64,000 bases of DNA. It comes from Actinoplanes sp. L3-i22 (GTDB lineage: Bacteria; Actinomycetota; Actinomycetes; Mycobacteriales; Micromonosporaceae). The notes below the pieces were generated by a model, which saw only the letters and a list, made by a program, of their open reading frames with translations, did not search any database and was not told the origin of the DNA. Shown piece by piece: positions 1-64,000 of the stretch. How positions within the stretch are numbered: the first letter of the stretch is position 1; every line of letters begins with the position of its first letter. The stretch spans positions 6,890,501 through 6,954,500 of the forward strand of contig NZ_AP024745.1 of NCBI RefSeq assembly GCF_019704555.1, given 5' to 3'. The position numbers and the translations under genes were made by a program.

Positions 1-465
1 GAAATTTCCCGCCACGCCGCGCCGGCCCACGGTGTAGAGCGAGTCGGTCACCGCGACGTCGTCGTTGATGGTGAGAATTTCCGTCCGGACGCCGTCCGCG
101 TCGGCCATCTCCTTGCCCATGTCGAACGCCATCCGGTCGCCCGTGTAGTTGTTGACCAGCAGCAGCACGCCCTTCGGTGAGGCCAGCAGCTTGGCCGTCT
201 CGTACACGTAGTCCATCGGCGGCGCCGCGAACACGTCGCCCGGGCAGGCCGCGTCGAGCAGCCCCTTCCCGACCACCATCACGTGCGCCGGCTCGTGCCC
301 GGACCCGGAGCCCTGCACGATCGAGACCTTGTCCTGGCGCGGCGCGTCGGCCCGCATGATCAGGTTGTAGGCGGGGACGTACCGGAGGGTGTCCGGGTTG
401 GCGAGCGCCAGGCCCTCCAGCATCTCCGGCACGAAGTTCTTCGGGTCGTTGACAAATTTCTTCAT
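1..465 (-). CDS. dhaK: Dihydroxyacetone kinase, DhaK substrate-binding subunit (5' part; cut by window start)
   Basis: The visible 155 residues are the N-terminal half of a DhaK subunit, which binds a small ketose such as dihydroxyacetone covalently through a histidine while DhaL supplies the ATP site. The substrate-binding stretch QGSGSGHEPAH places the first His at residue 57, and NNYTGD gives Asp110; these correspond to His56 and Asp109 of E. coli DhaK. The catalytic hemiaminal His lies beyond the window. The ATG overlaps the stop of dhaL by 4 bp, so it is the last visible gene of a translationally coupled operon with aldolase, HAD phosphatase and DhaL. The true substrate may be another ketose (erythrulose, apulose type) because this family is broad; DhaM or a PTS partner would lie outside if present. 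Confidence 0.93.
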   Translation of the reverse strand, partial: MKKFVNDPKNFVPEMLEGLALANPDTLRYVPAYNLIMRADAPRQDKVSIVQGSGSGHEPAHVMVVGKGLLDAACPGDVFAAPPMDYVYETAKLLASPKGVLLLVNNYTGDRMAFDMGKEMADADGVRTEILTINDDVAVTDSLYTVGRRGVAGNF

Positions 466-1067
466 GATGCGGCTCCCTGGGCATTCCACACTTCGCTGAT
501 GCGTTCGGCGATGACCGCCACCGCCATGGCCCCCGCGTCCACCGATCCCCGGCTGCGCTCCCCGGTGTAGGCCGCCCGGCCCCGCTTCGCCACCATCGAC
601 ACGGTCGCGTCCGCGGCGTCCCGGGCGGCCCGCGCCGCCTCGCCGACGTCGCCGGTCTTCTCCAGCGCGTCGATGAACGGGACCAGCGCGTCCAGCAGGG
701 TCTTGTCGCCGACGTCCGACTGGCCGCGGGCCTTGATCCCCTCGACGGACGCGCGCAACATGGCCACGACCCGCGCCCGGTCGAGGGGCTCGGCGGCCGC
801 CGCCCCGGCCCGCAGGAACGCCGTCCCCCAGATCGGGCCGGAGGTGCCGCCGATCCGCGAGGCGATCGTCATTCCGCAGCGTTTCAAGAAAATCCCGGCA
901 TCGGTACGGTCGATCTCCGCCCACCCGTCGAGCAGCTTCTCGAACCCGCGCGCCAGCGAATACCCGAAGTCACCGTCCCCCACGACGGAGTCGAGGTCCC
1001 CGAAGTACCGCTCGTTGGCAATCGCCGTCTCCGCAATGGTCCGGACCACAAGCTCGGTCCCGTTCAC
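462..1067 (-). CDS. dhaL: Dihydroxyacetone kinase, DhaL ATP-binding subunit
   Basis: This 201-residue protein has the length of a stand-alone DhaL. The nucleotide/Mg site is recognisable as DSVVGDGDFG (Asp26, Asp31, Asp33), followed by TSGPIWGTAFLRAG and the later GDKTLLDAL segment seen in DhaL proteins. It transfers phosphate to the ketose held by DhaK in the cytosol. The GTG start at 1067 is chosen because it overlaps the stop of the HAD gene (GTGA) and has an AAAGGGG stretch shortly upstream; a longer in-frame extension would run through the HAD gene. Its stop overlaps the dhaK start. Family assignment is firm; substrate is inferred only from the neighbours. Confidence 0.9.
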   Translation of the reverse strand: MNGTELVVRTIAETAIANERYFGDLDSVVGDGDFGYSLARGFEKLLDGWAEIDRTDAGIFLKRCGMTIASRIGGTSGPIWGTAFLRAGAAAAEPLDRARVVAMLRASVEGIKARGQSDVGDKTLLDALVPFIDALEKTGDVGEAARAARDAADATVSMVAKRGRAAYTGERSRGSVDAGAMAVAVIAERISEVWNAQGAAS

Positions 1068-1963
1068 GAAAAGCCCCTTTCCGGCAGGCAGGCCCGCAGG
1101 TCGTCGAGGGTGAGGAAGTCGCCGGGCTTGGCCGCGCCGCGGTTGGCGAGGATGTCGATCGGCGGCCGGTCCGGATCGCCCAGCTCGGACACGACCAGCG
1201 CCGCCTCGCCGAAGTCCTCGTCGCGGGTGTAGTCGTTGACCGTGACCACGCAGGTCAGCCCGGCTCCGATGGCTGCGAGCAGCCCGTTGCGCGAGTCCTC
1301 GATCACCAGGGTGGCGGCCGGGTCGAGCGCCAGGCTCCGCACGGTCAGCCGGTAGATCGCCGGATCCGGCTTCTTCGCCGGCACCACGTCCCCGGCGAAC
1401 ACCGGAATCCGCCCGGCGAGTTCCGCACCGACCGCATGCGCGAGCACCGCCCGAACCGAAACCTCCGCCGAGGTAGACGCCACCGCGACCGTCCATCCGG
1501 CCCCCACCGCTTCCCCGATGATCCGGGCGATGCCAGGGCGAGCCGGAATCCGCCCCGCCGACACCAGCTCCCGGAAGATCTCCGTCTTGGTCCGGTGCCA
1601 GGCCGCAATCGCCGCGGCACGAGCCCCCTCCATCCCGGCCGGCGCCACATTTCCACGCGGACCGCCCCCACCCATCGCCCGCGAAGGCCCACCAACCGTG
1701 TCGGCTTCGGGCTGTTCGAGTGTTCCGTCGGCCCGGATCGGCCCGAGCGTTCCGTCGGCCCGGATCGGCCCGAGCGTTCCGTCGGTGAAGAGGCTGGCCA
1801 GGCGTTCCTTGCCGCCGCCGATCCGCAGCCGGCGGCCGTACTCGGCCTCGGACCAGCGCACCGGCAATCCGTAGCGTTCGAAGGTCGCGTTGAACGCGGG
1901 CAGGTGTCCATCGCGCTCGGTGTCGGCGAGTACCCCGTCGCAGTCGAAGATCAGCGCGGTCAC
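1064..1963 (-). CDS. HAD-superfamily phosphatase (CbbY/phosphoglucomutase type) with a repeat insertion
   Basis: A 299-residue HAD hydrolase. Motif I is DCDGVLADTE (nucleophile Asp7, Asp9), motif II is VASTSAE (about 161-167), motif III is KKPDP (about 197-201), motif IV is VIEDSRNG (about 220-227). This is the CbbY-like subfamily with a helical cap, acting on small sugar phosphates. The cap is interrupted at residues 60-115 by a sequence containing TDGTLGPIRAD units encoded by a 27-bp tandem repeat; usual members lack it and are about 220-250 residues. GTG start overlaps the aldolase stop, stop overlaps dhaL. Probably removes or isomerises a phosphate in the same ketose pathway; the exact reaction cannot be read from sequence. 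Confidence 0.85.
   Translation of the reverse strand: MTALIFDCDGVLADTERDGHLPAFNATFERYGLPVRWSEAEYGRRLRIGGGKERLASLFTDGTLGPIRADGTLGPIRADGTLEQPEADTVGGPSRAMGGGGPRGNVAPAGMEGARAAAIAAWHRTKTEIFRELVSAGRIPARPGIARIIGEAVGAGWTVAVASTSAEVSVRAVLAHAVGAELAGRIPVFAGDVVPAKKPDPAIYRLTVRSLALDPAATLVIEDSRNGLLAAIGAGLTCVVTVNDYTRDEDFGEAALVVSELGDPDRPPIDILANRGAAKPGDFLTLDDLRACLPERGFS
1722..1785 (-). repeat. 27-bp in-frame tandem repeat inside the HAD gene
   Basis: Two full copies of a 27-bp unit (1722-1748, 1749-1775) followed by about 10 bp of a third. Because 27 is divisible by three the reading frame is kept and encodes repeated GTLGPIRAD. Confidence 0.9.
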
Positions 1964-2820
1964 CAGGCCCGCCCCGAACTCCGGAAGAGCCGGATGTGCC
2001 GCCGCGCCATCTCGATCACCGCGGCCCGCTGGTGCCGGAAGAGCGACGGCGGATCCCACCTGTCCGTCGCCGCCGCCTCCTGAAGGAAATCTCCACCGGA
2101 CCGCATGAAACTTTCCTTCAGCGCGGTGGAGATATTTACCTTCGCGCAGCCCCGCGCGATCAGATCGGTGAACTGCTCGTCGGAAAGTCCCGTCCCGCCG
2201 TGCAGCGCCATCGGCACTCCGGTGGCCGCGACGAGATCGCTGACCCGCTGCGCGTCCAGCTTCGGTGCCTGCTGGTACCGGCCGTGGGCGTTCCCGAGCG
2301 CCGGGGCGAAACAATCCACCCCGCTCCGCTCGATGAAGTTGACGGAAATCTCCAACGACTGCACCGCGGGCCGGTCGTCGGAGCCGACCCCGTCCTCGAC
2401 GCCCTGGATGCTCTCGATCTCGCCCTCGACGTGCGCGCCGAACTTCCGCGCCTCGGCCACCACCTCGGTGGTCTGGCGGAGATTTTCGTCGACGTCCAAC
2501 TCGTGCGCGTCGAACAGCACCGAGTTCCAACCGCCGGCGAGGCAGTCGGAAATTACCTTCCGGTCCGGACAGTGGTCGAGGTGCAGGGTCACCGGGACCG
2601 AGACGTCCGCGGCGAGCGCGGTGACGATGCCGAAGAGCTGGTCCCGTCCGTACATCTGAACGGTTTTGACCGAAGTCTGCAGGATGACGGGTGCGTGCTC
2701 CTCGACGGCGGCCGCGAGCACGGCCTCGATCGTCAGGTCGTTAACAATGTTGAACGCCCCGACCGCATATTTCTCCGCGAGGGCCCGGTCGAGCAGCTCT
2801 TTCATCGATACGACTGGCAC
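1960..2820 (-). CDS. Class II (zinc) ketose-bisphosphate aldolase
   Basis: A GatY/KbaY/FbaA-family aldolase of about 286 residues. It opens with the family pattern PVVSMKELLDRALAEKYAV, has the zinc-ligand segment HLDHCPD, the GEIESIQGVED segment, the HGRYQ region and the phosphate-binding HGGTGLSDEQF followed by KVNISTALK. It would cleave or condense a ketose bisphosphate with dihydroxyacetone phosphate. It is the first gene of the aldolase-HAD-dhaL-dhaK operon, so the cluster likely takes a ketose or its phosphate to triose phosphates. Start is uncertain: GTG at 2820 fits the family N terminus, but TTG at 2832 and ATG at 2805 are possible and no clear ribosome site decides. Confidence 0.87.
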   Translation of the reverse strand: MPVVSMKELLDRALAEKYAVGAFNIVNDLTIEAVLAAAVEEHAPVILQTSVKTVQMYGRDQLFGIVTALAADVSVPVTLHLDHCPDRKVISDCLAGGWNSVLFDAHELDVDENLRQTTEVVAEARKFGAHVEGEIESIQGVEDGVGSDDRPAVQSLEISVNFIERSGVDCFAPALGNAHGRYQQAPKLDAQRVSDLVAATGVPMALHGGTGLSDEQFTDLIARGCAKVNISTALKESFMRSGGDFLQEAAATDRWDPPSLFRHQRAAVIEMARRHIRLFRSSGRAW

Positions 2821-2939
2821 GCCCCCAGTCAAATCGCGTCAGCACCACCCGGGGTATGGGGGAATTCCCGTAACTTCGCCGCCGGCGACGGCAACACGGA
2901 GGCGGCGGCGCGGGTGGCGCGGCGCGGCGGCGGCGCCGG

Positions 2940-3095
2940 GCGTTACGGGGCGGGGCGGGGCGGGGCGGGGCGGCGCGGCGCGGGGCGGGGCGGGGCGGGG
3001 CGGGGCGGGGCGGGGCGGCGCGGGGCGGCGCGGGGCGGCGCGGCGCGGCGCGGCGCGGCGCGGCGCGGGGCGGCGCGGCGCGGGGCGGCGGCGGC
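2940..3095. repeat. GC-only low-complexity tract (GGGGC/GGCGC repeats)
   Basis: About 155 bp consisting almost only of G and C, made of 5-bp units ggggc and ggcgc in runs. It fills the gap between the aldolase operon start and the upstream GAF-LuxR gene. No gene is visible in 2833-3103. Confidence 0.9.
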
Positions 3096-3103
3096 GCGGG
3101 GTG

Positions 3104-3817
3104 TCAGCGTAGGTTGCGGGTGGGTGGGCCGAGCCAGCCGTTGTCGACCGCGGTCAGGACCGCCGCCGTGCGGTTTCGGGTGCCCGTCTTGCGGAGAATC
3201 GCGGACAGGTGCTTCTCCACCGTCTTCGGAGAGATGACCAGGCAGGCGGCTATCTCACGGTCCGTGCAGCCGTTGCGGAGCAGACCGAGCACCTCGTCCT
3301 CGCGAGGGGTGAACGGGGCGGTCGGCGCCTCCCTTGAGGACGGGCCCCGGCGGCGGGACTCGACGATCGCCGCGGCCGTCGACTGGGTGAAAGTTTCCAA
3401 CTGGTCGACGTCGAGGCCGGCGCTGACCGCGAAGACCACGCTGACCGCGATGACGTCGCCGCGCCACCAGATCGGGACCGCGACGACGCGGCCGCGGCGG
3501 GCCGGGTCGGCGCCGGAGAGGTGGCCCGAGCGCAGGCGGGCGTAGTCGGGGATCACCACCGGGCGGCGCCGCGAGAAGGCCCGGCCGGTGGCGCCCTCGT
3601 CGAGCGGGAAGGTGTGGCCGAGGCGGCAGGAAGTTCCATACTCCGCGGCCTTGAGGTAACTGCCGTGCCCGGCGTCGATCAGCGACACGCTGGCGGCCAT
3701 CGAGCCGGTCAGGCGGTGCGTGTGGCGGAGCAGGCGGCGCAGGACCGGGGTCAGTCGCAGGTCGCCGTAGACATCCGCGAGCGCCTGATCGAACCGGAAC
3801 CGCGCCCCGGTGGACAT
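3104..3817 (-). CDS. GAF-domain LuxR-family transcriptional regulator
   Basis: A 237-residue cytosolic regulator. Residues about 20-160 form a GAF-like sensor (SMAASVSLIDAG, LDEGATGRAFSRRRPVVIPDYARL, VVAVPIWWRGDVIAVSVVFA). After a short linker, FTPREDEVLGLLRNGCTDREIAACLVISPKTVEKHLSAILRKTG is a complete LuxR/FixJ helix-turn-helix at about 168-215. No receiver domain or phospho-acceptor Asp is seen, so it likely senses a small molecule or redox state. It lies upstream of the aldolase operon on the same strand and is divergent from the rgt-helR pair across a 186-bp gap that holds the rifamycin-associated element. It may regulate either side; nothing in the sequence decides. Confidence 0.88.
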   Translation of the reverse strand: MSTGARFRFDQALADVYGDLRLTPVLRRLLRHTHRLTGSMAASVSLIDAGHGSYLKAAEYGTSCRLGHTFPLDEGATGRAFSRRRPVVIPDYARLRSGHLSGADPARRGRVVAVPIWWRGDVIAVSVVFAVSAGLDVDQLETFTQSTAAAIVESRRRGPSSREAPTAPFTPREDEVLGLLRNGCTDREIAACLVISPKTVEKHLSAILRKTGTRNRTAAVLTAVDNGWLGPPTRNLR

Positions 3818-3915
3818 GGCTCGAACCTATGCCATCGGACACGCCCGTACCATCGAAGGTTTTTGATCTGGGGGTGGAAAGAGGGACAAGCCACCCCTTC
3901 CCATCTCTAATCTAT

Positions 3916-3954
3916 AGCAGCCCCCGGGGCTTGCGGCAAGCCCCGGGGGCTGCT
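3916..3954 (+). promoter_or_regulatory. Rifamycin-associated element (RAE), 39-bp perfect palindrome
   Basis: Perfect inverted repeat: 18-bp arms 3916-3933 and 3937-3954 around CGG. Its 19-bp core at 3926-3944 is GGGGCTTGCGGCAAGCCCC. As I recall it, this matches the 19-bp rifamycin-associated element reported upstream of rifamycin-inactivating genes and helR in actinomycetes. It sits 50 bp before the rgt start. A hairpin of this strength would also look like a terminator, but there is no gene ending here. Confidence 0.85.
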
Positions 3955-4003
3955 GCACAATCGCTCAGTCAACGCTGTGAGCTGCAAAAATGGGGGAACC
4001 AGA

Positions 4004-5173
4004 GTGCGTGTGGTGCTGTCTGCGTACGACTCTCGGGGCGGCGTCGAACCACTGATCGGCCTGGCGGTGCGGTTGCGGGGGCTCGGCGCGGAGGTGGTGG
4101 TCTGCGCGCCGCCGGACGATCCGGAGCGCTTCGCCGCCGCCGGGGTGACGCTCGTGCCGGTCGGGCGTTCGCCCAAGGCGCTGATGGCCGCCGGGGTGCC
4201 GGTGACGCCGGTCAGCGTTCCGCAGCGGGCGGCCGCGCTGATCGCCGAGCAGTTCGACCGGCTGCCGGCCGTTCTCCAGGGTGCGGACGTGCTGCTCGCG
4301 GCCGGTCTGCTGCCGTCGGTCGCCGGGGCGCGGTCGGTCGCGGAGAAGTTCGGGGTTCCGTACGTGTACGCCGCGTTCCAGCCCAACTCGCTGCCGTCGC
4401 CGCACCACCGGCCGATCGCGCGGCCCGGGCATCCGCTGGATCCGGCGATCACCGACAACCGGATCCTGTGGGAGCGGGACGCCGACGCCGCGAACGAGCT
4501 GTTCCGCGACGTGCTCAACGCCGAGCGGGCCCGGCACGGGCTCGCCGAGGTCAAGGACGTCCGCGACCACGCCTTCACCGACCTGCCGTGGCTGGCCACC
4601 GACTCGCTGCTCGGCCCGTGGCTCGACGAGGACTCCGAGGTGGTGCAGACCGGCACCTGGATCCTGCCGGACGAGGGCGAGCTGCCCGGCGAGGTCGAGG
4701 AATTCCTCGACGAGGGCGAGCCTCCGGTGTACGTCGGTTTCGGCAGCATGCCGGTCGGCGACGCGGGCCGGGACGCGGCCGGGGCGGTTCGCGCCCTGGG
4801 CCACCGGGTGATCCTCGCCCGCGGCTGGGCCGGCGCGGACGCCGAGGACTGCCTGGTGGTCGGCGAGGTCAGTCATCCCGCCCTGTTCAAGCGGGTCGCC
4901 GCGGTCGTCCACCACGGCGGCTCCGGCACCACGCATACGGCGGCCCGGGCCGGCGCGCCGCAGGTGATCGTCCCGCTCAGCGGCGACCAGCCGTACTGGG
5001 CGGAGCGGGTGACCGCGCTGGGCATCGGGGCGTCCCGGGACTCGGTCGCGGAGGCGCTGAAGATCGTCCTGGCCCCGGAGACCGCCGCGCACGCCGCCGC
5101 CGTGGCCGCCGCGATGTACCCGGACGGTGCGGCCGTCGCCGCCGAGATGCTGATCGAGGAGTACCGCCGGTGA
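4004..5173 (+). CDS. rgt: Rifamycin glycosyltransferase-type GT1 enzyme (Rgt)
   Basis: A 389-residue GT-B fold glycosyltransferase of family GT1 (MGT/erythromycin type). The N terminus MRVVLSAYDSRGGVEPLIG is the acceptor-domain start; PPVYVGFGSMPVGD starts the donor domain and HHGGSGTTHTAARAGAPQ with GDQPYWAERV is the nucleotide-sugar signature. Macrolide-type GT1 enzymes look alike, so sequence class alone would not give the substrate. The palindrome just upstream and the overlapping helR downstream point to glucosylation of rifamycins with UDP-glucose on the ansa bridge. GTG at 4004 is preferred because gggggaa lies 7 bp before it; an upstream GTG at 3977 is less likely. Stop overlaps helR by 4 bp. 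Confidence 0.88.
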   Translation: MRVVLSAYDSRGGVEPLIGLAVRLRGLGAEVVVCAPPDDPERFAAAGVTLVPVGRSPKALMAAGVPVTPVSVPQRAAALIAEQFDRLPAVLQGADVLLAAGLLPSVAGARSVAEKFGVPYVYAAFQPNSLPSPHHRPIARPGHPLDPAITDNRILWERDADAANELFRDVLNAERARHGLAEVKDVRDHAFTDLPWLATDSLLGPWLDEDSEVVQTGTWILPDEGELPGEVEEFLDEGEPPVYVGFGSMPVGDAGRDAAGAVRALGHRVILARGWAGADAEDCLVVGEVSHPALFKRVAAVVHHGGSGTTHTAARAGAPQVIVPLSGDQPYWAERVTALGIGASRDSVAEALKIVLAPETAAHAAAVAAAMYPDGAAVAAEMLIEEYRR

Positions 5174-7278
5174 CCGTCTTCGACCTGCGCAACCACCCCG
5201 CCAAGGACGACGCCGCGCTGATCGGCGCGGACGAGAAGCACTTCGTCGCGATGGCGGAGAGCCTCGCCCGGTCCATCGCCGACCTGGAACAGCGCCTGGA
5301 GATCGAGCGGAAGGCCCCGGCCGGCAAGGGCCGCCAGGCCGTCGACCGGGACGACGCCGTGCACCGGATCACCGCCCGGCTGCGGACCCTGCGCCGGTTC
5401 AGCCTGGACCTGTGCCTGGGCCGGATGGTCCACGAGTCCGGCGAGACGGTCTACATCGGGCGGCTCGGGCTGACCGACGGCGAGGGCGGCCGGCTGCTGG
5501 TCGACTGGCGGTCGCCGGCCGCCGAGCCGTTCTTCGGCGCCACCCACGCCAACCCGGACGGCCTGGTCAGCCGGCGGCGCTACCGGTGGCTCGAGGGCCG
5601 GATCATCGACTACTGGGACGAGGTCTTCTCGGCCGACGGCCTCGCGGCGGCGGAGGGCCTGGCCGGGCGGGCCGCGCTCGACGACCAGTCGGCGTTCATC
5701 GCCAGCCTGGGCGCGAGCCGGTCGCCGCGGATGCGGGACGTGCTCGGGACGATCCAGGCCGACCAGGACGCGATCATCCGGGCCGGCTCCCGGGGCGCCC
5801 TGGTGGTGGACGGCGGGCCGGGCACCGGGAAGACCGTGGTGGCGCTGCACCGGACCGCGTACCTGCTCTACTCCGACCCGCGGCTCGGGGCCCGCCGGGG
5901 CGGGGTGCTGTTCGTCGGCCCGCACGAGCCGTACCTCGCGTACGTCTCGGATGTGCTGCCCAGCCTCGGCGAGGAGGACGTGCAGACCTGCACGCTGCGG
6001 GACCTGCTCACCGAGGGCGCCGCCGCGCTGCCGGAGACGGATCCGGAGGTGGTCCGGCTGAAGTCGTCGGCCCGGCTGGTGCGGGCGATGGCCGCGGCGG
6101 TGAGGTTCTACGAGGAGCCGCCGGCGAAGACAATTACCGTCGAGACCCGGGACGGCGAGGTCCGCGTCACCGCGCGGGACTGGGCCACCGCGTTCGAGGC
6201 CGCCGACGGGATCCCGCACAACGAGGCGCGCGAGGACATCTGGGCCGAGCTGCTGGCGATCCTCGACCAGCCGGCCGGCCGGGAGCTGCGCACCGCGCTG
6301 CACCGGGCCTGGCCGATCCTGGACGCCGCCGACCTGGTGGCCGACCTGTGGTCGGTGCCGGCCTACCTGCGCAAGGTCGCGCCCTGGCTGAGCGTCGACG
6401 AGATCCGCACGCTGCAGCGGGCCGATCCGCGGGCGTGGACGGTGGCCGATCTGCCGCTGCTCGACGCGGTCCGGCAGCGGCTGGGCGACGCCGAGGTGTC
6501 GGCGCTCGAGCGCAAGCAGGCGGCGGCGACCGCGACCGCCCGCAAGGACATGGACCGGGTGGTCGAGGACCTGATCGCGTCCAGCGAGTACGACGACGGC
6601 GAGGGCCTGATGACCATGCTCCGCCAGCAGGACCTGCGGGAGGTGCTGGACGCCGGCAGCGCGCTGCCGAAGGCGGATCCGGACCTGCTCGCCGGGCCGT
6701 TCGCGCACATCGTCGTCGACGAGGCGCAGGAACTTTCCGACGCCGACTGGCAGATGCTGCTGTCCCGGTGCCCGTCGAAAAGTTTCACCGTGGTCGGCGA
6801 CCGGGCGCAGGCCCGGCACGGTTTCACCGAGTCGTGGGCGGAGCGGCTGGGCCGGGTCGGCCTGGACCGGATCGGCATCTCCTCGCTGACGATCAACTAC
6901 CGGACGCCGGCCGAGGTGATGGCCGAGGCCGAGCCGGTGATCCGGGCGGTGCTGCCGGACGCGAACGTGCCCACGTCGATCCGGACCAGCGGCCTCCCGG
7001 TCCGGCACGGCGGCACCGCGGACCTCGACCCGATCCTCGACGAATGGCTCGGCACGAATCCGGAGGGCATCGCCTGCGTCATCGGCGATCCCACCGTCGG
7101 CGAGCGGGACCGGATCCGGTCGCTGACCCCGACCCTCGCCAAGGGCCTGGAGTTCGACCTGGTGATCCTGGTCGACCCGGATCGCTTCGGCGAGGGCATC
7201 GAGGGCGCGGTCGACCGCTACGTCGCCATGACCCGCGCGACGCAGCAGTTGGTCATCCTGACCAGCGAAGGAAACTAA
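5170..7278 (+). CDS. helR: RNA polymerase recycling motor ATPase HelR (HelD family, rifamycin resistance)
   Basis: A 702-residue superfamily 1 helicase-like ATPase. It starts with a charged, helical segment (residues about 15-85) expected to enter the RNA polymerase secondary channel. GGPGTGKT (215-222) is Walker A, VVDEAQELSDADW (about 514) is Walker B, and the C terminus has INYRTPAEVM, TPTLAKGLEFDLVILVDP and RYVAMTRATQQLVIL. HelD/HelR proteins bind core polymerase; HelR of actinomycetes displaces rifampicin from it. Assignment to HelR rather than generic HelD rests on coupling to rgt (GTGA overlap) and the palindrome upstream. A 17-bp tandem repeat begins in its last codons. Confidence 0.9.
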   Translation: MTVFDLRNHPAKDDAALIGADEKHFVAMAESLARSIADLEQRLEIERKAPAGKGRQAVDRDDAVHRITARLRTLRRFSLDLCLGRMVHESGETVYIGRLGLTDGEGGRLLVDWRSPAAEPFFGATHANPDGLVSRRRYRWLEGRIIDYWDEVFSADGLAAAEGLAGRAALDDQSAFIASLGASRSPRMRDVLGTIQADQDAIIRAGSRGALVVDGGPGTGKTVVALHRTAYLLYSDPRLGARRGGVLFVGPHEPYLAYVSDVLPSLGEEDVQTCTLRDLLTEGAAALPETDPEVVRLKSSARLVRAMAAAVRFYEEPPAKTITVETRDGEVRVTARDWATAFEAADGIPHNEAREDIWAELLAILDQPAGRELRTALHRAWPILDAADLVADLWSVPAYLRKVAPWLSVDEIRTLQRADPRAWTVADLPLLDAVRQRLGDAEVSALERKQAAATATARKDMDRVVEDLIASSEYDDGEGLMTMLRQQDLREVLDAGSALPKADPDLLAGPFAHIVVDEAQELSDADWQMLLSRCPSKSFTVVGDRAQARHGFTESWAERLGRVGLDRIGISSLTINYRTPAEVMAEAEPVIRAVLPDANVPTSIRTSGLPVRHGGTADLDPILDEWLGTNPEGIACVIGDPTVGERDRIRSLTPTLAKGLEFDLVILVDPDRFGEGIEGAVDRYVAMTRATQQLVILTSEGN

Positions 7279-7405
7279 CCAACGCAGGAAATCAACCAGC
7301 GCAGGAAACCAACCAGCGCAGGAAACCAACCAGCGCAGGAAACCAACCAGCGCAGGAAACCAACCAGCGCAGAGCGCCAACCGACGCAAGAAACAAACCC
7401 ACAGC
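7270..7405. repeat. 17-bp tandem repeat array downstream of helR
   Basis: About eight units of 17 bp based on ggaaaccaaccagcgca; copies at 7304-7371 are identical, outer copies are degenerate. It begins inside the last codons of helR and fills the gap to the convergent MFS gene. Confidence 0.92.
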
Positions 7406-7417
7406 GGCGGCCGCTGA

Positions 7418-8563
7418 TCAAACCTCGACCGGCCTCCGCTGTGGATCGGTGAGCAGCAGACCCAGCAGGAAGGCCGGGATCGGGGCGAGGCAGAGCAGGA
7501 CGAACACGCCTTCCGGCCCGTGGTGCTGGGCGGTCAGGCCGAACAGCGGGGCGAACAGTCCGCCGATGCTGACGCCGAGACCGAGGGTCACCCCGGCGGC
7601 CGTGCCGGGACGCGACGGCAGGTAGTCCTGTCCGAGTTTGACCAGCACCGCGAACGGAATGTTGAGGGCCACGCCGGCCAGGCCGGCGAAGATCAAGGGC
7701 AGGACCGGGCCGCCGGTGAAGGCCAGTCCGGCCAGCGCCGGCAATCCCGCGAGGGCACCCCATTGCACGGTACGGACGGTGCCCACCCGATCCGCGATCC
7801 GCCCGCCGAGCAGCGTCCCGGCCACTCCCCCGACCAGGAACACGGCCAGCGCCGCCCCGGCCAGGGCGCGACTGCTGTGCAGGTGCCGCAGCCAGTACAG
7901 CTCGATGAACGTGTTCACCCCGAAGAACGCGGCGGAGCGCACCACCTCGATTCCGGTCAGCGCCAGGAACGGCCGCCATTGATCAGCCCCCGTCCGGGTC
8001 GTGACCGCCCCGGCGACGGCGGCCCGGTGCTGCCGAAGGAGAAATCCGGCGACGACCAGTGCCGGAACGACGAAAAGCACCGTCGCCGGAACGCCGAGGT
8101 ACACCAGCACCGGCGTAGCCAGCACCGGCGCAAGAAAGAAACCGACACTCCCACCGGCCGCGAAGACACTCATCGCCCCGGTGCTGTCCCCGGCCGCGGC
8201 CCGCGCCGCCCGCCCGGCCGCCGGATGGAACATCGCCACCCCGAGCCCGGAGAGCAGGATCAGCGCCCAGACCGCCGGGTACCACCCGCCGACCAGCCCG
8301 GACAGCCCGAACCCGAGCCCGGCCAGCGCCACCCCGGCGGCGGCCAGCCAGTCCAGGCGATACCGGTCGACGAGCACGCCGATGAACGGCTGCGGGATCG
8401 AGCTGCCGAGCGCCGCCGCCAGGGTCAGCCCGGAGATCGCCACGTAGCTGTAGCCGTGGTCGAGGACGAAGTAGGGCACGGTCGCCGGGACCAGGCCCTG
8501 GTACAGGTCGTCGACGGCGTGCGCGGTGCCCCAGAGGCGCATCCGGCGCCAGGTTTCGTTCAT
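7418..8563 (-). CDS. MFS transporter, fosmidomycin-resistance (Fsr)-like
   Basis: A 381-residue integral membrane protein with about twelve hydrophobic segments in two halves. The MFS loop 2-3 signature appears as GVLVDRYRLDW and again as GGRIADRVGT between helices 8 and 9. The start MNETWRRMRLWGTAHAVDDLYQGLVPATVPYFV and the FHPAAGRAARAA stretch recall Fsr-type drug exporters. It likely exports a toxic compound by proton antiport. The ATG at 8563 faces a divergent AraC regulator only 53 bp away, a normal arrangement for a regulator controlling its neighbour. Substrate unknown. Confidence 0.85.
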   Translation of the reverse strand: MNETWRRMRLWGTAHAVDDLYQGLVPATVPYFVLDHGYSYVAISGLTLAAALGSSIPQPFIGVLVDRYRLDWLAAAGVALAGLGFGLSGLVGGWYPAVWALILLSGLGVAMFHPAAGRAARAAAGDSTGAMSVFAAGGSVGFFLAPVLATPVLVYLGVPATVLFVVPALVVAGFLLRQHRAAVAGAVTTRTGADQWRPFLALTGIEVVRSAAFFGVNTFIELYWLRHLHSSRALAGAALAVFLVGGVAGTLLGGRIADRVGTVRTVQWGALAGLPALAGLAFTGGPVLPLIFAGLAGVALNIPFAVLVKLGQDYLPSRPGTAAGVTLGLGVSIGGLFAPLFGLTAQHHGPEGVFVLLCLAPIPAFLLGLLLTDPQRRPVEV

Positions 8564-8616
8564 ACCCCGAGCCTGGCGGCTCCACGGCGTGCGGACTTCC
8601 GATATTCTGCCCGATT

Positions 8617-9354
8617 GTGTCGGTAGAACGCCAAGTGCTGACCGGTCCCACCATCCGGCCGCTCGGGCACCGGGAGCGGATCGAGTGGCACGACCACGCC
8701 GTGCACCAGCTGGTTCATCCCCTGCGCGGCGTGCTGCAGGTGCACACCGGCCGCGGCGTCTGGATCGTCCCGCCGAACCGGGCGGTCTGGCTGCCGGCCG
8801 AGGTGCCGCACGCCCACCAGGCGAACGGCCCGACCGAGATGCGCTCGCTCATCTTCGGGGTGACGACGGCGGCGGTGCTGACCGAGCCGACGGTGCTGGT
8901 GGTCGGGCCGCTGCTGCGCGAGGTGATCCGCACGCTCAGCGAGGACCGCGACCTGACCGCCGGCCACCGGCACCACCTGGAGCAGGTCGCGTTGCACCAA
9001 CTGCGGCGGGCCGAGGCGCTGCCGCTGATGCTGCCGGCGCCGTCCGACCCGCGGCTGGTCGCGCTCTGCGACCTGCTCGCGGCCGACCCGGCCGACCAGC
9101 GCTCACTGCACGAGCTGGGCCGCCAGGTGGGCGCCGCGGAGCGCACGCTCAGCCGCCTGTTCCGCGCCGAGACCGGCTTCACCTTCCCGCAGTGGCGGGC
9201 CCAGCTGCGCCTGCACCACGCGCTGAGCCTGCTCACCGCCGGCCGCCCGGTCACCCGCGTCGCCGTGGACTGCGGTTTCCGCAGCCCGAGCGCGTTCATC
9301 GAGGCGTTCCGCGCCCTCTTCGGCACCACCCCCGGCCGGTACCTCCACAGTTAG
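8617..9354 (+). CDS. AraC-family transcriptional regulator
   Basis: A 245-residue protein with an N-terminal cupin sensor (WHDHAVHQLVHPLRGVLQVHTGRGVWIVPPNRAVWLPAEVPHAHQ in pieces, residues about 22-72) and a C-terminal double helix-turn-helix (SLHELGRQVGAAERTLSRLFRAETG and VTRVAVDCGFRSPSAFIEAFRALFGTTPGRY). The cupin histidines suggest binding of a small ligand. It is divergent from the MFS exporter and most likely controls it, as in regulator-exporter pairs of the NimR/NimT type. Start GTG at 8617 has a TTG two bases upstream of it as a weak alternative in another frame. Confidence 0.88.
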   Translation: MSVERQVLTGPTIRPLGHRERIEWHDHAVHQLVHPLRGVLQVHTGRGVWIVPPNRAVWLPAEVPHAHQANGPTEMRSLIFGVTTAAVLTEPTVLVVGPLLREVIRTLSEDRDLTAGHRHHLEQVALHQLRRAEALPLMLPAPSDPRLVALCDLLAADPADQRSLHELGRQVGAAERTLSRLFRAETGFTFPQWRAQLRLHHALSLLTAGRPVTRVAVDCGFRSPSAFIEAFRALFGTTPGRYLHS

Positions 9355-9396
9355 CAAACGTGGTAGAAAGGCACGCCCAAGATCCGTGGGGGGACG

Positions 9397-10272
9397 ATGT
9401 CGGAAGCGTTGATCGTGTGCGAGAGCCTGGTCCGGATCTATCAGACCGGGTCGATCGAGGTGCAGGCGCTTCAGGGCCTCGACCTCGTGGTGAACCGGGG
9501 CGAGATGGTCGCCGTGGTGGGCGCGTCCGGCAGCGGGAAGTCGACGCTGCTGTCGATCCTGGCCGGGATCGACGCGCCGACCGCCGGCAAGGCGCGGGTG
9601 GAGCAGTGGGACCTGCTCGCCATGTCGCGCGCCGACCGGGTCCGCTACCGGCGGCACACCGTCGGGTTCGTCCGGCAGCAGACCGCCGGCAACCTGGTGC
9701 CCTATCTGACCGCACGGCAGGTCGTGGACCTGCCGATGACGGCCGCCCGGAAACCGGTCAAAGAGCGAAAAGAACGTACCGAAGAATTGCTTGAAGCTCT
9801 TGGTGTGCTGGAATGCGCCGACCGTAGACCGGGCGAGATGTCCGGCGGTCAGCAACAGCGGGTGGCGATCGCGGTCGCGCTCGCGAATCGGCCGCACGTG
9901 CTGTTCGCCGACGAACCGACCGGTGAATTGGACACCGCCACCTCCGCCGAGGTGTTCGAGGCCTTGCGGGACGTCAATCAGCGATTCGGGGTGACCGTCG
10001 TGGTGGTCACCCACGATTCCGCGGTCAGCGGCCAGGTCGAGCGGACCGTGGCCATTCGCGACGGCCGGACCAGCAGCGAGGTGCTGCGCCGCACCGCGAC
10101 CAACGAGGACGGCGACACCCACGTGATCGCCGAGGAATACGCGGTGATGGACCGGGCCGGCCGCGTGCAGATTCCCCGCGAATACCGCGACACCCTCGAA
10201 CTCACCAACCGGGTCCGCCTCGCTCTGGAAGCCGACCACGTGCGGATCCACCCCGATCGGAACGGGAAATGA
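9397..10272 (+). CDS. ABC transporter ATP-binding protein with C-terminal AbrB/SpoVT-like tail
   Basis: A 291-residue MacB-type ATPase. Walker A GASGSGKS is at 42-49, the signature MSGGQQQRVAIA and Walker B HVLFADEPTGELD follow, and the switch His is in VVTHDSA. Beyond the usual domain end (about residue 230) there is an extension, EYAVMDRAGRVQIPREYRD followed by TLELTNRVRLALEADHVRIHP (about 248-287), which reads like a single AbrB/SpoVT swapped-hairpin domain. First gene of a four-gene operon with all junctions overlapping by 4 bp (ATGA/GTGA). A tggggggac stretch precedes the ATG. Confidence 0.9.
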   Translation: MSEALIVCESLVRIYQTGSIEVQALQGLDLVVNRGEMVAVVGASGSGKSTLLSILAGIDAPTAGKARVEQWDLLAMSRADRVRYRRHTVGFVRQQTAGNLVPYLTARQVVDLPMTAARKPVKERKERTEELLEALGVLECADRRPGEMSGGQQQRVAIAVALANRPHVLFADEPTGELDTATSAEVFEALRDVNQRFGVTVVVVTHDSAVSGQVERTVAIRDGRTSSEVLRRTATNEDGDTHVIAEEYAVMDRAGRVQIPREYRDTLELTNRVRLALEADHVRIHPDRNGK

Positions 10273-10952
10273 TTAATTCAAACCCGATTGTTTCGGTACG
10301 GGGAATCCACCGCACCTTCGGCGCCGGAACCACCGCCGTGCACGCGTTGCGGGACATCTCCTTCGACATCGAACCGGGCACCATGGTCGCGCTCGTCGGC
10401 CGTTCCGGTTCCGGGAAGACCACGCTGCTGAACGTGATCGGCGGCCTGGACCGCGCCGACCAGGGCTCGGTCCACGTCGACGGCGACGACATCACCACCC
10501 TGGACGAGGACGGCCTGTCGCAGTTGCGGCGCGACAAGGTGTCCTACGTCTTCCAGACGTTCGGCCTGATCCCGGTGCTGTCCGCGGCGGAGAACGTCGG
10601 CGCCCCGCTGCGGCTGGCCCGCACCCCGGCCGCCGACCGGGAGAAGCGGGTGAAGCTCCTGCTCGACCTGGTCGGGCTCGCCGAGCACGCCGAGCAGCGC
10701 CCGACCGAGTTGTCCGGCGGGCAGCAGCAGCGGGTCGCGATCGCCCGCGCGCTGGCCGCCTCGCCGCGGCTGCTGATCGCCGACGAGCCGACCGGCCAGC
10801 TCGACGCGGAGACCGGCCGTTCGGTGATGGCGCTGCTGCGCGGCGTCGTCGAGTCGGAGGGCGTGACCGCGCTGGTCTCCACGCACGACCCGGTGATGAT
10901 GGCGCTCGCCGACCGGGTGATCCGGATCAGTGACGGGCGGCTGCACGAGTGA
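10269..10952 (+). CDS. ABC transporter ATP-binding protein (MacB/LolD type)
   Basis: A 227-residue ATPase with Walker A GRSGSGKT (about 43-50), Q-loop VFQTFGL, signature ELSGGQQQRVAIARALA, Walker B LLIADEPTGQLD and switch VSTHDPVM. It has the standard length, with no tail. It overlaps the first ATPase (ATGA) and the first permease (GTGA), so the two ATPases probably form a heterodimer that powers the two permeases. Confidence 0.93.
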   Translation: MINSNPIVSVRGIHRTFGAGTTAVHALRDISFDIEPGTMVALVGRSGSGKTTLLNVIGGLDRADQGSVHVDGDDITTLDEDGLSQLRRDKVSYVFQTFGLIPVLSAAENVGAPLRLARTPAADREKRVKLLLDLVGLAEHAEQRPTELSGGQQQRVAIARALAASPRLLIADEPTGQLDAETGRSVMALLRGVVESEGVTALVSTHDPVMMALADRVIRISDGRLHE

Positions 10953-13900
10953 TCGCCCTGCTGCTGCGCCGGGCCCGCGCCCAGTGGCCGGTGCTGGCCG
11001 CGCTGCTCGCCGTGGTCACCCTCGGCGCGACCCTGCTCGGCGTGTGTGCGCTGCTGGTGACCCGCAGCGCGCCGGTCGCGCTCGCGGTCGCCGCCCGGCA
11101 GGCCGACCCGGACCGGATGGCGGTGACCGCGTACACCTCGACGATCAAGGGGTCGGACGCGGCGGCGGTCGCCGACGCCACCCGGGGTGTGCTCAGCGCC
11201 GCGCTCGACCCGTTCCCGGCGCGCACCGCGGTCCGGGCCTCGTCGGTGATGCGCACGCTGCCCGGCCGCAGGGACCAGGCACGCACCTATCTGTCCGCCG
11301 TCGAGGACCTTTCCGAGCGGGCCGCGCTGGTCACCGGGCGCTGGCCGAAGGCCGGCGGCGACCCGGCCCACCCCGAGGCCGTGCTGCTGGACTCCACGGC
11401 GAAGCTGCTCGGCCTGGCCGTCGGCGGCCACGTGCGGCTGGCCGCGGACACCTCCGCCGACGCCCCGGCGCCGGCCGTCGACCTGACCGTGGTCGGCGTC
11501 GCCCGGCCGCTGCCCGGCGCCGGCTGGGACCGCGACCTGCTCGACGGCACCGGCTTCGACCCGGACCACAACGACGGCACCACCATGCGGGACTTCCCGG
11601 CGTACGGGCCGTTCCTGGTCGACGCGGGCGACCTGCTCACCGGCGGCTCGTCGCTGCTGCGGATGGAGATGACCGCCCGCCCCGACCTGACCGGCGCCAC
11701 CCCGGCCCGCCTGGACGCCGCGAGCGGCCACGTCGTGGACGCCGACGCGCGGCTCACCGGCACGCTCGGCGAGCGGGCCAGGTTCACCCGGGTGGCGTCC
11801 AGCCTGCCGGGCACCATGGTCGCCGCCCGGCACCAGCAGGACGTCACGCAGGCCGCGGTGCTGGCCGTGGCGGTGCTCGGGATCGTGCTGACCGCGGCCG
11901 CGCTGGCGCTGGCCGGGCGGCTCACCGCCGGGCTGCGCGCCGCGGAGACCACGCTGCTGTCGACGATGGGCGCGAGCCGGGTGCAGCTGGCGGTGACGGC
12001 CGGGCTCGAGGCGGGACTGATCGCGCTGGTGTCGGCGGGGCTGGCCGTACCCGGATCGTCTTTTCTGCATGCGGCCCTGAGCCACCTGGCGCCGATGAGC
12101 GGCGCCGGGCTGACCACCGCCCCGGTCGTCGATCCGAGCCAGGTGCTCGCCGTCCTCGCCGGTGCGCTGGTGCTGACCGTCATGCTGGCCCTCACCGCGC
12201 TGCGCGCCGAGGCCACCCCCGGTCAGCGGGGGCGCCGCGAGCTGCTCGCCCGGTCCGGTGCCGACCTGCTCCTGGTCGCGTTCGCCGCGCTGGGCTGGTG
12301 GCAGCTGCACGCCGGGCGCGCCGAGGCGGACATCCTGCAGGTGCTGGCGCCCGGCCTGCTGCTGGCCGCCGGCGCCGCCCTCGCGCTGCGCCTGGTGCCG
12401 CCGGCGCTGCGGGTCGCCGACCGGCTGGCCCGCCGCGCCGACAGCCTGCCGCTGCCGCTGGCCGCGTTCGAGGCCGCCCGCCGCCCGCAGGCCGCCGCGG
12501 CCGGGCTGCTGATCTGCCTGGCCGCCGCGACCGGCACGTTCGGGATCGCGCTCGCCGCCACCTGGAACACCTCCCAGCACGACCAGGCCGACCTGGCCGT
12601 CGGCACCGACCTGGCGGTCACCCTGACCACCCCGCCGGTCGCCGGGCAGGGCGCCGCGATCGCCCGGGCCACCGGCGCGACCGTGGTCAGCCCGGCCACC
12701 GACCGCGGCGTCGCGGTCGGGCAGTGGCTCGGCGGCGCCGGCGACACCCCGCACCTGATCGCGGTCGACACCACGCACGCCGGCCAGGTCCTGCGCGGGC
12801 GCCTGCCCAGCGGCCGGGACTGGACGTCGGCGACCCGCGGGCTCGCCCCGGCCGGGCCGGCCGCCGGCATCCCGGTCCAGGCCGGCGCCACCCTCGCGAT
12901 CCGGGGCACGGCGACCGGCTCGGTCCCGCTGACCGTGACCCCGCAACTGCTGCTGCAGGACACCGCCGGGCTGCGGACGGTCTGCACCAGCGCGCCGGTC
13001 CCGCTCGACGGCACCCGGCACGCCCTGGCCGGGTGCGCGCCGGCCGACGGGGTCCGGCTGGTGGCGGTGGCGCTGCCGGTCGACTACGACTTCAACTACC
13101 TGTTCACGCCGTCGCAGGCCCGGTTCACCGTGGCGATCGGCCTGCCCGGGCCGGCCGGCGACGTCAGCGGCTGGACCACCTCGGCCGTGCTGCCGGACCG
13201 CGGCCAGCTGCAGCAGCCGGCGATGACCGCGGCCGGCAACCAGCTGCGGATGACCGGGACCGTGCAGCTCGGCGGCGACGCCGGCAAGCTGGCGCTGATC
13301 ACGACGGCGTTCCCGGCGCTCGACGCGGTGCCGGTGGTGGTCTCGCAGAAGCTGGCCGACGGGCTCGGGGTCGCCGCCGGGAAGCCGCTGGATCTGACGG
13401 TCGGGACGACGGTCGTACCGGCAAAGGTCGCCGGGATCGTGCCGGCCGTGCCCGGCGCACCCGGCGCCGCCGCCGTCCTGGCCGACATCGACGCGCTGTC
13501 CCGGGTGCTGACCGCGCGCGGCGAGCTGACCTACCCGGTCGACGCCTGGTGGGCCGGGTCGCCGGCGCACCCCGACGTGGCCGCCCTGCACCTGGGCACG
13601 ACCACCACCCGGGCCGGCGAGACCCGGCGACTGACCGCCGGGCCGCTCAACGCCGGGCTGCCCGCGGTGCTGAAGCTGCTCGTCCCGGCGGCCGTCCTGC
13701 TCCTGCTCGCCGGGGTGATCCTGCACGTCACGCACGACCTGCGGGACCGGGCGGTCGAGGTGGCCCGGCTACGGGGCCTGGGCATGACCGGGCGGGAGAT
13801 CCGCACGACGCTGCTCGCCCAGCACGCCGCGATCCTGCTGCCGCTGCTCGCCGCCGGAACGCTGGTCGGCGCGCTCGCGACCGTGGTGGTGGCACCGCTG

Positions 13901-14077
13901 CTGATCCGCTCCGAGACCGGCGCCACACCCGTGCCGCCGGTACAGCCGAGCTGGCCGTGGCCGGCCGAGCTGCTGCTGATCGCCCTGCTCGTGGCCGGCT
14001 GCACGCTGGCCGTCGGCGCGGTCGCCACCGTCCAGGCCCGCCGCGCCGGCGCGGCCCAACTCCGGGTGGTCTCATGA
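10949..14077 (+). CDS. Large FtsX-type ABC permease, 1042 residues
   Basis: A membrane protein with an N-terminal hydrophobic helix (WPVLAALLAVVTLGATLLGVCALL), a long extracytoplasmic domain, a central helix cluster around residues 300-560, a second extracytoplasmic domain and a C-terminal FtsX block with the last helices (LLVPAAVLLLLAGVILHV, HAAILLPLLAAGTLVGALATVVVAPLL, ELLLIALLVAGCTLAVGAVATV). The cytosolic motif EVARLRGLGMTGREIRTTLLAQHA before the last helices is the FtsX coupling region. Such double-length permeases act as exporters or mechanotransmission devices. The GTG start overlaps the ATPase stop. Confidence 0.88.
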   Translation: MIALLLRRARAQWPVLAALLAVVTLGATLLGVCALLVTRSAPVALAVAARQADPDRMAVTAYTSTIKGSDAAAVADATRGVLSAALDPFPARTAVRASSVMRTLPGRRDQARTYLSAVEDLSERAALVTGRWPKAGGDPAHPEAVLLDSTAKLLGLAVGGHVRLAADTSADAPAPAVDLTVVGVARPLPGAGWDRDLLDGTGFDPDHNDGTTMRDFPAYGPFLVDAGDLLTGGSSLLRMEMTARPDLTGATPARLDAASGHVVDADARLTGTLGERARFTRVASSLPGTMVAARHQQDVTQAAVLAVAVLGIVLTAAALALAGRLTAGLRAAETTLLSTMGASRVQLAVTAGLEAGLIALVSAGLAVPGSSFLHAALSHLAPMSGAGLTTAPVVDPSQVLAVLAGALVLTVMLALTALRAEATPGQRGRRELLARSGADLLLVAFAALGWWQLHAGRAEADILQVLAPGLLLAAGAALALRLVPPALRVADRLARRADSLPLPLAAFEAARRPQAAAAGLLICLAAATGTFGIALAATWNTSQHDQADLAVGTDLAVTLTTPPVAGQGAAIARATGATVVSPATDRGVAVGQWLGGAGDTPHLIAVDTTHAGQVLRGRLPSGRDWTSATRGLAPAGPAAGIPVQAGATLAIRGTATGSVPLTVTPQLLLQDTAGLRTVCTSAPVPLDGTRHALAGCAPADGVRLVAVALPVDYDFNYLFTPSQARFTVAIGLPGPAGDVSGWTTSAVLPDRGQLQQPAMTAAGNQLRMTGTVQLGGDAGKLALITTAFPALDAVPVVVSQKLADGLGVAAGKPLDLTVGTTVVPAKVAGIVPAVPGAPGAAAVLADIDALSRVLTARGELTYPVDAWWAGSPAHPDVAALHLGTTTTRAGETRRLTAGPLNAGLPAVLKLLVPAAVLLLLAGVILHVTHDLRDRAVEVARLRGLGMTGREIRTTLLAQHAAILLPLLAAGTLVGALATVVVAPLLIRSETGATPVPPVQPSWPWPAELLLIALLVAGCTLAVGAVATVQARRAGAAQLRVVS

Positions 14078-16770
14078 TCCGGTCCGCGATGCACTGGCCC
14101 AGCGTCCGGGGGCGGGCCCGGGCCGACGCCGGCCCGCTGCTGCTCTCCGCCGTGGTGGTGCTGGCGGTGACGATCCTGGCCGGGGCGGTGCCGGTGCTGT
14201 TGCGCGACACCGCGGACGAGGCCGTCCAGCACGCGGTCCGGCTCGCCGGCGACGACGCCGACGTACGGGTGCAGGCGCGCTGGGAGTGGGACGACGGCGC
14301 GAACGGCGGCCGGGTCCGGGTGCCGAGGTCCGCCGAGGCCCTCGACGACCTGCGGGACCGGTCGCTGGGGCAGTTGGGACCGTTGGAGGAGGTGCTGCTG
14401 CCGCCGATCGAGGTCACCGACAGCCCGTACCTCAAAATTCTCGACGGCCTCGAGCCGCGCAGCTTCCGTCTCGACTATCTGGCCGGCGCGGCCGGGCCCG
14501 CGGTCACCTGGGTGTCCGGTGGCGCGCCGCGGCCGAGCACCGACCAGCCCGAGGTCGAGGTGCCCTTCGACAACACGCCGTGGCCGGTGCAGGCCGGCGT
14601 CTCCGAGGCCACCGCGGCCCGGCTCGGGGTCAAGCCCGGCGATCGGCTGCGGCTCGAGGACGCCCAGCACGCCGCCAAGGACGTCCGGATCAGCGGCGTC
14701 TTCCGGCCGGTCGACCCGGCCGACCCGACGTGGCAGGTCGCGCCGTGGCTGCTCGACCCGGTGTACGGCAAGGACGGCGCCGGCATCACCCGGTTCGGTG
14801 GCCTGCTGTCGAAGGAGTCGCTGCCCGACGCCCGCCTCGCCTTCGGCCAGGACGACATGCCCCGCACGGTCCGCTTCCGCCCCGACCCGCGACTGCTGAC
14901 CCTGGACTCGGCGCAGCGGATCGTCGCCGCCGTGATCCAGCTCAAGGTGTCCTCGACGACGTCCGGTGACCGGTCGGCCGAGGCCCAGTGGGCGACCCAG
15001 CTCGACTGGGTGCTGCGCGACGTCCAGGACGAGATCGACGCCGCCACCGCACAGGCGTCGGTGCTGCTCACCGCGGTGACCGTGGTCGCCGTGCTGATCC
15101 TGCTGCTGGCCGCGAACCTGCTGGTCGCCCGGCGCGCCCAGGCGCTGACCGTGGCCCGGCAGCGCGGCGCCTCGCTGACCGCCCTCGGCGCCGAGCTGCT
15201 GCTCGAATCGGTGCTGGTCGCGGCCGGTGCGACGGCCGCCGGCGCGCTGGTCGCCACGCTGACCGCGGGTGGCGTCGCGTGGGGCTGGCTGCTCCCGGTG
15301 GTGCTCGCCGCGGTGCTCGCCGGGCCGGCGTTCGGCCTGGTCGCGGCGTATCGGGCGACCCGCGACCGGCGGGTCCCGGCCAACCGCAGCGCCCGCCGGC
15401 TCCGCGAGCGCACCGCCGTGCTGCGCCGGCTGACCCTGGAGGTCGCCGTGCTCGCCGCGGCCGCGGTCGCGCTGACCCTGCTCGTCCAGCACGGGGTGCT
15501 GCCGTCGGCGGGCGGGACCGTGCTGCTGCCGGCCGCCGCCCCGGCGCTCGGCGTGCTGACCGGCGCGATCCTGCTGCTCCGGCTGCTGCCGCTGGTCACC
15601 GGGCTGACGTTGCGGCAGGCGTTGCGCTCGGCCCGGCCCCTGGCGGTCTTCGCGGCGGCCCGCGCCGCCACCTCGGCGTCCCGGGTGCTGCCGGTGCTCG
15701 CCCTGGTCAGCGCGGCCGGGCTGGCGTCGTTCGCGCTGACCGTGACCAGCACGGTCGACCGCGGGCTCACCGACGGCGCGTGGCGCGACGTCGGCGCCGA
15801 CGCCCGCCTGGAGCTGACCACCGACTCGGTCGACACGGTGCCCGCGCTGACGAAACAGCTCGCCGCCGGGGCCGGTGTCCGACACGCGGTCGCCGCGCAG
15901 GTCCAGGACGCGGCGCCGATCGTGGTGGGCAGCGCGGCCCGGCCGTCCCGGCTGGTCGTCGTGGACACCGCCGCGTACCGGGCGCTGCTCGCCGACACCC
16001 CGTTGCCGGCGCTCCCGGCCCTGCCCGCCGCACCGGCCGGGTCGGTGCCGGCCCTGGTCCGGTCGGCCGCGGGGCACGTGGCCGTCGGCGATGCCCTGGC
16101 GCTGCCGCGCGAGGGCGGCGGCCCGGCCTTCCCGCTCGTGTCGGTCGGCGTCGCGCCGCCGGTCGACGGCGCCGAGGACGTGGTCGTCGTCGACGCGGCC
16201 GCGATGACCGCCGCGGGGTACCACGTCGTGCCGAACACCGTCTGGGTGACCGGGCCGGGCGCGGAGAAGACGGCCCGCGGCGCCGACGCGCAGATCGTGC
16301 TGCGCACCGACGTGGAACGTGGTCACCGCGGCGCGCCGCTGGTCACCGGCCTGATCCGGCTCGCCTGGGCGTCGGCGATCACGCTGCTGGCGCTCGGCCT
16401 GCTCGGGTTCGCGCTGGGCGCGGCGGCCGGCGCCCAGGACCGCTGGCAGACCCTGAGCCGGCTGCGGACCCTCGGCCTGCGCACCGGTGAGGCCCGCCGG
16501 GTCGCGGCCGGTGAGCTGCTGCCCCTCGCGCTGGGCGCCGCGCTGGCCGGTCCGCTGCTGGGCGTGCTGCTGGCCCGGATCACGCTCGGCCCGCTGTCGT
16601 TGCGGCTGCTCACCGGCCAGACCGACGATCCGGTGCTGGTCCTGCCCTGGGCGATGATCGGGGTGGTCGCGCTGGCGTTCCCGCTGATGGTCCAGGCGGT
16701 CGTCGCCGCGGAGTCGTCGTCGCGCCGCCGCCACCGCCTCGGCGAGGTGCTGCGGGTCGGTGGTTCCTGA
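14074..16770 (+). CDS. Large FtsX-type ABC permease, 898 residues
   Basis: Second big permease of the operon. It starts MIRSAMHWPSVRGRARADAG with one helix (LLLSAVVVLAVTILAGAVPVLL), a large extracytoplasmic domain, a helix cluster (VLLTAVTVVAVLILLLAANLLVA onward) with the coupling motif ALTVARQRGASLTALGAE, and a C-terminal FtsX block with SRLRTLGLRTGEARRVAAGELLPL. ATG at 14074 overlaps the stop of the first permease. The two permeases are unequal, so the assembled transporter would be a hetero-oligomer. Substrate unknown; an antibiotic or peptide is plausible because resistance-type genes lie on both sides. Confidence 0.88.
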   Translation: MIRSAMHWPSVRGRARADAGPLLLSAVVVLAVTILAGAVPVLLRDTADEAVQHAVRLAGDDADVRVQARWEWDDGANGGRVRVPRSAEALDDLRDRSLGQLGPLEEVLLPPIEVTDSPYLKILDGLEPRSFRLDYLAGAAGPAVTWVSGGAPRPSTDQPEVEVPFDNTPWPVQAGVSEATAARLGVKPGDRLRLEDAQHAAKDVRISGVFRPVDPADPTWQVAPWLLDPVYGKDGAGITRFGGLLSKESLPDARLAFGQDDMPRTVRFRPDPRLLTLDSAQRIVAAVIQLKVSSTTSGDRSAEAQWATQLDWVLRDVQDEIDAATAQASVLLTAVTVVAVLILLLAANLLVARRAQALTVARQRGASLTALGAELLLESVLVAAGATAAGALVATLTAGGVAWGWLLPVVLAAVLAGPAFGLVAAYRATRDRRVPANRSARRLRERTAVLRRLTLEVAVLAAAAVALTLLVQHGVLPSAGGTVLLPAAAPALGVLTGAILLLRLLPLVTGLTLRQALRSARPLAVFAAARAATSASRVLPVLALVSAAGLASFALTVTSTVDRGLTDGAWRDVGADARLELTTDSVDTVPALTKQLAAGAGVRHAVAAQVQDAAPIVVGSAARPSRLVVVDTAAYRALLADTPLPALPALPAAPAGSVPALVRSAAGHVAVGDALALPREGGGPAFPLVSVGVAPPVDGAEDVVVVDAAAMTAAGYHVVPNTVWVTGPGAEKTARGADAQIVLRTDVERGHRGAPLVTGLIRLAWASAITLLALGLLGFALGAAAGAQDRWQTLSRLRTLGLRTGEARRVAAGELLPLALGAALAGPLLGVLLARITLGPLSLRLLTGQTDDPVLVLPWAMIGVVALAFPLMVQAVVAAESSSRRRHRLGEVLRVGGS

Positions 16771-16919
16771 GGAGGTTCGGCGTTAATCGGTTGCCGGGGC
16801 GGCCCCGGGGCTGATGGGGTGGGCTGGTCAGTGCCCCCGAGCGGAAGAAGAATCCGAGATGCGAGCTGCGTTCATGTCACCCACGGAATCAATTCGATTC
16901 GTTCTTGAGGACATGACGC

Positions 16920-18830
16920 TTGAGCATTCTCAATCTCGGCATTCTGGCGCACGTCGACGCCGGTAAGACCAGCCTCACCGAGCGGTTGCTGTACACCGCC
17001 GGTGTGATCGACGAGATCGGCCGCGTGGACGACGGCAGCACGCGGACCGACAGCCTGGAACTGGAACGGCGACGCGGGATCACCATCAAATCCGCGGTCG
17101 TCTCGTTCACCGTCGGCAATCGCACGATCAATCTGATCGACACGCCCGGGCACCCGGATTTCATCGCCGAGGTGGAGCGGGCGCTGTCCGTTCTCGACGG
17201 TGCCGTCCTGGTGATCTCGGCCGTCGAGGGCGTCCAGGCGCAGACCCGGGTGATCGCCCGCACGCTGCACCGCCTGGGCATCCCCACGCTGATCTTCGTC
17301 AACAAGGTGGACCGCGGCGGCGCCCGCTTCGACGGCCTGCTGACCGAGATCGCGGACCGGATCAGCCCGGCGATCATCCCGATGAGCCGGGTCGACGGCC
17401 TCGGCACCCGGGACGCCAAGGTCCGCGCCGACGTCGACCCGCTGCGCCTCGCCGACCACGACGACCGGGTGCTCGCCGCGTTCGTCGAGGACCGGCCGAT
17501 GCCGCCGATCCGGGTGCGCGGCCGGGTGCATCCGGTCTACTTCGGGTCCGCGATCACCGGCGCCGGCATCGACGACCTCGTCGACGGGATCACCCGGCTG
17601 CTGCCGCCGGCGACCGCCGACCCGGCCGGGCCGCCGACCGGAAGGATCTTCAAGGTGGAGCGCGGGCCGGCCGGGGAACGGCTCGCCTACCTGCGGATGT
17701 TCCGCGGGACGCTGCGCGTCCGGGAGACCGTCGGCGCGGACCGGGTGACCGGGATCGACATTTTCGCGGAGGGCGCCGCGCGCGCCTCCGGCGCGATCAC
17801 GGCGGGGCAGATCGGCCGGCTGCGCGGGCTCGGCTCCGCTCGGATCGGGGACGATTTCGGCGTACGGGAAAATGGTGTTGATGAAGGTGTTTTTGCCCCG
17901 CCCAGCCTGGAGACCGCGGTCGTCGCGGCCCGGGGCGCGGAACGCGGCGCCCTGCACGCCGCGCTGACCGAGCTCGCCGAGCAGGACCCGCTGATCGATC
18001 TGCGCCAGGACGACGAGCGGCAGGAGGTGTACGTGTCGCTCTACGGCGAGGTGCAGAAGGAGGTGATCGAGGCGACCCTGGCCGAGCAGTACGGCCTGGC
18101 GGTGACCTTCCGGGAGACCACGACGCTGCACGTGGAGCGGCTGCTCGGGGTCGGTGCGGCGGTCGAGTTCAACAAGGTGGACCCGAACCCGTTCCTGGCC
18201 ACGATCGGTCTGCGGGTGTCCCCGGCGCCGGTCGGCTCCGGGATCAGTTTCGGTCTGGAGGTGGAGCCGGGGTCGATGCCGCCGGCGTTCTTCACCGCGG
18301 TCGAGCAGACCGTTCACGACACGCTGCGGCAGGGCCTGCGCGGCTGGCCGGTGCCGGACTGTGCGGTGGTGATGACGCACTCCGGCTATTCGGCGCGGCA
18401 GTCGCATTCGCACGCGATCTTCGACAAGAGCATGTCGAGCACGGCCGGCGATTTCCGCAACCTGACCCCGCTGGTGCTGATGGCGGCGCTACGGGCGGCG
18501 GGGACCGTGGTGCTCGAGCCGATCCACACGTTCCGCGTGGAGGTGCCGCCGGACACCGGGCCGGCCGTGCTCCCGCTGCTGGCCCGGCTGCGCGCGATCC
18601 CGCTGGCCACGACGCCGGCGGTGATCTCCGGCGAGATCCCGGCCGCCCGGGTGCACGAGTTGCAGCGGCGGTTGCCGGCGCTGACCCGGGGCGAGGGCGT
18701 GGTGGAAAGCTCCTTCGACCACCACGCGCCGGTCCAGGGCCCGGCCCCGACCCGGCCGCGGACCGGGCCGGACCCGCTCGACCGCAAGGAGTACCTGCTG
18801 CGCGTGGTGCGCCGCGCGGGCCCGCAGTAG
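16920..18830 (+). CDS. Tetracycline-resistance-type ribosomal protection GTPase (Tet/OtrA-like)
   Basis: A 636-residue translational GTPase of the Tet(M)/OtrA group. LNLGILAHVDAGKTSLTERLL holds G1 (about 10-17), RRRGITIKSA is G2, DTPGHPDF is G3, NKVDRGG is G4. Domain II-V follow in the expected order, with the decoding-site domain IV region containing THSGYSARQSHSHA. It would displace tetracyclines from the ribosome, or act as a related ribosome-associated factor. The TTG start at 16920 fits the family N terminus and has a gagga box about 8 bp upstream. A short ORF (16859-16966) overlaps the start in another frame and could be a leader peptide. Confidence 0.85.
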   Translation: MSILNLGILAHVDAGKTSLTERLLYTAGVIDEIGRVDDGSTRTDSLELERRRGITIKSAVVSFTVGNRTINLIDTPGHPDFIAEVERALSVLDGAVLVISAVEGVQAQTRVIARTLHRLGIPTLIFVNKVDRGGARFDGLLTEIADRISPAIIPMSRVDGLGTRDAKVRADVDPLRLADHDDRVLAAFVEDRPMPPIRVRGRVHPVYFGSAITGAGIDDLVDGITRLLPPATADPAGPPTGRIFKVERGPAGERLAYLRMFRGTLRVRETVGADRVTGIDIFAEGAARASGAITAGQIGRLRGLGSARIGDDFGVRENGVDEGVFAPPSLETAVVAARGAERGALHAALTELAEQDPLIDLRQDDERQEVYVSLYGEVQKEVIEATLAEQYGLAVTFRETTTLHVERLLGVGAAVEFNKVDPNPFLATIGLRVSPAPVGSGISFGLEVEPGSMPPAFFTAVEQTVHDTLRQGLRGWPVPDCAVVMTHSGYSARQSHSHAIFDKSMSSTAGDFRNLTPLVLMAALRAAGTVVLEPIHTFRVEVPPDTGPAVLPLLARLRAIPLATTPAVISGEIPAARVHELQRRLPALTRGEGVVESSFDHHAPVQGPAPTRPRTGPDPLDRKEYLLRVVRRAGPQ

Positions 18831-18876
18831 CGGCCGATCTCTTTGCAGCGTTGCAAAACGCGTCTTGACTTGTCGG

Positions 18877-18892
18877 ATGTGATCGTTAACAT
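18877..18892. promoter_or_regulatory. LacI-type operator before the GH43 gene
   Basis: ATGTGATCGTTAACAT is a 16-bp near-perfect inverted repeat with a central CG, the typical shape of LacI/GalR-family operators at actinomycete glycan-degradation genes. It follows a TTGACT box at 18865-18870, so a repressor would block promoter use until an arabinan sugar is present. The repressor gene is not in this window. Confidence 0.6.
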
Positions 18893-19031
18893 GACGGTAA
18901 TCGAATCGACGTCGATGAGTCTCTGAGCCCTCGCGGACGCGCCCACCCCACGCGCCGGCCGCGAGGCATCCATCCCGGCGGCGCCCCGATTCCCCGATCG
19001 GGCGCCGCACCTCCCGGAAGGCGAATCCCCC

Positions 19032-20015
19032 ATGACGTCTCGCTTCCGCACCCTGCTCCTCGCCGGTGTCGCCGGCCTGCTCGCGGCGACGGCCGGCATC
19101 TACGGCGTGCAGAGCGCCCAGGCCGCGACCTACCCCAATCCCGGCGTCGTGACCGGCTCGACCGGCGCGCACGACCCCAGCATGATCAAGAAGCCCGGCG
19201 GCGGATATCTGCTGGCCACCACCGGTGACGGCATCACCCTGAAGACCTCGCCGGACCGGACGGCGTTCGCCGACGCCGGGAAGGCGTTCCCCAACGGCAC
19301 CTCGTGGGCGAACGCGTACACCGGTGGCAGTGCGAATCTGTGGGCGCCGGACATCTCGTACCGGGGTGGCAAGTATCTGATGTACTACGCCGCCTCGACG
19401 TTCGGCTCCAGCAAGTCGGCGATCTTCCTGGCCCAGTCGACCACCGGCGCGGCCGGGAGCTGGACCAACTCCGGCCTGGTGATCGAGTCCACGACCAGCA
19501 GCAACTGGAACGCGATCGACCCGAACCTGACCGTGACCGCGTCCGGCGAGTGGTGGCTCACGTTCGGCTCGTTCTGGTCCGGGATCAAGATGGTGAAGCT
19601 CAACCCGTCGACCGGCAAGCGGGCCGACAGCACGATGTACAACATCGCCGAGCGGTTCGTGAACAGCAAGTCGGTCGAGGCGCCGTTCGTGTTCTACCAC
19701 GCGGGGTACTACTACCTGTTCATGTCGTTCGATTTCTGCTGCCAGGGGGCGTCGAGTACGTACCGCACGATGGTGGCGCGGTCCACGTCGATCACCGGGC
19801 CGTACAAGGATCGGGCCGGGACGCTGACCACGGCCGGCGGCGGGACGGAGATTCTCGCCGGGCACGGGAGTGTCTACGGGCCCGGGCATCCGGCGGTGTT
19901 CACCGACAGTGATGCTGATGTGCTGGTCTATCACTACTACACGTCGTCGGGGGCGGCGAAGCTCGGGATCAACCTGCTCGGCTGGGACTCGTCGGCCTGG
20001 CCGTACGTCTACTGA
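19032..20015 (+). CDS. Secreted GH43 endo-alpha-1,5-L-arabinanase / arabinosidase
   Basis: A 327-residue secreted protein. MTSRFRTLLLAGVAGLLAATAG followed by QSAQAA is a Sec signal peptide with cleavage near residue 32. The five-bladed GH43 catalytic residues are visible: base Asp48 in GAHDPSM, pKa-modulating Asp163 in NAIDPNLT and acid Glu216 in SKSVEAPFVFYHAGYY. The SFDFCCQG stretch and HGSVYGPGHPAVF are typical of arabinan-cleaving GH43 enzymes. It would cut the alpha-1,5-arabinan backbone outside the cell. Expression is probably controlled through the LacI-type palindrome upstream. A strong hairpin ends the transcript. Confidence 0.9.
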   Translation: MTSRFRTLLLAGVAGLLAATAGIYGVQSAQAATYPNPGVVTGSTGAHDPSMIKKPGGGYLLATTGDGITLKTSPDRTAFADAGKAFPNGTSWANAYTGGSANLWAPDISYRGGKYLMYYAASTFGSSKSAIFLAQSTTGAAGSWTNSGLVIESTTSSNWNAIDPNLTVTASGEWWLTFGSFWSGIKMVKLNPSTGKRADSTMYNIAERFVNSKSVEAPFVFYHAGYYYLFMSFDFCCQGASSTYRTMVARSTSITGPYKDRAGTLTTAGGGTEILAGHGSVYGPGHPAVFTDSDADVLVYHYYTSSGAAKLGINLLGWDSSAWPYVY

Positions 20016-20032
20016 ACACCGGTCCCCCACCC

Positions 20033-20071
20033 CGGCCGGCGGTCCCGAACCCGAATCGGGGCCGCCGGCCG
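20033..20071. terminator. Bidirectional hairpin terminator
   Basis: Stem CGGCCGGCGG/CCGCCGGCCG continued by CCCGA/TCGGG with a small loop, located between the convergent GH43 gene and the ESX-substrate gene. Without a clear U tract it serves either direction. Confidence 0.7.
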
Positions 20072-20102
20072 TCTGCTCGCTTGCCGTCCTGACCCGAGCC
20101 CG

Positions 20103-21317
20103 TCATCGCTGCTGGACGACGTGGGTGAGCTCGTGCGCGAGCGGGCTGCCGCCCGACGACGGGGCGCTGACACTGACGCCGGGATTGAAGGCCGTCGCGC
20201 CGCCGCCGTTCGCGGTGAGCGCGCCGCTGGGCGTAGCGGGATGAGCCCCTACCGCACGGCCCTGCTCCGGACTCTTGCTCACCTCACCCGCGCTGTCGGC
20301 GCGCCCCTGCTCCGGGCTCTTGCTCACGTCGCCGGGACGATCAGAGGCGTCACCGTTGCTGGAAGCGCCCGACTCCCGACCACCATCGGACGGGTTCGGC
20401 TCGGGGCTCTTGCTCGCGTCACCCGCGCCGTTGGGGGTGCCCGGCTCCGCGGGCCGGCCACCGTTGTCCTCCAGCGAGTCAGCTCCCCCGTTCGGCGCGA
20501 TGGAGTCGGTCTCCCCGCTCACCCCGCCGCTGATCCGGGAAGCGCCGTCCGCCACCCCGGCCCCGGTCGAGGTGTTCCCACTCAGGCCGGCCCCGGACCG
20601 AGCCGCCCCGGCACCCACCGCCGCCCCGAGCGAAGCACCGTTCGGCACCGTCCCACCTGAGACACCGTTCGGCACCGTGCCGGGTGAGGCACCGTTCGGA
20701 ACCGCGATGGCCGAGTCGCCCCCGTTCGGTTCCAGCCCGCCGGACGGGTTCCCGTTGGGCACGAGCTCGCCCGCGGGCGTGCTCAGACCGGCACCCCGGG
20801 ACACATCGGTCGGCTGGATCACCGGGTGGCCCCGGGACTCCGCCAGCCGCCCCCGCACCAGCTCGTTGCTCTGCGACATCACCAGGCGCCCACGCCGTAC
20901 CTCGATGTCCGCCTGCCGGAACGCGATCACCCGCCGGTGATAGGTAGCGTCGGTGACCCCCGCCGGAATCGGCTCCACGATCACCGGACCGCTCACGATC
21001 AGCCCGGCCTGCACCGCGATCGCCCGGGCGTGCGCCATCGACGCGAGCGCCGACGACAGCCCGTCGGCGTAGCGGTTCAGGACATCCGCCGTACGGGAAA
21101 TCTCGGTCTTGAAGTTGTCGACCTTGACCTCCGCATCGCTCATGCGTCCGCGGAAAGCCTGCCCGGCCACCCCGTGCCAGCGTTCGGCGGCCTCGCCGCC
21201 GACGCTGCGCAGCGCGATCGCCCCGGCCGAGACCTCGGGCGCGAGCCGCCCGCGAAGCCACTGGGTGGTGGCGTAGACCGACCCGGGATCCCCGTCGAGA
21301 AACGTGTTGATCGGCAT
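20103..21317 (-). CDS. ESX/WXG100-like secreted protein with PNG-repeat linker and C-terminal DUF4157-like HELTH motif
   Basis: A 404-residue protein without a signal peptide. Residues about 1-115 are helical and carry a WxG-type motif (ERWHGVAGQAFRGRM), as in substrates of type VII secretion. The middle (about 170-370) is low complexity: repeated PNG blocks and DVSKSPEQGRA/EVSKSPEQGRA repeats. The protein ends GSPLAHELTHVVQQR, which is the metal-binding signature of the DUF4157 domain found with contractile injection systems and toxins, but the rest of that domain is missing. The ATG overlaps the stop of the preceding small ESX-like gene by one base (TGATG). Likely a secreted effector or a partner needing a cognate; enzymatic activity is doubtful because only HExxH is present. 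Confidence 0.7.
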   Translation of the reverse strand: MPINTFLDGDPGSVYATTQWLRGRLAPEVSAGAIALRSVGGEAAERWHGVAGQAFRGRMSDAEVKVDNFKTEISRTADVLNRYADGLSSALASMAHARAIAVQAGLIVSGPVIVEPIPAGVTDATYHRRVIAFRQADIEVRRGRLVMSQSNELVRGRLAESRGHPVIQPTDVSRGAGLSTPAGELVPNGNPSGGLEPNGGDSAIAVPNGASPGTVPNGVSGGTVPNGASLGAAVGAGAARSGAGLSGNTSTGAGVADGASRISGGVSGETDSIAPNGGADSLEDNGGRPAEPGTPNGAGDASKSPEPNPSDGGRESGASSNGDASDRPGDVSKSPEQGRADSAGEVSKSPEQGRAVGAHPATPSGALTANGGGATAFNPGVSVSAPSSGGSPLAHELTHVVQQR

Positions 21318-21592
21318 CAGGGCACCGCCCGCAGCTGCCCGGCGTTGGTCAGGTCCTCGGCGTCGTAGGTCCGGCCCGCCTCGGCGACCCGCCCGGACGC
21401 GGCCCGCAGGCCGCCGGCCAGGTTGGTGACGTTCGCCGAGACCGTGGCGAGCAGCTCGGCGATCATCGCGGTGGCCTCGCCGGCGTCCGGTGTGGCCGGA
21501 GTCCCGGTGGAGGTGAGCGCGTCGCCGGCGCGGCTGAGCCGGTCCGCGATGCTGTCCAGCAGGGCCAGGTCGACGTCCAGTTGATCGGTCAT
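21317..21592 (-). CDS. Small ESX-type (EspC/WXG100-like) protein
   Basis: A 91-residue helical protein, LDVDLALLDSIADRLSRAGDAL then a second helix ATAMIAELLATVSANVTNLAGGL and a third segment AEAGRTYDAEDLTNAG. The pattern resembles the EspC-type family of type VII secretion partners. A GGGGGAGAAGAC box precedes the ATG at 21592. It is coupled to the larger ESX-like gene downstream, so the two are probably co-secreted. No secretion machinery gene is in this window. Confidence 0.72.
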   Translation of the reverse strand: MTDQLDVDLALLDSIADRLSRAGDALTSTGTPATPDAGEATAMIAELLATVSANVTNLAGGLRAASGRVAEAGRTYDAEDLTNAGQLRAVP

Positions 21593-21632
21593 GTCTTCTC
21601 CCCCAGAGCGGTTTCATGACTGACGTTCCGAC

Positions 21633-21648
21633 CGGGTGTACACACCCG
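21633..21648. promoter_or_regulatory. 16-bp perfect palindrome in a divergent promoter region
   Basis: CGGGTGTACACACCCG with arms CGGGTGT/ACACCCG around AC. It lies between the divergent ESX pair and the GlsB-like gene and is a likely repressor site. The regulator is not identified. Confidence 0.45.
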
Positions 21649-21727
21649 CTTCGAGGTCGGTTCACGGCCGGGTTTGACGCGGCACTCACCATGGGCATGG
21701 TCAGGATGTTGATGGGGAGGAACACGA

Positions 21728-22027
21728 GTGAACGGTCAGGAACTCATCGCGGCGATCATCTTCGGCGCGATCATCGGCGTGGTGGCCAGGATCGTGCTGC
21801 CGGGGCGGCAGAACATCGGGCTGATCGGGACGGTGCTGGTCGGCATGGGCGCCGCCATCGCCGGGACCTGGGTGTCGAACCGCTATGACTGGCACAGCAG
21901 TCACCACTTCACGGTCACCGGGCGGACGTTCGACTGGGCCGTCGTCGGGGTGCAGGTCGGGATCGCGGTGCTCGGGGTGGGTCTCGCGGCGATGCTGACG
22001 AAGGCCTTCCGAACCGACCGCGATTGA
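21728..22027 (+). CDS. GlsB/YeaQ/YmgE-family membrane protein
   Basis: A 99-residue membrane protein: helix 1 IIFGAIIGVVARIVLPG, helix 2 IGLIGTVLVGMGAAIAGTWV and helix 3 WAVVGVQVGIAVLGVGLAAML. The glycine-rich paired helices and PGRQNIG loop are those of the transglycosylase-associated (GlsB/YeaQ/YmgE) stress family. A ggggaggaac ribosome site precedes the GTG start. Function in the family is poorly defined beyond a link to envelope stress. Confidence 0.82.
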   Translation: MNGQELIAAIIFGAIIGVVARIVLPGRQNIGLIGTVLVGMGAAIAGTWVSNRYDWHSSHHFTVTGRTFDWAVVGVQVGIAVLGVGLAAMLTKAFRTDRD

Positions 22028-22040
22028 TTACCGTGTCAGC

Positions 22041-22502
22041 GTGGCCGAGATCCTGAATCTGAATCTGACGCTGGAGTCGCGCGGACCGGCGGGGGCGTTC
22101 CTGCTCACCGATGAGCAGGTCGCCGCCGTCGGCGACGGTAGGAAGGCTTTTCCGGTCCGGGTGACCGTGAACGACGTGACGTTGCCGCTGCGGCTGGCCC
22201 GGATGGGCGGCGAGAACATGATCGGCCTGGCCAAGGCGGCGCGGGCGCAGGCCGGGGTCGACATCGGTCAGGCGTACGACGTGACGATCGCCGCCGAGTC
22301 CGGCGAACGCACCGTGGAGACGCCCGCCGAGCTGGCCGCCGCGCTGGCCGGGGACGCCGAGGCCGGCGCGGCGTTCGAGAAGCTGGCGTACTCGCACCGC
22401 AAGGAGTTCGTCCGCTGGATCACCGAGGCGAAACGGGACGCGACCCGCGCGGACCGGGTCGCCAGGACGCTGGAGATGCTCCGCGCCGGCGAGCACCGAT
22501 GA
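22041..22502 (+). CDS. YdeI/OmpD-associated family protein (DUF1905 + YdeI tail)
   Basis: A 153-residue protein. Residues 1-95 are a DUF1905-type beta barrel (FLLTDEQVAAVGDGRKAFPVRV in pieces), and the C-terminal AAFEKLAYSHRKEFVRWITEAKRDATRADRVARTLEML is the YdeI/OmpD-associated helical motif. It follows the GlsB-like gene by 13 bp and may be cotranscribed. No biochemical role is established for the family. Confidence 0.82.
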   Translation: MAEILNLNLTLESRGPAGAFLLTDEQVAAVGDGRKAFPVRVTVNDVTLPLRLARMGGENMIGLAKAARAQAGVDIGQAYDVTIAAESGERTVETPAELAAALAGDAEAGAAFEKLAYSHRKEFVRWITEAKRDATRADRVARTLEMLRAGEHR

Positions 22503-22505
22503 GGC

Positions 22506-23186
22506 TCACATCGCCGCGGTCGCCATGTCCTGCACGACGCCGAGCACCGCGGCGGCGACGGCCGGGGCCTGACCCACCGGGTGCCGGCTGGGCCGGGCCC
22601 GTTCCGGCAGTTCCCGGATGACCTGCTGCAGCAGCGGTTCGAGCTCGGCGCGCGTGCCGCGCAGCAGGGCGCCGTGCAGGCCGAGCGCGGAGACCAGCCC
22701 GCACAGGCAGTCGGCGTCGGGCGAGGGCCCGTCGCGGCCGTCGACGCGGTAGCCGACCTTGGCGCGGACCCGGACGGCCACGCCCTCGTCGGCGAGCTCG
22801 TACTCCTTCTTGCGCCAGCGGCGCGCCGGGCCCTCGGCGAGCAGTCCGCGGTGGACCAGGGCGGCGGTGGTCCGTTCGTACAGTCCGGGCGCCGCGACCC
22901 GGAGCAGGTTCGGCAGGGCCGGGCCGGGCGTCCGCTCCATGATGATCGCGAGGACGTCGTCGGTGACCGGGTCGCCGGTCGTCTCCCGCTGGTACCGGTC
23001 CGGGCTGACGACCCCGGAGTCGATCGTGACGCGCTGGGCGATGAGGAGATCCATCACGGTCGCGCCGGCCAGGCCTGCGGCCAGGGCCGGCACGTGCAGC
23101 CGGGGCCGCATGTGCCGGCTTTCGTCGTGGGCGAGGAGAAACAACTGCTCACGTACGAGGGTCGGATCGAGTCCGGGGCGTCGCAC
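22506..23186 (-). CDS. GPP34 (GOLPH3/VPS74-like) family phosphoprotein
   Basis: A 226-residue protein with the GPP34 pattern: LVREQLFLLAHDESRHM, LAAGLAGATVMDLLIAQRVTIDSG, YERTTAALVHRGLLAE, RRRWRKKEYEL-type basic patch (here RRWRKKEYELADEG) and the C-terminal LVSALGLHGALL. Eukaryotic members bind phosphoinositides and Golgi glycosyltransferases; actinobacterial members are frequent but of unknown role, perhaps membrane binding. GTG start at 23186. It lies 6 bp after acetamidase on the same strand, so it is likely the third gene of that operon. Confidence 0.85.
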   Translation of the reverse strand: MRRPGLDPTLVREQLFLLAHDESRHMRPRLHVPALAAGLAGATVMDLLIAQRVTIDSGVVSPDRYQRETTGDPVTDDVLAIIMERTPGPALPNLLRVAAPGLYERTTAALVHRGLLAEGPARRWRKKEYELADEGVAVRVRAKVGYRVDGRDGPSPDADCLCGLVSALGLHGALLRGTRAELEPLLQQVIRELPERARPSRHPVGQAPAVAAAVLGVVQDMATAAM

Positions 23187-23192
23187 CGTGGA

Positions 23193-24182
23193 TCAGCCGT
23201 TCCGTAGCCGTTCGTGCACCCCGCCGTAGGCGATCGTGCCCGGCAGGTACGTCTTGTCGATGCCGGCGCTCATCACGTACTGCGGGTCGACGACGTTGCC
23301 GGCCCGGGCGCTGGTCGTCTGCGAGACCAGCTGGTACGCGTCGAGCTGGTCCAGCCCGGTCAGCTCGGCGACGTGCAGGACCAGGTCGTGCTGGCTGATC
23401 CGGAACGCGTCCTCGAGCGGCCGTGCGGCGCCGAGCGAGACGAGCTGGGTGTCGGTCTCCAGCCGCGGGGTGCCGGTCGGCACCCCGGAGATCACGTCGA
23501 CCACGATGGTGACGTCCATGGCGACCTCGACGGCCACGCCGCAGACCTCGCCGTCGCCCTGCCGCGCGTGCCCGTCGCCGAGCGCGAGCAGCGCGCCGGG
23601 CACGTTGACGCCGAGGTAGAGGGTGGCGCCCGGCCCGAGCAGCGGGGTGTCCAGGTTGCCGCCGTGCACGTCCGGGACGATGGTCTGGCGGACCTCACCG
23701 GCGGCCGGCGCGACGCCGACCGTGCCGAGCATCGGGGCCAGCGGCAGGTCGACCGTGAAGTCGCTGCGCCGGGCCTGGTAGCGCACGGTCCGCGCGGCCA
23801 GGTCGATGTCGTAGAGCCACACCCGCTCTTCGAGCGGAGCCTGCAGGGTACGGGTGTAGCCGGTCGACGTGAGCGCCCCGAAGTGCGGGAACGTCGAGGA
23901 GATGCCGAACGCCGACGCCGGGGTCAGCGCCACGACGTGCACGGCCAGGGTGTCCCCCGGCTGCGCCCCCTCGACGAACAGCGGCCCGGTGACCGGGTTC
24001 AGGTACGGGAACTCGCACACCTGGCTGGGCAGGTCGTCGACGGTGCGCACCTTGCCGCCGAAGCAGTCCAGGGTGCGCAGCGTGATCGGCTGGCCGGGCT
24101 TGACCGCGGCGATCGCCTCCCGGCCGCCGAACGTGTAGCCGTACTGCCCGGGGTCGGCCGGGATGTGGATCGGGTCAGACAT
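23193..24182 (-). CDS. Acetamidase/formamidase family amidohydrolase
   Basis: A 329-residue FmdA/AmdA-type enzyme that hydrolyses short amides to acid and ammonia. Recognisable segments are PGQPITLRTLDCFGG, GPLFVEGAQPGDTLAVHV, the HGGNLD segment (residues about 175-180), LYLGVNVPGALLALGDGHARQGDGEVCGVAVEV with the metal-binding GDGHA, and the C-terminal DVVDPQYVMSAG-like NVVDPQYVMSAG. The start overlaps the stop of the upstream APC permease by 8 bp, so the permease probably imports the amide or amine substrate. Confidence 0.9.
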   Translation of the reverse strand: MSDPIHIPADPGQYGYTFGGREAIAAVKPGQPITLRTLDCFGGKVRTVDDLPSQVCEFPYLNPVTGPLFVEGAQPGDTLAVHVVALTPASAFGISSTFPHFGALTSTGYTRTLQAPLEERVWLYDIDLAARTVRYQARRSDFTVDLPLAPMLGTVGVAPAAGEVRQTIVPDVHGGNLDTPLLGPGATLYLGVNVPGALLALGDGHARQGDGEVCGVAVEVAMDVTIVVDVISGVPTGTPRLETDTQLVSLGAARPLEDAFRISQHDLVLHVAELTGLDQLDAYQLVSQTTSARAGNVVDPQYVMSAGIDKTYLPGTIAYGGVHERLRNG

Positions 24183-25581
24183 TCTCCACCGCCTTCGCGG
24201 TCGTGGCCGCGTCGTCGTCGCCGGGCACCTCGGGCAGGCTCGGCTTGCGGCCGGTGGCGAGCAGCACGACCAGGATGACCGCGCCGACGCCGAGCCAGAT
24301 CAGGCCGACGGTCTGGGCGAGCAGGCTGCCGTTCCAGATCACCGCGATCAGCACGAGCGCGCCGACCGCCGGGACGACCACGTTACGCAGCACGCCGCCG
24401 GCCCGGCCGGTCTTGACCCACTCCCAGATCACGCAGACGTGCAGCACCACGAACGCGATCATCGCGCCGAAGTTGACCAGCGCGCTCATCAGCGTGATGC
24501 CGTCGTCGCGCCGGGCCATCCACAGGCCGATGACCAGGGAGATCCCGGCGGTGGTGAGGATCGCGTTGGTCGGCACCGAGCGGGTCAGCGACACCCGGGA
24601 GAGGAACTTGGGCAGCTGCCCGTCCCGGGACATCGCCATCAGCAGCCGGCTGGTGGCCACCTGGGCGACCATGTTGTTCGCGATGCCCCAGGCCAGGGCG
24701 GTGGCGAGCGCGGTCAGGGTGGCCAGCCAGTGTCCACCGGCGACCTCGGCGGCGTCGTAGAACGCGGAGCCGGTCGGGTCGCCGTTGGCGATCAGGCCGT
24801 CCGGGTCCGGCACGAGCAGCGCGGCGACCCAGGTCTGCGCGACGAACAGGGCGGCGACCACGAGCAGCGAGGCGTACATGGCGCGGCGGATCGTGCGGGC
24901 GCCGTCGGCGGCGTCCTCGGCGAGCAGGCCGAGCGCGTCGAAGCCGAGGTAGGACAGCATGCCGATGGAGACGCCGCCGAGGATCAGCGACCAGGTGAAG
25001 CTGGTGCCGTTGTAGAACGGGTCGAGGCTGAAGCCGTGGCCCTTGCCGTCGGCGAGCGCCTTCAGGCCGTACCCCAGGAAAATGATCAGAATGACCAGCT
25101 CGCCGGCCAGGAAGATCCAGTTGAGCAGCTTGGTGGTCTTGATGCCGAGCACGTTGGTCACGGTGTTGACCAGGACGAAGATGATCACCCAGGCCCAGAC
25201 CGGCACGCTCGCCACGATCGAGTTCATCGCGGCGCCGGCGACCAGCGACAGCAGCAGCGGGATGCACACGTAGTCGAGCAGGATGGCCCAGCCGGTGAGG
25301 AAGCCGACGGCCGGGTGGATCGCGCGGCCGGCGTAGCCGTAGACCGAGCCGGCGACCGGGTACTTCTCGACCATCACGCCGTACGACGAGGCGGTCAGGA
25401 TCATGGCCAGGGCGCCGACCACGTAGGCGAGCGCGATCATGCCGCCGCTGGCCTGGAACACGCTGCCGAAGATGCCGAACGGCGCGATCACCACCATGAA
25501 GACCAGACCGTAGGCGATCAGGTCGCGGATGCGCAGTTCGCGCCGCAACTGCTGCTGGTACCCGAACTTGTCGATGGACAT
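24175..25581 (-). CDS. APC-family amino acid/amine permease
   Basis: A 468-residue transporter with about twelve hydrophobic helices. Helix 1 carries the APC unwound substrate site (LIAYGLVFMVVIAPFGIFG) and the family features VEKYPVAGSVYGYAGRAIHP and LSYLGFDALGLLAEDAADGARTIRRAM are clear. It imports an amine or amino acid with protons. It is the first gene of the permease-acetamidase-GPP34 operon, which suggests a nitrogen-scavenging role. A 17-bp palindrome lies 33 bp upstream of the start. Confidence 0.9.
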   Translation of the reverse strand: MSIDKFGYQQQLRRELRIRDLIAYGLVFMVVIAPFGIFGSVFQASGGMIALAYVVGALAMILTASSYGVMVEKYPVAGSVYGYAGRAIHPAVGFLTGWAILLDYVCIPLLLSLVAGAAMNSIVASVPVWAWVIIFVLVNTVTNVLGIKTTKLLNWIFLAGELVILIIFLGYGLKALADGKGHGFSLDPFYNGTSFTWSLILGGVSIGMLSYLGFDALGLLAEDAADGARTIRRAMYASLLVVAALFVAQTWVAALLVPDPDGLIANGDPTGSAFYDAAEVAGGHWLATLTALATALAWGIANNMVAQVATSRLLMAMSRDGQLPKFLSRVSLTRSVPTNAILTTAGISLVIGLWMARRDDGITLMSALVNFGAMIAFVVLHVCVIWEWVKTGRAGGVLRNVVVPAVGALVLIAVIWNGSLLAQTVGLIWLGVGAVILVVLLATGRKPSLPEVPGDDDAATTAKAVENV

Positions 25582-25613
25582 GCGGCGGTATGACCTCTTC
25601 CCCTAGAGAGGCG

Positions 25614-25630
25614 CCACATGTCCTATGTGG
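25614..25630. promoter_or_regulatory. Palindrome upstream of the permease-amidase operon
   Basis: CCACATGTCCTATGTGG, 6-bp arms CCACAT/ATGTGG with a 5-bp spacer, in the leader of the permease gene. It could bind a repressor; none is encoded next to it. Confidence 0.45.
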
Positions 25631-25780
25631 ACCGTGGCATGACAATTACCGCTCCGGCGAGGCCGTGAGCGGGGCATAGTGAAGCGCGTGGATCGGTTCA
25701 GCTATTCGAGAAAGCGAGCAAAGTAAATACCTAGATCAGCTCGGCCCGCAAGGCCGGAAACACAACTGATCACTGGCTGT

Positions 25781-26119
25781 TTACAGGCTGCGACGACGCC
25801 AGGGCCAGCGGGCCGGACGGCGGTAGAGCTCGTTGAGCCGGTCGTCGACCACCGTGCGGACCCCGGCGAGCGCGATCACCAGCATCTCCCGCAGGCCGGC
25901 GCAGGTGCGGCAGTCCTTGCGCGTGCACTCCTGGCGGTGCTCCAGAGCGGTCATCACCAGACGCTGGGCGAGCATGCCGGAGACGTGCGCGCGCTGCGCC
26001 CAGGCCGGGCGCTCGTCGATGCCGGCGCGCCAGGTCTCGACGTCCTGGTCGGTCACCCCGTACAGCTCGGCGGCCTTGCTGACCTGGGCCAGTGAACTCT
26101 GAACATCAGCCTCGGCCAC
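25781..26119 (-). CDS. Conserved hypothetical protein with a CxxxxCxxC cluster
   Basis: A 112-residue protein I do not recognise. It is helical, with AELYGVTDQDVETWRAGIDERPAWAQRAHVSGML in pieces, then HRQECTRKDCRTCAGLREML, whose three cysteines and His could bind zinc or iron, and a basic C terminus (RRPARWPWRRRSL). GTG at 26119 is chosen because GGGGGG lies 6 bp upstream; a longer reading to 26194 lacks such a site. It stands between the permease operon and the divergent SpoIIE-type gene. Confidence 0.6.
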   Translation of the reverse strand: MAEADVQSSLAQVSKAAELYGVTDQDVETWRAGIDERPAWAQRAHVSGMLAQRLVMTALEHRQECTRKDCRTCAGLREMLVIALAGVRTVVDDRLNELYRRPARWPWRRRSL

Positions 26120-26237
26120 AGCGGACCCCCCGTGCCGTTGACGCGATAGGACCGCATCGTACCGCCCCGTCGGCGCGGCATCCGCACATGACAATCTCTA
26201 CAATTCATCATGTAGCAGGGCGAAATGGGGAGGAACG

Positions 26238-28199
26238 ATGGACGGTCTGGACGAACGGGTGGGTGCGGCCGATGACGTCCGGGCGGTCTTCGAGTCCACG
26301 CCGGCCCTGTTGTGCGGGCTGGCCGGGCCGGAGCACCGGGTGATCGCCGCGAACGCGGCCTACCGGGCGGCGCTGGGCCGGTCCGACTTCGTCGGGGAGC
26401 CGCTGGCGCAGATGTACCCGGAGGGCGCCGGCCAGCAGCTGTTCGAGATGGCCGACCGGGTCTACCGGACCGGGGTCCCCCAGGTCGGGCAGGGCTGGCG
26501 GGCGCACGTCGAGCGCGGCCCCGGCTCGGGCCAGCTCGTCGAGATGTACTTCGACTTCACCATGGCGCCCCGCCTCGGGCCGGACGGCACGGTCGCCGGG
26601 CTGACCTATTTCGGGCTGGACGCCACCGACCGGGTCCTGGAGCAGCAGCGCGCGCACCTGGAGACCGTCGAGGCGGTCCGCCGCTACGAGGACGCCCGCG
26701 AGCTGATCACCACGCTGCAGCGGCAGCTGCTGCCGGCCGGGCTGCCGGTCCTGCCGTCGGTGCAACTCGCCGGCAGCTACCTGCTGGCCGAGGCCGGTGA
26801 CGCGGCCGGCGGCGACTGGTTCGACGCGGTGCCGGTCCCGGGCGGCCGGGTCGCGCTGGTGGTCGGCGACGTGGCCGGGCACGGCGTGGCGGCGTCCGCG
26901 GCGATGGGGCAGCTGCGCGCGGTGCTGCACGACCGGCTCGACGAGACCGGCGACCCGCTGATCGCGATCGCCGCAGCCGACCGGATGGCGCTGCGGGTGC
27001 CCGCGGCCCGCGCCGCGACGGTCTGCGTGGTGGTCCTCGACCCGGCCGACGGCACGCTCGTGCACTGCTCGGCCGGGCACCCGCCGCCGCTGATCGCCGG
27101 CCCGCGGGAGAGCCGCTACCTGCCCTGCGCCGGGACCGGCTCGCTGGGCACCGGCGCCACCTTCGCCACCGCCACGGCGCAGCTCGGGCCGGACGAGGTG
27201 CTGCTGCTCTACAGCGACGGCCTGGTCGAGCGGCCGGGCCGGACCCCGGCCGCGGCCACCGTCGAGCTGGCCCAGGTGGCGATCGACGCGGTCGCCGGGC
27301 GCGGCCTGGACGACTCCGGGCTCACCCCGGTCGAGCGGGTCTGCCTGCACGGCATCGAGCTGCTCGTCCGGCAGACCGGGCACACCGACGACATCACGCT
27401 GCTGGCCGCCCGGCGCCGCGTCCCGGCGCCGCCGCTGCGGCTGTCGCTGGCCGCCGAGCGCGGCGTGGTCCGCCCGGCCCGGGACGCGCTGGTGCGGTGG
27501 CTGCTCGACCAGGGCGCCGGCGAGGCCGACCTGTCCGCGTTCGCGCACGCCGCGGTCGAGCTGGTCACCAACGCCGCCGAGCACAGCCACCCGGACACCG
27601 GCGGCGGCACCGTCACGGTCAGCGCCGACCTGGGCACCGACGGCGTCGCCCGGCTGGCGGTCGCCGACGACGGCCGCTGGCAGGCCCGGGAGAAGCCGGG
27701 CGACGAGGACTTCCGCCGCGACCACGGGCTGGGCCTGGCGATGACCGCGGGGCTCGTCGACGACCTGCGGCTGGACCACGGCGCGGCCGGCACCACGATC
27801 ACCGTGCGCCGCCGGCTGTCCTGCCCGGCGACGCTGCTGACCACCGGCGAGATCAGCCACGGCGCCGCGTTCCGGCCGGCCGACCCGCAGCCGGCCACGC
27901 TGTTCCGGGGCGAGCCGGCGGCGCCCGGCAACCGGCTGGCGGTGCACGGGCCGCTGGACGCGGTGAACACCGACCGGCTCGCCGCCGAGCTCGGCCGGCT
28001 CACCCTCGGCGGCACCCACGACCTGGTCGTCGACCTGTCCGCGGTGACCCACCTGGCCAGCGCCGCGGTCGCGGTCCTCTACCGCTCGCCGGCGCTGCGG
28101 ATGTACGCGCCGGCCGGCAGCCTCGCCCAGCACGTGCTCACCCTGGCCGGCCTGCCGCACACCACGGCCGACCCGCACCGGTCAGAGGACCCGGCCTAG
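26238..28199 (+). CDS. PAS-SpoIIE phosphatase-HATPase-STAS partner-switching protein
   Basis: A 653-residue cytosolic signalling protein that joins a whole partner-switching cascade in one chain. Residues about 10-130 are a PAS domain (VFESTPALLCGLAGPEHRVIAANAAYR), 180-400 a PP2C/SpoIIE phosphatase (GGDWFDAVPVPGGRVALVVGDVAGHG; metal ligands Asp in GGDWFD and VGDVAGHG; LYSDGLVE; HTDDITLLA), 420-560 an anti-sigma-type HATPase (AAVELVTNAAEHSHPD, VADDG, GLGLAMTAGLVDD) and 575-645 a STAS-like domain (LVVDLSAVTHLASAAVAVLYR). Ribosome site ggggagga before ATG. Its stop overlaps the convergent LAL gene end by 18 bp. Confidence 0.9.
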   Translation: MDGLDERVGAADDVRAVFESTPALLCGLAGPEHRVIAANAAYRAALGRSDFVGEPLAQMYPEGAGQQLFEMADRVYRTGVPQVGQGWRAHVERGPGSGQLVEMYFDFTMAPRLGPDGTVAGLTYFGLDATDRVLEQQRAHLETVEAVRRYEDARELITTLQRQLLPAGLPVLPSVQLAGSYLLAEAGDAAGGDWFDAVPVPGGRVALVVGDVAGHGVAASAAMGQLRAVLHDRLDETGDPLIAIAAADRMALRVPAARAATVCVVVLDPADGTLVHCSAGHPPPLIAGPRESRYLPCAGTGSLGTGATFATATAQLGPDEVLLLYSDGLVERPGRTPAAATVELAQVAIDAVAGRGLDDSGLTPVERVCLHGIELLVRQTGHTDDITLLAARRRVPAPPLRLSLAAERGVVRPARDALVRWLLDQGAGEADLSAFAHAAVELVTNAAEHSHPDTGGGTVTVSADLGTDGVARLAVADDGRWQAREKPGDEDFRRDHGLGLAMTAGLVDDLRLDHGAAGTTITVRRRLSCPATLLTTGEISHGAAFRPADPQPATLFRGEPAAPGNRLAVHGPLDAVNTDRLAAELGRLTLGGTHDLVVDLSAVTHLASAAVAVLYRSPALRMYAPAGSLAQHVLTLAGLPHTTADPHRSEDPA

Positions 28200-30911
28200 C
28201 TGGCGGCGGGACTCGATGCCGAGTTTCCGGAACACCTTGCGCAGGTGGTAGTCGACCGTGCTGGCGCTGACGAACAGGCGCTCGGCGATCTCCGGGTTGG
28301 TCAGGCCGTCCCGGGCCAGCGCGGCGATCGCGGCCTCCTGGGTGGTCAGCTCGCCGGCGCTCCCCACGTCGCGCCGGCGCGCGGTCTCGCCGGTGCCGAG
28401 CAACTCCTGCCGGGCCCGGTCGGCGAACGCCGGCGCGCCGATGTCCTCGAACCGGGTCAACGCCGTACGCAGGGAATCTCTCGCGTCCTTGCGCCGGCGC
28501 TGCCGCCGGGACCACTCGCCGAAGAGCAGGTGGGCCCGGGCCAGGTCGCTGACCGCGGCGGTCCGGCCGAGCTGATCGATCGCGGACCGGAACAGCTCCT
28601 CGGCCTCGCCCGGCCCGGCCAGCACCGCCCGCGACCGGGCGAGCAGACCGAGCGCCCACGGCGTGCCGCTGACCGTGGCCCGCTCGGTCTGCAGCGCCAG
28701 CGCCCACGCCGCGCGGTCCCGGTCGCCGGCGTAGGCCGCGGCCTCGACCAGGTCCGGCAGCACCCGGGTGTAGACGTTCGCCCAGTCCGGCTCGATCAGC
28801 TCGGTGGCGACGCGGGCCGCCGACCCGAAGTCGCCCCGCCCGAGGTCCAGGATGATCCGCCCGATCGTGCCGATCCCGGCGGCCGAGCCCATCCCGAGCC
28901 AGACCCCGGCCTGGTACGCCCGGTCGAGACGGTCCCGGGCGTCGTCCGGCGCCCGCCAGCCGACCTGCTCGCCGCTGCGGTACACCTCCCACATGTACGG
29001 CGTCCCGGCCACCGCGTCGCGCAGCTCGTGCACCTCCAGGAGCAGCTCGTCGGCGCTGTCCAGCCGCCCGAGCGTGGTCTCGTGCAGGGCGGTCGCGTAC
29101 AGCGCCATCTCCAGCATGTGCAGCGCGCCGGTCCGCCGGGCCACCACGGCCGTCCGGCGCAGGATCCGCTCCCGGGTCCGGTCGTCCCAGTACCGGCTGC
29201 ACGCGGTCACCCCGGGCGTGAAGTGGGTCAGCAGGTCGGCGTCGGACACCTCGCCACCGGCCAGCTCCGCCCCGGCCCGGGCCAGGATCGGCACCCCGGC
29301 GGCGTAGCCGGTCCCGATCAGCTCGGCGAAGCCGTCCAGCAGCAGGTCGGTGACGGTCTCCCCGCGCTCCGGGCGGCCCGCCCACACGCCGGCGAGCTGC
29401 CCCAGGTCGGTGCCCTCGATCAGGTATTCGGCGCGCATCCCGTAGTCGAGGGAGCCGACCAGCGCGCCCCGGGCCAGGTCCGGGTCGACCGGCCGGAACG
29501 CCTGGTAGGCGGCGACGCAGGTGGCGGCGATCGGCGCCATGCCGCGCTCGCCGCCGAGCGCCATCGCGGTCTGCGCCCGCAGCATCAGCCGGTTGCCCTG
29601 CCCGACCGCGTCCAGCAGGGCCGGGTCGATGCCGTCCAGCAGCACCCCGGCCTGGGTGGGCGCGCCCGAGGTGAGCGCGGCGCCGGCCGCGGCCAGCAGC
29701 CGCCCGGCCCGGTCCCGGTCGTCCGGGGTCAGCTCGGCGGCCCGGGCCAGGAACGACGCGCGGGCCGCGTAGCCGCCCCGGTCGGCGGCCCGGCCGGCCG
29801 CCGCGACCAGGTCGCCGGCCACCTCCTCGGCCGGCTGCAGGGTCGCGGACGCGCGGTGCCAGGCCCGCCGGTCGGCGTCGGCGGCCCGCCCGGTCGCGGC
29901 GGCCAGGGCCCGGTGCGCGGCGCGGCGCTCGGAACTGGTCGCGCCGCCGTAGATCGCCGAGCGGACCAGCGGGTGCCGGAAGCGGATCTCGGTGCCGAGC
30001 GTGACCAGGCGGGCGCGTTCGGCCTCGTCGGCCGCCTCCGGGGCGACGCCGAGCCCGGCCGCGGCCGTGGTCACGTACCCTGGATCGCCCTGGGGTTCGG
30101 CGGCCGCGACCAGCAGCCAGGTCTGGGTGGACCGCGGGAAGTCCCGCACCTGTTCCAGGTAGTGCGCCTCCAGGCGGCTGCCGACCGGCAGCGGCTCGGG
30201 CAGCAGCAGCGCCCCGGCCAGCTGGTTGCCGGTCAGCGACGCGGACAGATCGGTGATCGCCAGCGGGTTGCCGCGGGTCGCGGTGACGATCTGCCCGGCC
30301 ACCTTCGGGTCGAGCACGCCGGTCACCACCGAGCGCAGCAGCTCCAGCGCGTCGGCCGCCGGCAGCCCCTCGACCGCCAGCACCGGCAGTCCCGCCAGGA
30401 CGGCCACGTCGCCGGTGCCGGTGCGGACGGTCAGGACCAGGCCGATGCCCTCGGCGTGCACCCGCCGGGCGACGAACGCGAGCACGTTCAGCGACTCCCG
30501 GTCCAGCCACTGGGTGTCGTCCACACAGCACAGCACCGGCCCGTCCGCGGCCACCCCGGCCAGCAGCGACAACACCGCGAGGCCGACCAGGAAGCGGTCC
30601 GGCGCCGGGCCGTCGGCCAGCCCGAAGGCCACCGACAGCGCTTCGCGCTGGGTGCCCGGCAAACCTTCAAGATCTTGGACGTACGCGATCAGCAGCCGAT
30701 GCAGGGCGGCGAACGGGAACCCGGCCTCGGCCTCCACCCCGGCGACCCGCAGCACGCGCAGGTCGGCGCCCGCCCCGGCGACCGCGTCGAGCAGCGCGGT
30801 CTTGCCGATCCCGGCCTCCCCGCGCAGCACCACGACCTGGCTCATCCCGCCGCGGACCCGGTCGAGGAGGTCGGTCAGAGCGGCCTGTTCCACGTCGCGT
30901 CCCAGCAGCAC
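28182..30911 (-). CDS. LAL-type LuxR regulator with AAA ATPase domain (909 residues)
   Basis: A large ATP-binding LuxR regulator. Walker A GEAGIGKTALL is near residue 35 and the Walker B stretch VLCCVDDTQWLDRESLNVLAFVARR is about 120-145. A long TPR-like helical region fills the middle, and the C-terminal LTTQEAAIAALARDGLTNPEIAERLFVSASTVDYHLRKVFRKLGI is a LuxR helix-turn-helix. Such regulators activate secondary metabolism or sugar use after ligand and ATP binding. It is divergent from a second LAL gene with a 103-bp gap between starts. GTG start at 30911. Confidence 0.9.
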   Translation of the reverse strand: MLLGRDVEQAALTDLLDRVRGGMSQVVVLRGEAGIGKTALLDAVAGAGADLRVLRVAGVEAEAGFPFAALHRLLIAYVQDLEGLPGTQREALSVAFGLADGPAPDRFLVGLAVLSLLAGVAADGPVLCCVDDTQWLDRESLNVLAFVARRVHAEGIGLVLTVRTGTGDVAVLAGLPVLAVEGLPAADALELLRSVVTGVLDPKVAGQIVTATRGNPLAITDLSASLTGNQLAGALLLPEPLPVGSRLEAHYLEQVRDFPRSTQTWLLVAAAEPQGDPGYVTTAAAGLGVAPEAADEAERARLVTLGTEIRFRHPLVRSAIYGGATSSERRAAHRALAAATGRAADADRRAWHRASATLQPAEEVAGDLVAAAGRAADRGGYAARASFLARAAELTPDDRDRAGRLLAAAGAALTSGAPTQAGVLLDGIDPALLDAVGQGNRLMLRAQTAMALGGERGMAPIAATCVAAYQAFRPVDPDLARGALVGSLDYGMRAEYLIEGTDLGQLAGVWAGRPERGETVTDLLLDGFAELIGTGYAAGVPILARAGAELAGGEVSDADLLTHFTPGVTACSRYWDDRTRERILRRTAVVARRTGALHMLEMALYATALHETTLGRLDSADELLLEVHELRDAVAGTPYMWEVYRSGEQVGWRAPDDARDRLDRAYQAGVWLGMGSAAGIGTIGRIILDLGRGDFGSAARVATELIEPDWANVYTRVLPDLVEAAAYAGDRDRAAWALALQTERATVSGTPWALGLLARSRAVLAGPGEAEELFRSAIDQLGRTAAVSDLARAHLLFGEWSRRQRRRKDARDSLRTALTRFEDIGAPAFADRARQELLGTGETARRRDVGSAGELTTQEAAIAALARDGLTNPEIAERLFVSASTVDYHLRKVFRKLGIESRRQLGRVL

Positions 30912-31014
30912 CGCCGCAGACTACGTGATCCGCGCGGACGACTACGCGGTCGGCGCGCACGACTACGAGATCGACGGACCCGAGAACCCTCCCTCGGATC
31001 CTAGGGTTGAGTCC

Positions 31015-33759
31015 GTGCTGGAGCTGGACGCCGCGCACCAGGTGATGCGCGGCCGGGACGCCGAGATGTCCGTGGTGGAGCGGCTGCTGGCCGGCACCCG
31101 GGCCGGCCGGGGCGCCGCCGTGGTGGTCCGCGGCCACGCCGGGATCGGCAAGACGATGCTCCTCACCGCCGCGCGGGCCGCGGCCGCCGAGGCCGGGATG
31201 GCCGTGCTGACCACCAACGGCGCCGAGGCGGAGAAGGCGCTGCCGTTCGCCGGGCTGCACCAGCTGCTCGGCCCGCTGCTGGGCAACGTGCCGGCGCTCA
31301 CCCCGCGCCTGCAACGGGCGCTGCGCGGCGCGTTCGGGCAGGAGGACGCCTGGCCGGACCTGTTCACCGTCGGGCTGGCCGTGCTGGAGCTGCTCGGTGA
31401 CCGGGCCGCCCGCACCCCGCTGCTGATCGTCGCCGAGGACGCGCACTGGCTCGACCCGGAGACCCTGGACGTGCTGGTCTTCGTGGCCCGGCGGCTGACC
31501 GTCGAGCCGATCGCCGCGATGATGGCGGTCCGCGCGCAGCACACCGGCGTGCTCGCCGGCACCGGCCTGGGCCAGCTGCGCCTGGCCGAGCTGGACGACG
31601 ACGCGGCCGGGCGGGTGCTCGCCGACCACGCCCCCGGCCTCTCCCCCGGGCTGCGCGACCGCGTCCTGGCCGAGGCCGCCGGCAATCCCCTGGCCCTGGT
31701 CGAGCTGCCGCGGGTGCTCACCCCGGGCACCGGGCTGCCCGAGCTGCTGCCGCTCAACGAGCGCCTGGAGTCGGCGTTCGCCGACCGGTTCGCGCAGCTG
31801 GACGACCCGGCCCGGGCGGTCGTCACGGCGTTCTCGGCGGACTCCGGCTGCCCGCTGCCCGCCCTGCTGGCCGCCGCGCAGGCGCTGACCGGGACGCCCG
31901 TCGCGGCGACCGCGATCCAGCCGGCCATCGACGCCGGCCTGCTCCAGATCCAGGATCGCCGGCTGCGCTTCCGGCATCCGCTGGTCCGGTCCGCGGTCTA
32001 CCGGGCGGCCGGCGACATCGCCCGGCTGACCGTGCACTCCGCGCTCGCCGACGCCCTGGCCGACGACCCGGACCGGCGCGCCTGGCACCGCAGCGCCGCC
32101 ACCCTCGGCCCGGACGAGCAGGTCAGCGCCGAGCTGGAGGCGGCCGCCGGCCGCGCGCTGGAGCGCGGCGCGCTCGGCGTCGCGGTGACCGACCTGGACC
32201 GGGCCTCCGAGCTGACCGCGGATCCGGCCCGCCGCTCGTCGCTGCTGCTGCGCGCCGCCGAGCTCGCCTCCCAGTTGCTCGACCGGCAGATCGCGGTGCA
32301 GCTGGTCGCCAAGGCCGACCCGCGGCAGGGCGACACCGCCGACCGGGCCCGGCTCGCCCTGGTCCGGGACATCGTGGAGCCGGGCGACTTCCGCGACACC
32401 GGCCGCCTCGACCTGCTCTGCGACCTGGCCCTGGACGCGCTCGCCGGCGGGCACCCCGAGCTGGCCGGCATGCTGTGCTGGCGGGCCGCGTCGCGCTGCT
32501 GGTGGGCCGGGCTGCCGTCGGCGGCCGGCGTCCGGGTGACCGCGGTGCTCGGCAAGCTCGGCCTGGCCGCCGACGAGCCGGCCGCGCTGGCGATCGCCGC
32601 GTACGCCCAGCCGGACGTGCACGGGCCCGGCGTGCTGCGGCAGCTGCCCGCGCTGGTGCCGGACCGGACCGACGTGGACGGCATGCGCTTCCTCGGCGGG
32701 GCGGCGCTGATCCTCGGCGACTTCGTCACCGCGTCGTCGTTCATGGGCACCGCCTCGGCCGGCTACCGCACCCAGGGCCGGGCCGCGCTGCTGGCCCGGA
32801 ACCTGTCGTCGACCGGGTTCATCCGGCTCTGGCTGGGCCGCTGGCCCGCGGTCCGGGCCGATCTGGAGGAGGCCGAGTCGCTGGCCGAGGAGATCGGCGA
32901 CCACTTCTGGATCGTCGCGGCCCGCTCCGCGCAGGCGCTGCAGGAGGCGATGTACGGCAACGACCAGACCGCGGTCCGGCTCGCCGCGTCGGTGCTGGCC
33001 AGCCCGCTCGTGGTCGGCGTGCGGTTCGTCGCCAACGCCGCCCAGCACGCGCGCGGGGTCGCCGCGAACGCGGCCGGCCGCCACGACGAGGCGCTGGACC
33101 TGCTGCTGCGGGTCTTCGACCCGCAGGACGACACCCATCATCCGGACATGTGCGGCTGGGCGCTCCCAGACCTCGCTGATGCCGCCGTACGGGCGAACCG
33201 CCGCCCCGAGGCCGACGACCTGCTCGCCCGCTCGGCGGAGCGGGCCGCCCGGTTCCCGTCGCCGATGCTGGCGCGCTCCCTCGCGTACGCCCAAGCCGTT
33301 CTCAGCCCGGAGCCGAGCGCAGCCGCGGCCTATGGGAAAGCCCTCGCCATGGATCTCGGCCCGTGGCCGGTCCACCGGGCCCGGCTGCAGCTGGCGCACG
33401 GCTCGTGGCTGCGCCGCACCCGCCGCATCCTGGAGTCCCGCGTCCCGCTGCGCGCCGCCCGCGACGGTTTCGACGCGCTCGGCGCGGCCGCCTGGGGCCG
33501 GCTGGCCCGCGAGGAGCTGCGCGCGGCCGGTGAGGAGAGCGCCGGCCGCGCGACCCCGTCGGGCGAGCAGCTGACCGCGCAGGAGCTGCAGACCGCGATG
33601 CTGGCCGCGGCCGGCCTCACCAACCGGGAGATCGGCCAGCGGCTGTTCATGTCGCACCGGACGGTGAGCTCCCACCTGTACCGGATCTTCCCGAAGCTGG
33701 GGATCACCGGCCGGGCCCAGTTGCGGGCGGCGCTGGAGGCGCTCCCGCTCGATCAGTAG
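31015..33759 (+). CDS. LAL-type LuxR regulator with AAA ATPase domain (914 residues)
   Basis: Same architecture as its divergent neighbour: Walker A GHAGIGKTML (about 42-51), Walker B LLIVAEDAHWLDPETLDVLVFVARR (about 140-164), helical repeats, and C-terminal LTAQELQTAMLAAAGLTNREIGQRLFMSHRTVSSHLYRIFPKLGI. Similarity over the whole length suggests an old duplication. GTG at 31015 follows an aggg box; an ATG at 31045 is possible. The reading frame stays open far upstream, but that part runs antisense through the other LAL gene. The stop overlaps the convergent endonuclease gene by 7 bp. Confidence 0.88.
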   Translation: MLELDAAHQVMRGRDAEMSVVERLLAGTRAGRGAAVVVRGHAGIGKTMLLTAARAAAAEAGMAVLTTNGAEAEKALPFAGLHQLLGPLLGNVPALTPRLQRALRGAFGQEDAWPDLFTVGLAVLELLGDRAARTPLLIVAEDAHWLDPETLDVLVFVARRLTVEPIAAMMAVRAQHTGVLAGTGLGQLRLAELDDDAAGRVLADHAPGLSPGLRDRVLAEAAGNPLALVELPRVLTPGTGLPELLPLNERLESAFADRFAQLDDPARAVVTAFSADSGCPLPALLAAAQALTGTPVAATAIQPAIDAGLLQIQDRRLRFRHPLVRSAVYRAAGDIARLTVHSALADALADDPDRRAWHRSAATLGPDEQVSAELEAAAGRALERGALGVAVTDLDRASELTADPARRSSLLLRAAELASQLLDRQIAVQLVAKADPRQGDTADRARLALVRDIVEPGDFRDTGRLDLLCDLALDALAGGHPELAGMLCWRAASRCWWAGLPSAAGVRVTAVLGKLGLAADEPAALAIAAYAQPDVHGPGVLRQLPALVPDRTDVDGMRFLGGAALILGDFVTASSFMGTASAGYRTQGRAALLARNLSSTGFIRLWLGRWPAVRADLEEAESLAEEIGDHFWIVAARSAQALQEAMYGNDQTAVRLAASVLASPLVVGVRFVANAAQHARGVAANAAGRHDEALDLLLRVFDPQDDTHHPDMCGWALPDLADAAVRANRRPEADDLLARSAERAARFPSPMLARSLAYAQAVLSPEPSAAAAYGKALAMDLGPWPVHRARLQLAHGSWLRRTRRILESRVPLRAARDGFDALGAAAWGRLAREELRAAGEESAGRATPSGEQLTAQELQTAMLAAAGLTNREIGQRLFMSHRTVSSHLYRIFPKLGITGRAQLRAALEALPLDQ

Positions 33760-34514
33760 ATGTCGTCGACCCACTCCGGGTGGTCGATGAACGGGTTCCG
33801 GTTGTGCTGCCAGTGCTGGTAGATGACCTCGTTGCGGTTCTTCTCGAACGCGTCCGGCGGGTCCTCGTCGTTCCACTCGAGCAGCGCCGAGATCCGCCCG
33901 ATGCGCGGGTCCTTGCCCCGGCTGGTCCGGTCGTCCGGTTCCAGGTCCGGGCTGCCGGCGTCACCCTCCCAGCGGACCGCCATGTAGAAGATCATCCGGG
34001 CGACGTCGCCCTTGGCCTCGTCCCGCGGTTCCCACGAGTCGTCGTCCAGGTTGTTGTTCGGGGCGTAGCGGGCGGGATGCCCGCCCTCGTCGAAGTCGAG
34101 GTTGCTCCGCTCCGAGTTGACCAGCACGTTCTCCGGCCGCAGGTGGTGCACGTCGGTGCCGGGTCCCGGGGCGGTGCCGAAGTCGCCGTGCGACTTGGCC
34201 CAGACGTGCTCCCGGTTCCACTGGTTTCCCCCGCCACCGTGATTCGTCCAGGGCATGCTCCGCCCGGAGTAGATGCCGATCACGTTCCGGGAGTTCGCCG
34301 GGTCCCGGTCGGTCTCCTCGAGAGCGTCCCAGACCTTCCCGTACGACAGCGTCGTCACCCGGCTGGAGATGATGTCGTGCAGCGTCTCCTTCAGCGCGGC
34401 GCCGTGCAGGCCGCGCGCTGCCGCGTAATAGTCGCCCTCGGCCGCGACCGCCGGGGACTGCGGTACGCCCGCCGCGAGCACGCCCATCAGAAGGGTCGTC
34501 GCCAGCATCCTCAC
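33753..34514 (-). CDS. Secreted endonuclease I family nuclease
   Basis: A 253-residue exported nuclease. MRMLATTLLMGVLAAGVPQSPAVAAEG is a Sec signal peptide. The core has WNREHVWAKSHGDFG, then DVHHLRPENVLVNSERSNLDFDEGG, the beta-beta-alpha metal finger with catalytic His in DVHHLRP and metal Asn/His residues typical of endonuclease I (EndA/Bsn). The later ARMIFYMAVRWEGD and LLEWNDEDPPDAFEKNRNEVIYQHWQHNRNPFIDHPEW are also family hallmarks. It degrades extracellular DNA or RNA. A ggagga ribosome box precedes GTG 34514; ATG 34508 is an alternative. Confidence 0.93.
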   Translation of the reverse strand: MRMLATTLLMGVLAAGVPQSPAVAAEGDYYAAARGLHGAALKETLHDIISSRVTTLSYGKVWDALEETDRDPANSRNVIGIYSGRSMPWTNHGGGGNQWNREHVWAKSHGDFGTAPGPGTDVHHLRPENVLVNSERSNLDFDEGGHPARYAPNNNLDDDSWEPRDEAKGDVARMIFYMAVRWEGDAGSPDLEPDDRTSRGKDPRIGRISALLEWNDEDPPDAFEKNRNEVIYQHWQHNRNPFIDHPEWVDDIY

Positions 34515-34612
34515 CGTGTTCCTCCACCTCTGAGATATCAGCAGCTCAGACGCTAGGAGCGGCCGATCGCCGGGCGGTCCACATCGCCCGGCGATTCCCC
34601 CTTACGGGAGGT

Positions 34613-36556
34613 TCAGCCGCATGCGGCCAGCGCGCGCCGCCGATACGCGAAGAACGCCACCGCCATCAGCCAGGCACCCCCGGCCGCCCCGGCGACCAGC
34701 AGCCCCACGCCGCCCCGCAGCAGCCGCCGCCCGACCTGATGCGCCTCCCACCGGCGGGCCTGCTCCTTGCACGTCTCCAGGTCACACGGCACCGGGTCCG
34801 GGTCCGCCACCCTCGGGATCCGGGTGGTCCGCGCCGCCCGGCGCAGCTCCGGCTCGTTCTCGCTCAGCCAGGTCCGGAAGACCCGGCGCATGGCGAGGTG
34901 GCCGCGCTCGTTCGGATGCAGGCTGGTGTGCATCCAGTTGCTCGGGTTGAAGCGTTCCTCGGCGTGCCCGTGCACCGACCGCAGCCCGAGGAAGTTCATC
35001 CCGGCCCGCCGGCCGTTCACCGAGTCGCACAGCTGGAGGTGGTCGTTGACCAGCGCGTCCCGCATGTCCGTGAGGTAGTAGAACCCGTGTTCCTGGGCGG
35101 TGGCCCGGATCGCCTGGTTCAGGTCGTCGGTGAACTGATGGAGGAAGGCCTGCTCCCTCAGCGAGAAGGCGACCTGATCGCACGGCTCCCCGGTGTACCG
35201 GATCGGCTGCGGGTAGGGCACCACGACCACCGGCACGCCGGGGAATGCCCGGTCCACCGCGGCGTAGGCCTGGTCGAGCTCACCCGGCACCTGCTGGATC
35301 ATCCCCAGCCAGATCCTGCTGATCTCGGTGCAGTCGCCCGGCGCCAGGCAGGCCTCGGCGATCTTCGCGAAGCCGGCGTCGTTGCCGCCCAGGCTCAGCA
35401 CCACCAGCCCGGGCCGGTAGTGCCCGTGCATCGGGTCGTCGGTGTACTCCCTGACCTGCCGCACCACGTCCGTCTGCCGGGCACCGGCGCAGGCCAGGAA
35501 CGTCAACCCGTCGAACCTCCGGTCGTCCTGGGTGATCAGCACGGCCCAGGCGGTCGGCGCCCGATTGCATCTCGGCCGGTTCCGCCCGGCGTCGCCTTCG
35601 TCGTAGAAGACCGACGCGCCCTCCCCGGACATGTACGAGTCACCGAGCGCGACGAGCACGTTGGACGCGCCCGCCGTCGGCTGTGGCGTGTCGCTGCCGG
35701 GCAGCGTCGGCGGGGTGATGCCCATCAGGGCCACGCCCGCCATCACCGCGGCGACATCGGCGTGGGTGATCGACACCAGCGCGACCACGAACAGTCCCAG
35801 CACCACCAGGACCGGGGCCAGCCAGTCCGAATCCGAGACCCGGACCGCGCTCACCGAGGCTCCGAGGTAGAGCACGGCCCCGCCGCCCCCGAGCGCCCAC
35901 AGCCGGCGCGTCGCGTCGTCCGTCCGGCACAGCCATCGGATCGCCTGCTCGGATCCGAGCCCCATGCCCACCGGGATCAGCCCGGCCACCCCGACGGCGA
36001 GCAGCACCGCGCCGACGATCCAGGTGGACCAGGCCAGCAGCACCGCGCCGGCCAGCGCCAGCACCAGCCCGGCGACGGTCAGCCGGACCCCGCAGCGGCG
36101 CGCCGAGAACTCCCGTCCCAGCACCCGGACCGAGCAGGTCTGCCGTGCCTGGGTGAGCGCGGACCCGGCCACCAGGTAGATCAGCACCACCCCGCAGATG
36201 CCGAGCAGCCCGTTGTCGCCCAGATCCGGCCACGGGGTGAAGAAGAAGGCCAGGAGCAGGACCGCCACGCCGAGCAGGACCTTCCCGGCCCGGTACGGGA
36301 TCACCCACTGCTTGCCGTCGAGGCTGTCCGCGTACTGCCCGCGGACCCAGACCGTGGCGGCCGCCACGAAGATCGCGAACACCACCCAGACGGTCAGCGT
36401 GCCCTGCCCGGAGCGCGCGAACCCGAGCAGCGCGCCCAGCGCGACGACGAACGTCAGCGTCCGGCGCAGCGCCCCGCGCGCGTCGACCGTCGGTCGTGCC
36501 GAGGTCGTCCCGCCGGATTCCGGAGCCGTCGATGAAGACTTCACGAAAGGTGCCAT
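34613..36556 (-). CDS. Membrane-anchored SGNH/GDSL-family hydrolase
   Basis: A 647-residue protein with about eight hydrophobic helices in residues 30-290, followed by an SGNH esterase domain and a C-terminal helix (LLRGGVGLLVAGAAGGAWLMAVAFFAY). The esterase blocks are block I VLVALGDSYMSGEGA (nucleophile Ser about 307), block III SLGGNDAGF, and block V SLHPNERGH with the catalytic Asp/His pair. It likely faces the outside and deacylates a lipid or cell-wall polymer. Substrate unknown. It lies 168 bp downstream of GH127 on the same strand, in which no further gene is seen. Confidence 0.87.
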   Translation of the reverse strand: MAPFVKSSSTAPESGGTTSARPTVDARGALRRTLTFVVALGALLGFARSGQGTLTVWVVFAIFVAAATVWVRGQYADSLDGKQWVIPYRAGKVLLGVAVLLLAFFFTPWPDLGDNGLLGICGVVLIYLVAGSALTQARQTCSVRVLGREFSARRCGVRLTVAGLVLALAGAVLLAWSTWIVGAVLLAVGVAGLIPVGMGLGSEQAIRWLCRTDDATRRLWALGGGGAVLYLGASVSAVRVSDSDWLAPVLVVLGLFVVALVSITHADVAAVMAGVALMGITPPTLPGSDTPQPTAGASNVLVALGDSYMSGEGASVFYDEGDAGRNRPRCNRAPTAWAVLITQDDRRFDGLTFLACAGARQTDVVRQVREYTDDPMHGHYRPGLVVLSLGGNDAGFAKIAEACLAPGDCTEISRIWLGMIQQVPGELDQAYAAVDRAFPGVPVVVVPYPQPIRYTGEPCDQVAFSLREQAFLHQFTDDLNQAIRATAQEHGFYYLTDMRDALVNDHLQLCDSVNGRRAGMNFLGLRSVHGHAEERFNPSNWMHTSLHPNERGHLAMRRVFRTWLSENEPELRRAARTTRIPRVADPDPVPCDLETCKEQARRWEAHQVGRRLLRGGVGLLVAGAAGGAWLMAVAFFAYRRRALAACG

Positions 36557-36724
36557 GGCAGCCGCCCACGAAACTGATGATCCGTCGATGTCGGCCTGAC
36601 GGTCTCACCCGAAAATCAGCCGGGAGGCTGGTTTAACGGAATTTCCCCCTCGCCGTGCGGCGCACCGCCACTCTCGCCGGGCAGTGCGCCGCGCGCCCGA
36701 TTCCCCCGTACCGGAGAAAGGTTT

Positions 36725-39526
36725 TTACGAAGGAATGATTCGCCAGCGCTGGTTGGCCAGGCCCAGGTCGGGCCACTGGCCGACGTCCGCGCTGTTCGCG
36801 GTGGACTGGCCCTGGACCTCGAGAACCTTTCCGCTGTGCCGGGCGACGACGGCGAAGACATTCGTCGCGGTCCAGGCCAGGCGCCACTGCTGGTTCGTTC
36901 CGCCGACGTAGTCCCACTGCACGGCCTTGGCGCCGTCCGCCGTCGACTGCCCGGCGATGTCCACGCACTTGCCGTCCAGGTTGCTGACGATCGCGAAGAA
37001 GCCACCGCCGGCGTCCTGCAGTTTCCAGACGTGGTCGGCGGATCCGACCGGCGGGTACTGCTGCAGTTGGGCCCCGTTCGCGGTGGACATGTTGTTGATC
37101 GCGAGCACCTGACCGGAGTGCGTCGCCTGCAGCTTGACCGTCCCGTCCGGGATCAGCCGCCAGTTGTGGTCGGCCGAGCCGTTGTCGGCGAACTGGACCA
37201 CGTTCGCCGAGTCCGCCGTCGACATCCCCGCGACGGCGAGCACCTTGCCCGAGTTCTTGTTGCGGATCCGCACGTAGCCGGTGGCGTTGTCGGCCACCTG
37301 CCACAGGTGGTCGGCGGTCCCGCTGTCCTCGTACTGCACGACCTGCGCGGAGTCGGCCGTGGACATCACGTCGACGCCGAGCAGCTTCCCGGAGTTGACG
37401 TTCTGGATCTTCAGCCAGCCGTCGCCGTTGTCCACGAACCGCCACAGGTGATCGGCCGTGCCGGTGTCGCCGAACTGCACCACCCGGGCGCTGTTCGCGG
37501 TAGACATGCCGGCCACGCCGAGCACCTTGCCGCTGTGCTGGTTCTGGATCCGGAAGGCGACCCCGGCGGCCTGCCAGGGCGTGCCGGCGCCGATCGTCGG
37601 GAACGACGTGATCCGCAGCCGGGCCGCGCCCATCGGGATCAGCGTGACCTGCTCGACCGGCTCGGCCGACGGCGTCGGGCTGTCCTGCAGCGGGGTGACG
37701 ATGGTGTCCGCGTCCGCGGTCCAGCCGGGGATCTTCCGGGCCGGCGTGGTGATCCGGATCGGCGCGGTGGCGGGCGTGAACGGGTCGTTGACGTTGCCCA
37801 GCCCGGTGGTCACCGCGAACTGGGTGGCCCCGTCGAGCCCGTAGTTCCAGGCCGAGCCGGGCCGGACCTCCCGGGTGGGCCAGGTCGCCGTGCCGCCGGT
37901 CTGCGTCCAGTTCTCCGTGACGGCCAGCGAGAACGTCAGCGCGCCGAAGCCGACCGACACCGACTTGTGGTTCGCCGTCCAGGTCCGGGTGCGGGCCTGC
38001 ATCGGCAGCCGGAGCACGATCTTGTCGCCGGTGTTCCAGGTCCGGGAGATCTTCGCGTACGCCGGTCCGGCGCCCGCGCTCACCGCCGCCCCGTTCACGG
38101 TCAGCGCCGGACTCGCGCACCAGGCCGGGACGCGCAGGTAGACCGGGAACGCCAGCGACTTCGGCGTGGTCACCGTGTACGTGATGGTGTCCCCGAACGG
38201 ATACGCGGTGTCCGCCTTGATCGACACCGTGGTCCCGTCCCCCACCTTGGCGGTCACCGTGGCCGGCCCGTGCAGGGTCGCCGCCAGCCCGCCGTCCGGC
38301 GTGGCCACCCACATCTCCTCGACGTAGTACGGCCAGCCCATCCCGTAGTTGTGCGGACAGCACCGGTAGTTGTCGATGCCCAGCATGTACGCCTGCATCG
38401 CGAACCCGTTCTGGAACTGCCCGGCCCGTCCCGGCGCGTCCCGCAGCGCGATGCTGTTCGCGCTGGTGATGTAGTGGATCCCGCGCTGCTGCGGGTCGAG
38501 CGAGGCGGGCAGCGAGTTGAACGCGAGATCCTCGGTCCGGTCGCCCCACACCGGGTCGCCGGTGATCCGGGTCAGCATCTCGTGGCTGGCCATGAACTCG
38601 ACGATCCCGCACGTCTCGAACCCCTGGCGCGGGTCGCCGAAGCCGGGCCGGGCGTTCTCGTCCCCGGCGAAGCCGCCACCGGAGAACTGCCCGTACGTGT
38701 TCATGATCTGGTTGTAGTCGTTGTAGCTGGCCTGCCGGTGGCCCGCGTCGCCACTGAGGATCGAGTAGACGGCCGGCTCCCGGAACCCCTGGGCCAGGTT
38801 CACGTTGTGCAGCGACGGCAGGTTGTTCACGTAGTTCGCCGAGTTCGCGTGGATCTTGCGGGCCAGGTCGAGCAGGAACGCGTCGCCGGTCCGGTTGAAC
38901 GTCCAGAACACCACTTCCAGGGTGTCCGCCCAGCGCAGGCTGCCCCAGCTCTGGTTGAACGCGCCCGCGCCCTGGGCGTTAACGAACTGGAAGAACCGGG
39001 TGAAGAACGGCACGATCCGACTGTCGGCGGTGTACTCGGCGTACGACCGCAGCGCGTGCAGCATCGGCATGTGCGGCCAGAAGTCCGGCCCGCCGCCGAG
39101 GCTGGTCCGCAGCGCGGTGGGCCCGAAATAGCCGTCGCTCGCCTGCGTCGCCAGCACGCCGTTGATCCACCGCGTGGTCTCGGTCTGCACCCGCGAGTCC
39201 CCGGTGACAAAACCCAGACTCGAAAAACCCTTCAGCCAGTACGGCAACTCCTCCCACCCGCCGAGATTCGGGTGCACCCAGCCGGTGTTGTCGTACTGCA
39301 GGAAGTGCGAGATCTCGGTCATCCGGCCGTTGATGCCGGTGAGCTGGTAGTTCAACTGGGTCGCCAGCCAGCCGCCGGCCCGGGTGGCGCCGGGCGGGAG
39401 TCGCAGGAAGGCATCGGGCTGGAGCGGGGCGCGGTTCGTGACGTATCCGGGGGTGGCGGCGTGAGCGGCGGTGGCGCCTGCGAAGGGGGCGACGGCTGCT
39501 GCGGCCAGGAGCGTACGACGTTGCAC
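36725..39526 (-). CDS. Secreted GH127 beta-L-arabinofuranosidase with ricin-type lectin repeats
   Basis: A 933-residue exported enzyme. MQRRTLLAAAAVAPFAGATAAHAA is a twin-arginine-type signal. Residues about 30-620 form the GH127 (DUF1680) domain with GFETCGIVEFMASHEM and NYRCCPHNYGMGWPYYVEEMW; the Cys pair RCC supplies the cysteine nucleophile and zinc site of this family together with the earlier Cys and Glu. The C-terminal 300 residues hold six repeats of the ricin/CBM13-like form SGKVLxVxGMSTA...ADHxWR, for binding plant polysaccharide. With the GH43 enzyme it indicates use of L-arabinose polymers. aggaggac precedes the GTG start. Confidence 0.9.
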   Translation of the reverse strand: MQRRTLLAAAAVAPFAGATAAHAATPGYVTNRAPLQPDAFLRLPPGATRAGGWLATQLNYQLTGINGRMTEISHFLQYDNTGWVHPNLGGWEELPYWLKGFSSLGFVTGDSRVQTETTRWINGVLATQASDGYFGPTALRTSLGGGPDFWPHMPMLHALRSYAEYTADSRIVPFFTRFFQFVNAQGAGAFNQSWGSLRWADTLEVVFWTFNRTGDAFLLDLARKIHANSANYVNNLPSLHNVNLAQGFREPAVYSILSGDAGHRQASYNDYNQIMNTYGQFSGGGFAGDENARPGFGDPRQGFETCGIVEFMASHEMLTRITGDPVWGDRTEDLAFNSLPASLDPQQRGIHYITSANSIALRDAPGRAGQFQNGFAMQAYMLGIDNYRCCPHNYGMGWPYYVEEMWVATPDGGLAATLHGPATVTAKVGDGTTVSIKADTAYPFGDTITYTVTTPKSLAFPVYLRVPAWCASPALTVNGAAVSAGAGPAYAKISRTWNTGDKIVLRLPMQARTRTWTANHKSVSVGFGALTFSLAVTENWTQTGGTATWPTREVRPGSAWNYGLDGATQFAVTTGLGNVNDPFTPATAPIRITTPARKIPGWTADADTIVTPLQDSPTPSAEPVEQVTLIPMGAARLRITSFPTIGAGTPWQAAGVAFRIQNQHSGKVLGVAGMSTANSARVVQFGDTGTADHLWRFVDNGDGWLKIQNVNSGKLLGVDVMSTADSAQVVQYEDSGTADHLWQVADNATGYVRIRNKNSGKVLAVAGMSTADSANVVQFADNGSADHNWRLIPDGTVKLQATHSGQVLAINNMSTANGAQLQQYPPVGSADHVWKLQDAGGGFFAIVSNLDGKCVDIAGQSTADGAKAVQWDYVGGTNQQWRLAWTATNVFAVVARHSGKVLEVQGQSTANSADVGQWPDLGLANQRWRIIPS

Positions 39527-39688
39527 GAAGTCCTCCTGCGTGCGCTTGTGCGCGATTATGTGCGTTCGCTAGCGTTACAGGATCGTAAAACGTAAATGTC
39601 TCGCTGTAAACAAGCCGTTCCGAATGCGGTCACATGACGCAGTGAAGTTACGGATGCGCGGGCCGGACGGGCCGTGCATGGTCGGGGC

Positions 39689-40453
39689 ATGAAAGACGTA
39701 CGAGTGACGCATATCGGGGGCCCGACCGCGCTGATCGAGGTCGGCGGGTGGCGGATCCTGACCGATCCGACGTTCGACCCGCCGGGCCGCCGGTACTCGT
39801 TCGGCTGGGGCACCGGCTCCCGCAAGCAGACCGGGCCGGCGCTGAGCCCCGCCGACGTCGGGCCGGTCGACGCGGTGCTGCTCAGCCACGATCACCACGC
39901 CGACAACCTGGACGATCGCGGCCGCGAGTTCCTGGCCGGGGTACCGCTCGTGATCACCACGCCGGCGGGCGCCCGCCGCGTCGGAGGGCATGGCCTCAGC
40001 GCCTGGGAGTCCACCACGCTGCATGACCCGGACCGGTCCGGCATCCGCGTCACCGCCACCCCGTGCCGGCACGGACCCGCGCTGAGCGGGCCGATCGTCG
40101 GTCAGGTGATCGGCTTCGCGCTGGAGTGGGACAGCCAGGAGCACGGCATCCTCTGGGTCACCGGCGACACCGTGCTCTATCCCGGCGTGCGCGAGGTGCC
40201 GCGGCGGTTCACCGTGGACACGGTGCTGCTGCACCTGGGCGCGGTGACGTTCCCGGTCACCGGCGGGCTGCACTACAGCCTGACCGCGACCGACGCCGTC
40301 GAGCTGTGCCGCCTGGTCCGGCCCCGGACGATCATCCCGGTGCACTACGAGGGCTGGTCGCACTTCAGTCAGGGCCGCGACGCGGTCGAGCGGGCGTTCG
40401 CCGCCGCGCCGGACGGACTCGGCGACCGGCTGCACTGGTTGCCGTTGCAGTAA
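39689..40453 (+). CDS. MBL-fold (UlaG-like) metallohydrolase
   Basis: A 254-residue metallo-beta-lactamase-fold protein. The start VRVTHIGGPTALIEVGGWRILTDPTF is typical, the metal motif is LLSHDHHADNLD, and later ligands are in ATPCRHGP, VTGDTVLYPG and IIPVHYEGWSHF. It resembles UlaG-type hydrolases of small esters or lactones; substrate unknown. ATG at 39689 after gtcgggg is preferred to the upstream GTG at 39674. The gene is divergent from GH127; a CGCTAGCG palindrome lies at 39567-39574 in the gap. Confidence 0.85.
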   Translation: MKDVRVTHIGGPTALIEVGGWRILTDPTFDPPGRRYSFGWGTGSRKQTGPALSPADVGPVDAVLLSHDHHADNLDDRGREFLAGVPLVITTPAGARRVGGHGLSAWESTTLHDPDRSGIRVTATPCRHGPALSGPIVGQVIGFALEWDSQEHGILWVTGDTVLYPGVREVPRRFTVDTVLLHLGAVTFPVTGGLHYSLTATDAVELCRLVRPRTIIPVHYEGWSHFSQGRDAVERAFAAAPDGLGDRLHWLPLQ

Positions 40454-40497
40454 ACCTACTGATGCCCGCCGATCCGCCGATCATGCAGCGTAAGGGC

Positions 40498-41274
40498 ATG
40501 CCAACACGCCGTAACCTGATCGCCGGCTCCGCGGCGGTCGCGTCCGGCGCCCTCCTCGGGGCGCCCGCCGCGGCTTCACCCAAACAGAAACCCACCGTCG
40601 TGCTGGTCCACGGCGCCTTCGCCGACGCGTCCGGCTGGAACGACGTCGCCCGCCTCCTCCAGCACGACGGCTACCGGGTCCTCGCGCCCGCCAACCCGCT
40701 GCGCGGCGTCACCGGCGACGCGGCGTACCTCGCCTCGTTCCTGGACACCGTCGACGGGCCGGTCGTCCTGGCCGGCCACTCCTACGGCGGCTTCGTGCTC
40801 ACCAACGCCGCGGCCGGCAAATCCCACGTGAAGGCCCTGGTCTACGTGGCCGCGTTCGCTCCGGACGCCGGGGAGACCGTGCAGGACCTGCAGCTCAAGT
40901 ACCCGGGCAGCAAGCTCGACCAGACCGCCCTGGAGATCCGTCAGCACCCGGCCGGCGCCGACGGCTACGTCAAGGCCGACCGGTTCCGCGAGGTGTTCGC
41001 CGCCGACCTGCCGCGCTCGGTCACCGACGTGATGGCCGCCGGTCAGCGGCCCGGTGACCTGTCCACGCTCGGCACCCCGTCCGGGCCGCCGGCCTGGCGG
41101 GAGATCCCGTCGTACTTCCTGGTCGCCCGCGACGACCAGCTGATCCCGGCGGCCGCGCAGCGCTTCATGGCGGCTCGCGCCGGCGGCCACAAGGTCGAGG
41201 TCAGCGCCTCGCACGTCGCCATGATCTCGCAGCCTCGGGTCACGGCCGACCTGATCCGGAAGGCCGCCCGATGA
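40498..41274 (+). CDS. Tat-exported alpha/beta hydrolase
   Basis: A 258-residue alpha/beta hydrolase. MPTRRNLIAGSAAVASGALLGAPAAA is a twin-arginine signal. VVLVHGAFADASGW is the oxyanion region, AGHSYGGFV the nucleophile elbow (GHSYG), with late Asp in VARDDQLIPAAAQ and His in VSASHVAMISQP. It belongs to the esterase/haloperoxidase-like group. ATG at 40498 is chosen for the Tat motif; ATGs at 40483 and 40462 are in frame. Its stop overlaps the start of a 37-codon remnant, which in turn overlaps the next hydrolase. Confidence 0.87.
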   Translation: MPTRRNLIAGSAAVASGALLGAPAAASPKQKPTVVLVHGAFADASGWNDVARLLQHDGYRVLAPANPLRGVTGDAAYLASFLDTVDGPVVLAGHSYGGFVLTNAAAGKSHVKALVYVAAFAPDAGETVQDLQLKYPGSKLDQTALEIRQHPAGADGYVKADRFREVFAADLPRSVTDVMAAGQRPGDLSTLGTPSGPPAWREIPSYFLVARDDQLIPAAAQRFMAARAGGHKVEVSASHVAMISQPRVTADLIRKAAR

Positions 41275-41384
41275 GCTTCGTGACCACCGCCGACGGTACG
41301 CGGATCCGCTACGGCCGCACCGGCACCCACCAGCCGCGGCTCGGCGAGGACCTGCTGAGCTTCCTCAAGGAGTACCACGCATGA
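41271..41384 (+). pseudogene. 37-codon remnant of an internally deleted alpha/beta hydrolase
   Basis: The reading frame MSFVTTADGTRIRYGRTGTH followed by QPRLGEDLLSFLKEYHA has the first beta strands of an alpha/beta hydrolase (MSFVTTADGTRIRY) joined to the last helix of one (EDLLSFLKEY), with the whole catalytic middle missing. It overlaps the stop of the preceding hydrolase (ATGA) and the start of the next (ATGA), so the deletion left translational coupling intact. It may now serve only as a coupling bridge. A genuine small protein cannot be excluded. Confidence 0.6.
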
Positions 41385-42169
41385 GCACGATCGTTCTGGT
41401 CCACGGCCTCTGGATGACCCCGCGCAGCTGGGAGCACTGGGTCCCGTACTACGAGGCGCAGGGGCACACCGTGCTCACCCCGGCCTACCCGGGCTTCGAG
41501 GTCGAGGTCGAGGCCCTGCGCGCCGACCCGACCCCGATCGCCACGGCCACCGTCCCGGAGACCGTCGCGCACCTCGAGAAGATCATCACCGCGCTGCCCG
41601 AGAAACCGATCATCATCGGACACTCGTTCGGCGGCACGCTCACCCAGATGCTGCTCGACCGCGGCCACGGCGCGGCCGGCGTGGTGATCGACTCGGCGCC
41701 GCCGGAGGGCATCCGGGTCAGCCCGCCGTCGCAGCTCAAGTCGCTGTTCCCGATCCTGAACAACCCGGCGAAGCGCCACCAGGCCGCCGGTTTCACCCCG
41801 GACCAGTTCCACTACGCGTTCACCAACACGCTGTCGGAATCGGACTCACTCGCCGCCTACGAGCGCTACGCGATCCCGGCGCCGGGCTCCTGGGTCTGGT
41901 CCTACGGCCTGATCGCCAACTTCAAGCCCGGCAAGCAGGAGACCTGGGTCGACTTCCACAACGAGAACCGCGCCCCGCTGCTGTTCATCGCCGGCGGCGC
42001 CGACCACATCATGCCGCCGTCGGTGAACAAGTCGAACGCCCACCACTACAAGGCCGCGAACACCGTCACCGAGTACGTGGAGTTCCCCGGCCGCTCGCAC
42101 TGGACCTGCGCCGAGCCGGGCTGGGAGCGGATCGCCGACAAGGCCCTGGAGTGGGCCCTCGCCCACTGA
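41381..42169 (+). CDS. Alpha/beta hydrolase
   Basis: A 262-residue cytosolic alpha/beta hydrolase. STIVLVHGLWMTPRSWEHW is the oxyanion start, IIIGHSFGGTLTQMLL is the nucleophile elbow, the acidic residue is likely in LLFIAGGADHIMPPS and the catalytic His in FPGRSHWTCAEPGWE. It is related to the first hydrolase of the trio and is coupled to it through the remnant frame. Substrate unknown. Confidence 0.88.
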   Translation: MSTIVLVHGLWMTPRSWEHWVPYYEAQGHTVLTPAYPGFEVEVEALRADPTPIATATVPETVAHLEKIITALPEKPIIIGHSFGGTLTQMLLDRGHGAAGVVIDSAPPEGIRVSPPSQLKSLFPILNNPAKRHQAAGFTPDQFHYAFTNTLSESDSLAAYERYAIPAPGSWVWSYGLIANFKPGKQETWVDFHNENRAPLLFIAGGADHIMPPSVNKSNAHHYKAANTVTEYVEFPGRSHWTCAEPGWERIADKALEWALAH

Positions 42170-42180
42170 CCGTTTCTCAT

Positions 42181-42296
42181 CACGCCGCCCCCGGTTCCGC
42201 CGGGGGCAGCCTCACAACTCACGCCGCCCTCGGATCCGCCGGGGGCGGCGTCACAACTCACGCCGCCCCCGGATCCGCCGGGGGCGGCCTCACAGC
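42181..42296. repeat. Three 39-bp tandem repeats, each a strong hairpin
   Basis: Units start at 42181, 42220 and 42259. Each contains an inverted repeat of the form GCCGCCCCCGG/CCGGGGGCGGC around atccg or close variants. They separate convergent genes and end inside the stop of the next one, so they likely act as bidirectional terminators. Confidence 0.85.
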
Positions 42297-42736
42297 GCCA
42301 TCGGCCGCCAGGCCAGCGCCGCGTCGACGATCCCGGCCGGCGTCATCCCCTCCGGATGCCGGTGGACGTCATGCACCCGGAAGTAGGGCACATTGGCCTC
42401 GAGCACGTGATCGAACCAGCCCGCGTTCTCCTCGCCCACCTGCACCCGCCGGACCAGCTCGATCAACTCGTCGCGGGTGATGCCGTCGACCTTCGGCCAG
42501 ACCGGCAGCGCCGCACCGAACGCCGCCTCCTCGAGGCTCATGGACTCCCAGTAGCAGGCGAAGAAGTACGGGTCGTAGTCTCCGCCGGTGTCCGCGTTGA
42601 ACGCCGCGATCGCCGCGTCGGCCTCGGCCCGCTGTCCGGTCTCGATCAGCTCGCCGATGCGCTCGATCGCGGCGCCCAGCGCGTCCAGCCGCTCCGGCGC
42701 GATCTCGGGCAGCCGCAGCTCAGGCCGTAGGTCCAT
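42290..42736 (-). CDS. Hypothetical protein, 148 residues
   Basis: Not recognised. The chain MDLRPELRLPEIAPERLDAL is followed by a helical region, GGDYDPYFFACYWESMSLEEAAFG, PVWPKVDGITRDELIELVRRVQVG and a C terminus with ANVPYFRVHDVHRHPEGMTPAGIVDAAL. It is acidic, without signal or membrane segment. ATG at 42736 gives the compact protein; longer frames run into the structured repeat upstream. It is convergent with the hydrolase trio. Confidence 0.6.
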   Translation of the reverse strand: MDLRPELRLPEIAPERLDALGAAIERIGELIETGQRAEADAAIAAFNADTGGDYDPYFFACYWESMSLEEAAFGAALPVWPKVDGITRDELIELVRRVQVGEENAGWFDHVLEANVPYFRVHDVHRHPEGMTPAGIVDAALAWRPMAL

Positions 42737-42789
42737 GCCGCACATTCTGCGACCCCGCGCCGGCGGGTGGCATCCCCGCACATAACAGA

Positions 42790-42913
42790 TCAAGATCAAA
42801 TTCTTCATTGCCCCGGCTGCGGCCAATAACTGATCGTCGCTCCCGCGGGGACCCTTGCGGGCTTCGCAGGGCCGCGAGGCGGCCAAGAACGCGAAACCCG
42901 CAAGGGCGATGTC
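42790..42913 (-). repeat. Dispersed structured repeat, copy 1
   Basis: A 124-nt segment whose reverse complement aligns end to end with 52463-52584. It contains 41 identical bases in a row (42816-42856 here). On the minus strand it folds into an outer stem CCTTGCGGGTTTCGC/GCGAAGCCCGCAAGG and an inner hairpin GGCCGC-CTC-GCGGCC. It lies 29 bp from the left end of the IS3 element and upstream of the hypothetical gene. No convincing protein is shared by both copies. See findings. Confidence 0.8.
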
Positions 42914-42994
42914 CGTGGGTGGGCGCGCTTGCAAAGTGGGCCTGCCCCGTTTTGACGGACATCCAAGATCAGGGGACCTGGGGTCTCCGGGAGG

Positions 42995-43318
42995 ATGTCC
43001 AGCATCATGGAGAGCGTGGGAAAGAAGCGATCGAGGCCGCGGCGGGCGTTCACGCCGGAGTTCAAGGCCGAGATTGTCGAGTTGTGTCAGCGTGGTGACC
43101 GCATGGTCGGGCAGGTGGCCAGGGATTTCGATCTGGCTGAGACCGCGGTGCGGTCCTGGGTCAAGCAGGCCGAACTCGACACCGGGACTCGCTCAGACGG
43201 GCTGACCAGCGACGAACGAGCCGAGCTCGCCCAGCTACGGGCGGAGAACCGCCGGCTGCAGCAGGACGTGGACATCCTGAAGCGGGCGACGGCTTTCTTC
43301 GCGAGGGAGACCCGGTGA
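42995..43318 (+). CDS. IS3 transposase OrfA (helix-turn-helix)
   Basis: A 107-residue DNA-binding protein: RRAFTPEFKAEIVELCQRGDRMVGQVARDFDLAETAVRSWVKQAE is the IS3 helix-turn-helix and ELAQLRAENRRLQQDVDILKRATAFFARE is the leucine zipper. The stop overlaps the orfB start (GTGA), with orfB in the -1 frame, as for production of an OrfAB fusion by frameshifting. Start ATG at 42995 is close to its gggagg box; ATG 43007 is also possible. Confidence 0.9.
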   Translation: MSSIMESVGKKRSRPRRAFTPEFKAEIVELCQRGDRMVGQVARDFDLAETAVRSWVKQAELDTGTRSDGLTSDERAELAQLRAENRRLQQDVDILKRATAFFARETR

Positions 43319-44214
43319 ACGTGTATCCGTTCATCGGCGCGGAGCAGGCCGGCAAGCACAACGTCAAACGTGCCTGCGAACTGCTCGAGGTCTCCCGGTC
43401 CGCCTACTACCAGCACGCCCGCGGCGAGCAGTCCACCCGGGACCGGGCCGACGCCCGGCTGACCGAGCAGATCATCGCGGTGCACGCGGCGTCGAACGGC
43501 ACCTACGGCGCGCCGCGTATCCACGCCGAACTGGCCGCGGCCGGACTGCGGCACGGCCGTAAACGCATCGCCCGCCGCATGCGGGCCGCCGGAGTCCGGG
43601 GTAAGAGCCCGCGCCGCTGGAAGACCACCACGATCCCGGACCCGAACGCCGGTGCCCGCCCGGACCTGGTCGACCGCGACTTCACCGTCGACCCGACGGC
43701 GGTCGATACCCGCTGGTGCGGCGACATCACCTACATCAACACGTGGGAAGGCTGGCTGTACCTGGCCACCGTCATCGACCTGGCGTCACGCCGCGTCGTG
43801 GGCTGGGCGGTGGCCGACCATCTCAAGACCGACCTGGTCGACGCCGCGCTGACCGACGCCTTGGCCCGCCGCCGGCCCGCCGACGGACTGGTCTTTCACT
43901 CCGATCGCGGCTGTCAATACACCAGCGCGCAGCACGCCTGCCTCGCGCAGCGGCACGGCGTACGCCTGAGCGTGGGTCGGCGCGGTCAGTGCTGGGACAA
44001 TGCGGTCGCCGAGTCGTTCTTCGCCACGATCAAGACCGAGTTGATCCACCGACAGACGTGGCCTACCCACAAGGCCGCCCGTCAGGCGATATTCGAGTAC
44101 GTCGAAGGCTGGTACAACACCCGCCGCCGACACTCCAGCCTCGGTTACCTCAGCCCCGCCGCCTACGAAGGCGGCACCGTCATCAACCTGCTACCTACTC
44201 TCAAGGTAGCTTGA
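43315..44214 (+). CDS. IS3 transposase OrfB (DDE integrase)
   Basis: A 299-residue DDE transposase. The HTH_21 region is NGTYGAPRIHAELAAAGLRHGRKRIARRMRAAGVRG; catalytic Asp in TRWCGDITYI, second Asp in VFHSDRGCQY and Glu in CWDNAVAESFFATIKTEL (35 residues after the second Asp), followed by YVEGWYNTRRRHSSLGYLSP. All three acidic residues are present, so the enzyme should be active once fused to OrfA. Confidence 0.93.
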   Translation: MNVYPFIGAEQAGKHNVKRACELLEVSRSAYYQHARGEQSTRDRADARLTEQIIAVHAASNGTYGAPRIHAELAAAGLRHGRKRIARRMRAAGVRGKSPRRWKTTTIPDPNAGARPDLVDRDFTVDPTAVDTRWCGDITYINTWEGWLYLATVIDLASRRVVGWAVADHLKTDLVDAALTDALARRRPADGLVFHSDRGCQYTSAQHACLAQRHGVRLSVGRRGQCWDNAVAESFFATIKTELIHRQTWPTHKAARQAIFEYVEGWYNTRRRHSSLGYLSPAAYEGGTVINLLPTLKVA

Positions 44215-44291
44215 AGATCAACTCATCGACCCTGTCCGTCGAAACGGGTCAAGCCCAAAGACCCTAAACCCGTGAATGCCGGCCCATCGGG

Positions 44292-44317
44292 TTATCCACA
44301 CCAGAGGGTTGTCCACA
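44292..44317 (+). promoter_or_regulatory. Two DnaA-box-like 9-mers
   Basis: TTATCCACA at 44292-44300 and TTGTCCACA at 44309-44317, same orientation, 8 bp apart. Both match the DnaA box consensus exactly. There is no dnaA or dnaN gene here, so this is not oriC; DnaA titration or local regulation is possible. Confidence 0.5.
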
Positions 44318-44693
44318 GGCCGTCTACATGATCAAGGCCGGCTTCGATAGCGTGATTTCGAGGGCGGGGGAACCCCCGGTGGGCGGGCCCCTGCCTGCGA
44401 CACGACGGCCCGGCCCGGCCCGGGACAACCTGCCCCGGCCCACGAGGCGGCGAGCCCTGGCCCGCGACACAGCCCTCACCACCAGCCGAGACCGCGCGGG
44501 GCGCGCGGGGCTGGGTGGGAGAGCTGGCGCGGGCCCGGGCACGGCGCGCGGGCCCGGGCACGACTCGCGAGCACGGGCACGGGCACGGGCACGACGCACG
44601 GGCCCGGGCACGACTCGCGAGCACGGGCACGACTCGCGAGCACGGCGCACGGGCTCGGGCACGACGCACGACGCACGACGCACGACGCACGAG
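44318..44693. other. Non-coding GC-rich stretch with degenerate cacgggcacg repeats
   Basis: No gene is supported. From about 44535 the sequence is built from cgagcacgggcacgg- and cacgacg-type units that grade into the regular 13-bp array to the right. Open frames exist in all phases only because the repeat lacks stops. Confidence 0.75.
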
Positions 44694-44953
44694 CACGGCG
44701 CGCGGACACGACGCGCGGGCACGACGCACGAGCACGGCGCGCGGACACGGCGCGCGGACACGGCGCGCGGACACGGCGCGCGGACACGGCGCGCGGACAC
44801 GGCGCGCGGACACGGCGCGCGGACACGGCGCGCGGACACGGCGCGCGGACACGGCGCGCGGACACGGCGCGCGGACACGGCGCGCGGACACGGCGCGCGG
44901 ACACGGCGCGCGGACACGGCGCGCGGACACGGCGCGCGGGCACGGCGCGCGGG
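44694..44953. repeat. 13-bp tandem repeat array, 20 units
   Basis: Twenty uninterrupted units of cacggcgcgcgga or one-to-three base variants occupy exactly 260 bp; most central units are identical. Because 13 is not divisible by three, all frames translate to the same 13-residue pattern, which explains long spurious frames. It ends 19 bp from the GMC oxidoreductase stop. Confidence 0.95.
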
Positions 44954-44972
44954 CTGCCGGGGTGGGGCTGGG

Positions 44973-46889
44973 CTATGGGGTGGCTTGGGTGATGTGTTCG
45001 GCGGTTCGGGAGGCCAGGGCCATGATGGTGATCATCGGGTTGGTGCCGGACGAGGTGGGGAACGCCGAACCGTCGCCGATCCAGACGCCCGGGGTGTCGT
45101 GCAGCTCGCCACGCGGGTCGGCGACGCTGGTGGACGGGTCGGTGCCCATCCGGCAGCTGCCCATCTGGTGGGCGGAGAAGAGCACCGCACCGCCCGCGCG
45201 CAGCGGAATCTCCCGGGCCTGCGCGACGAAGCCGTCGAAGTCCTCCCCGAAGGTCCACGACGGCACGCCCCGCGCGAGGAACCGGATCCCCCGGGCGCCC
45301 GCGGCGTGGTGCAGACGGATCTGGGCCTCGATCGCGCGCTGACTGTTCCGTACGTCCAAATCGTCTTTTATCTCGTAAAAGGCCGAACCATCCGAGCCGA
45401 CCCGCCCGTGCCCGCGATCCCGCACCAACCCGATGAACGATCCGTAGTTACGGTAGTCCGCCATCGCCTGCTTGTGCTCGGCCCCGGTGGTGAACGGCAC
45501 GGCCGACGCCCCCAGCCCGGTCGTGTACTGCACGCTCTCCATCAGGAAGCCGTAGCCGTCCTCGACCGCCGCGAACTCGTTGACGAGCCCGGCCTGCGGC
45601 GGCCCCCACCAGCCCCGCATGTCGGTCCCGTAGTCACCGAGCGTCACCGTGCACGGATGCAGCCGCAGGTGGTCCCCGACCGCCGGCCCGCCGATCCTGG
45701 AGCGCAGCAGCACGCCCGGCGAGTCCAGCGCCCCGGCCGCCACCACGACGACCGGCGCCCGCACCGTGACCGCGAAGCTCCGCGAACCGTCCTCACTGGT
45801 CCACCCGCCCACGACTCCGGCAGCCCGACCGTTCTCGGTCACGATCCGTTCTACGGAGCACCCGTCGATCACCCGCGCGCCGTGCGACACGACCGCCGGC
45901 TCCAGGTAGACCTTGAGCGTCGACTGCTTCGCCCCGGACGGATCCCCGAACCCGAGGCCGCCGGCGACCAGCACGTCGTGCCGCTTCTCGTCCCAGTTGC
46001 GGAACGCCGTCGCGAACGACCAGCCGAGCGCCTCCGCGCCCCGGCTCATCGCCTCGTGCGCCCGGTTGAACTGCGAACACTGACCGGTCACGGACAGCTC
46101 GCGCCACACCGCGTCCAGGTGCCGGTCGAACTCCGGGGTGGCCAGGTCGGTGAGCCCGTGCTCGTGCGCCCACTCCCGGCGGACCCGGTCGGTGGTCCGG
46201 ATGCAGTTCGTCCAGTTGATCACGGTGCCGCCGCCGAGCCCGGAGCCGGTCATCAGCGTGATGTTCTGGTCGGCGGTCGGCGTCGGGCCGCCCCGCCGGT
46301 ACGACTGCTGGTACGCGGCGAGTTCCAACTGCCGGAAGTCACTCTCACTGCGATATCGGCCCGCCTCCAGGACGACGACGCGCGCGCCGGTGGCCGCGAG
46401 TCGCCCGGCGATCAGGCCGCCGCCCGCGCCGGATCCGATCACCACGACGTCCGCGTCGAGGTCCAGGTCGGCGGTCGGGCGCAGCGGGGTGATCGGCCGT
46501 TTCTCCGGGACCGGTGGGCGGGCGGCCGGGCCGGGGTAGCCGAGGCGGCTCCAGTTCGGATTGCGGCCGGTGACGTCCGGCATGCCGTACGTCAGCAGCA
46601 GCACCAGGCTGGTCAGCGGGGTGACCGCCGGCCCGGCCGCGCCCAGGATCTGCTCCCGTTGCGCCTGGGCCGCGGTCAGGAAGCCCTGGGCGGCCAGCGC
46701 GTCCAGCAGCAGGCCGACCGATTCCTGCTGGTCGGCGGGCATGGCCGCGATGGTCGCGAGCACGCCCAGGTCGGCGCCGACGTCGGTGGCGCGGCGCGCC
46801 CAGAAGCCGTCGGCGTCATCGGGATGGTCGATGGGGGGAACCACGGTGTCGCAGAGCAGCCGCAACACCTGAGTCCGGTCCGGGTTCAC
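44973..46889 (-). CDS. GMC-family FAD-dependent oxidoreductase
   Basis: A 638-residue flavoprotein. The N-terminal 130 residues resemble the gluconate-dehydrogenase-subunit-3/long-chain alcohol oxidase leader. VVVIGSGAGGGLIAGRLAATGARVVVLEAG (about 146-175) is the FAD Rossmann motif, GSGLGGGTVINWTNCIRT the GMC signature 1, VVVAAGALDSPGVLLRS signature 2, and the active-site region FSAHQMGSCRMG with GVWIGDGSAFPTSSGTNPM close the chain. It oxidises an alcohol or sterol; substrate unknown. GTG start at 46889, divergent from a small membrane protein. Confidence 0.9.
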   Translation of the reverse strand: MNPDRTQVLRLLCDTVVPPIDHPDDADGFWARRATDVGADLGVLATIAAMPADQQESVGLLLDALAAQGFLTAAQAQREQILGAAGPAVTPLTSLVLLLTYGMPDVTGRNPNWSRLGYPGPAARPPVPEKRPITPLRPTADLDLDADVVVIGSGAGGGLIAGRLAATGARVVVLEAGRYRSESDFRQLELAAYQQSYRRGGPTPTADQNITLMTGSGLGGGTVINWTNCIRTTDRVRREWAHEHGLTDLATPEFDRHLDAVWRELSVTGQCSQFNRAHEAMSRGAEALGWSFATAFRNWDEKRHDVLVAGGLGFGDPSGAKQSTLKVYLEPAVVSHGARVIDGCSVERIVTENGRAAGVVGGWTSEDGSRSFAVTVRAPVVVVAAGALDSPGVLLRSRIGGPAVGDHLRLHPCTVTLGDYGTDMRGWWGPPQAGLVNEFAAVEDGYGFLMESVQYTTGLGASAVPFTTGAEHKQAMADYRNYGSFIGLVRDRGHGRVGSDGSAFYEIKDDLDVRNSQRAIEAQIRLHHAAGARGIRFLARGVPSWTFGEDFDGFVAQAREIPLRAGGAVLFSAHQMGSCRMGTDPSTSVADPRGELHDTPGVWIGDGSAFPTSSGTNPMITIMALASRTAEHITQATP

Positions 46890-47033
46890 GAGACGGGCCT
46901 CCTTCGTCGCTGGAGAAGGGCTTCGTGGAGAAGGGCCAATGCATCAATGTACGACGATGAGCGGCACCGTGAACCCGGCGCGACCCCCCGCGGTACACCC
47001 GGATACCGAACTTTCGTCACCAAGGGGGAATCC

Positions 47034-47576
47034 ATGCAACCCGTCGCCGAGGAACCGTCCGCCGACGTGACCGCGCTCGCCCTGTCCCGGGGCCTGGGTC
47101 ACCGCGTCGACAGCCGCAAGCTCGCCAATCCGGTGACCCGGGGCGCCGGCCTGCTGCTGGCCGCGGCCGCCTCGATCGGCCTGCTGGTCCTGCTCAGCTA
47201 TCTCGGTCAGGACAGCGACGGCTTCTTCTGGGAGGTGCTGCACGTCATCGCGCTGGTCTTCTGCTTCAGCGCGGTCTTCCTGATCGTCAGCGGCCTGCGG
47301 GTGTTCATCGTCGGCGCCCAGTCGTTCCACGTCTTCGCCAACGGGTTCGTGCACCGCCGCAACGGGCGGGTGCAGGCCTACACCTGGCCCGAGGTGACCG
47401 AGCTGAAGCCGGTTCTGCAGACCCGTGGCGAGGACCGCGGCCGGCTGCTGAGCTACGCGCTCGTCCCGCGCCAGGCCAAGCCGATCGCGATCCCGGTCGC
47501 CGTCGTCGACGGCCGCGACCCGTTCCTCGACAACCTGATGGGCCTGCTGCAGCACCACGGCATCCCGGTCAGCTGA
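47034..47576 (+). CDS. Two-helix membrane protein of unknown function
   Basis: A 180-residue protein: a short N-terminal tail, two helices (GAGLLLAAAASIGLLVLLSYL and VLHVIALVFCFSAVFLIVSGL), then a cytosolic domain with FHVFANGFVHRRNGRVQAYTWPEVTEL that resembles bacterial PH-type folds of membrane proteins. aagggggaa precedes ATG at 47034. Earlier in-frame codons belong to the repeat region and the antisense of the GMC gene. Confidence 0.7.
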   Translation: MQPVAEEPSADVTALALSRGLGHRVDSRKLANPVTRGAGLLLAAAASIGLLVLLSYLGQDSDGFFWEVLHVIALVFCFSAVFLIVSGLRVFIVGAQSFHVFANGFVHRRNGRVQAYTWPEVTELKPVLQTRGEDRGRLLSYALVPRQAKPIAIPVAVVDGRDPFLDNLMGLLQHHGIPVS

Positions 47577-47700
47577 CCTCCGCCGTGGTCCGGGTCCGCC
47601 GCCCTCTCCCGGCCGCGAATTTTCCGGCGGTACGGCGGTAGCCCCGCCCCGCTCCCCGGAAAGCCGTCCCGGGCCCCGGGCCCGCGCATAGGGTCGAGCC

Positions 47701-49278
47701 GTGGGGGTCATCGCGTCGCTGTACGAGGACGAGTACCGGCCGGAGTTCGGGCACGTCGTGATCCGGGACGCCGGGGACGGCGCCGGGGACGTCCGGGCCG
47801 GTCTGCTCGCGCGGGACGCCGGCGGGCTGGCCGGGACGGTCGCCCGGGCCGGCGCGGGATGGCTGGAGCTGCACGCCGGGGAGGACCGGCAGCGGGTCCG
47901 GATCGAGGCGCACGACCGGGCGCCGGAGCCGGAGAGCGCGGGGTGGCTCGATGTGCTGGAGACGCCGTACCGGAGCCTGACGGGTCTGCTCGGTTTCACG
48001 ACGACCACCGGTGGACCGGCCCGGACCGGGATCGAGCTGGGCGCCGGGCCGGGTGACTATCGCGTGCGGGTGTGCCGCCGACCGGCCGGGGACGAGGGCG
48101 GCCACTGGATCGTCCGGGTGTGGCCGGCGAGCCCGGTGATCCGTCCTCGATGGCTGGTCCGGGCGCCGGACCGGGCCGGCGAGACGTCCGCCTCGGGCCC
48201 GCGCGCGGTGCGGGTCGACGACGACGTGTTCGCGCTGGTGTCCTGGTCGCCCGGCGGGCGGCTGGTGACCACGATCGCGCGGCTCGCCGGCGAGGCGCTG
48301 GTCGAGCCCGGCGTGATCGCGGCGGTGCTGAGCGACGCCGCGGCCGCGAACCTGCGCGTGCAGGGCGATGTCACCGACGCCGCCGCGCCGCTGGAACTGG
48401 TCGGCGTCGACCGGAACCGCCCCGGAGCGCCGGTGGCCCACTCGCTCGAACTGCCGACCGGCGATCCGCCGCGCCTCGGCTACCTGGTCGGCGGCGACAT
48501 CACGCTGCCCCGCAGCGGCGCGCCGGCGGTGATCGGGCGCAGCCCGCTGCCGATCGTCGACGCCATGGTCGAGACCGCGGCCGGGGTGATCGTCCTCGGC
48601 GGGGTGCTCCAGCCGTCCGGCGACCGGGACAACCGGGCCGCGCTGGTCCGGTGGGACGGCGGCGACGTCGAGCTCAGCCCGGACGCGCACGACCTGCAGA
48701 TCAGCCGGGACGGCACGGTGTGCGCGATCTACCAGCCGACGATCGGCGACCTGGTGCTGATCGACCTGCGGGACGGCAGCCGGGAGACGCTGCCGCTCGG
48801 CGCCGGCGACGACGAGCTGCGGATCACCGGGGTCACGGCGGACACCGTCTGGTTCGAGGGGCGCGAGCCGATGCGCTGGTCGGCCGGCGATCCGGCCCCG
48901 GTCCCGGCCGGCGAGCTGCCGCCGACCAGTGGGTGGGACGGCCCGAACACGCCGCGGCATCCGCACTATCCGGCTCGCGGGGCCCGGCGGTCCTGCGGGG
49001 GCAGCGGGCGGCCGGCCGGGCTGTCGATCCAGGATCAGGACGGGTGGCGCCGCCATCAGCTGCCGGCCGGGCTCGGTGACGTGGTGGACCATCGGCTGGC
49101 GCCGCTCTGGGAGGATCCCGGGCACGTGCTGCTCGCGCCCCGGGCGGCCGGCTTCCCGAGTCTGCTGCTCCGCTTCGACGTGGTGGGTGGCGGGTACGAG
49201 ATCGCGGCCGCGGACCTGCCGGCCAACCTGCTGGTCTGGCCCTGGCCGCACCGCCCGGAACGCACCCGCCGCCCCTGA
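47701..49278 (+). CDS. Hypothetical protein, possible beta-propeller (525 residues)
   Basis: Not recognised. No signal peptide or membrane helix. The first 140 residues are beta-rich (DEYRPEFGHVVIRDAGDG, IELGAGPGDYRVRVC). Residues about 280-400 have repeated blocks such as GGDVELSPDAHDLQISRDGTVCAIYQ and LVLIDLRDGSRETLPLG that read like propeller blades. GTG start at 47701 follows a weak ggtcgag box. Coding use is normal for the genome. Confidence 0.65.
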   Translation: MGVIASLYEDEYRPEFGHVVIRDAGDGAGDVRAGLLARDAGGLAGTVARAGAGWLELHAGEDRQRVRIEAHDRAPEPESAGWLDVLETPYRSLTGLLGFTTTTGGPARTGIELGAGPGDYRVRVCRRPAGDEGGHWIVRVWPASPVIRPRWLVRAPDRAGETSASGPRAVRVDDDVFALVSWSPGGRLVTTIARLAGEALVEPGVIAAVLSDAAAANLRVQGDVTDAAAPLELVGVDRNRPGAPVAHSLELPTGDPPRLGYLVGGDITLPRSGAPAVIGRSPLPIVDAMVETAAGVIVLGGVLQPSGDRDNRAALVRWDGGDVELSPDAHDLQISRDGTVCAIYQPTIGDLVLIDLRDGSRETLPLGAGDDELRITGVTADTVWFEGREPMRWSAGDPAPVPAGELPPTSGWDGPNTPRHPHYPARGARRSCGGSGRPAGLSIQDQDGWRRHQLPAGLGDVVDHRLAPLWEDPGHVLLAPRAAGFPSLLLRFDVVGGGYEIAAADLPANLLVWPWPHRPERTRRP

Positions 49279-49337
49279 CCAGCGCCCGAGCCCCGCGCAA
49301 GGCGCAGCGCCAACGGCCGCGGCCGGACCCGTGCGGG

Positions 49338-49901
49338 CTACCCCGGGCGGGTCGCGCCGGCCGGGTTGAGGACGCCGAACAGGAGCAGGTGGATCAGGCG
49401 GGTGGCGAGGTCCCGCTGCCGTTCCTCGGCCGCGATCAGCGTGATCCCGCCGAGCGACATCAGCAGGTCACGCGGGTCCACCCCGGCCTGGAGCGTGCCC
49501 TCCCGGACCCCGGCCCCGAGCAGCCGGCCGATCGCCGCGACGAGCTCGTCGCGGGTCTGCTGCCGGTCCTCCGCCGAGGTCAGCGCCGCCCGCAGCGTCT
49601 CGCCGAGGCCGCGCTTGGTCGCCATGAAGTCCACGAAAAGCTCCATCCAGCGGCGCAGCGCCTCCGCCCCGGGAGCCTCCGCGAGCAGCTCGTCGGCGGC
49701 CGCGCAGGTGCGCTCGATCTCCTGCCGGTAGACCGCCTCGACGAGCGCCTCCCGGGTCGGGAAGCGCCGGTAGACGGTCCCGATCCCGACGCCCGCCTCC
49801 CGGGCGATCGCCTTGAGCGACGCGCCCGTGCCCTCCCGGGCGAACGCGGCGGCGGCGACCGCCAGCAGACGGTCGTGGTTGCTGCGGGCATCCGCGCGCA
49901 T
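49338..49901 (-). CDS. TetR-family repressor of the adjacent SDR gene
   Basis: A 187-residue TetR protein: RLLAVAAAAFAREGTGASLKAIAREAGVGIGTVYRRFPTREALVEAVY is the N-terminal helix-turn-helix, followed by a helical ligand domain with a TetR_C-like end (GVREGTLQAGVDPRDLLMSLGGI). It is divergent from the SDR gene and two matching 22-bp palindromes lie between the starts, so it most likely represses both genes. Confidence 0.9.
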   Translation of the reverse strand: MRADARSNHDRLLAVAAAAFAREGTGASLKAIAREAGVGIGTVYRRFPTREALVEAVYRQEIERTCAAADELLAEAPGAEALRRWMELFVDFMATKRGLGETLRAALTSAEDRQQTRDELVAAIGRLLGAGVREGTLQAGVDPRDLLMSLGGITLIAAEERQRDLATRLIHLLLFGVLNPAGATRPG

Positions 49902-49918
49902 GACGAAGGTCCCCTTGC

Positions 49919-49971
49919 TAAACGGACCGGGGTCCGCTTATCGTCGACGTAAGCGGACCCGGGTCCGCTTA
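49919..49971. promoter_or_regulatory. Twin TetR operators (TAAGCGGACC...)
   Basis: Two 22-bp palindromes at 49919-49940 and 49950-49971, centres 31 bp apart (three helical turns). The right one is perfect around CCCGGG with arms TAAGCGGACC/GGTCCGCTTA; the left differs by a few bases. They fill the divergent TetR-SDR promoter. Confidence 0.8.
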
Positions 49972-49998
49972 GTCACGGTAACACCGAAGGAGCAGCTC

Positions 49999-50901
49999 AT
50001 GGCATTCGGAGCCACCACCACCGCGGCCGAGGTCCTGGCCGGGGTCGACCTGACCGGCCGGCGCGCCGTCGTCACCGGCGGCGCGTCCGGGATCGGGCTG
50101 GAGACCGCGCGGGTCCTCGCCGCCGCGGGCGCCGAGGTGACGATCGGGGTGCGCGACGTCGAGGCCGGGCGCCGCGCCGCCGGCTCGTTCGCGAGCGTCG
50201 GGGCGCTCGACCTGAGCGACCAGGCCTCGGTCGCCCGGTTCGCGGCCGGCTGGGCCGGGCCGTTGCACATCCTGGTCAACAACGCCGGGATCATGGCCAC
50301 CCCGGAGCTGCGGACCGCCGAGGGCTGGGAGATGCAGTTCGCGACGAACCATCTCGGTCACTTCGCGCTCGCGTTCGGGCTGCACGACGCGCTCGCCGCC
50401 GCCGGGGACGCCCGGGTCGTCGCGGTCAGCTCGGTCGGCCACATCAACGGCGACGTCGACTTCGACGACCTTCACTTCCAGCGGCGGCCGTACGACCCGT
50501 GGCAGGCGTACGGACAGTCGAAAACCGCCAACGTCCTGTTCGCGGTGGCGGCGGCCGAGCGCTGGGCGGGCGACGGGATCACGGCGAACGCGCTGAACCC
50601 GGGGCGGATCGCCGGCACGAACCTGAGCCGGCACCTGGCCGTCCCGCCGGCGTCGTTCGACCCGGCCGGGGCCACCGGGGTCTCCGTGAAGGACATTCCG
50701 CAGGGGGCCGCGACCTCGGTGCTGCTGGCCGCGTCACCGCTGGTCGAGGGGGTGACCGGGCGCTACTTCGAGGACTGCCAGGTGGCCGGCCCGCATCAGC
50801 CCGGCATCCGGCGGGGCGTGGCGGCCTACGCCGTGGACCCGGAGCGCGCCGCCCGGCTGTGGGAGGTCTCCACCCGGGCAGTGCGGCCGATCGCCGGCTG
50901 A
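49999..50901 (+). CDS. Short-chain dehydrogenase/reductase
   Basis: A 300-residue SDR. TGGASGIGLETARVLAAAGAEV is the NAD(P) motif TGxxxGxG, NNAGIM the structural motif, active site VAVSSVGH with Tyr and Lys in YGQSKTANVLF (YxxxK) and NPGRIAGT after it. The Arg in IGVRDVEAG suggests NADP use. It resembles retinol/WW-domain-oxidoreductase-like SDRs. aaggag precedes ATG at 49999. Controlled by the divergent TetR. Probably reduces a small ketone or aldehyde inducer. Confidence 0.9.
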   Translation: MAFGATTTAAEVLAGVDLTGRRAVVTGGASGIGLETARVLAAAGAEVTIGVRDVEAGRRAAGSFASVGALDLSDQASVARFAAGWAGPLHILVNNAGIMATPELRTAEGWEMQFATNHLGHFALAFGLHDALAAAGDARVVAVSSVGHINGDVDFDDLHFQRRPYDPWQAYGQSKTANVLFAVAAAERWAGDGITANALNPGRIAGTNLSRHLAVPPASFDPAGATGVSVKDIPQGAATSVLLAASPLVEGVTGRYFEDCQVAGPHQPGIRRGVAAYAVDPERAARLWEVSTRAVRPIAG

Positions 50902-50947
50902 CGCCCACCGAAAGTGGGCCACCCCGCGATTCCGCCGGCTGACGCGC

Positions 50948-51538
50948 TCAGGGACCGGTGGGTCCGGGGGCGGTGCGGAGGCCTGCCAGCAGGACGGTGA
51001 GGTAGCGGCGGGCGGTGGCCGCGCGGTCCGGGGCGGCCGGGTCCTGGTGGACGTTCGCGGCGAACATCACGCCGCACATCAGCGGCAGCATGTCGGCCCG
51101 GGTCACCGTCGGATCGGCGACGCCGGCGGTGTGCGCGCGAGCCAGGATCTGCCCGAACATCCCGATGAGCCGCTGCTTCAGCTCGGTGGTGGCCGGCAGC
51201 GCGTCGACCGGGGCGGCGAACACCGGGGGCAGCGCCGGGTCGGTGAGCTGGGCGTCGACGGCGGCGAACAGGAAGTCGCGCAGGGCGGTCCACGGGTCGT
51301 CGCCGGCCAGGGCCTGCTCGGCGTGCGCGACCAGGGCTTCGAGGCCGGGGGCGGCGACCGTCTCGAGCAGCGCCTCCGGGGTCGGGAAGTGCCGGTAGAC
51401 GGTGGCCACCCCGACGGCGGCGGCCCGCGCGACGTCGTTGAGCTGGATCGGCGTGCCCTCGTCGGCGAGCCGCCGGCCGACGTCGACGATGCGTTGCCAG
51501 TTGCGGGCGGCGTCCTTGCGCAGCGGGGCGGTGGTCAT
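50948..51538 (-). CDS. TetR-family regulator
   Basis: A 196-residue TetR regulator: DAARNWQRIVDVGRRLADEGTPIQLNDVARAAAVGVATVYRHFPTPEALLETV is the DNA-binding domain; the C-terminal part has ADMLPLMCGVMFAANVHQDP and a helical end. ATG at 51538 is chosen, since the longer reading to 51565 would start inside an operator. Divergent from an esterase gene with twin repeats between. Confidence 0.88.
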   Translation of the reverse strand: MTTAPLRKDAARNWQRIVDVGRRLADEGTPIQLNDVARAAAVGVATVYRHFPTPEALLETVAAPGLEALVAHAEQALAGDDPWTALRDFLFAAVDAQLTDPALPPVFAAPVDALPATTELKQRLIGMFGQILARAHTAGVADPTVTRADMLPLMCGVMFAANVHQDPAAPDRAATARRYLTVLLAGLRTAPGPTGP

Positions 51539-51554
51539 GGTCACCAGGATAACC

Positions 51555-51599
51555 GGATAGCTCATCCACTTGTGCTACGTTGAAGTGGATAGCTCATCC
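51555..51599. promoter_or_regulatory. Twin TetR operators (GGATAGCTCATCC)
   Basis: GGATAGCTCATCC occurs at 51555-51567 and again at 51587-51599, exactly 32 bp apart. Each is an inverted repeat GGAT-n5-ATCC. They lie in the TetR-esterase divergent promoter. Confidence 0.75.
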
Positions 51600-51620
51600 G
51601 TTTCACTTCTGGGGGTTACC

Positions 51621-52445
51621 GTGCTGCGTGACAGCGTCGATGTCGACGGCCGGACGCGGACGTTCACCGTGGTCGGCGGGCCGTCGAAGAACCTGGTGCT
51701 GGTCTTCCACGGGTCCCGGCAGACCGGCGCCAAGCACCGGGACTTCACCGGCGGGATCTTCGACTCGCTGCCGGCCGTCGTCGTCTACCTGGACGGCTAC
51801 CGCGGCAACTGGAACGACGCGCGGCGGGAGAGCGGCTTCCCGGCCCGCGTCGAGAACGTCGACGACGTCGCGTTCACCCGGGCGGTCATCGCGAAGCTGC
51901 GGGCCGGCCACGGGATCGATCCGGCGCGGGTGTTCGGGGTCGGGTACTCCAACGGCGGGCAGATGGTGATGCGCCTGGCCCACGAGACGCCGTCGCTCCT
52001 GGCCGGCGGGGCGGTGATCGCCGCGAGCATGCCGGAACCGGACAGCTTCCTGCTGCCGGCCGACGGGTTCACGCCGATGCCGATGCTGCTCGTGCACGGC
52101 ACGAAGGACCCGATCGTGCGGTACGCGGGCGGCGAGATGCCGTGGCTGACGCGGACGGTGTTCCGGGTCGGTGGCCGCAGCCGATCGATGCCGGACACCG
52201 CGGCCTACTTCGCCGAGCACAACGGGATCAGCGCGGCGCCCACGGTCACGCGGTGGCCCGGGACGGCGATCGAGACCACCGAGTACCGGGCGCCGGGCCG
52301 GCCGCCGGTCGCGTTGTACACCGTGCACGGCGGCGGGCACACGATCCCCGGGCCGCGGCGGGCGCCCGCCCTCATCGGCAAGACCAGCCCGGACGTCAAC
52401 ACCGCCGAGCTGATCACCGAGTTCTTCGAGCTGTCCGGTTTTTAG
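51621..52445 (+). CDS. PHB-depolymerase-like (LpqC/feruloyl esterase type) esterase
   Basis: A 274-residue alpha/beta hydrolase. The start has NLVLVFHGSRQTGAKHRDFTGG, the Ser elbow is VFGVGYSNGGQMVMRLA (GYSNG), the Asp is likely in LLVHGTKDPIVRYAGG and the His in HGGGHTIPGP. This is the polyhydroxybutyrate depolymerase/LpqC family, but no signal peptide is seen, so it is cytosolic here. GTG at 51621 follows tgggggt. Controlled by the divergent TetR. Confidence 0.87.
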   Translation: MLRDSVDVDGRTRTFTVVGGPSKNLVLVFHGSRQTGAKHRDFTGGIFDSLPAVVVYLDGYRGNWNDARRESGFPARVENVDDVAFTRAVIAKLRAGHGIDPARVFGVGYSNGGQMVMRLAHETPSLLAGGAVIAASMPEPDSFLLPADGFTPMPMLLVHGTKDPIVRYAGGEMPWLTRTVFRVGGRSRSMPDTAAYFAEHNGISAAPTVTRWPGTAIETTEYRAPGRPPVALYTVHGGGHTIPGPRRAPALIGKTSPDVNTAELITEFFELSGF

Positions 52446-52462
52446 GACCGCAACCACCCGCG

Positions 52463-52584
52463 GACGTCGCCCTGGAGGGTCTCGCGTTCTGGGCGCCCCG
52501 CGCCCTGCGAGACCCGGAAGGGTCCCCGCGGGAGCGACGATCAGTTATTGGCCGCAGCGTGGGAAATGCTGAATTTGATCTTGA
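52463..52584 (+). repeat. Dispersed structured repeat, copy 2
   Basis: A 122-nt segment homologous over its length to the minus-strand segment 42790-42913, with 41 identical bases at 52518-52558. Stems here are GGGTCTCGC/GCGAGACCC and GGGCGC-CCC-GCGCCC. It fills the gap between the convergent esterase and F420-type genes. See findings. Confidence 0.8.
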
Positions 52585-52591
52585 AGGGTTT

Positions 52592-53023
52592 CTAGCTCTC
52601 GACCCAGGGGCCGACGCCGCCGACGCGGGTGACGTGGTAGCGCAGGACGAAGCCCGGGCGTTTCGGCGCGGGGAACTCGCCGGTGGGGTCCACATAGATC
52701 TTGTGGAGGTCGTTGAGCAGGTCCCAGGCCTGGTCGCTCGGCTCGACGGAGGCGGTGGCGTGCAGGATCGCGTGCTCGGCCATGACGACGCCGGGGCGGC
52801 GGGGCGCCTCGAAGGAGAGCACGACCCGGGGATCGCGCTCGGCGTTGCGCACCTTGACGTGGCGGCCGAGGTGGCTGCTGACCACGTCGTCGCCGTCGAG
52901 ACCGATCCAGATCACCGACACCTGGGCGCTGCCGTCGGCGTTGATCGTGGTCAGGTGGGCCAGCGGGCCGGATTCGATCAGGTCACGGAGTGCACTGGGC
53001 AGTGGCACGGGCTCCGAACTCAT
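52592..53023 (-). CDS. PPOX-class F420/FMN-dependent oxidoreductase
   Basis: A 143-residue split-barrel protein: LAHLTTINADGSAQVSVIWIGLDGDDVVSSHLGRHVKVRNAERDPRVVLSFE is the FDOR-B flavin or F420-binding region, and the C terminus RYHVTRVGGVGPW is typical. Actinomycete homologues reduce quinones, biliverdin or xenobiotics with F420H2. It is convergent with the esterase across the structured repeat. Confidence 0.88.
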   Translation of the reverse strand: MSSEPVPLPSALRDLIESGPLAHLTTINADGSAQVSVIWIGLDGDDVVSSHLGRHVKVRNAERDPRVVLSFEAPRRPGVVMAEHAILHATASVEPSDQAWDLLNDLHKIYVDPTGEFPAPKRPGFVLRYHVTRVGGVGPWVES

Positions 53024-53063
53024 GGGGCCAGACTAGTCGTCCGGCGGGCGCGCCGGTGGCCCC

Positions 53064-53072
53064 TGTGGACAA
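53064..53072 (-). promoter_or_regulatory. DnaA-box-like 9-mer
   Basis: TGTGGACAA, the complement of the actinobacterial DnaA box TTGTCCACA, 29 bp before larA and between divergent genes. A single site may be chance. Confidence 0.3.
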
Positions 53073-53100
53073 CGCTCGCCCGGCCCCGCAAGGTCTAGGC

Positions 53101-54309
53101 ATGACTAGCACGATCGGTGGACCGGGGCAGGTGCTCGACGAGGCGTACGTCGCCCGATGGGTCGAGGAGCAGGTCGCCGCGGAGCACCTCGACGGCAAGC
53201 GGGTCTGCGTCATCGTGCCCGACGCGACGCGCAGTTGCCCGCTCCCGATGCTGATGACCGCCCTGCACACGGCGCTGCACGGCCGGGCCGCGGCGGTGAC
53301 CGTGCTGATCGCGCTCGGTACGCACGCGCCGATGACCGAGGCGCAGCTGCGGAAACACCTGGGCGGGCCGTATCCGGGTTTCACCGTCCGCAACCACGAC
53401 CAGGACTCGCTGGTGTCGGTCGGCGTGATCCCCGCCGATCGGGTGAAGCGGCTGTCCGACGGCCGGATGAGCCAGGAGGTGGACGTGGTGCTGAATCGAG
53501 CGGTGACCGAGCACGACGTGTGCCTGGTGGTCGGGCCGGTCTTTCCGCACGAGGTGGTCGGGTTCTCCGGCGGCAACAAGTACTTCGTGCCCGGGGTGGC
53601 CGGCGAGGAGATCATCGACTTCTCGCACTGGCTGGGTGCCCTGATCACCAGCGCCTCGATCATCGGGACGCGCGGGATCACCCCGGTCCGCGCGCTGATC
53701 GACCAGGCGGCCGCCCTGATCCCGAGCCGCCGGCTGGCGTTGTGCCTGGTCGTCCAGTCCGGGACGGGCGCGCTGCACGCGGCGTCCTTCGGGCCGCCGG
53801 AGGAGTCCTGGGCGGCCTGCGCGGACGTCTCCGCGGAAACTCACGTGCAGTACCTGGACGCGCCGGTCGCGAAGGTGATCTCGATCGTCCCGGCGAAGTA
53901 CGACGACATGTGGACCGGGGCGAAAGGGTTCTACAAGGTCGAGCCGGTGGTCGCGGACGGCGGGCAGGTGATCGTCTACGCCCCGCACATCACCACGATC
54001 GCGGCGATGCACCCGGAGATCGAGGAGATCGGCTACCACTGCCGCGACTACTTCCTCAAGCAGTGGGACCGCTTCGCGCACCACCACTGGGGCGTGCTCG
54101 CGCACTCCACCCACCTGCGCGGCGCCGGCACCTACGATGCCACGCACGGCGAACGGCTGCGCGTCACCGTCACCCTCGCCACCGGCATCCCGGAGGAGGT
54201 GGTCCGGCGCGCGAACCTCGACCACCTCGACCCGGCCGCGGTGGACCTCGCCGACCCCGGCGCGCTCGTGGTCCCGAACGCCGGCGAGGTCCTGTTCCGA
54301 CTCCGATGA
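53101..54309 (+). CDS. larA: Nickel-pincer lactate racemase-like protein LarA
   Basis: A 402-residue LarA-family protein (LarA of Lactobacillus is 424). RVCVIVPDATRSCPLPMLMTAL and IALGTHAPMTEAQLRKHLG start the catalytic domain; FSGGNKYFVPGVAGEEIIDFSHW carries the Lys that ties the pincer cofactor (about residue 159) and the nickel-binding His (about 175); GAKGFYKVEPVV and the C-terminal HSTHLRGAG are also conserved. It would racemise lactate or another 2-hydroxy acid. larE, larB and larC follow on the same strand, as needed to build the cofactor. Confidence 0.92.
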   Translation: MTSTIGGPGQVLDEAYVARWVEEQVAAEHLDGKRVCVIVPDATRSCPLPMLMTALHTALHGRAAAVTVLIALGTHAPMTEAQLRKHLGGPYPGFTVRNHDQDSLVSVGVIPADRVKRLSDGRMSQEVDVVLNRAVTEHDVCLVVGPVFPHEVVGFSGGNKYFVPGVAGEEIIDFSHWLGALITSASIIGTRGITPVRALIDQAAALIPSRRLALCLVVQSGTGALHAASFGPPEESWAACADVSAETHVQYLDAPVAKVISIVPAKYDDMWTGAKGFYKVEPVVADGGQVIVYAPHITTIAAMHPEIEEIGYHCRDYFLKQWDRFAHHHWGVLAHSTHLRGAGTYDATHGERLRVTVTLATGIPEEVVRRANLDHLDPAAVDLADPGALVVPNAGEVLFRLR

Positions 54310-54353
54310 TCCACCGGCTTTACATGACGCCGAACCAGGCATCAAATAGCGGC

Positions 54354-55196
54354 ATGACGTCCCTGGGTCCCGGCGCGACCGCACGCCTGCGCGAACTGCT
54401 CGCCGGCGTCGGCCGCCTCGGCGTCGCCTTCTCCGGCGGCGTCGACTCCTCGGTGCTGCTCGCCCTGGCCGCCCGGGCACTCGGCCCGACCCGGGTCGTC
54501 GCGCTGCTCGGCGTCTCCCCCAGCCTCGCCGCCGACGAACGCGCCGGCGCCCACGCGATCGCCCGTGACCTGGGCGTCCGGATCGTCGAGGTGACCACCC
54601 GGGAGCTGGACCGCACCGACTACCGGGCCAACGGGCCGGACCGGTGCTTCCACTGCAAGGACGAGCTGTTCTCGACGATCGACGCGGAGATCGTCCGATC
54701 CGAACGGCTCGGGGCCATCGCGTACGGCGAGAACGCCGACGACGCCCGCCGCCCGGACCGCCCCGGCAGCCGCGCCGCGAACGCCCACCGCGTGCTCCGC
54801 CCCCTCGCCGACCTGGGACTCTCCAAGGCGGACGTCCGCCGGATCGCCCGCGAGCTCGGCCTGGCCAGCGCCGACAAACCGGCCGCCCCCTGCCTGGCGT
54901 CCCGGATCCCGCACTTCACCGAGGTCACACCGCGGAAACTGCGGCAGATCGAGGAGGCCGAGGCCGCTCTGCGGCGGCTGGGCTTTCAAGATTTGCGGGT
55001 ACGGCATCACGGCGACGTCGCCCGATTGGAGCTGCCTGCCGAGGATCTGATCCGGGCGGTCGGGGAGCCGCTCCGGTCCGCGGTGCAGGAGGCGGTGCTG
55101 GGGGCGGGGTTCCGCTTCGTGGCGGTCGACCTGGCGGGGATCCAGTCGGGGGCGTTCACGTTGCCGCTGGTCGTCGGCGCCCCGGCCGGCGAGTGA
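54354..55196 (+). CDS. larE: LarE sulfur transferase, three-cysteine type
   Basis: A 280-residue PP-loop ATPase. GVAFSGGVDSSVLLALAARAL is the ATP pyrophosphatase motif, followed by GENADD and the C-terminal sulfur-transfer region. Unlike the Lactobacillus enzyme, which sacrifices a single Cys, this protein has CFHCKDELF (about 98-106) and APCLASRIP (about 178-186), the three-Cys pattern of LarE proteins that carry a [4Fe-4S] cluster and can work catalytically. ATG at 54306 overlaps the larA stop and would add 16 residues; 54354 fits the family N terminus better. Confidence 0.9.
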   Translation: MTSLGPGATARLRELLAGVGRLGVAFSGGVDSSVLLALAARALGPTRVVALLGVSPSLAADERAGAHAIARDLGVRIVEVTTRELDRTDYRANGPDRCFHCKDELFSTIDAEIVRSERLGAIAYGENADDARRPDRPGSRAANAHRVLRPLADLGLSKADVRRIARELGLASADKPAAPCLASRIPHFTEVTPRKLRQIEEAEAALRRLGFQDLRVRHHGDVARLELPAEDLIRAVGEPLRSAVQEAVLGAGFRFVAVDLAGIQSGAFTLPLVVGAPAGE

Positions 55197-55589
55197 CGGG
55201 TTCCGCCGGCGCCCTGGGGGCCGGTTCGGGATCGCGGCCCTGCCCGTGCGCCTCGCCCATCGCCTCGCGGCCCTCGTGGCCGGGCCTCGTCGCCTCGTCG
55301 CCTCGCGGCAGGCCTGCGGCCTCGTGGCGGCCGCTCCATCGCCCCGTCGCCTCGCGGCAAGATCCGCGGCGGTGTGGCCTCGCGGCAAGGCCCGATCGCC
55401 GCGCGGCAGAGCCCCGCCCACCCAGGGGGCAGACCGCCACCAGGTCATTCTCCCAAAAAATCGCAAGATCACGTGGATGGCCTGTGGACAACCCGCCACT
55501 GTGGAAAACCTAAATGATCTTCAGGATCCGCCTAACCTTGGGCCCGCGAAGCCATCGCCCTCGACCGCTCTCCCCCTTTGGTTGCCGTC
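55197..55589. other. Non-coding gap between larE and larB with GCCTCG-type repeats and two DnaA-like boxes
   Basis: 393 bp with no supported gene. From 55250 to 55420 the sequence is rich in cgcctcgcggc units. TGTGGACAA at 55483-55491 matches a DnaA box and TGTGGAAAA at 55500-55508 is one base off. AT-richer sequence at 55450-55530 probably holds the larB promoter, so larB-larC may be transcribed separately from larA-larE. Confidence 0.7.
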
Positions 55590-56252
55590 ATGACTGACCT
55601 CTCGTCCATCGCCGACCTCGATCTCGACCGCACCGCCCGCCGCGGCTACCCCGAGGCGGTCTACTGCGCCGGCAAGACCCCCGCGCAGGTCAGCGCGATC
55701 GCGGCGGCCGTCCGCGACCGTCCGGACGTGGTCACCCTGTTCACCCGCGCGACCGCGGACCACGCCGCGGCGGTCCACGCCGAGCTCCCGGACGCCCACC
55801 ACGACCCGGACGCCGGCCTGCTCGCCTGGCCACCCGCCGTCCCACCGTCCTCGGGCGGTCCCGTCCTCGTCGTCGCGGCCGGCACCTCGGATCTGCCGGT
55901 GGCCCGCGAGGCCCTGCTCACCGCCCGCTACCTGGGACGCGACGCCACGCTGATCGTGGATGTCGGGGTCGCCGGGCTGCACCGGATCCTCGGCCACCTG
56001 CCGGCGCTGCGGGCCGCGCACGCGATCGTGATCGCCGCCGGCATGGACGGCGCCCTGCCCAGCGTCGTCGCCGGCCTGGTCACCGCCCCGATCGTCGCGG
56101 TGCCGACGTCGGTGGGCTACGGAGCGGCCTTCGGTGGCCTGGCGCCGCTGCTCGCCATGTTGAACGCGTGCGCGCCGGGGGTCGCGGTGGTCAACATCGA
56201 CAACGGTTACGGGGCCGGTCACCTCGCCGCCCAGATCACCGCAGTCCGATGA
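55590..56252 (+). CDS. larB: LarB, pyridinium-3,5-biscarboxylic acid mononucleotide synthase
   Basis: A 220-residue protein of the AIR carboxylase-like LarB family, which carboxylates and hydrolyses nicotinic acid adenine dinucleotide to begin the nickel-pincer cofactor. PEAVYCAGKTPAQVSAIAAAV is the LarB entry motif; VLVVAAGTSDLPVAREALLTARYLG, AHAIVIAAGMDGALPSVVAGL and APIVAVPTSVGYGAAFGGLAPLLAML are the PurE-like core with SVGYG. ATG at 55590; the stop overlaps the larC start (ATGA). Confidence 0.93.
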   Translation: MTDLSSIADLDLDRTARRGYPEAVYCAGKTPAQVSAIAAAVRDRPDVVTLFTRATADHAAAVHAELPDAHHDPDAGLLAWPPAVPPSSGGPVLVVAAGTSDLPVAREALLTARYLGRDATLIVDVGVAGLHRILGHLPALRAAHAIVIAAGMDGALPSVVAGLVTAPIVAVPTSVGYGAAFGGLAPLLAMLNACAPGVAVVNIDNGYGAGHLAAQITAVR

Positions 56253-57649
56253 GCCACCTGTGGATCGATGCGTCGGCCGGGATCGCCGGGGACATGCTGC
56301 TCGGCGCGCTGATCGACGCCGGCGCCGACCTCGGCCGGGTCCAGGCGGCGGTCGACGCGGTGGTGCCCGGCGCCGTCCGGATCACCGATGCGGAGGTACG
56401 CCGGGCCGGGCTACGCGCCCGCAAGGTCGAGGTCACCCCGGTGGTCGCCGATCAGCCGCACCGGACCTGGCGTGACATCCGTGGCCTGCTGCCCGAGGGA
56501 TCACGCGCGGCAGCGGTGTTCGCACGGCTCGCCGAGGCGGAGGCCGCGGTACACGGCGTCTCGGCGGAGGAGGTGCACTTCCACGAGGTGGGCGCGCTCG
56601 ACGCGATCGCCGATGTGGTCGGGGTCTGCGCTGCCCTCGACGACCTCGGGGTCAGCACGGTCTCGGCGAGCGAGGTCGCGGTCGGCTCCGGCACGGTCCG
56701 TGCTGCCCACGGGGTCCTGCCGGTCCCGGCGCCCGCCGTCGCCGAACTGTCCCGCGGCTGGCGCATCCGGGCCGGCGGCGTGGGCGAACTCGCTACTCCG
56801 ACCGGCATGGCGCTGGTCCGTACCCTGGCCGCCACCTGCGAGAACCTGCCCTCCCTGACGGTGACCGCGGTCGGTGTCGGCGCCGGGACCCGAGACACAC
56901 CGGAGCGCCCGAACGTGGTCCGCGTGATCCTCGGCTCCCCCGCCGCTCCTATCACTCGCCATTCCGCTGTCACCCAGGCTGTCCAGGCCACCCCCTCCAT
57001 CCCCGCGACACACGCAGCTCAGGCCACCCCTTCCAGCCCCGCGACCCACGCAGCTCAGGCCACCCCTTCCAGCCCCGCAGCTCAGACCAGCCACGTCGAC
57101 CCGACGATCCGGGCCGACGAAACAGCCCGTGCGGACCAGACACCCCGCCCCGACCGGGCCGCCCAGGAAACGGTGGCAGGACAGGAGGCGGTGCTTCTGG
57201 AAGCCAACGTGGACGACCTGGATCCACGGCTGTGGCCAGGAGTGATCAGTGCGCTTCTGGAGGCGGGGGCGGATGACGCCTGGCTGGTGCCGATCCTGAT
57301 GAAGAAGGGCCGCCCGGCACACACCCTGACCGCCCTCTGCTCCCCGACCGCGGCGTCCGAGGTCCGGGACAGGATCTTTCAAGAGACAACCACCTTCGGC
57401 GTACGGTCATCAGCCCGCACCAAGACCCCGCTGGATCGCACGTTCGTCCAGGTCGAGGTCGACGGCTACTTCGTGGCTGTCAAGATCGGCCATGCCGGCG
57501 GGGTGATCGTGCAGGTCATGCCGGAGTTCGAGGACGTGGCCACACTCGCCCGGTCGCTGGGGGTCGCGCAGCGGGACGCGCTGGTACGCGCCACCCGAGC
57601 AGCAGCGGCGGCAGGGCTGGTCATCGGCGCGTCGCCGCCGGCGGCATAA
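56249..57649 (+). CDS. larC: LarC, nickel insertion enzyme, single-frame fusion with repeat linker
   Basis: A 466-residue CTP-dependent nickel insertase. Residues 1-230 are the LarC1 part (IDASAGIAGDMLLGALIDAGA, EVHFHEVGALDAIADVVG, GELATPTGMALVRTLAATC). Residues about 315-466 are LarC2 (LLEANVDDLDPRLWPGVISALLEAGADDAWLVPILMKKGRPAHTLTALC, QETTTFGVRSSARTK). In Lactobacillus these parts are joined by programmed frameshifting; here one frame covers both, linked by about 80 residues with repeated HAAQATPSSPAT units encoded by a 36-bp repeat. Completes the larA-E-B-C set. Confidence 0.92.
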   Translation: MSHLWIDASAGIAGDMLLGALIDAGADLGRVQAAVDAVVPGAVRITDAEVRRAGLRARKVEVTPVVADQPHRTWRDIRGLLPEGSRAAAVFARLAEAEAAVHGVSAEEVHFHEVGALDAIADVVGVCAALDDLGVSTVSASEVAVGSGTVRAAHGVLPVPAPAVAELSRGWRIRAGGVGELATPTGMALVRTLAATCENLPSLTVTAVGVGAGTRDTPERPNVVRVILGSPAAPITRHSAVTQAVQATPSIPATHAAQATPSSPATHAAQATPSSPAAQTSHVDPTIRADETARADQTPRPDRAAQETVAGQEAVLLEANVDDLDPRLWPGVISALLEAGADDAWLVPILMKKGRPAHTLTALCSPTAASEVRDRIFQETTTFGVRSSARTKTPLDRTFVQVEVDGYFVAVKIGHAGGVIVQVMPEFEDVATLARSLGVAQRDALVRATRAAAAAGLVIGASPPAA

Positions 57650-58062
57650 CGGCCCGGCGCGAGCGCGAACCGGCGCGAGCGCGAACGCGGCCAGGCGCGG
57701 GCGCGAACCGGCGCGGACGCGAACCGGCGCGGACGCGAACCGGCGCGGACGCGAACCGGCGCGGACGCGAACCGGCGCGAGCGCGGCCAGGCGCGGGCGC
57801 GAACCGGCGCGAGCGCGGGCGCGGCCAGGCGCGGGCGCGAACCGGCCAGGCGCGGGCGCGGCCAGGCTCGGGCAGGAGCCGGGCGCAGGCGCGGGCAGGC
57901 GCGGGCAGCCGCGGGAGCGGGCACGGCCGACGAGGGTGGGCGGATCGGCGTGTGCCGGTGGCGGGTTTGGGCTGGTGGGTGGGGGCTGGTTGCGAGGTAG
58001 AGCACATGGCCCGGGGTGGCTTTGTTGATCATGAGGGGACGGGGCTTCGGTAGCATCGCGGG
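57650..58062. repeat. GC-rich tandem repeat region (16-bp aaccggcgcggacgcg units)
   Basis: 413 bp between larC and the patatin gene without a supported gene. At 57700-57780 a 16-bp unit aaccggcgcggacgcg repeats about five times, and related gcgcgggcgcg-type units extend to about 57910. The last 100 bp are AT-richer and probably hold the patatin promoter. Confidence 0.85.
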
Positions 58063-58980
58063 ATGGGGCGGGAACGGCGGGTTGCGCTGGCGCTGGGGTC
58101 TGGGGGCGCTCGTGGGTTTGCGCACATCGGGGCGGTTCAGGTTCTGGAGGAGCGTGGGTTCGAGATCGTGGCGGTGGCCGGGTCCTCGATGGGGGCGCTG
58201 GTCGGCGGGGTGCTGGCGGCCGGGCAGCTGAAGGAGTTCGCGGATTGGGCCTCCGTGCTCAAGCAACGTGACGTGCTGCGGCTCGTGGACCCGAAGTGGT
58301 CGTCGCCCGGGGCGATGGCCGCGGATCGGCTGATCGCGCGGCTAGGGAGTTTCCTCACCGACATCGCCATCGAGGATCTGCCGATTCCGTATACCGCGGT
58401 GGCGACCGACATCGCGGCCCGGCGGGAGGTTTGGTTCCAGAAGGGGCCGCTGCGGGCGGCGGTCCGGGCCTCGATCGCGATTCCGGGAGTGATCACGCCG
58501 GTGGTGATCAACGGGCGGCTGCTGGCGGACGGCGGGATGCTCAATCCGGTGCCGATCGAACCGACCGCCGGGGCCGGGGCCGATCTGACCATCGCCGTGT
58601 CGTTGCAGGCGCCGCGGCCACCGCAGGAGTCGGCGGCGCCGGTGCGGGCCACCGCGGAACCGCAGTGGATCGAGGACTGGCGGGTCCGGTTGCGGCAGGT
58701 GTTCCGGCTGACCGGGCTCTCCGCGGCGACCGATCCGGCGGAGATTCCGAACATTCCCGAGGCGCTGCCCGCGGATCTGCGGATCGCGGACGTGCTGTCG
58801 CTGTCGCTGGACGCGATGCAGGACCTGATCGCCCGCTACCGGATGGCCGGGCTGCCGCCGGACGTGCAGATCGCGATCCCGGTCAACGCCTGCCGCGTGA
58901 TGGACTTCCACCGCGCCGCCGAGATGATCGATCTCGGTCGCGCCCTGACCAACAAGACCCTGGACGAGGCCGGCTACTGA
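58063..58980 (+). CDS. Patatin-like phospholipase (RssA type)
   Basis: A 305-residue patatin. LALGSGGARGFAHIGAVQVLEERG gives the oxyanion glycines, VAGSSMGALVGG is the nucleophile elbow GxSxG, SIAIPGVITPVVINGRLLADGGMLNPVPIE carries the catalytic Asp in DGG. No signal peptide, so a cytosolic or membrane-associated lipid acyl hydrolase; RssA-like proteins have unclear roles. ATG at 58063 close to the preceding repeat region. Tandem 55-bp duplication starts at its stop. Confidence 0.9.
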   Translation: MGRERRVALALGSGGARGFAHIGAVQVLEERGFEIVAVAGSSMGALVGGVLAAGQLKEFADWASVLKQRDVLRLVDPKWSSPGAMAADRLIARLGSFLTDIAIEDLPIPYTAVATDIAARREVWFQKGPLRAAVRASIAIPGVITPVVINGRLLADGGMLNPVPIEPTAGAGADLTIAVSLQAPRPPQESAAPVRATAEPQWIEDWRVRLRQVFRLTGLSAATDPAEIPNIPEALPADLRIADVLSLSLDAMQDLIARYRMAGLPPDVQIAIPVNACRVMDFHRAAEMIDLGRALTNKTLDEAGY

Positions 58981-59085
58981 CCGCCGGCGCCCACGGCAGA
59001 GCCGGCCACTGACGGCCCGGCCAGGGCAAGACTGACCGCCGGCGCCCACGGCAGAGCCGGCCACTGACGGCCCGGCCAGGGCAAG
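58976..59085. repeat. Exact 55-bp tandem duplication
   Basis: 58976-59030 and 59031-59085 are identical. The first copy includes the end of the patatin gene (its stop TGA), so the duplication arose at the 3' end of the gene. Confidence 0.93.
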
Positions 59086-59137
59086 GTCGCCTGGGGCCCA
59101 GGCCGGATCGGCTGATAGCGGCGCGGGTGGAAGTGGA

Positions 59138-60157
59138 TCAAGCGGGCTGGGGCAGGGCGGATCTGATGTGGTTGGCGATCATCTGGCGCCCGGCTCGGGC
59201 TTCCGGGACCGGGAGCAGTGGGTAGACGTGGAGTGCGCCCGGCTCCTCGTGGAACGTGAGCTCGGTCGTCGACGGGAGGCGGTCACGGAGGGTTCGGCAG
59301 TCGGCCAGGGTGATGTCGCGGGTGCCGACCAGGATCTGCGTCGGGGGCAGACCGGTCAGGTCGCCGTAGATCGGGCTCACCCGGGGGTCCTTCAACGGCA
59401 GGCCGTTCGCCCAGGCGTCCGCGATCGGGCGCAGGCCGGGCCGGGCGAGCCACGGATCGTGCGGCTCGATCGCCTCGATGCCCGGATTGTCCATGGACAG
59501 ATCCAGCCACGGCGCGAGAAGCGTCATCCCGACAACACCCGCAACCGCGCGAGCAGCCCCGGCGCCATCCAAGAGCGCGTCGCCGGCCGGGCCGACGTCC
59601 GAAATCGCCGACGCCGCCCCGGCCTCACCCGAAGGCGCCGCCCCGGCCTCGCTCAGAGGCGCTGCGGCCCCGGCGTCACCTGGGAGCGCTGCAGCCCCGG
59701 CGTCGGCCAGCAGGGCCTGGGCGGCGAGCAGTGCCAGGCCGCCGCCGGCTGAGTCGCCGACCAGGTAGACCGGGCGGTCGGCGGCCGCGATGACCTCCGT
59801 GACGAACTCCAGCGCGGCGAGCCCGTCGTACTCCGGCGCCAGGCCGTAGATCGGCACGTGCACGTCGCAGCCGGTGCGCGACGCGAGGAACTCGATCAGC
59901 GACCAGTGCTGGCCGACGATCTCACTGGTGTACGCGCCGCCGTGCAGGTAGACGACGATCGCCGGGCCGCCGGCTTTCACCTCGTACATCGGGAATCGGT
60001 GTTTGTGGGAAAGGGTGACCGGGAAGCGCAGCTTCGGTGGCGCGGACGGGCCCTTGGGCCGGGTCAGCGTGCGCCGGCCGGCGTCCTCGCTGGTGAATTT
60101 GCGCCGGTAGACGAGCCGCGTGAAGGCGGCCACGCCGTGCATCTGCCAACTCGTCAT
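59138..60157 (-). CDS. HSL-family (steryl acetyl hydrolase-like) alpha/beta hydrolase with Ala-rich repeat insertion
   Basis: A 339-residue alpha/beta hydrolase-3 protein. VVYLHGGAYTSEI is the HGG oxyanion motif and YLVGDSAGGGLALLAAQALL has the nucleophile Ser in GDSAG; Asp is likely in GTRDITLADC and His in GALHVYPLLP. Between about residues 155 and 200 a run of GAAxxxxEAGAA-type repeats is inserted (from about 59570-59720), which usual members lack. ATG at 60157 is chosen; GTG 60175 is in frame. The substrate may be a lipid or xenobiotic ester. Confidence 0.83.
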   Translation of the reverse strand: MTSWQMHGVAAFTRLVYRRKFTSEDAGRRTLTRPKGPSAPPKLRFPVTLSHKHRFPMYEVKAGGPAIVVYLHGGAYTSEIVGQHWSLIEFLASRTGCDVHVPIYGLAPEYDGLAALEFVTEVIAAADRPVYLVGDSAGGGLALLAAQALLADAGAAALPGDAGAAAPLSEAGAAPSGEAGAASAISDVGPAGDALLDGAGAARAVAGVVGMTLLAPWLDLSMDNPGIEAIEPHDPWLARPGLRPIADAWANGLPLKDPRVSPIYGDLTGLPPTQILVGTRDITLADCRTLRDRLPSTTELTFHEEPGALHVYPLLPVPEARAGRQMIANHIRSALPQPA

Positions 60158-60267
60158 GCCGCAGCACGCTGCCACCCCGGCCCGAGATGATCAATAGCGC
60201 GATCGAAATCAGACAGGCCCGGCGGAGAAGACCCAGACCGGCGGCGTGGCCCTGCCTCCGATCGAAA

Positions 60268-61485
60268 TCAGACCAGGCCGGCGGCGAGGTGGTCGACGAC
60301 GTAGCGGGCGTCGTCCTCGATCCCGTTGAGGAACGTCGACCGCCGGCGGCGCAGCAACGGCAGCCCGAGGGCGTAGAGCCCAGGACTGTCGACCACCCCA
60401 CCCTCGTGCCGCAGACGACCCTTCTCGTCGAGAACCGGCACGTCGAGCCACCGATAGTCCGGCCGGAACCCGGTCGCCCAGATGACCGTGCCGATCTCCC
60501 CGCTGCCCAGATCCAGCTTGAGCCGGGTCCGAGCCGGCACCAGAGTCGGCGCGATCTCCTCAAAAGAGGAGGAGGAGGAGGCCCACTGATCAAAACCCGC
60601 CAACAGCCGATTCATCTTCAGATCCGCCAGCGAACACACATTCCGCAGCCCCCCGGAGAAGAGCGCCGCCCCATCCCGGACAGCCGCCCACCGTCCGACA
60701 AGCTCGACCCCCAGCTCGGTAAGCGCGTTCAGATCCAGCGTCTCCCGCTTGGCACCCCCCACCAGCTGCGGCGACGGCAACCGCCGAGCCCGGTCGAGAT
60801 CCTCCACCTCGTCATACCGCTGATCCCACACCCCGGACGCGTCCATCCACCACAGCACGTCCCGATCCCGGTACATCCGGGGCAACCGCACGTGCTCCCC
60901 CACCGAGAGGATCACCTGCCGCCCGGATCGCTGCAGCTCAGCCGCGATCTGCACCCCGGTGGCCGACGCCCCCACCACGAGCACCCCACCCTCGCCGACC
61001 TGCGCGGGACTGCGATAGTCGAACGGCGTCAACTGCCGCACCCCCGACGGAACGGCCGCCGCGAACGACGGCGTGACCGGCACGTTGCACGCCCCGCTGG
61101 CCAGCACGACGGACCGGGCGAGCAGCTCCCCGCCCCCGGTCGAGAGGCGGTATCCACCCTCCGTACGGGAAAGGGCAGTTAATGCTGTTTGTTCGCGCAC
61201 CGGGGCGGCGACCACGGCGGCGAAGCGGTCGATGAGACCGGCCACCTCGCCCGCCGTCATGTATCCGTCCGGGTCCGGCCCGTCGTAGTCCAGGCCGGGC
61301 AGGCGGCTCAGCCAGTTCGGGGTGAGCAGCCGCAGCGATTCCCAGCGTTCGCGCCGCCACGAGTTCGCCACCTCGCCGCGTTCGAGGACGACGTGGTCGA
61401 TCGAGCGCGCGGTGAGGAAGTGGCTCGCCGCCAGGCCGGCGTGCCCGGCGCCGACGACGACCGTGGTGACGCGTTCGGCGGACAA
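60268..61485 (-). CDS. FMO/CzcO-like flavin monooxygenase
   Basis: A 405-residue flavoprotein. TTVVVGAGHAGLAASHFLTARS is the FAD motif GxGxxG, VLVVGASATGVQIAAELQRSG the NADPH motif, and IWATGFRPDYRWLDVPVLDEKG the ATGF motif of class B-type monooxygenases. It oxidises a nucleophilic S or N or an aromatic compound; substrate not known. TTG at 61485 starts one base after the OsmC stop region, so it is translated with osmC in one operon. Its last bases recur upstream at 60205-60230. Confidence 0.87.
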   Translation of the reverse strand: MSAERVTTVVVGAGHAGLAASHFLTARSIDHVVLERGEVANSWRRERWESLRLLTPNWLSRLPGLDYDGPDPDGYMTAGEVAGLIDRFAAVVAAPVREQTALTALSRTEGGYRLSTGGGELLARSVVLASGACNVPVTPSFAAAVPSGVRQLTPFDYRSPAQVGEGGVLVVGASATGVQIAAELQRSGRQVILSVGEHVRLPRMYRDRDVLWWMDASGVWDQRYDEVEDLDRARRLPSPQLVGGAKRETLDLNALTELGVELVGRWAAVRDGAALFSGGLRNVCSLADLKMNRLLAGFDQWASSSSSFEEIAPTLVPARTRLKLDLGSGEIGTVIWATGFRPDYRWLDVPVLDEKGRLRHEGGVVDSPGLYALGLPLLRRRRSTFLNGIEDDARYVVDHLAAGLV

Positions 61486-61486
61486 T

Positions 61487-62035
61487 TCAGGCGACCTCGA
61501 CGGTCACGTCGGTCGGGTTGGTGAGCGCGTCGAAGACCGCGGACCGCTTCTGCGACTGGGCGACGATCGCCTCGATCTCCTCCTTGGACGCGTCGGCGTC
61601 GATGTGGAAGGTCACCTTGATGTCGTTGTAGCCGTTGCGGATGTCGCTGTCGGCGCCCAGGATGCCCCGGATGTCGTGGTTGCCCTCGACGGTCGCCTCG
61701 ACCGAGCGCAGCTGGATGCCCCGGTTCTGGGCGACCGACGCGACGCCCGCGGTGAGGCAGCCGGCCAGTCCGACCAGCAGGTACTCGATCGGGGTGATGC
61801 CGTTGTCCTCGGCCGCGAAGACGGCCGGGTGGTCCGACGCGTACTCGGTCTGGGCCTTGTGGGTCTGTTCCTGGCCGAGGCCGAAGAACTTCTCGATGGT
61901 GGTGGTGCTGTGCACGCCCCTGGTCCACTTGCTGGAGGCCCGCCAGGTGAACTGGGCGGCCTCCGGCGCGCCCTTGAGCACCTCCCGCGCGTCGAGCAGC
62001 GCCTGAACGTTGACTCCGTTATCAATAGTGGTCAT
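61487..62035 (-). CDS. OsmC-family peroxiredoxin-like protein
   Basis: A 182-residue OsmC/Ohr-superfamily protein. GITPIEYLLVGLAGCLTAGVASVAQNRG is the core helix with the single Cys; VEGNHDIRGILG and YNDIKVTFHID are typical of the YhfA/OsmC subgroup. The partner Cys of organic hydroperoxide reductases is not present elsewhere, so peroxidase activity is uncertain. ATG at 62035 follows AAGGATG. It heads an operon with the flavin monooxygenase and is divergent from metX with a palindrome between. Confidence 0.85.
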   Translation of the reverse strand: MTTIDNGVNVQALLDAREVLKGAPEAAQFTWRASSKWTRGVHSTTTIEKFFGLGQEQTHKAQTEYASDHPAVFAAEDNGITPIEYLLVGLAGCLTAGVASVAQNRGIQLRSVEATVEGNHDIRGILGADSDIRNGYNDIKVTFHIDADASKEEIEAIVAQSQKRSAVFDALTNPTDVTVEVA

Positions 62036-62087
62036 GGCCTGGCATCCTTCCCGCTCCCAGAGCCTTTCTACAAGACCCATCGGGATA

Positions 62088-62103
62088 CTAGACAATTGTC
62101 GAG
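62088..62103. promoter_or_regulatory. MarR-type palindrome between osmC and metX
   Basis: CTAGACAATTGTCGAG, with a perfect GACAATTGTC core at 62091-62100 and one mismatched pair outside it. Sites of this form are typical for MarR/OhrR repressors of OsmC-family genes. No such regulator is in the window. Confidence 0.5.
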
Positions 62104-62126
62104 GGCTGGCTTAGCTTCGGGGAGTT

Positions 62127-63281
62127 ATGGATCCAAGATCGGTCGGCGTCGTCGAGACCCAGCACCTGGAGCTGCCAGGCCCATTGTGCCTGGATTCGGG
62201 GCGTCAACTGCGGCAGGTCAAAGTCGCATATGAGACGTACGGAACGCTGTCCCCCGCCCGGGACAATGTCATCCTGGTGTGTCACGCCCTGAGCGGCGAC
62301 GCGCACGCCGCCGGCCTGTCGCCGACGCCGCCCGCGGAGAGCACCCGCGACGGGTTCGCCGCGGCCGGCAGTCCCAAGGGCATCGGCTGGTGGGACGGCA
62401 TGATCGGGCCGGGCAAGGCGTTCGACACCGACCGGTTCTTCGTGGTCTCGACGAACCTGCTCGGCGGCTGCCGCGGGACGACCGGCCCGTCCTCGATCGA
62501 CCCGGACACCGGGGCGCCGTACGGCTCGACCTTCCCGGTGATCACCGTGGCCGACATGGTCCGCTGCGAGCGGGCGTTCCTCGACGAGCTCGGCATCGAG
62601 CGGCTGGCCGCGGTGGCCGGCGGCTCGCTCGGCGGGATGCAGGCCCTCGAATGGGCGACGAGCTACCCCGATCAGGTCGACAACATCGTGGTGATCGCGT
62701 CGACGCACGCGCTGCAGCCGCAGGGGGTGGCCTGGAACGCGATCGCCCGGGAGGCGATCATGCGGGATCCGGCCTGGCGGGGCGGGCACTACTACGGCAC
62801 CGGGAGCGCGCCGGACGCCGGGATGGGGGTGGCCCGGATGGTCGGGCACATCACCTACCTGTCCGCGCCGTCCCTGGCGGAAAAATTCGGGCGGCGCCTG
62901 CAGTCCGGCGAAAATCTCCGCTACACGCTGCACGAGCCGGAGTTCGAGGTGGAAAGTTACCTCCGGCATCAGGCGGCGTCGTTCGTGCGGCGCTTCGACG
63001 CGAACACCTACCTGTACCTGTCCCGGGCGCTGACCTACTTCCAGCTGGATCTCGAGGCGGCCGCCGAGCGGATCCGGGCCCGCACGCTGCTGATCGCGTT
63101 CAGCTCCGACTGGCTGTACCCGCCGGTGGCGTCGGAGGAAATTTCCGCCGCTCTGCACAAGCACGGCAAGACCGCCGAGTTCCACCTGATCGAGGCGCCG
63201 TACGGCCACGACTGCTTCCTGCTGGAAGAGGCCCGCCAGACCCCGATCGTCCGCGATTTCCTGAACGAAGGCCGACCATGA
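62127..63281 (+). CDS. metX: Homoserine O-acetyltransferase MetX
   Basis: A 384-residue alpha/beta hydrolase-fold acyltransferase, first enzyme of the direct sulfhydrylation route to methionine. CHALSGDAHAAG, WWDGMIGPGKAFDTDRFFVVSTNLLGGCRGTTGPSS and AVAGGSLGGMQALEWA (catalytic Ser in GGSLGG) are MetX hallmarks; FSSDWLYPP holds the Asp and APYGHDCFLLE the His. The acetyl- versus succinyl-CoA choice cannot be settled from sequence alone. Stop overlaps metY start (ATGA). Confidence 0.93.
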   Translation: MDPRSVGVVETQHLELPGPLCLDSGRQLRQVKVAYETYGTLSPARDNVILVCHALSGDAHAAGLSPTPPAESTRDGFAAAGSPKGIGWWDGMIGPGKAFDTDRFFVVSTNLLGGCRGTTGPSSIDPDTGAPYGSTFPVITVADMVRCERAFLDELGIERLAAVAGGSLGGMQALEWATSYPDQVDNIVVIASTHALQPQGVAWNAIAREAIMRDPAWRGGHYYGTGSAPDAGMGVARMVGHITYLSAPSLAEKFGRRLQSGENLRYTLHEPEFEVESYLRHQAASFVRRFDANTYLYLSRALTYFQLDLEAAAERIRARTLLIAFSSDWLYPPVASEEISAALHKHGKTAEFHLIEAPYGHDCFLLEEARQTPIVRDFLNEGRP

Positions 63282-64000
63282 GCGAAGACCACGAGTTCGG
63301 GTTCGAGACCCGCCAACTGCACGCCGGCCAGCGCCCCGACCCCAACACCGGCGCCCGCGCGGTCCCGATCTTCCAGACCACGAGCTACGTCTTCGAGGAC
63401 CCGGAGTCCGCCGCCGCGTACTTCAACCTGCAGGAGTACGGCAACACCTACTCCCGGATCATGAACCCGACCGTCGCGGTGTTCGAGGAGCGGGTCGCCA
63501 GCCTGGAGGGCGGCGCCGGCGCGGTGGCCTTCGCCAGCGGCATCGCCGCCCAGGCCGCCGCCCTGTTCACGCTGCTCAGGCCGGGCGACCACGTGGTCTC
63601 CTCGCAGGCGCTCTACGGCGGCACGGTCAACCAGTTCAAGCACCTGCTCGGCAAGCTGAACGTGGAGCTGACCTGGGTGAACCCGGACGACCCGGAGGCC
63701 TGGCGCAAGGCGGTCCGGCCGACGACGAAAGCTTTCTTCGCCGAGACGATCGGCAACCCGGGCGGCAACGTGCTGGACATCGCGACGGTGGCGGCGATCG
63801 CGCACGAGCACGAGCTGCCGCTGATCGTGGACAGCACGTTCGCCACGCCGTACCTGTGCCGGCCGATCGAGTGGGGCGCGGACATCGTGATCCACTCGGC
63901 GACCAAGTTCCTCGGCGGGCACGGCACCAGCCTCGGCGGCGTGGTCGTCGACGCGGGCACGTTCGACTGGTCGAACGGGCGCTTCCCGGTGATCGCCGAG
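63278..64000 (+). CDS. metY: O-acetylhomoserine sulfhydrylase MetY (3' part outside window)
   Basis: The first 241 residues of a PLP-dependent Cys/Met metabolism enzyme, translated directly from the sequence. It begins MSEDHEFGFETRQLHAGQRP, has SYVFEDPESAAAYFNLQEYGNTYSRIMNPT, the PLP-binding GIAAQAAALFTLLRPGDH and the Schiff-base Lys in HSATKFLGGHGTSLGG near residue 210. With metX it makes homocysteine from O-acetylhomoserine and sulfide. The frame is open to the window end. Confidence 0.92.
   Translation, partial: MSEDHEFGFETRQLHAGQRPDPNTGARAVPIFQTTSYVFEDPESAAAYFNLQEYGNTYSRIMNPTVAVFEERVASLEGGAGAVAFASGIAAQAAALFTLLRPGDHVVSSQALYGGTVNQFKHLLGKLNVELTWVNPDDPEAWRKAVRPTTKAFFAETIGNPGGNVLDIATVAAIAHEHELPLIVDSTFATPYLCRPIEWGADIVIHSATKFLGGHGTSLGGVVVDAGTFDWSNGRFPVIAE

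Follow-up and report, generated by a model that had tools for sequence, protein, structure and literature searches.

A 64,000-nt stretch of the Actinoplanes sp. L3-i22 genome (hereafter the window) holds two copies of a dispersed, structured intergenic element whose pairing is selected on the + strand alone. The reading that we favour, tentatively and at somewhat less than even confidence, is that the copies form a family akin to REP-type elements, also named BIMEs, which would act as a one-directional RNA 3′-end module and would be copied and homogenised.

Architecture of the element

A sequence-only reading of the window had described two copies of a repeat on opposite strands, with stem changes that keep the fold. 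When the reverse complement of positions 42760-42940 was aligned with 52430-52620, the reported 41-nt identical run (42816-42856 and 52518-52558) proved exact, and the stem changes were seen as described, with two double changes (one T-A to C-G, one C-G to G-C) and a one-sided change of an outer-stem T.G to T-A. Both copies also fold as proposed (z = -3.98 for copy 1 and z = -2.11 for copy 2 against shuffled sequences). The repeat itself therefore stands, but the unit had been drawn too short, omitting both a right AT tail common to the two copies (GAATTTGATCTTGA) and a left block, CCACCC.CGGAC.TCGCCCT. The features of both copies and their neighbours are as follows.

52448..52567, + strand: structured core of copy 2, covariance model positions 1-121 (cmsearch with R1, 116.9 bits; copy 2 is in the seed of R1)
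52469..52523, + strand: main stem P1 of copy 2, from the consensus structure and pair counts
52469-52485 / 52507-52523, + strand: outer arms of P1
52490-52496 / 52500-52506, + strand: inner helix of P1, past the asymmetric bulge
52524..52567, + strand: conserved 3′ block of copy 2, CCCCGCGGGAGCGACGATCAGTTATTGGCCGCAG..., near-invariant in 131 own copies, which were gathered using part of this block
52568..52585, + strand: AT-rich, period-6 tail of copy 2, TTTGATCTTGA
51570..52445, + strand: left gene of copy 2, alpha/beta hydrolase-like (PF02230), ending 2 nt before the core
52592..53023, - strand: right convergent gene of copy 2, PNPOx-like (PF01243), its stop 24 nt from the core
42807..42928, - strand: structured core of copy 1 (cmsearch with R1, 104.9 bits; likewise in the seed)
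42786..42806, - strand: AT-rich tail of copy 1, GAAGAATTTGATCTTGATCTG
42995..44214, + strand: IS3-family transposase ORFs beside copy 1, outside the element (rve and HTH_Tnp_1 domains)

Read along its + strand, the element consists of a 17-bp stem, an asymmetric bulge, an inner hairpin, the conserved block and a period-6 TTGATC-type tail, and measures about 120-150 nt in total. The covariance model describes a core of 121 positions with 24 pairs and the asymmetric bulge. Within the 3′ block, GGGAGC is mostly kept across the genus Actinoplanes; the tail is variable and forms a 72-nt array in one copy (L481). Folded by itself, copy 2 showed a helix that closes the CCACCCNCGGA block onto CCCCGCGGGAG; this helix is absent from the consensus fold and is not claimed here.

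Copy 2 lies between convergent genes, as had been noted. Orthologues of its right gene in ten relatives have no element match nearby, but its left gene was unmatched in those loci, which therefore do not serve as clean empty sites. An IS3 end had been reported 29 bp from copy 1; the neighbour does belong to the IS3 family, but no inverted-repeat pair was found at its ends in 42850-44400. This neighbour looks incidental, since, when about 0.8 kb to either side of the 131 copies was compared at the nucleotide level, no downstream flank resembled more than three others, and upstream recurrences were short repeat modules only.

Selection on one strand

Covariation supports the earlier proposal of a selected RNA or single-stranded DNA structure. 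Double changes were found at 11 of the 24 pairs among 34 sequences (alignment A2, which leaves out L066, masked with N), and in a larger set of 64 distinct sequences, in an alignment fitted to the model, 15 of the 24 pairs change on both sides. None of 500 shuffles reached any of five measures of covariation, and slid structures scored far lower, so that the signal exceeds what column composition and register give.

Comparison of G.U with A.C stem variants indicates the working strand. On the + strand, G.U outnumbers A.C by 113 to 0 in 65 copies from 8 genomes, by 78 to 1 in the 34 sequences, by 265 to 1 in the 131 own copies (134 to 1 without an invariant G.U pair) and by 82 to 0 in 41 A. cyaneus copies. 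Type A hairpins adjoining the element, which served as a control, gave 36 to 31 (23 hairpins) and 7 to 8 (24 hairpins). Such an excess implies selection on one strand, for which RNA is the simplest form. Single-stranded DNA, too, tolerates G.T pairs, and an RNA rather than a DNA role for this strand is hence favoured by the sequences, not proven.

Distribution and position relative to genes

A search of the 12.0-Mb Actinoplanes sp. L3-i22 genome for the 18-nt core with up to two mismatches gave 145 matches, whereas the reversed control pattern gave none, which excludes chance; 131 of these roughly 145 copies were studied. Of 67 Actinoplanes genomes (genus sensu GTDB), 58 contain the element according to the covariance model, and diverged relatives occur in other genera of the same family. 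As far as searched, the element is special to the family holding Actinoplanes and most expanded in Actinoplanes itself. It covaries as the structured RNAs of Rfam do, but no Rfam family matched anywhere in the window at gathering score, nor did any match with E up to 5 overlap the element at six of its loci. With many further copies, strong covariation and no Rfam counterpart, the findings that would have spoken against the sequence-only reading did not appear. The element also had no blastn match in plasmid and phage collections, and the portions of the literature covered, including portions of PMC3733652 and PMC12306157, do not describe this repeat.

The copies are located at the 3′ ends of genes, with the tail directed to the stop of the oncoming gene. 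Convergent spacers hold 76 of 128 copies, compared with 8 of 36 control spacers that are convergent in the window (22%) and 16 of 141 in the flanks (11%). With the tail included, the distance from the right end of the core to the stop of an oncoming right gene has a median of 32 nt and is at most 40 nt in 60 of 104 cases; none of 25 right-gene starts lies that close. By our gene calls, which come from a GC-codon heuristic and not from curated annotation, none of the 131 core motifs is spanned by a gene, and 2 copies overlap a gene end. A 3′ processing element had been among the options raised for the repeat, and proximity to stop codons agrees with a putative role at the 3′ end.

Dependence on the left gene finds no support in these data: tandem gene pairs do not favour the sense side (17 ++ vs 27 --, p = 0.17), divergent pairs hold 8 copies, and stems are equally intact whether or not a + gene lies on the left (p = 0.52). 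Nor is a replication-strand bias of orientation supported (41 + and 27 - in one half of the genome, 30 + and 33 - in the other, p = 0.16; the gene at genome coordinate 1 is presumably dnaA). The main stem of copy 2 was not flagged as a terminator and has no T run directly after it, that is, it lacks the canonical intrinsic arrangement of a hairpin followed immediately by T residues. A consensus terminator scan returned one weak terminator-like site only (52555-52571; mean of 0.3 in shuffles). Both points weigh against the favoured 3′-end module.

Homogenisation and competing explanations

When the copies of Actinoplanes sp. L3-i22 and A. cyaneus were compared, the nearest relative lay in the same genome for all 131 and all 41 copies, respectively, with mean within-genome identities of 90% and 82%. 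Eighteen sites are common to both species, and the paired copies at these sites (mean identity 0.729) are no more alike than all between-genome pairs (0.721), except at one site (L117/L405) that keeps clear orthologue similarity. Lower than within-genome identity, these values point to concerted evolution, with copies homogenised within at least some genomes. This is not so in every species: the eight copies of genome G022 average only 0.71 among themselves, and genomes G010 and G035 show a between-genome identity of 0.86 against 0.87 and 0.86 within. Some copying process is needed to explain how 120-nt copies evolve in concert at dispersed sites that the species share. Presence and absence are visible at one site, next to ftsK, where the same gene pair flanks 7 filled and 11 empty loci. 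At this single site there is neither a target duplication nor a terminal inverted repeat, the two marks of a MITE, and direct TTGATCT words stand at the ends; by eye, the consensus ends are likewise not inverted repeats of each other.

Like REP and REPIN sequences, which PMC3733652 describes as high in copy number, extragenic and palindromic, the element is dispersed and extragenic, lying downstream of genes and in convergent spacers. It differs in its core of about 120 nt, since REP and REPIN elements, of the GTAG and CGTC superfamilies, are given there as 20-40 bp, and in having a bulge in its stem, extended unpaired blocks that are conserved, and a hexamer tail. CGTC, one of the REP tags, stands before the stem in 103 of the 131 own copies and in 43 of 65 (alignment A4); across the genus, with 18 of 34 (A2), it is not conserved; other copies carry GGTC, CGCC, CATC and others. 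The main text of PMC3733652 does not contain the words actinobacteria, actinoplanes, micromonospora or streptomyces. Enterobacterial RU-1, RU-2 and RU-3 (127, 168 and 103 bp, called small mobile sequences in the part of the source consulted) and pneumococcal BOX and RUP are also small interspersed intergenic repeats, but of other hosts, and are likened to the element here by such partial description, not by sequence.

These likenesses extend to RAYT/TnpA-REP systems, in which a structured strand is also spread in many copies, and the element could be non-autonomous mobile DNA without cellular function, its + strand hairpin recognised as single-stranded DNA in transposition, as in IS200/IS605 and REP systems, and its 3′-end position reflecting tolerance. 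Dispersal in intergenic regions, presence or absence at an orthologous site and stem integrity independent of gene context all agree with this, and the asymmetry could reflect one DNA strand. We nevertheless regard it as unlikely, if worth keeping in view: no Y1_Tnp domain (PF01797) was matched in Actinoplanes sp. L3-i22 by a search that was positive in 5 of 14 control genomes, the 0.8-kb flanks hold no long recurring stretch that could be an autonomous partner at the nucleotide level, the filled and empty ftsK site lacks the expected marks, and sites common to other species are unlike rapid hopping. An RNA-templated, SINE-like retroposon, with the TTGATC tail marking reverse transcriptase priming, would account for a selected strand that ends in a variable period-6 tail, and reverse transcriptase (PF00078) is found in 42 of 58 element-positive genomes against 3 of 9 negative ones (p = 0.05, uncorrected for relatedness). 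Yet 16 of the 58 have no PF00078 match, and none was found in G010 and G022, which have at least 10 element matches each, so that the enzyme is weakly associated and not a required partner; we consider this retroposon quite improbable. Only slightly less improbable is a bacterial SINE-like system that turns a structured, hexanucleotide-tailed RNA back into DNA and either inserts this DNA into existing copies or overwrites them with it; if true, it would account for selection on one strand, for the period-6 tail and for why about 140 dispersed copies, at partly shared positions, are homogenised.

Two further explanations appear highly doubtful. A multi-copy gene for a trans-acting small RNA with its own promoter would suit a structure selected strand-specifically and unpaired blocks conserved on both sides of the stem, but a scan for sigma-70-type promoters around copy 2 (52400-52650) found no site, the sequence to the left of the core varies, and more than 100 copies at gene 3′ ends would be unusual. 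The bias to convergent spacers and the GC-rich 17-bp stem could belong to a bidirectional terminator or another double-stranded DNA palindrome, which we hold to be slightly less credible than a small RNA gene: the opposite strand would then need intact pairing too, which the asymmetry of the stem variants disfavours, and the adjoining Type A hairpin does give a balanced pattern.

Under the favoured REP/BIME-like 3′-end module, the transcribed + strand hairpin would work in one direction, stopping or processing RNA that arrives from the left before it turns antisense to the right gene. New copies and sequence updates would be written by a copying process, be it a transposase in trans, gene conversion or an RNA-templated route.

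Bacterial interspersed palindromes are often discussed as DNA. The count of G.U against A.C in dispersed copies offers a simple test, from sequence alone, of which strand works, and here it separates the element, selected on one strand, from an adjoining hairpin family in which both strands are alike. If the 3′-end role is true, it would help to explain how antisense transcription is kept down in dense, high-GC genomes whose convergent genes lie close together.

Copies in the window and in the whole genome

The window contains two copies of the hairpin repeat, whose + strand is the one that carries the stem, then a conserved block and an AT-rich tail, and two tandem repeats:

42790-42913, - strand: copy 1 of the element
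52463-52584, + strand: copy 2, between convergent genes
42180-42294: tandem repeat, 39-bp unit x 2.9, 92% matches
44526-44954: tandem array rich in GC, with periods of 13 and 39 and matches of up to 96%, directly downstream of the IS3-family ORFs

Alignment of the reverse complement of copy 1 with copy 2 showed that the sequence-only reading had described the pair correctly: the identical run of 41 nt is exact, and the stem keeps its pairing through changes on both sides at two pairs and on one side at a third. The unit reaches beyond these limits on both sides, most clearly in a right-hand AT tail common to both copies (GAATTTGATCTTGA). Rfam gave no match in the whole window at the gathering threshold, and in six loci searched at E values as high as 5 no match touched the element. 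The view that the pair belongs to a repeated element was borne out in G000, the whole genome of the strain (one contig, 12,014,766 bases), where the core GACGATCAGTTATTGGCC had 145 matches with at most 2 mismatches and a reversed control pattern had 0; a blast-type search of G000 yielded 237 first-look candidates, and 40/40 of those scored were matches. The set analysed in this genome comprises 131 copies, gathered by a motif outside the stem. Their consensus runs from a T-rich left border (GGGTTCTTTGAAACCGCAACCACCC) through the stem and a near-invariant block (CCCCGCGGGAGCGACGATCAGTTATTGGCCGCAG), which contains the gathering motif, to the AT-rich right tail. Copy density falls with distance from coordinate 1 (KS p = 3e-7), where an ORF starts that we take to be dnaA, and a gap of 1.55 Mb extends from 3.82 to 5.37 Mb.

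The tail shows a period of 6, with a lag-6 match of 0.371 in G000 (shuffles, 0.252 +- 0.008) and of 0.408 in other genomes (shuffles, 0.251 +- 0.010). A control stretch 300 nt off also reached 0.351 at lag 6, but with a codon-like period of 3 (lag 3, 0.345) that the tail lacks (lag 3, 0.282). The commonest TTGA word is TTGATC (44 times), and an array 72 nt long occurs in one relative (L481).

Stem structure and the strand under selection

RNAalifold folded 34 sequences, 6 from G000 and 28 from relatives, into a consensus of one long bulged stem followed by a 3-pair hairpin. Compensatory change, which had been proposed from two copies, held in larger sets when pairs were counted on the structure that we named: both sides had changed at 11/24 pairs in the 34 sequences (83 cells with such change; pairing in 91.0%), and at 15/24 pairs (173 cells; 90.7% paired) in 64 distinct sequences found with R1, a covariance model of the element, in eight genomes other than G000 and aligned by fitting to the model. 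For both sets, 0/500 shuffles reached the observed value in any of five measures, and shifting the partner by 1-3 columns lowered pairing to 26-50%. A second helix, GGTCCGC/GCGGACC, is predicted in relatives from other genera; most of its pairs are nearly invariant, so that covariation is neutral on it.

A palindrome acting as double-stranded DNA or on both strands would be expected to carry G.T and A.C mismatches about equally, because C-to-T and G-to-A changes in a pair are equivalent for such a role. Counted in cells, which are non-independent events, G.U against A.C was 265:1 in the 131 G000 copies (134:1 without the pair that is G.U in all copies), 78:1 in the 34 sequences, 21:3 in other genera, and 82:0 in 41 A. 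cyaneus copies found by a 22-nt block that touches the outermost pairs only (41:0 without the invariant G.U pair). In a set of 65 copies from 8 genomes, found by a model possibly favouring G.U, the count was 113:0, with G.U at 12 different pairs and A.C at none. Other mismatches occupy 433 cells in G000, mainly three internal-loop columns and the pair beside the bulge. As a control we used Type A, an unrelated hairpin family, for which a fuzzy search that included a few doubtful hairpins gave 36:31 in G000 (23 hairpins) and 7:8 in A. cyaneus (24 hairpins). Because G.U far outnumbers A.C in the element while the control is balanced, selection works on the + strand in single-stranded form. The simplest reading is that this form is RNA, though it may instead be single-stranded DNA.

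Genomic position, neighbours and possible mechanism

With genes called by our own GC-codon gene caller, none spanned the core motif in the 131/131 copies of G000. Neighbours, in the orientation of the element, were arranged +- in 76 copies, -- in 27, ++ in 17 and -+ in 8, with 3 copies without assignment; convergent spacers thus make up 76/128 for the element, against 8/36 in the window and 16/141 in flanking DNA (spacers of at least 40 bp). The right end of the core lies a median of 32 nt from the stop of the oncoming right gene (60/104 copies within 40 nt), and 0/25 right-gene starts fall within 40 nt of it. On the left, a + gene stops within 40 nt in 23/93 (median, 147); at L003 and L036 the left reading frame enters the element and ends LKP(Q/R)PP(A/S)DVAL.

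A hairpin acting on + strand RNA as a terminator or processing signal would account for the strand asymmetry, the convergent position and the orientation facing the oncoming gene. Against such a role, tandem gene pairs show no sense preference (17 vs 27, p = 0.17), stem integrity is independent of a left + gene (p = 0.52), and the main stem has no T run after it. Spread of the element, for its part, needs a partner. No Y1 transposase was found in G000. A reverse transcriptase is present in 42/58 genomes with the element and in 3/9 without it (p = 0.05, uncorrected for relatedness), and had no match in G010 and G022 despite at least 10 element matches in each. Nucleotide comparison of the ~0.8-kb flanks of copies revealed no long stretch that recurs; short repeat modules do. 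Among described groups the closest is the REP/BIME type (PMC3733652), which the element resembles in location, high copy number and probable RNA role and from which it differs in size, in having no fixed tag and in the lack of a transposase where tested. Searches of the open-licence literature showed no published description of the element, and we class it as a variant of the REP/BIME type.

Several repeats adjoin the element. Type A (GGCTGGCGCTCACGGCTGTT...AACAGCCGTGAGCGCCAGCC) is a second dispersed hairpin left of many of the 131 G000 copies (the upstream flank of one query copy matched ~50 others), also found at A. cyaneus loci such as L353, L375 and L377; each genome has its own version, and G.U and A.C variants are balanced. 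Another module left of element copies (L024, L114, L163, L164, L040, L121, L142, L145) has two TGTGGATAA-like words, presumably DnaA-box-like, within CCTGTGGATAACCC..CAGTGTGGATAACTCCCACGGG...GGATCTTGGGGTAG; L024 and L114 carry exact forms of both words; the remaining loci have changes in one word or in both. A third module, ACCGCAACCACCCACGGAACTGAGGCAGCGTCGGTGGCCGTTCCGGG, is whole and tandem in L043 and present in parts in L124 and L137. It starts with the element's own left block, which suggests that different hairpins share one left end. The 3' half of the element is partly duplicated in tandem right after the tail at L338, L340 and L344 (G034), L321 (G035) and L069.

Gain, loss, homogenisation and distribution

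Downstream of a gene that is presumably ftsK, there are R1 matches to the element in G000, G010, G014, G022, G035 and G107, and in G031 the tail of the element is visible, followed by masked sequence. The same convergent pair lacks the core motif and has nearly no spacer in 11 relatives (projected gap -22 to +13 nt), and encloses ~220 nt of other sequence in G045 (weak R1 score of 12.5 bits, E 0.61); 11 further ftsK loci have a different neighbour gene. All seven filled genomes fall inside one clade of eleven in a tree of the region (30 loci), and G051 is empty though nested with G010 (support 100/99). From these filled and empty loci and their places on the tree, the unit including its tails seems to be gained and lost as one piece. 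The filled/empty site shows no sign of a target duplication; the direct word TTGATCT stands at both element ends. At L276 and L277, 3' of ftsK in G003 and G034, an unrelated long palindrome, GATGACTTGG...CCAAGTCATCG, occupies the gene end at which the element stands in other species.

When the DNA flanking each of the 131 copies was compared with the remaining loci, 74 site/locus pairs matched on both flanks, and 22 of these belong to the ftsK site; presence is biased, since most comparison loci were picked because they hold the element. Of the 42 A. cyaneus loci among the listed matches of a pattern scan of named genomes, 18 have a counterpart site in G000 that is filled as well; flanks at these 18 sites are 81-96% identical, and orientation is the same in 10/10 aligned. 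Element pairs at shared sites have a mean identity of 0.729, against 0.721 for all pairs between the two genomes and 0.896 within G000 and 0.822 within A. cyaneus. On average, 52% (range 1-92%) of the paralogues in G000 equal or exceed the orthologue in closeness, L117/L405 being the clear exception (orthologue identity 0.787). The nearest relative lies in the same genome for 131/131 G000 and 41/41 A. cyaneus copies in the two-genome comparison, and across eight genomes for 17/17 in G000, 9/9 in G034, 10/11 in G035, 9/11 in G048, 3/4 in G014, 5/8 in G022, 5/11 in G010 and 4/10 in G051. Because the mean identity among G022 copies is only 0.71, and copies of G010 and G035 resemble each other as much across the two genomes as inside each, homogenisation is slow at the eight-genome scale, or it is uneven. 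Two explanations fit the shared sites: copies already there are overwritten, or those sites are filled anew, each time independently and with the orientation retained.

By blastn, 35/100 genomes had matches: G000, 33/59 others of the genus and 1/40 from other families (E 7.7e-4). R1 matched 58/67 Actinoplanes (GTDB genus) genomes and, weakly, 12/287 other genomes of the family; in a pattern scan of named genomes, the matches listed (80 of at least 120 stretches) came only from Actinoplanes, Paractinoplanes and Amorphoplanes. R2, a second covariance model built from other genera of the family (alignment A5), matched 89/354 genomes in 16/44 genera of the family, and copies detectable by it are also present in G000. 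Among 394 genomes drawn from the class, R2 matched only G000 and, marginally (E 7.7e-4), one sequence that is coding-like by eye; weak matches may be missed in searches this large. Given this distribution of R1 and R2 matches, the element is a superfamily of one bacterial family, the Micromonosporaceae, with its main expansion in Actinoplanes.
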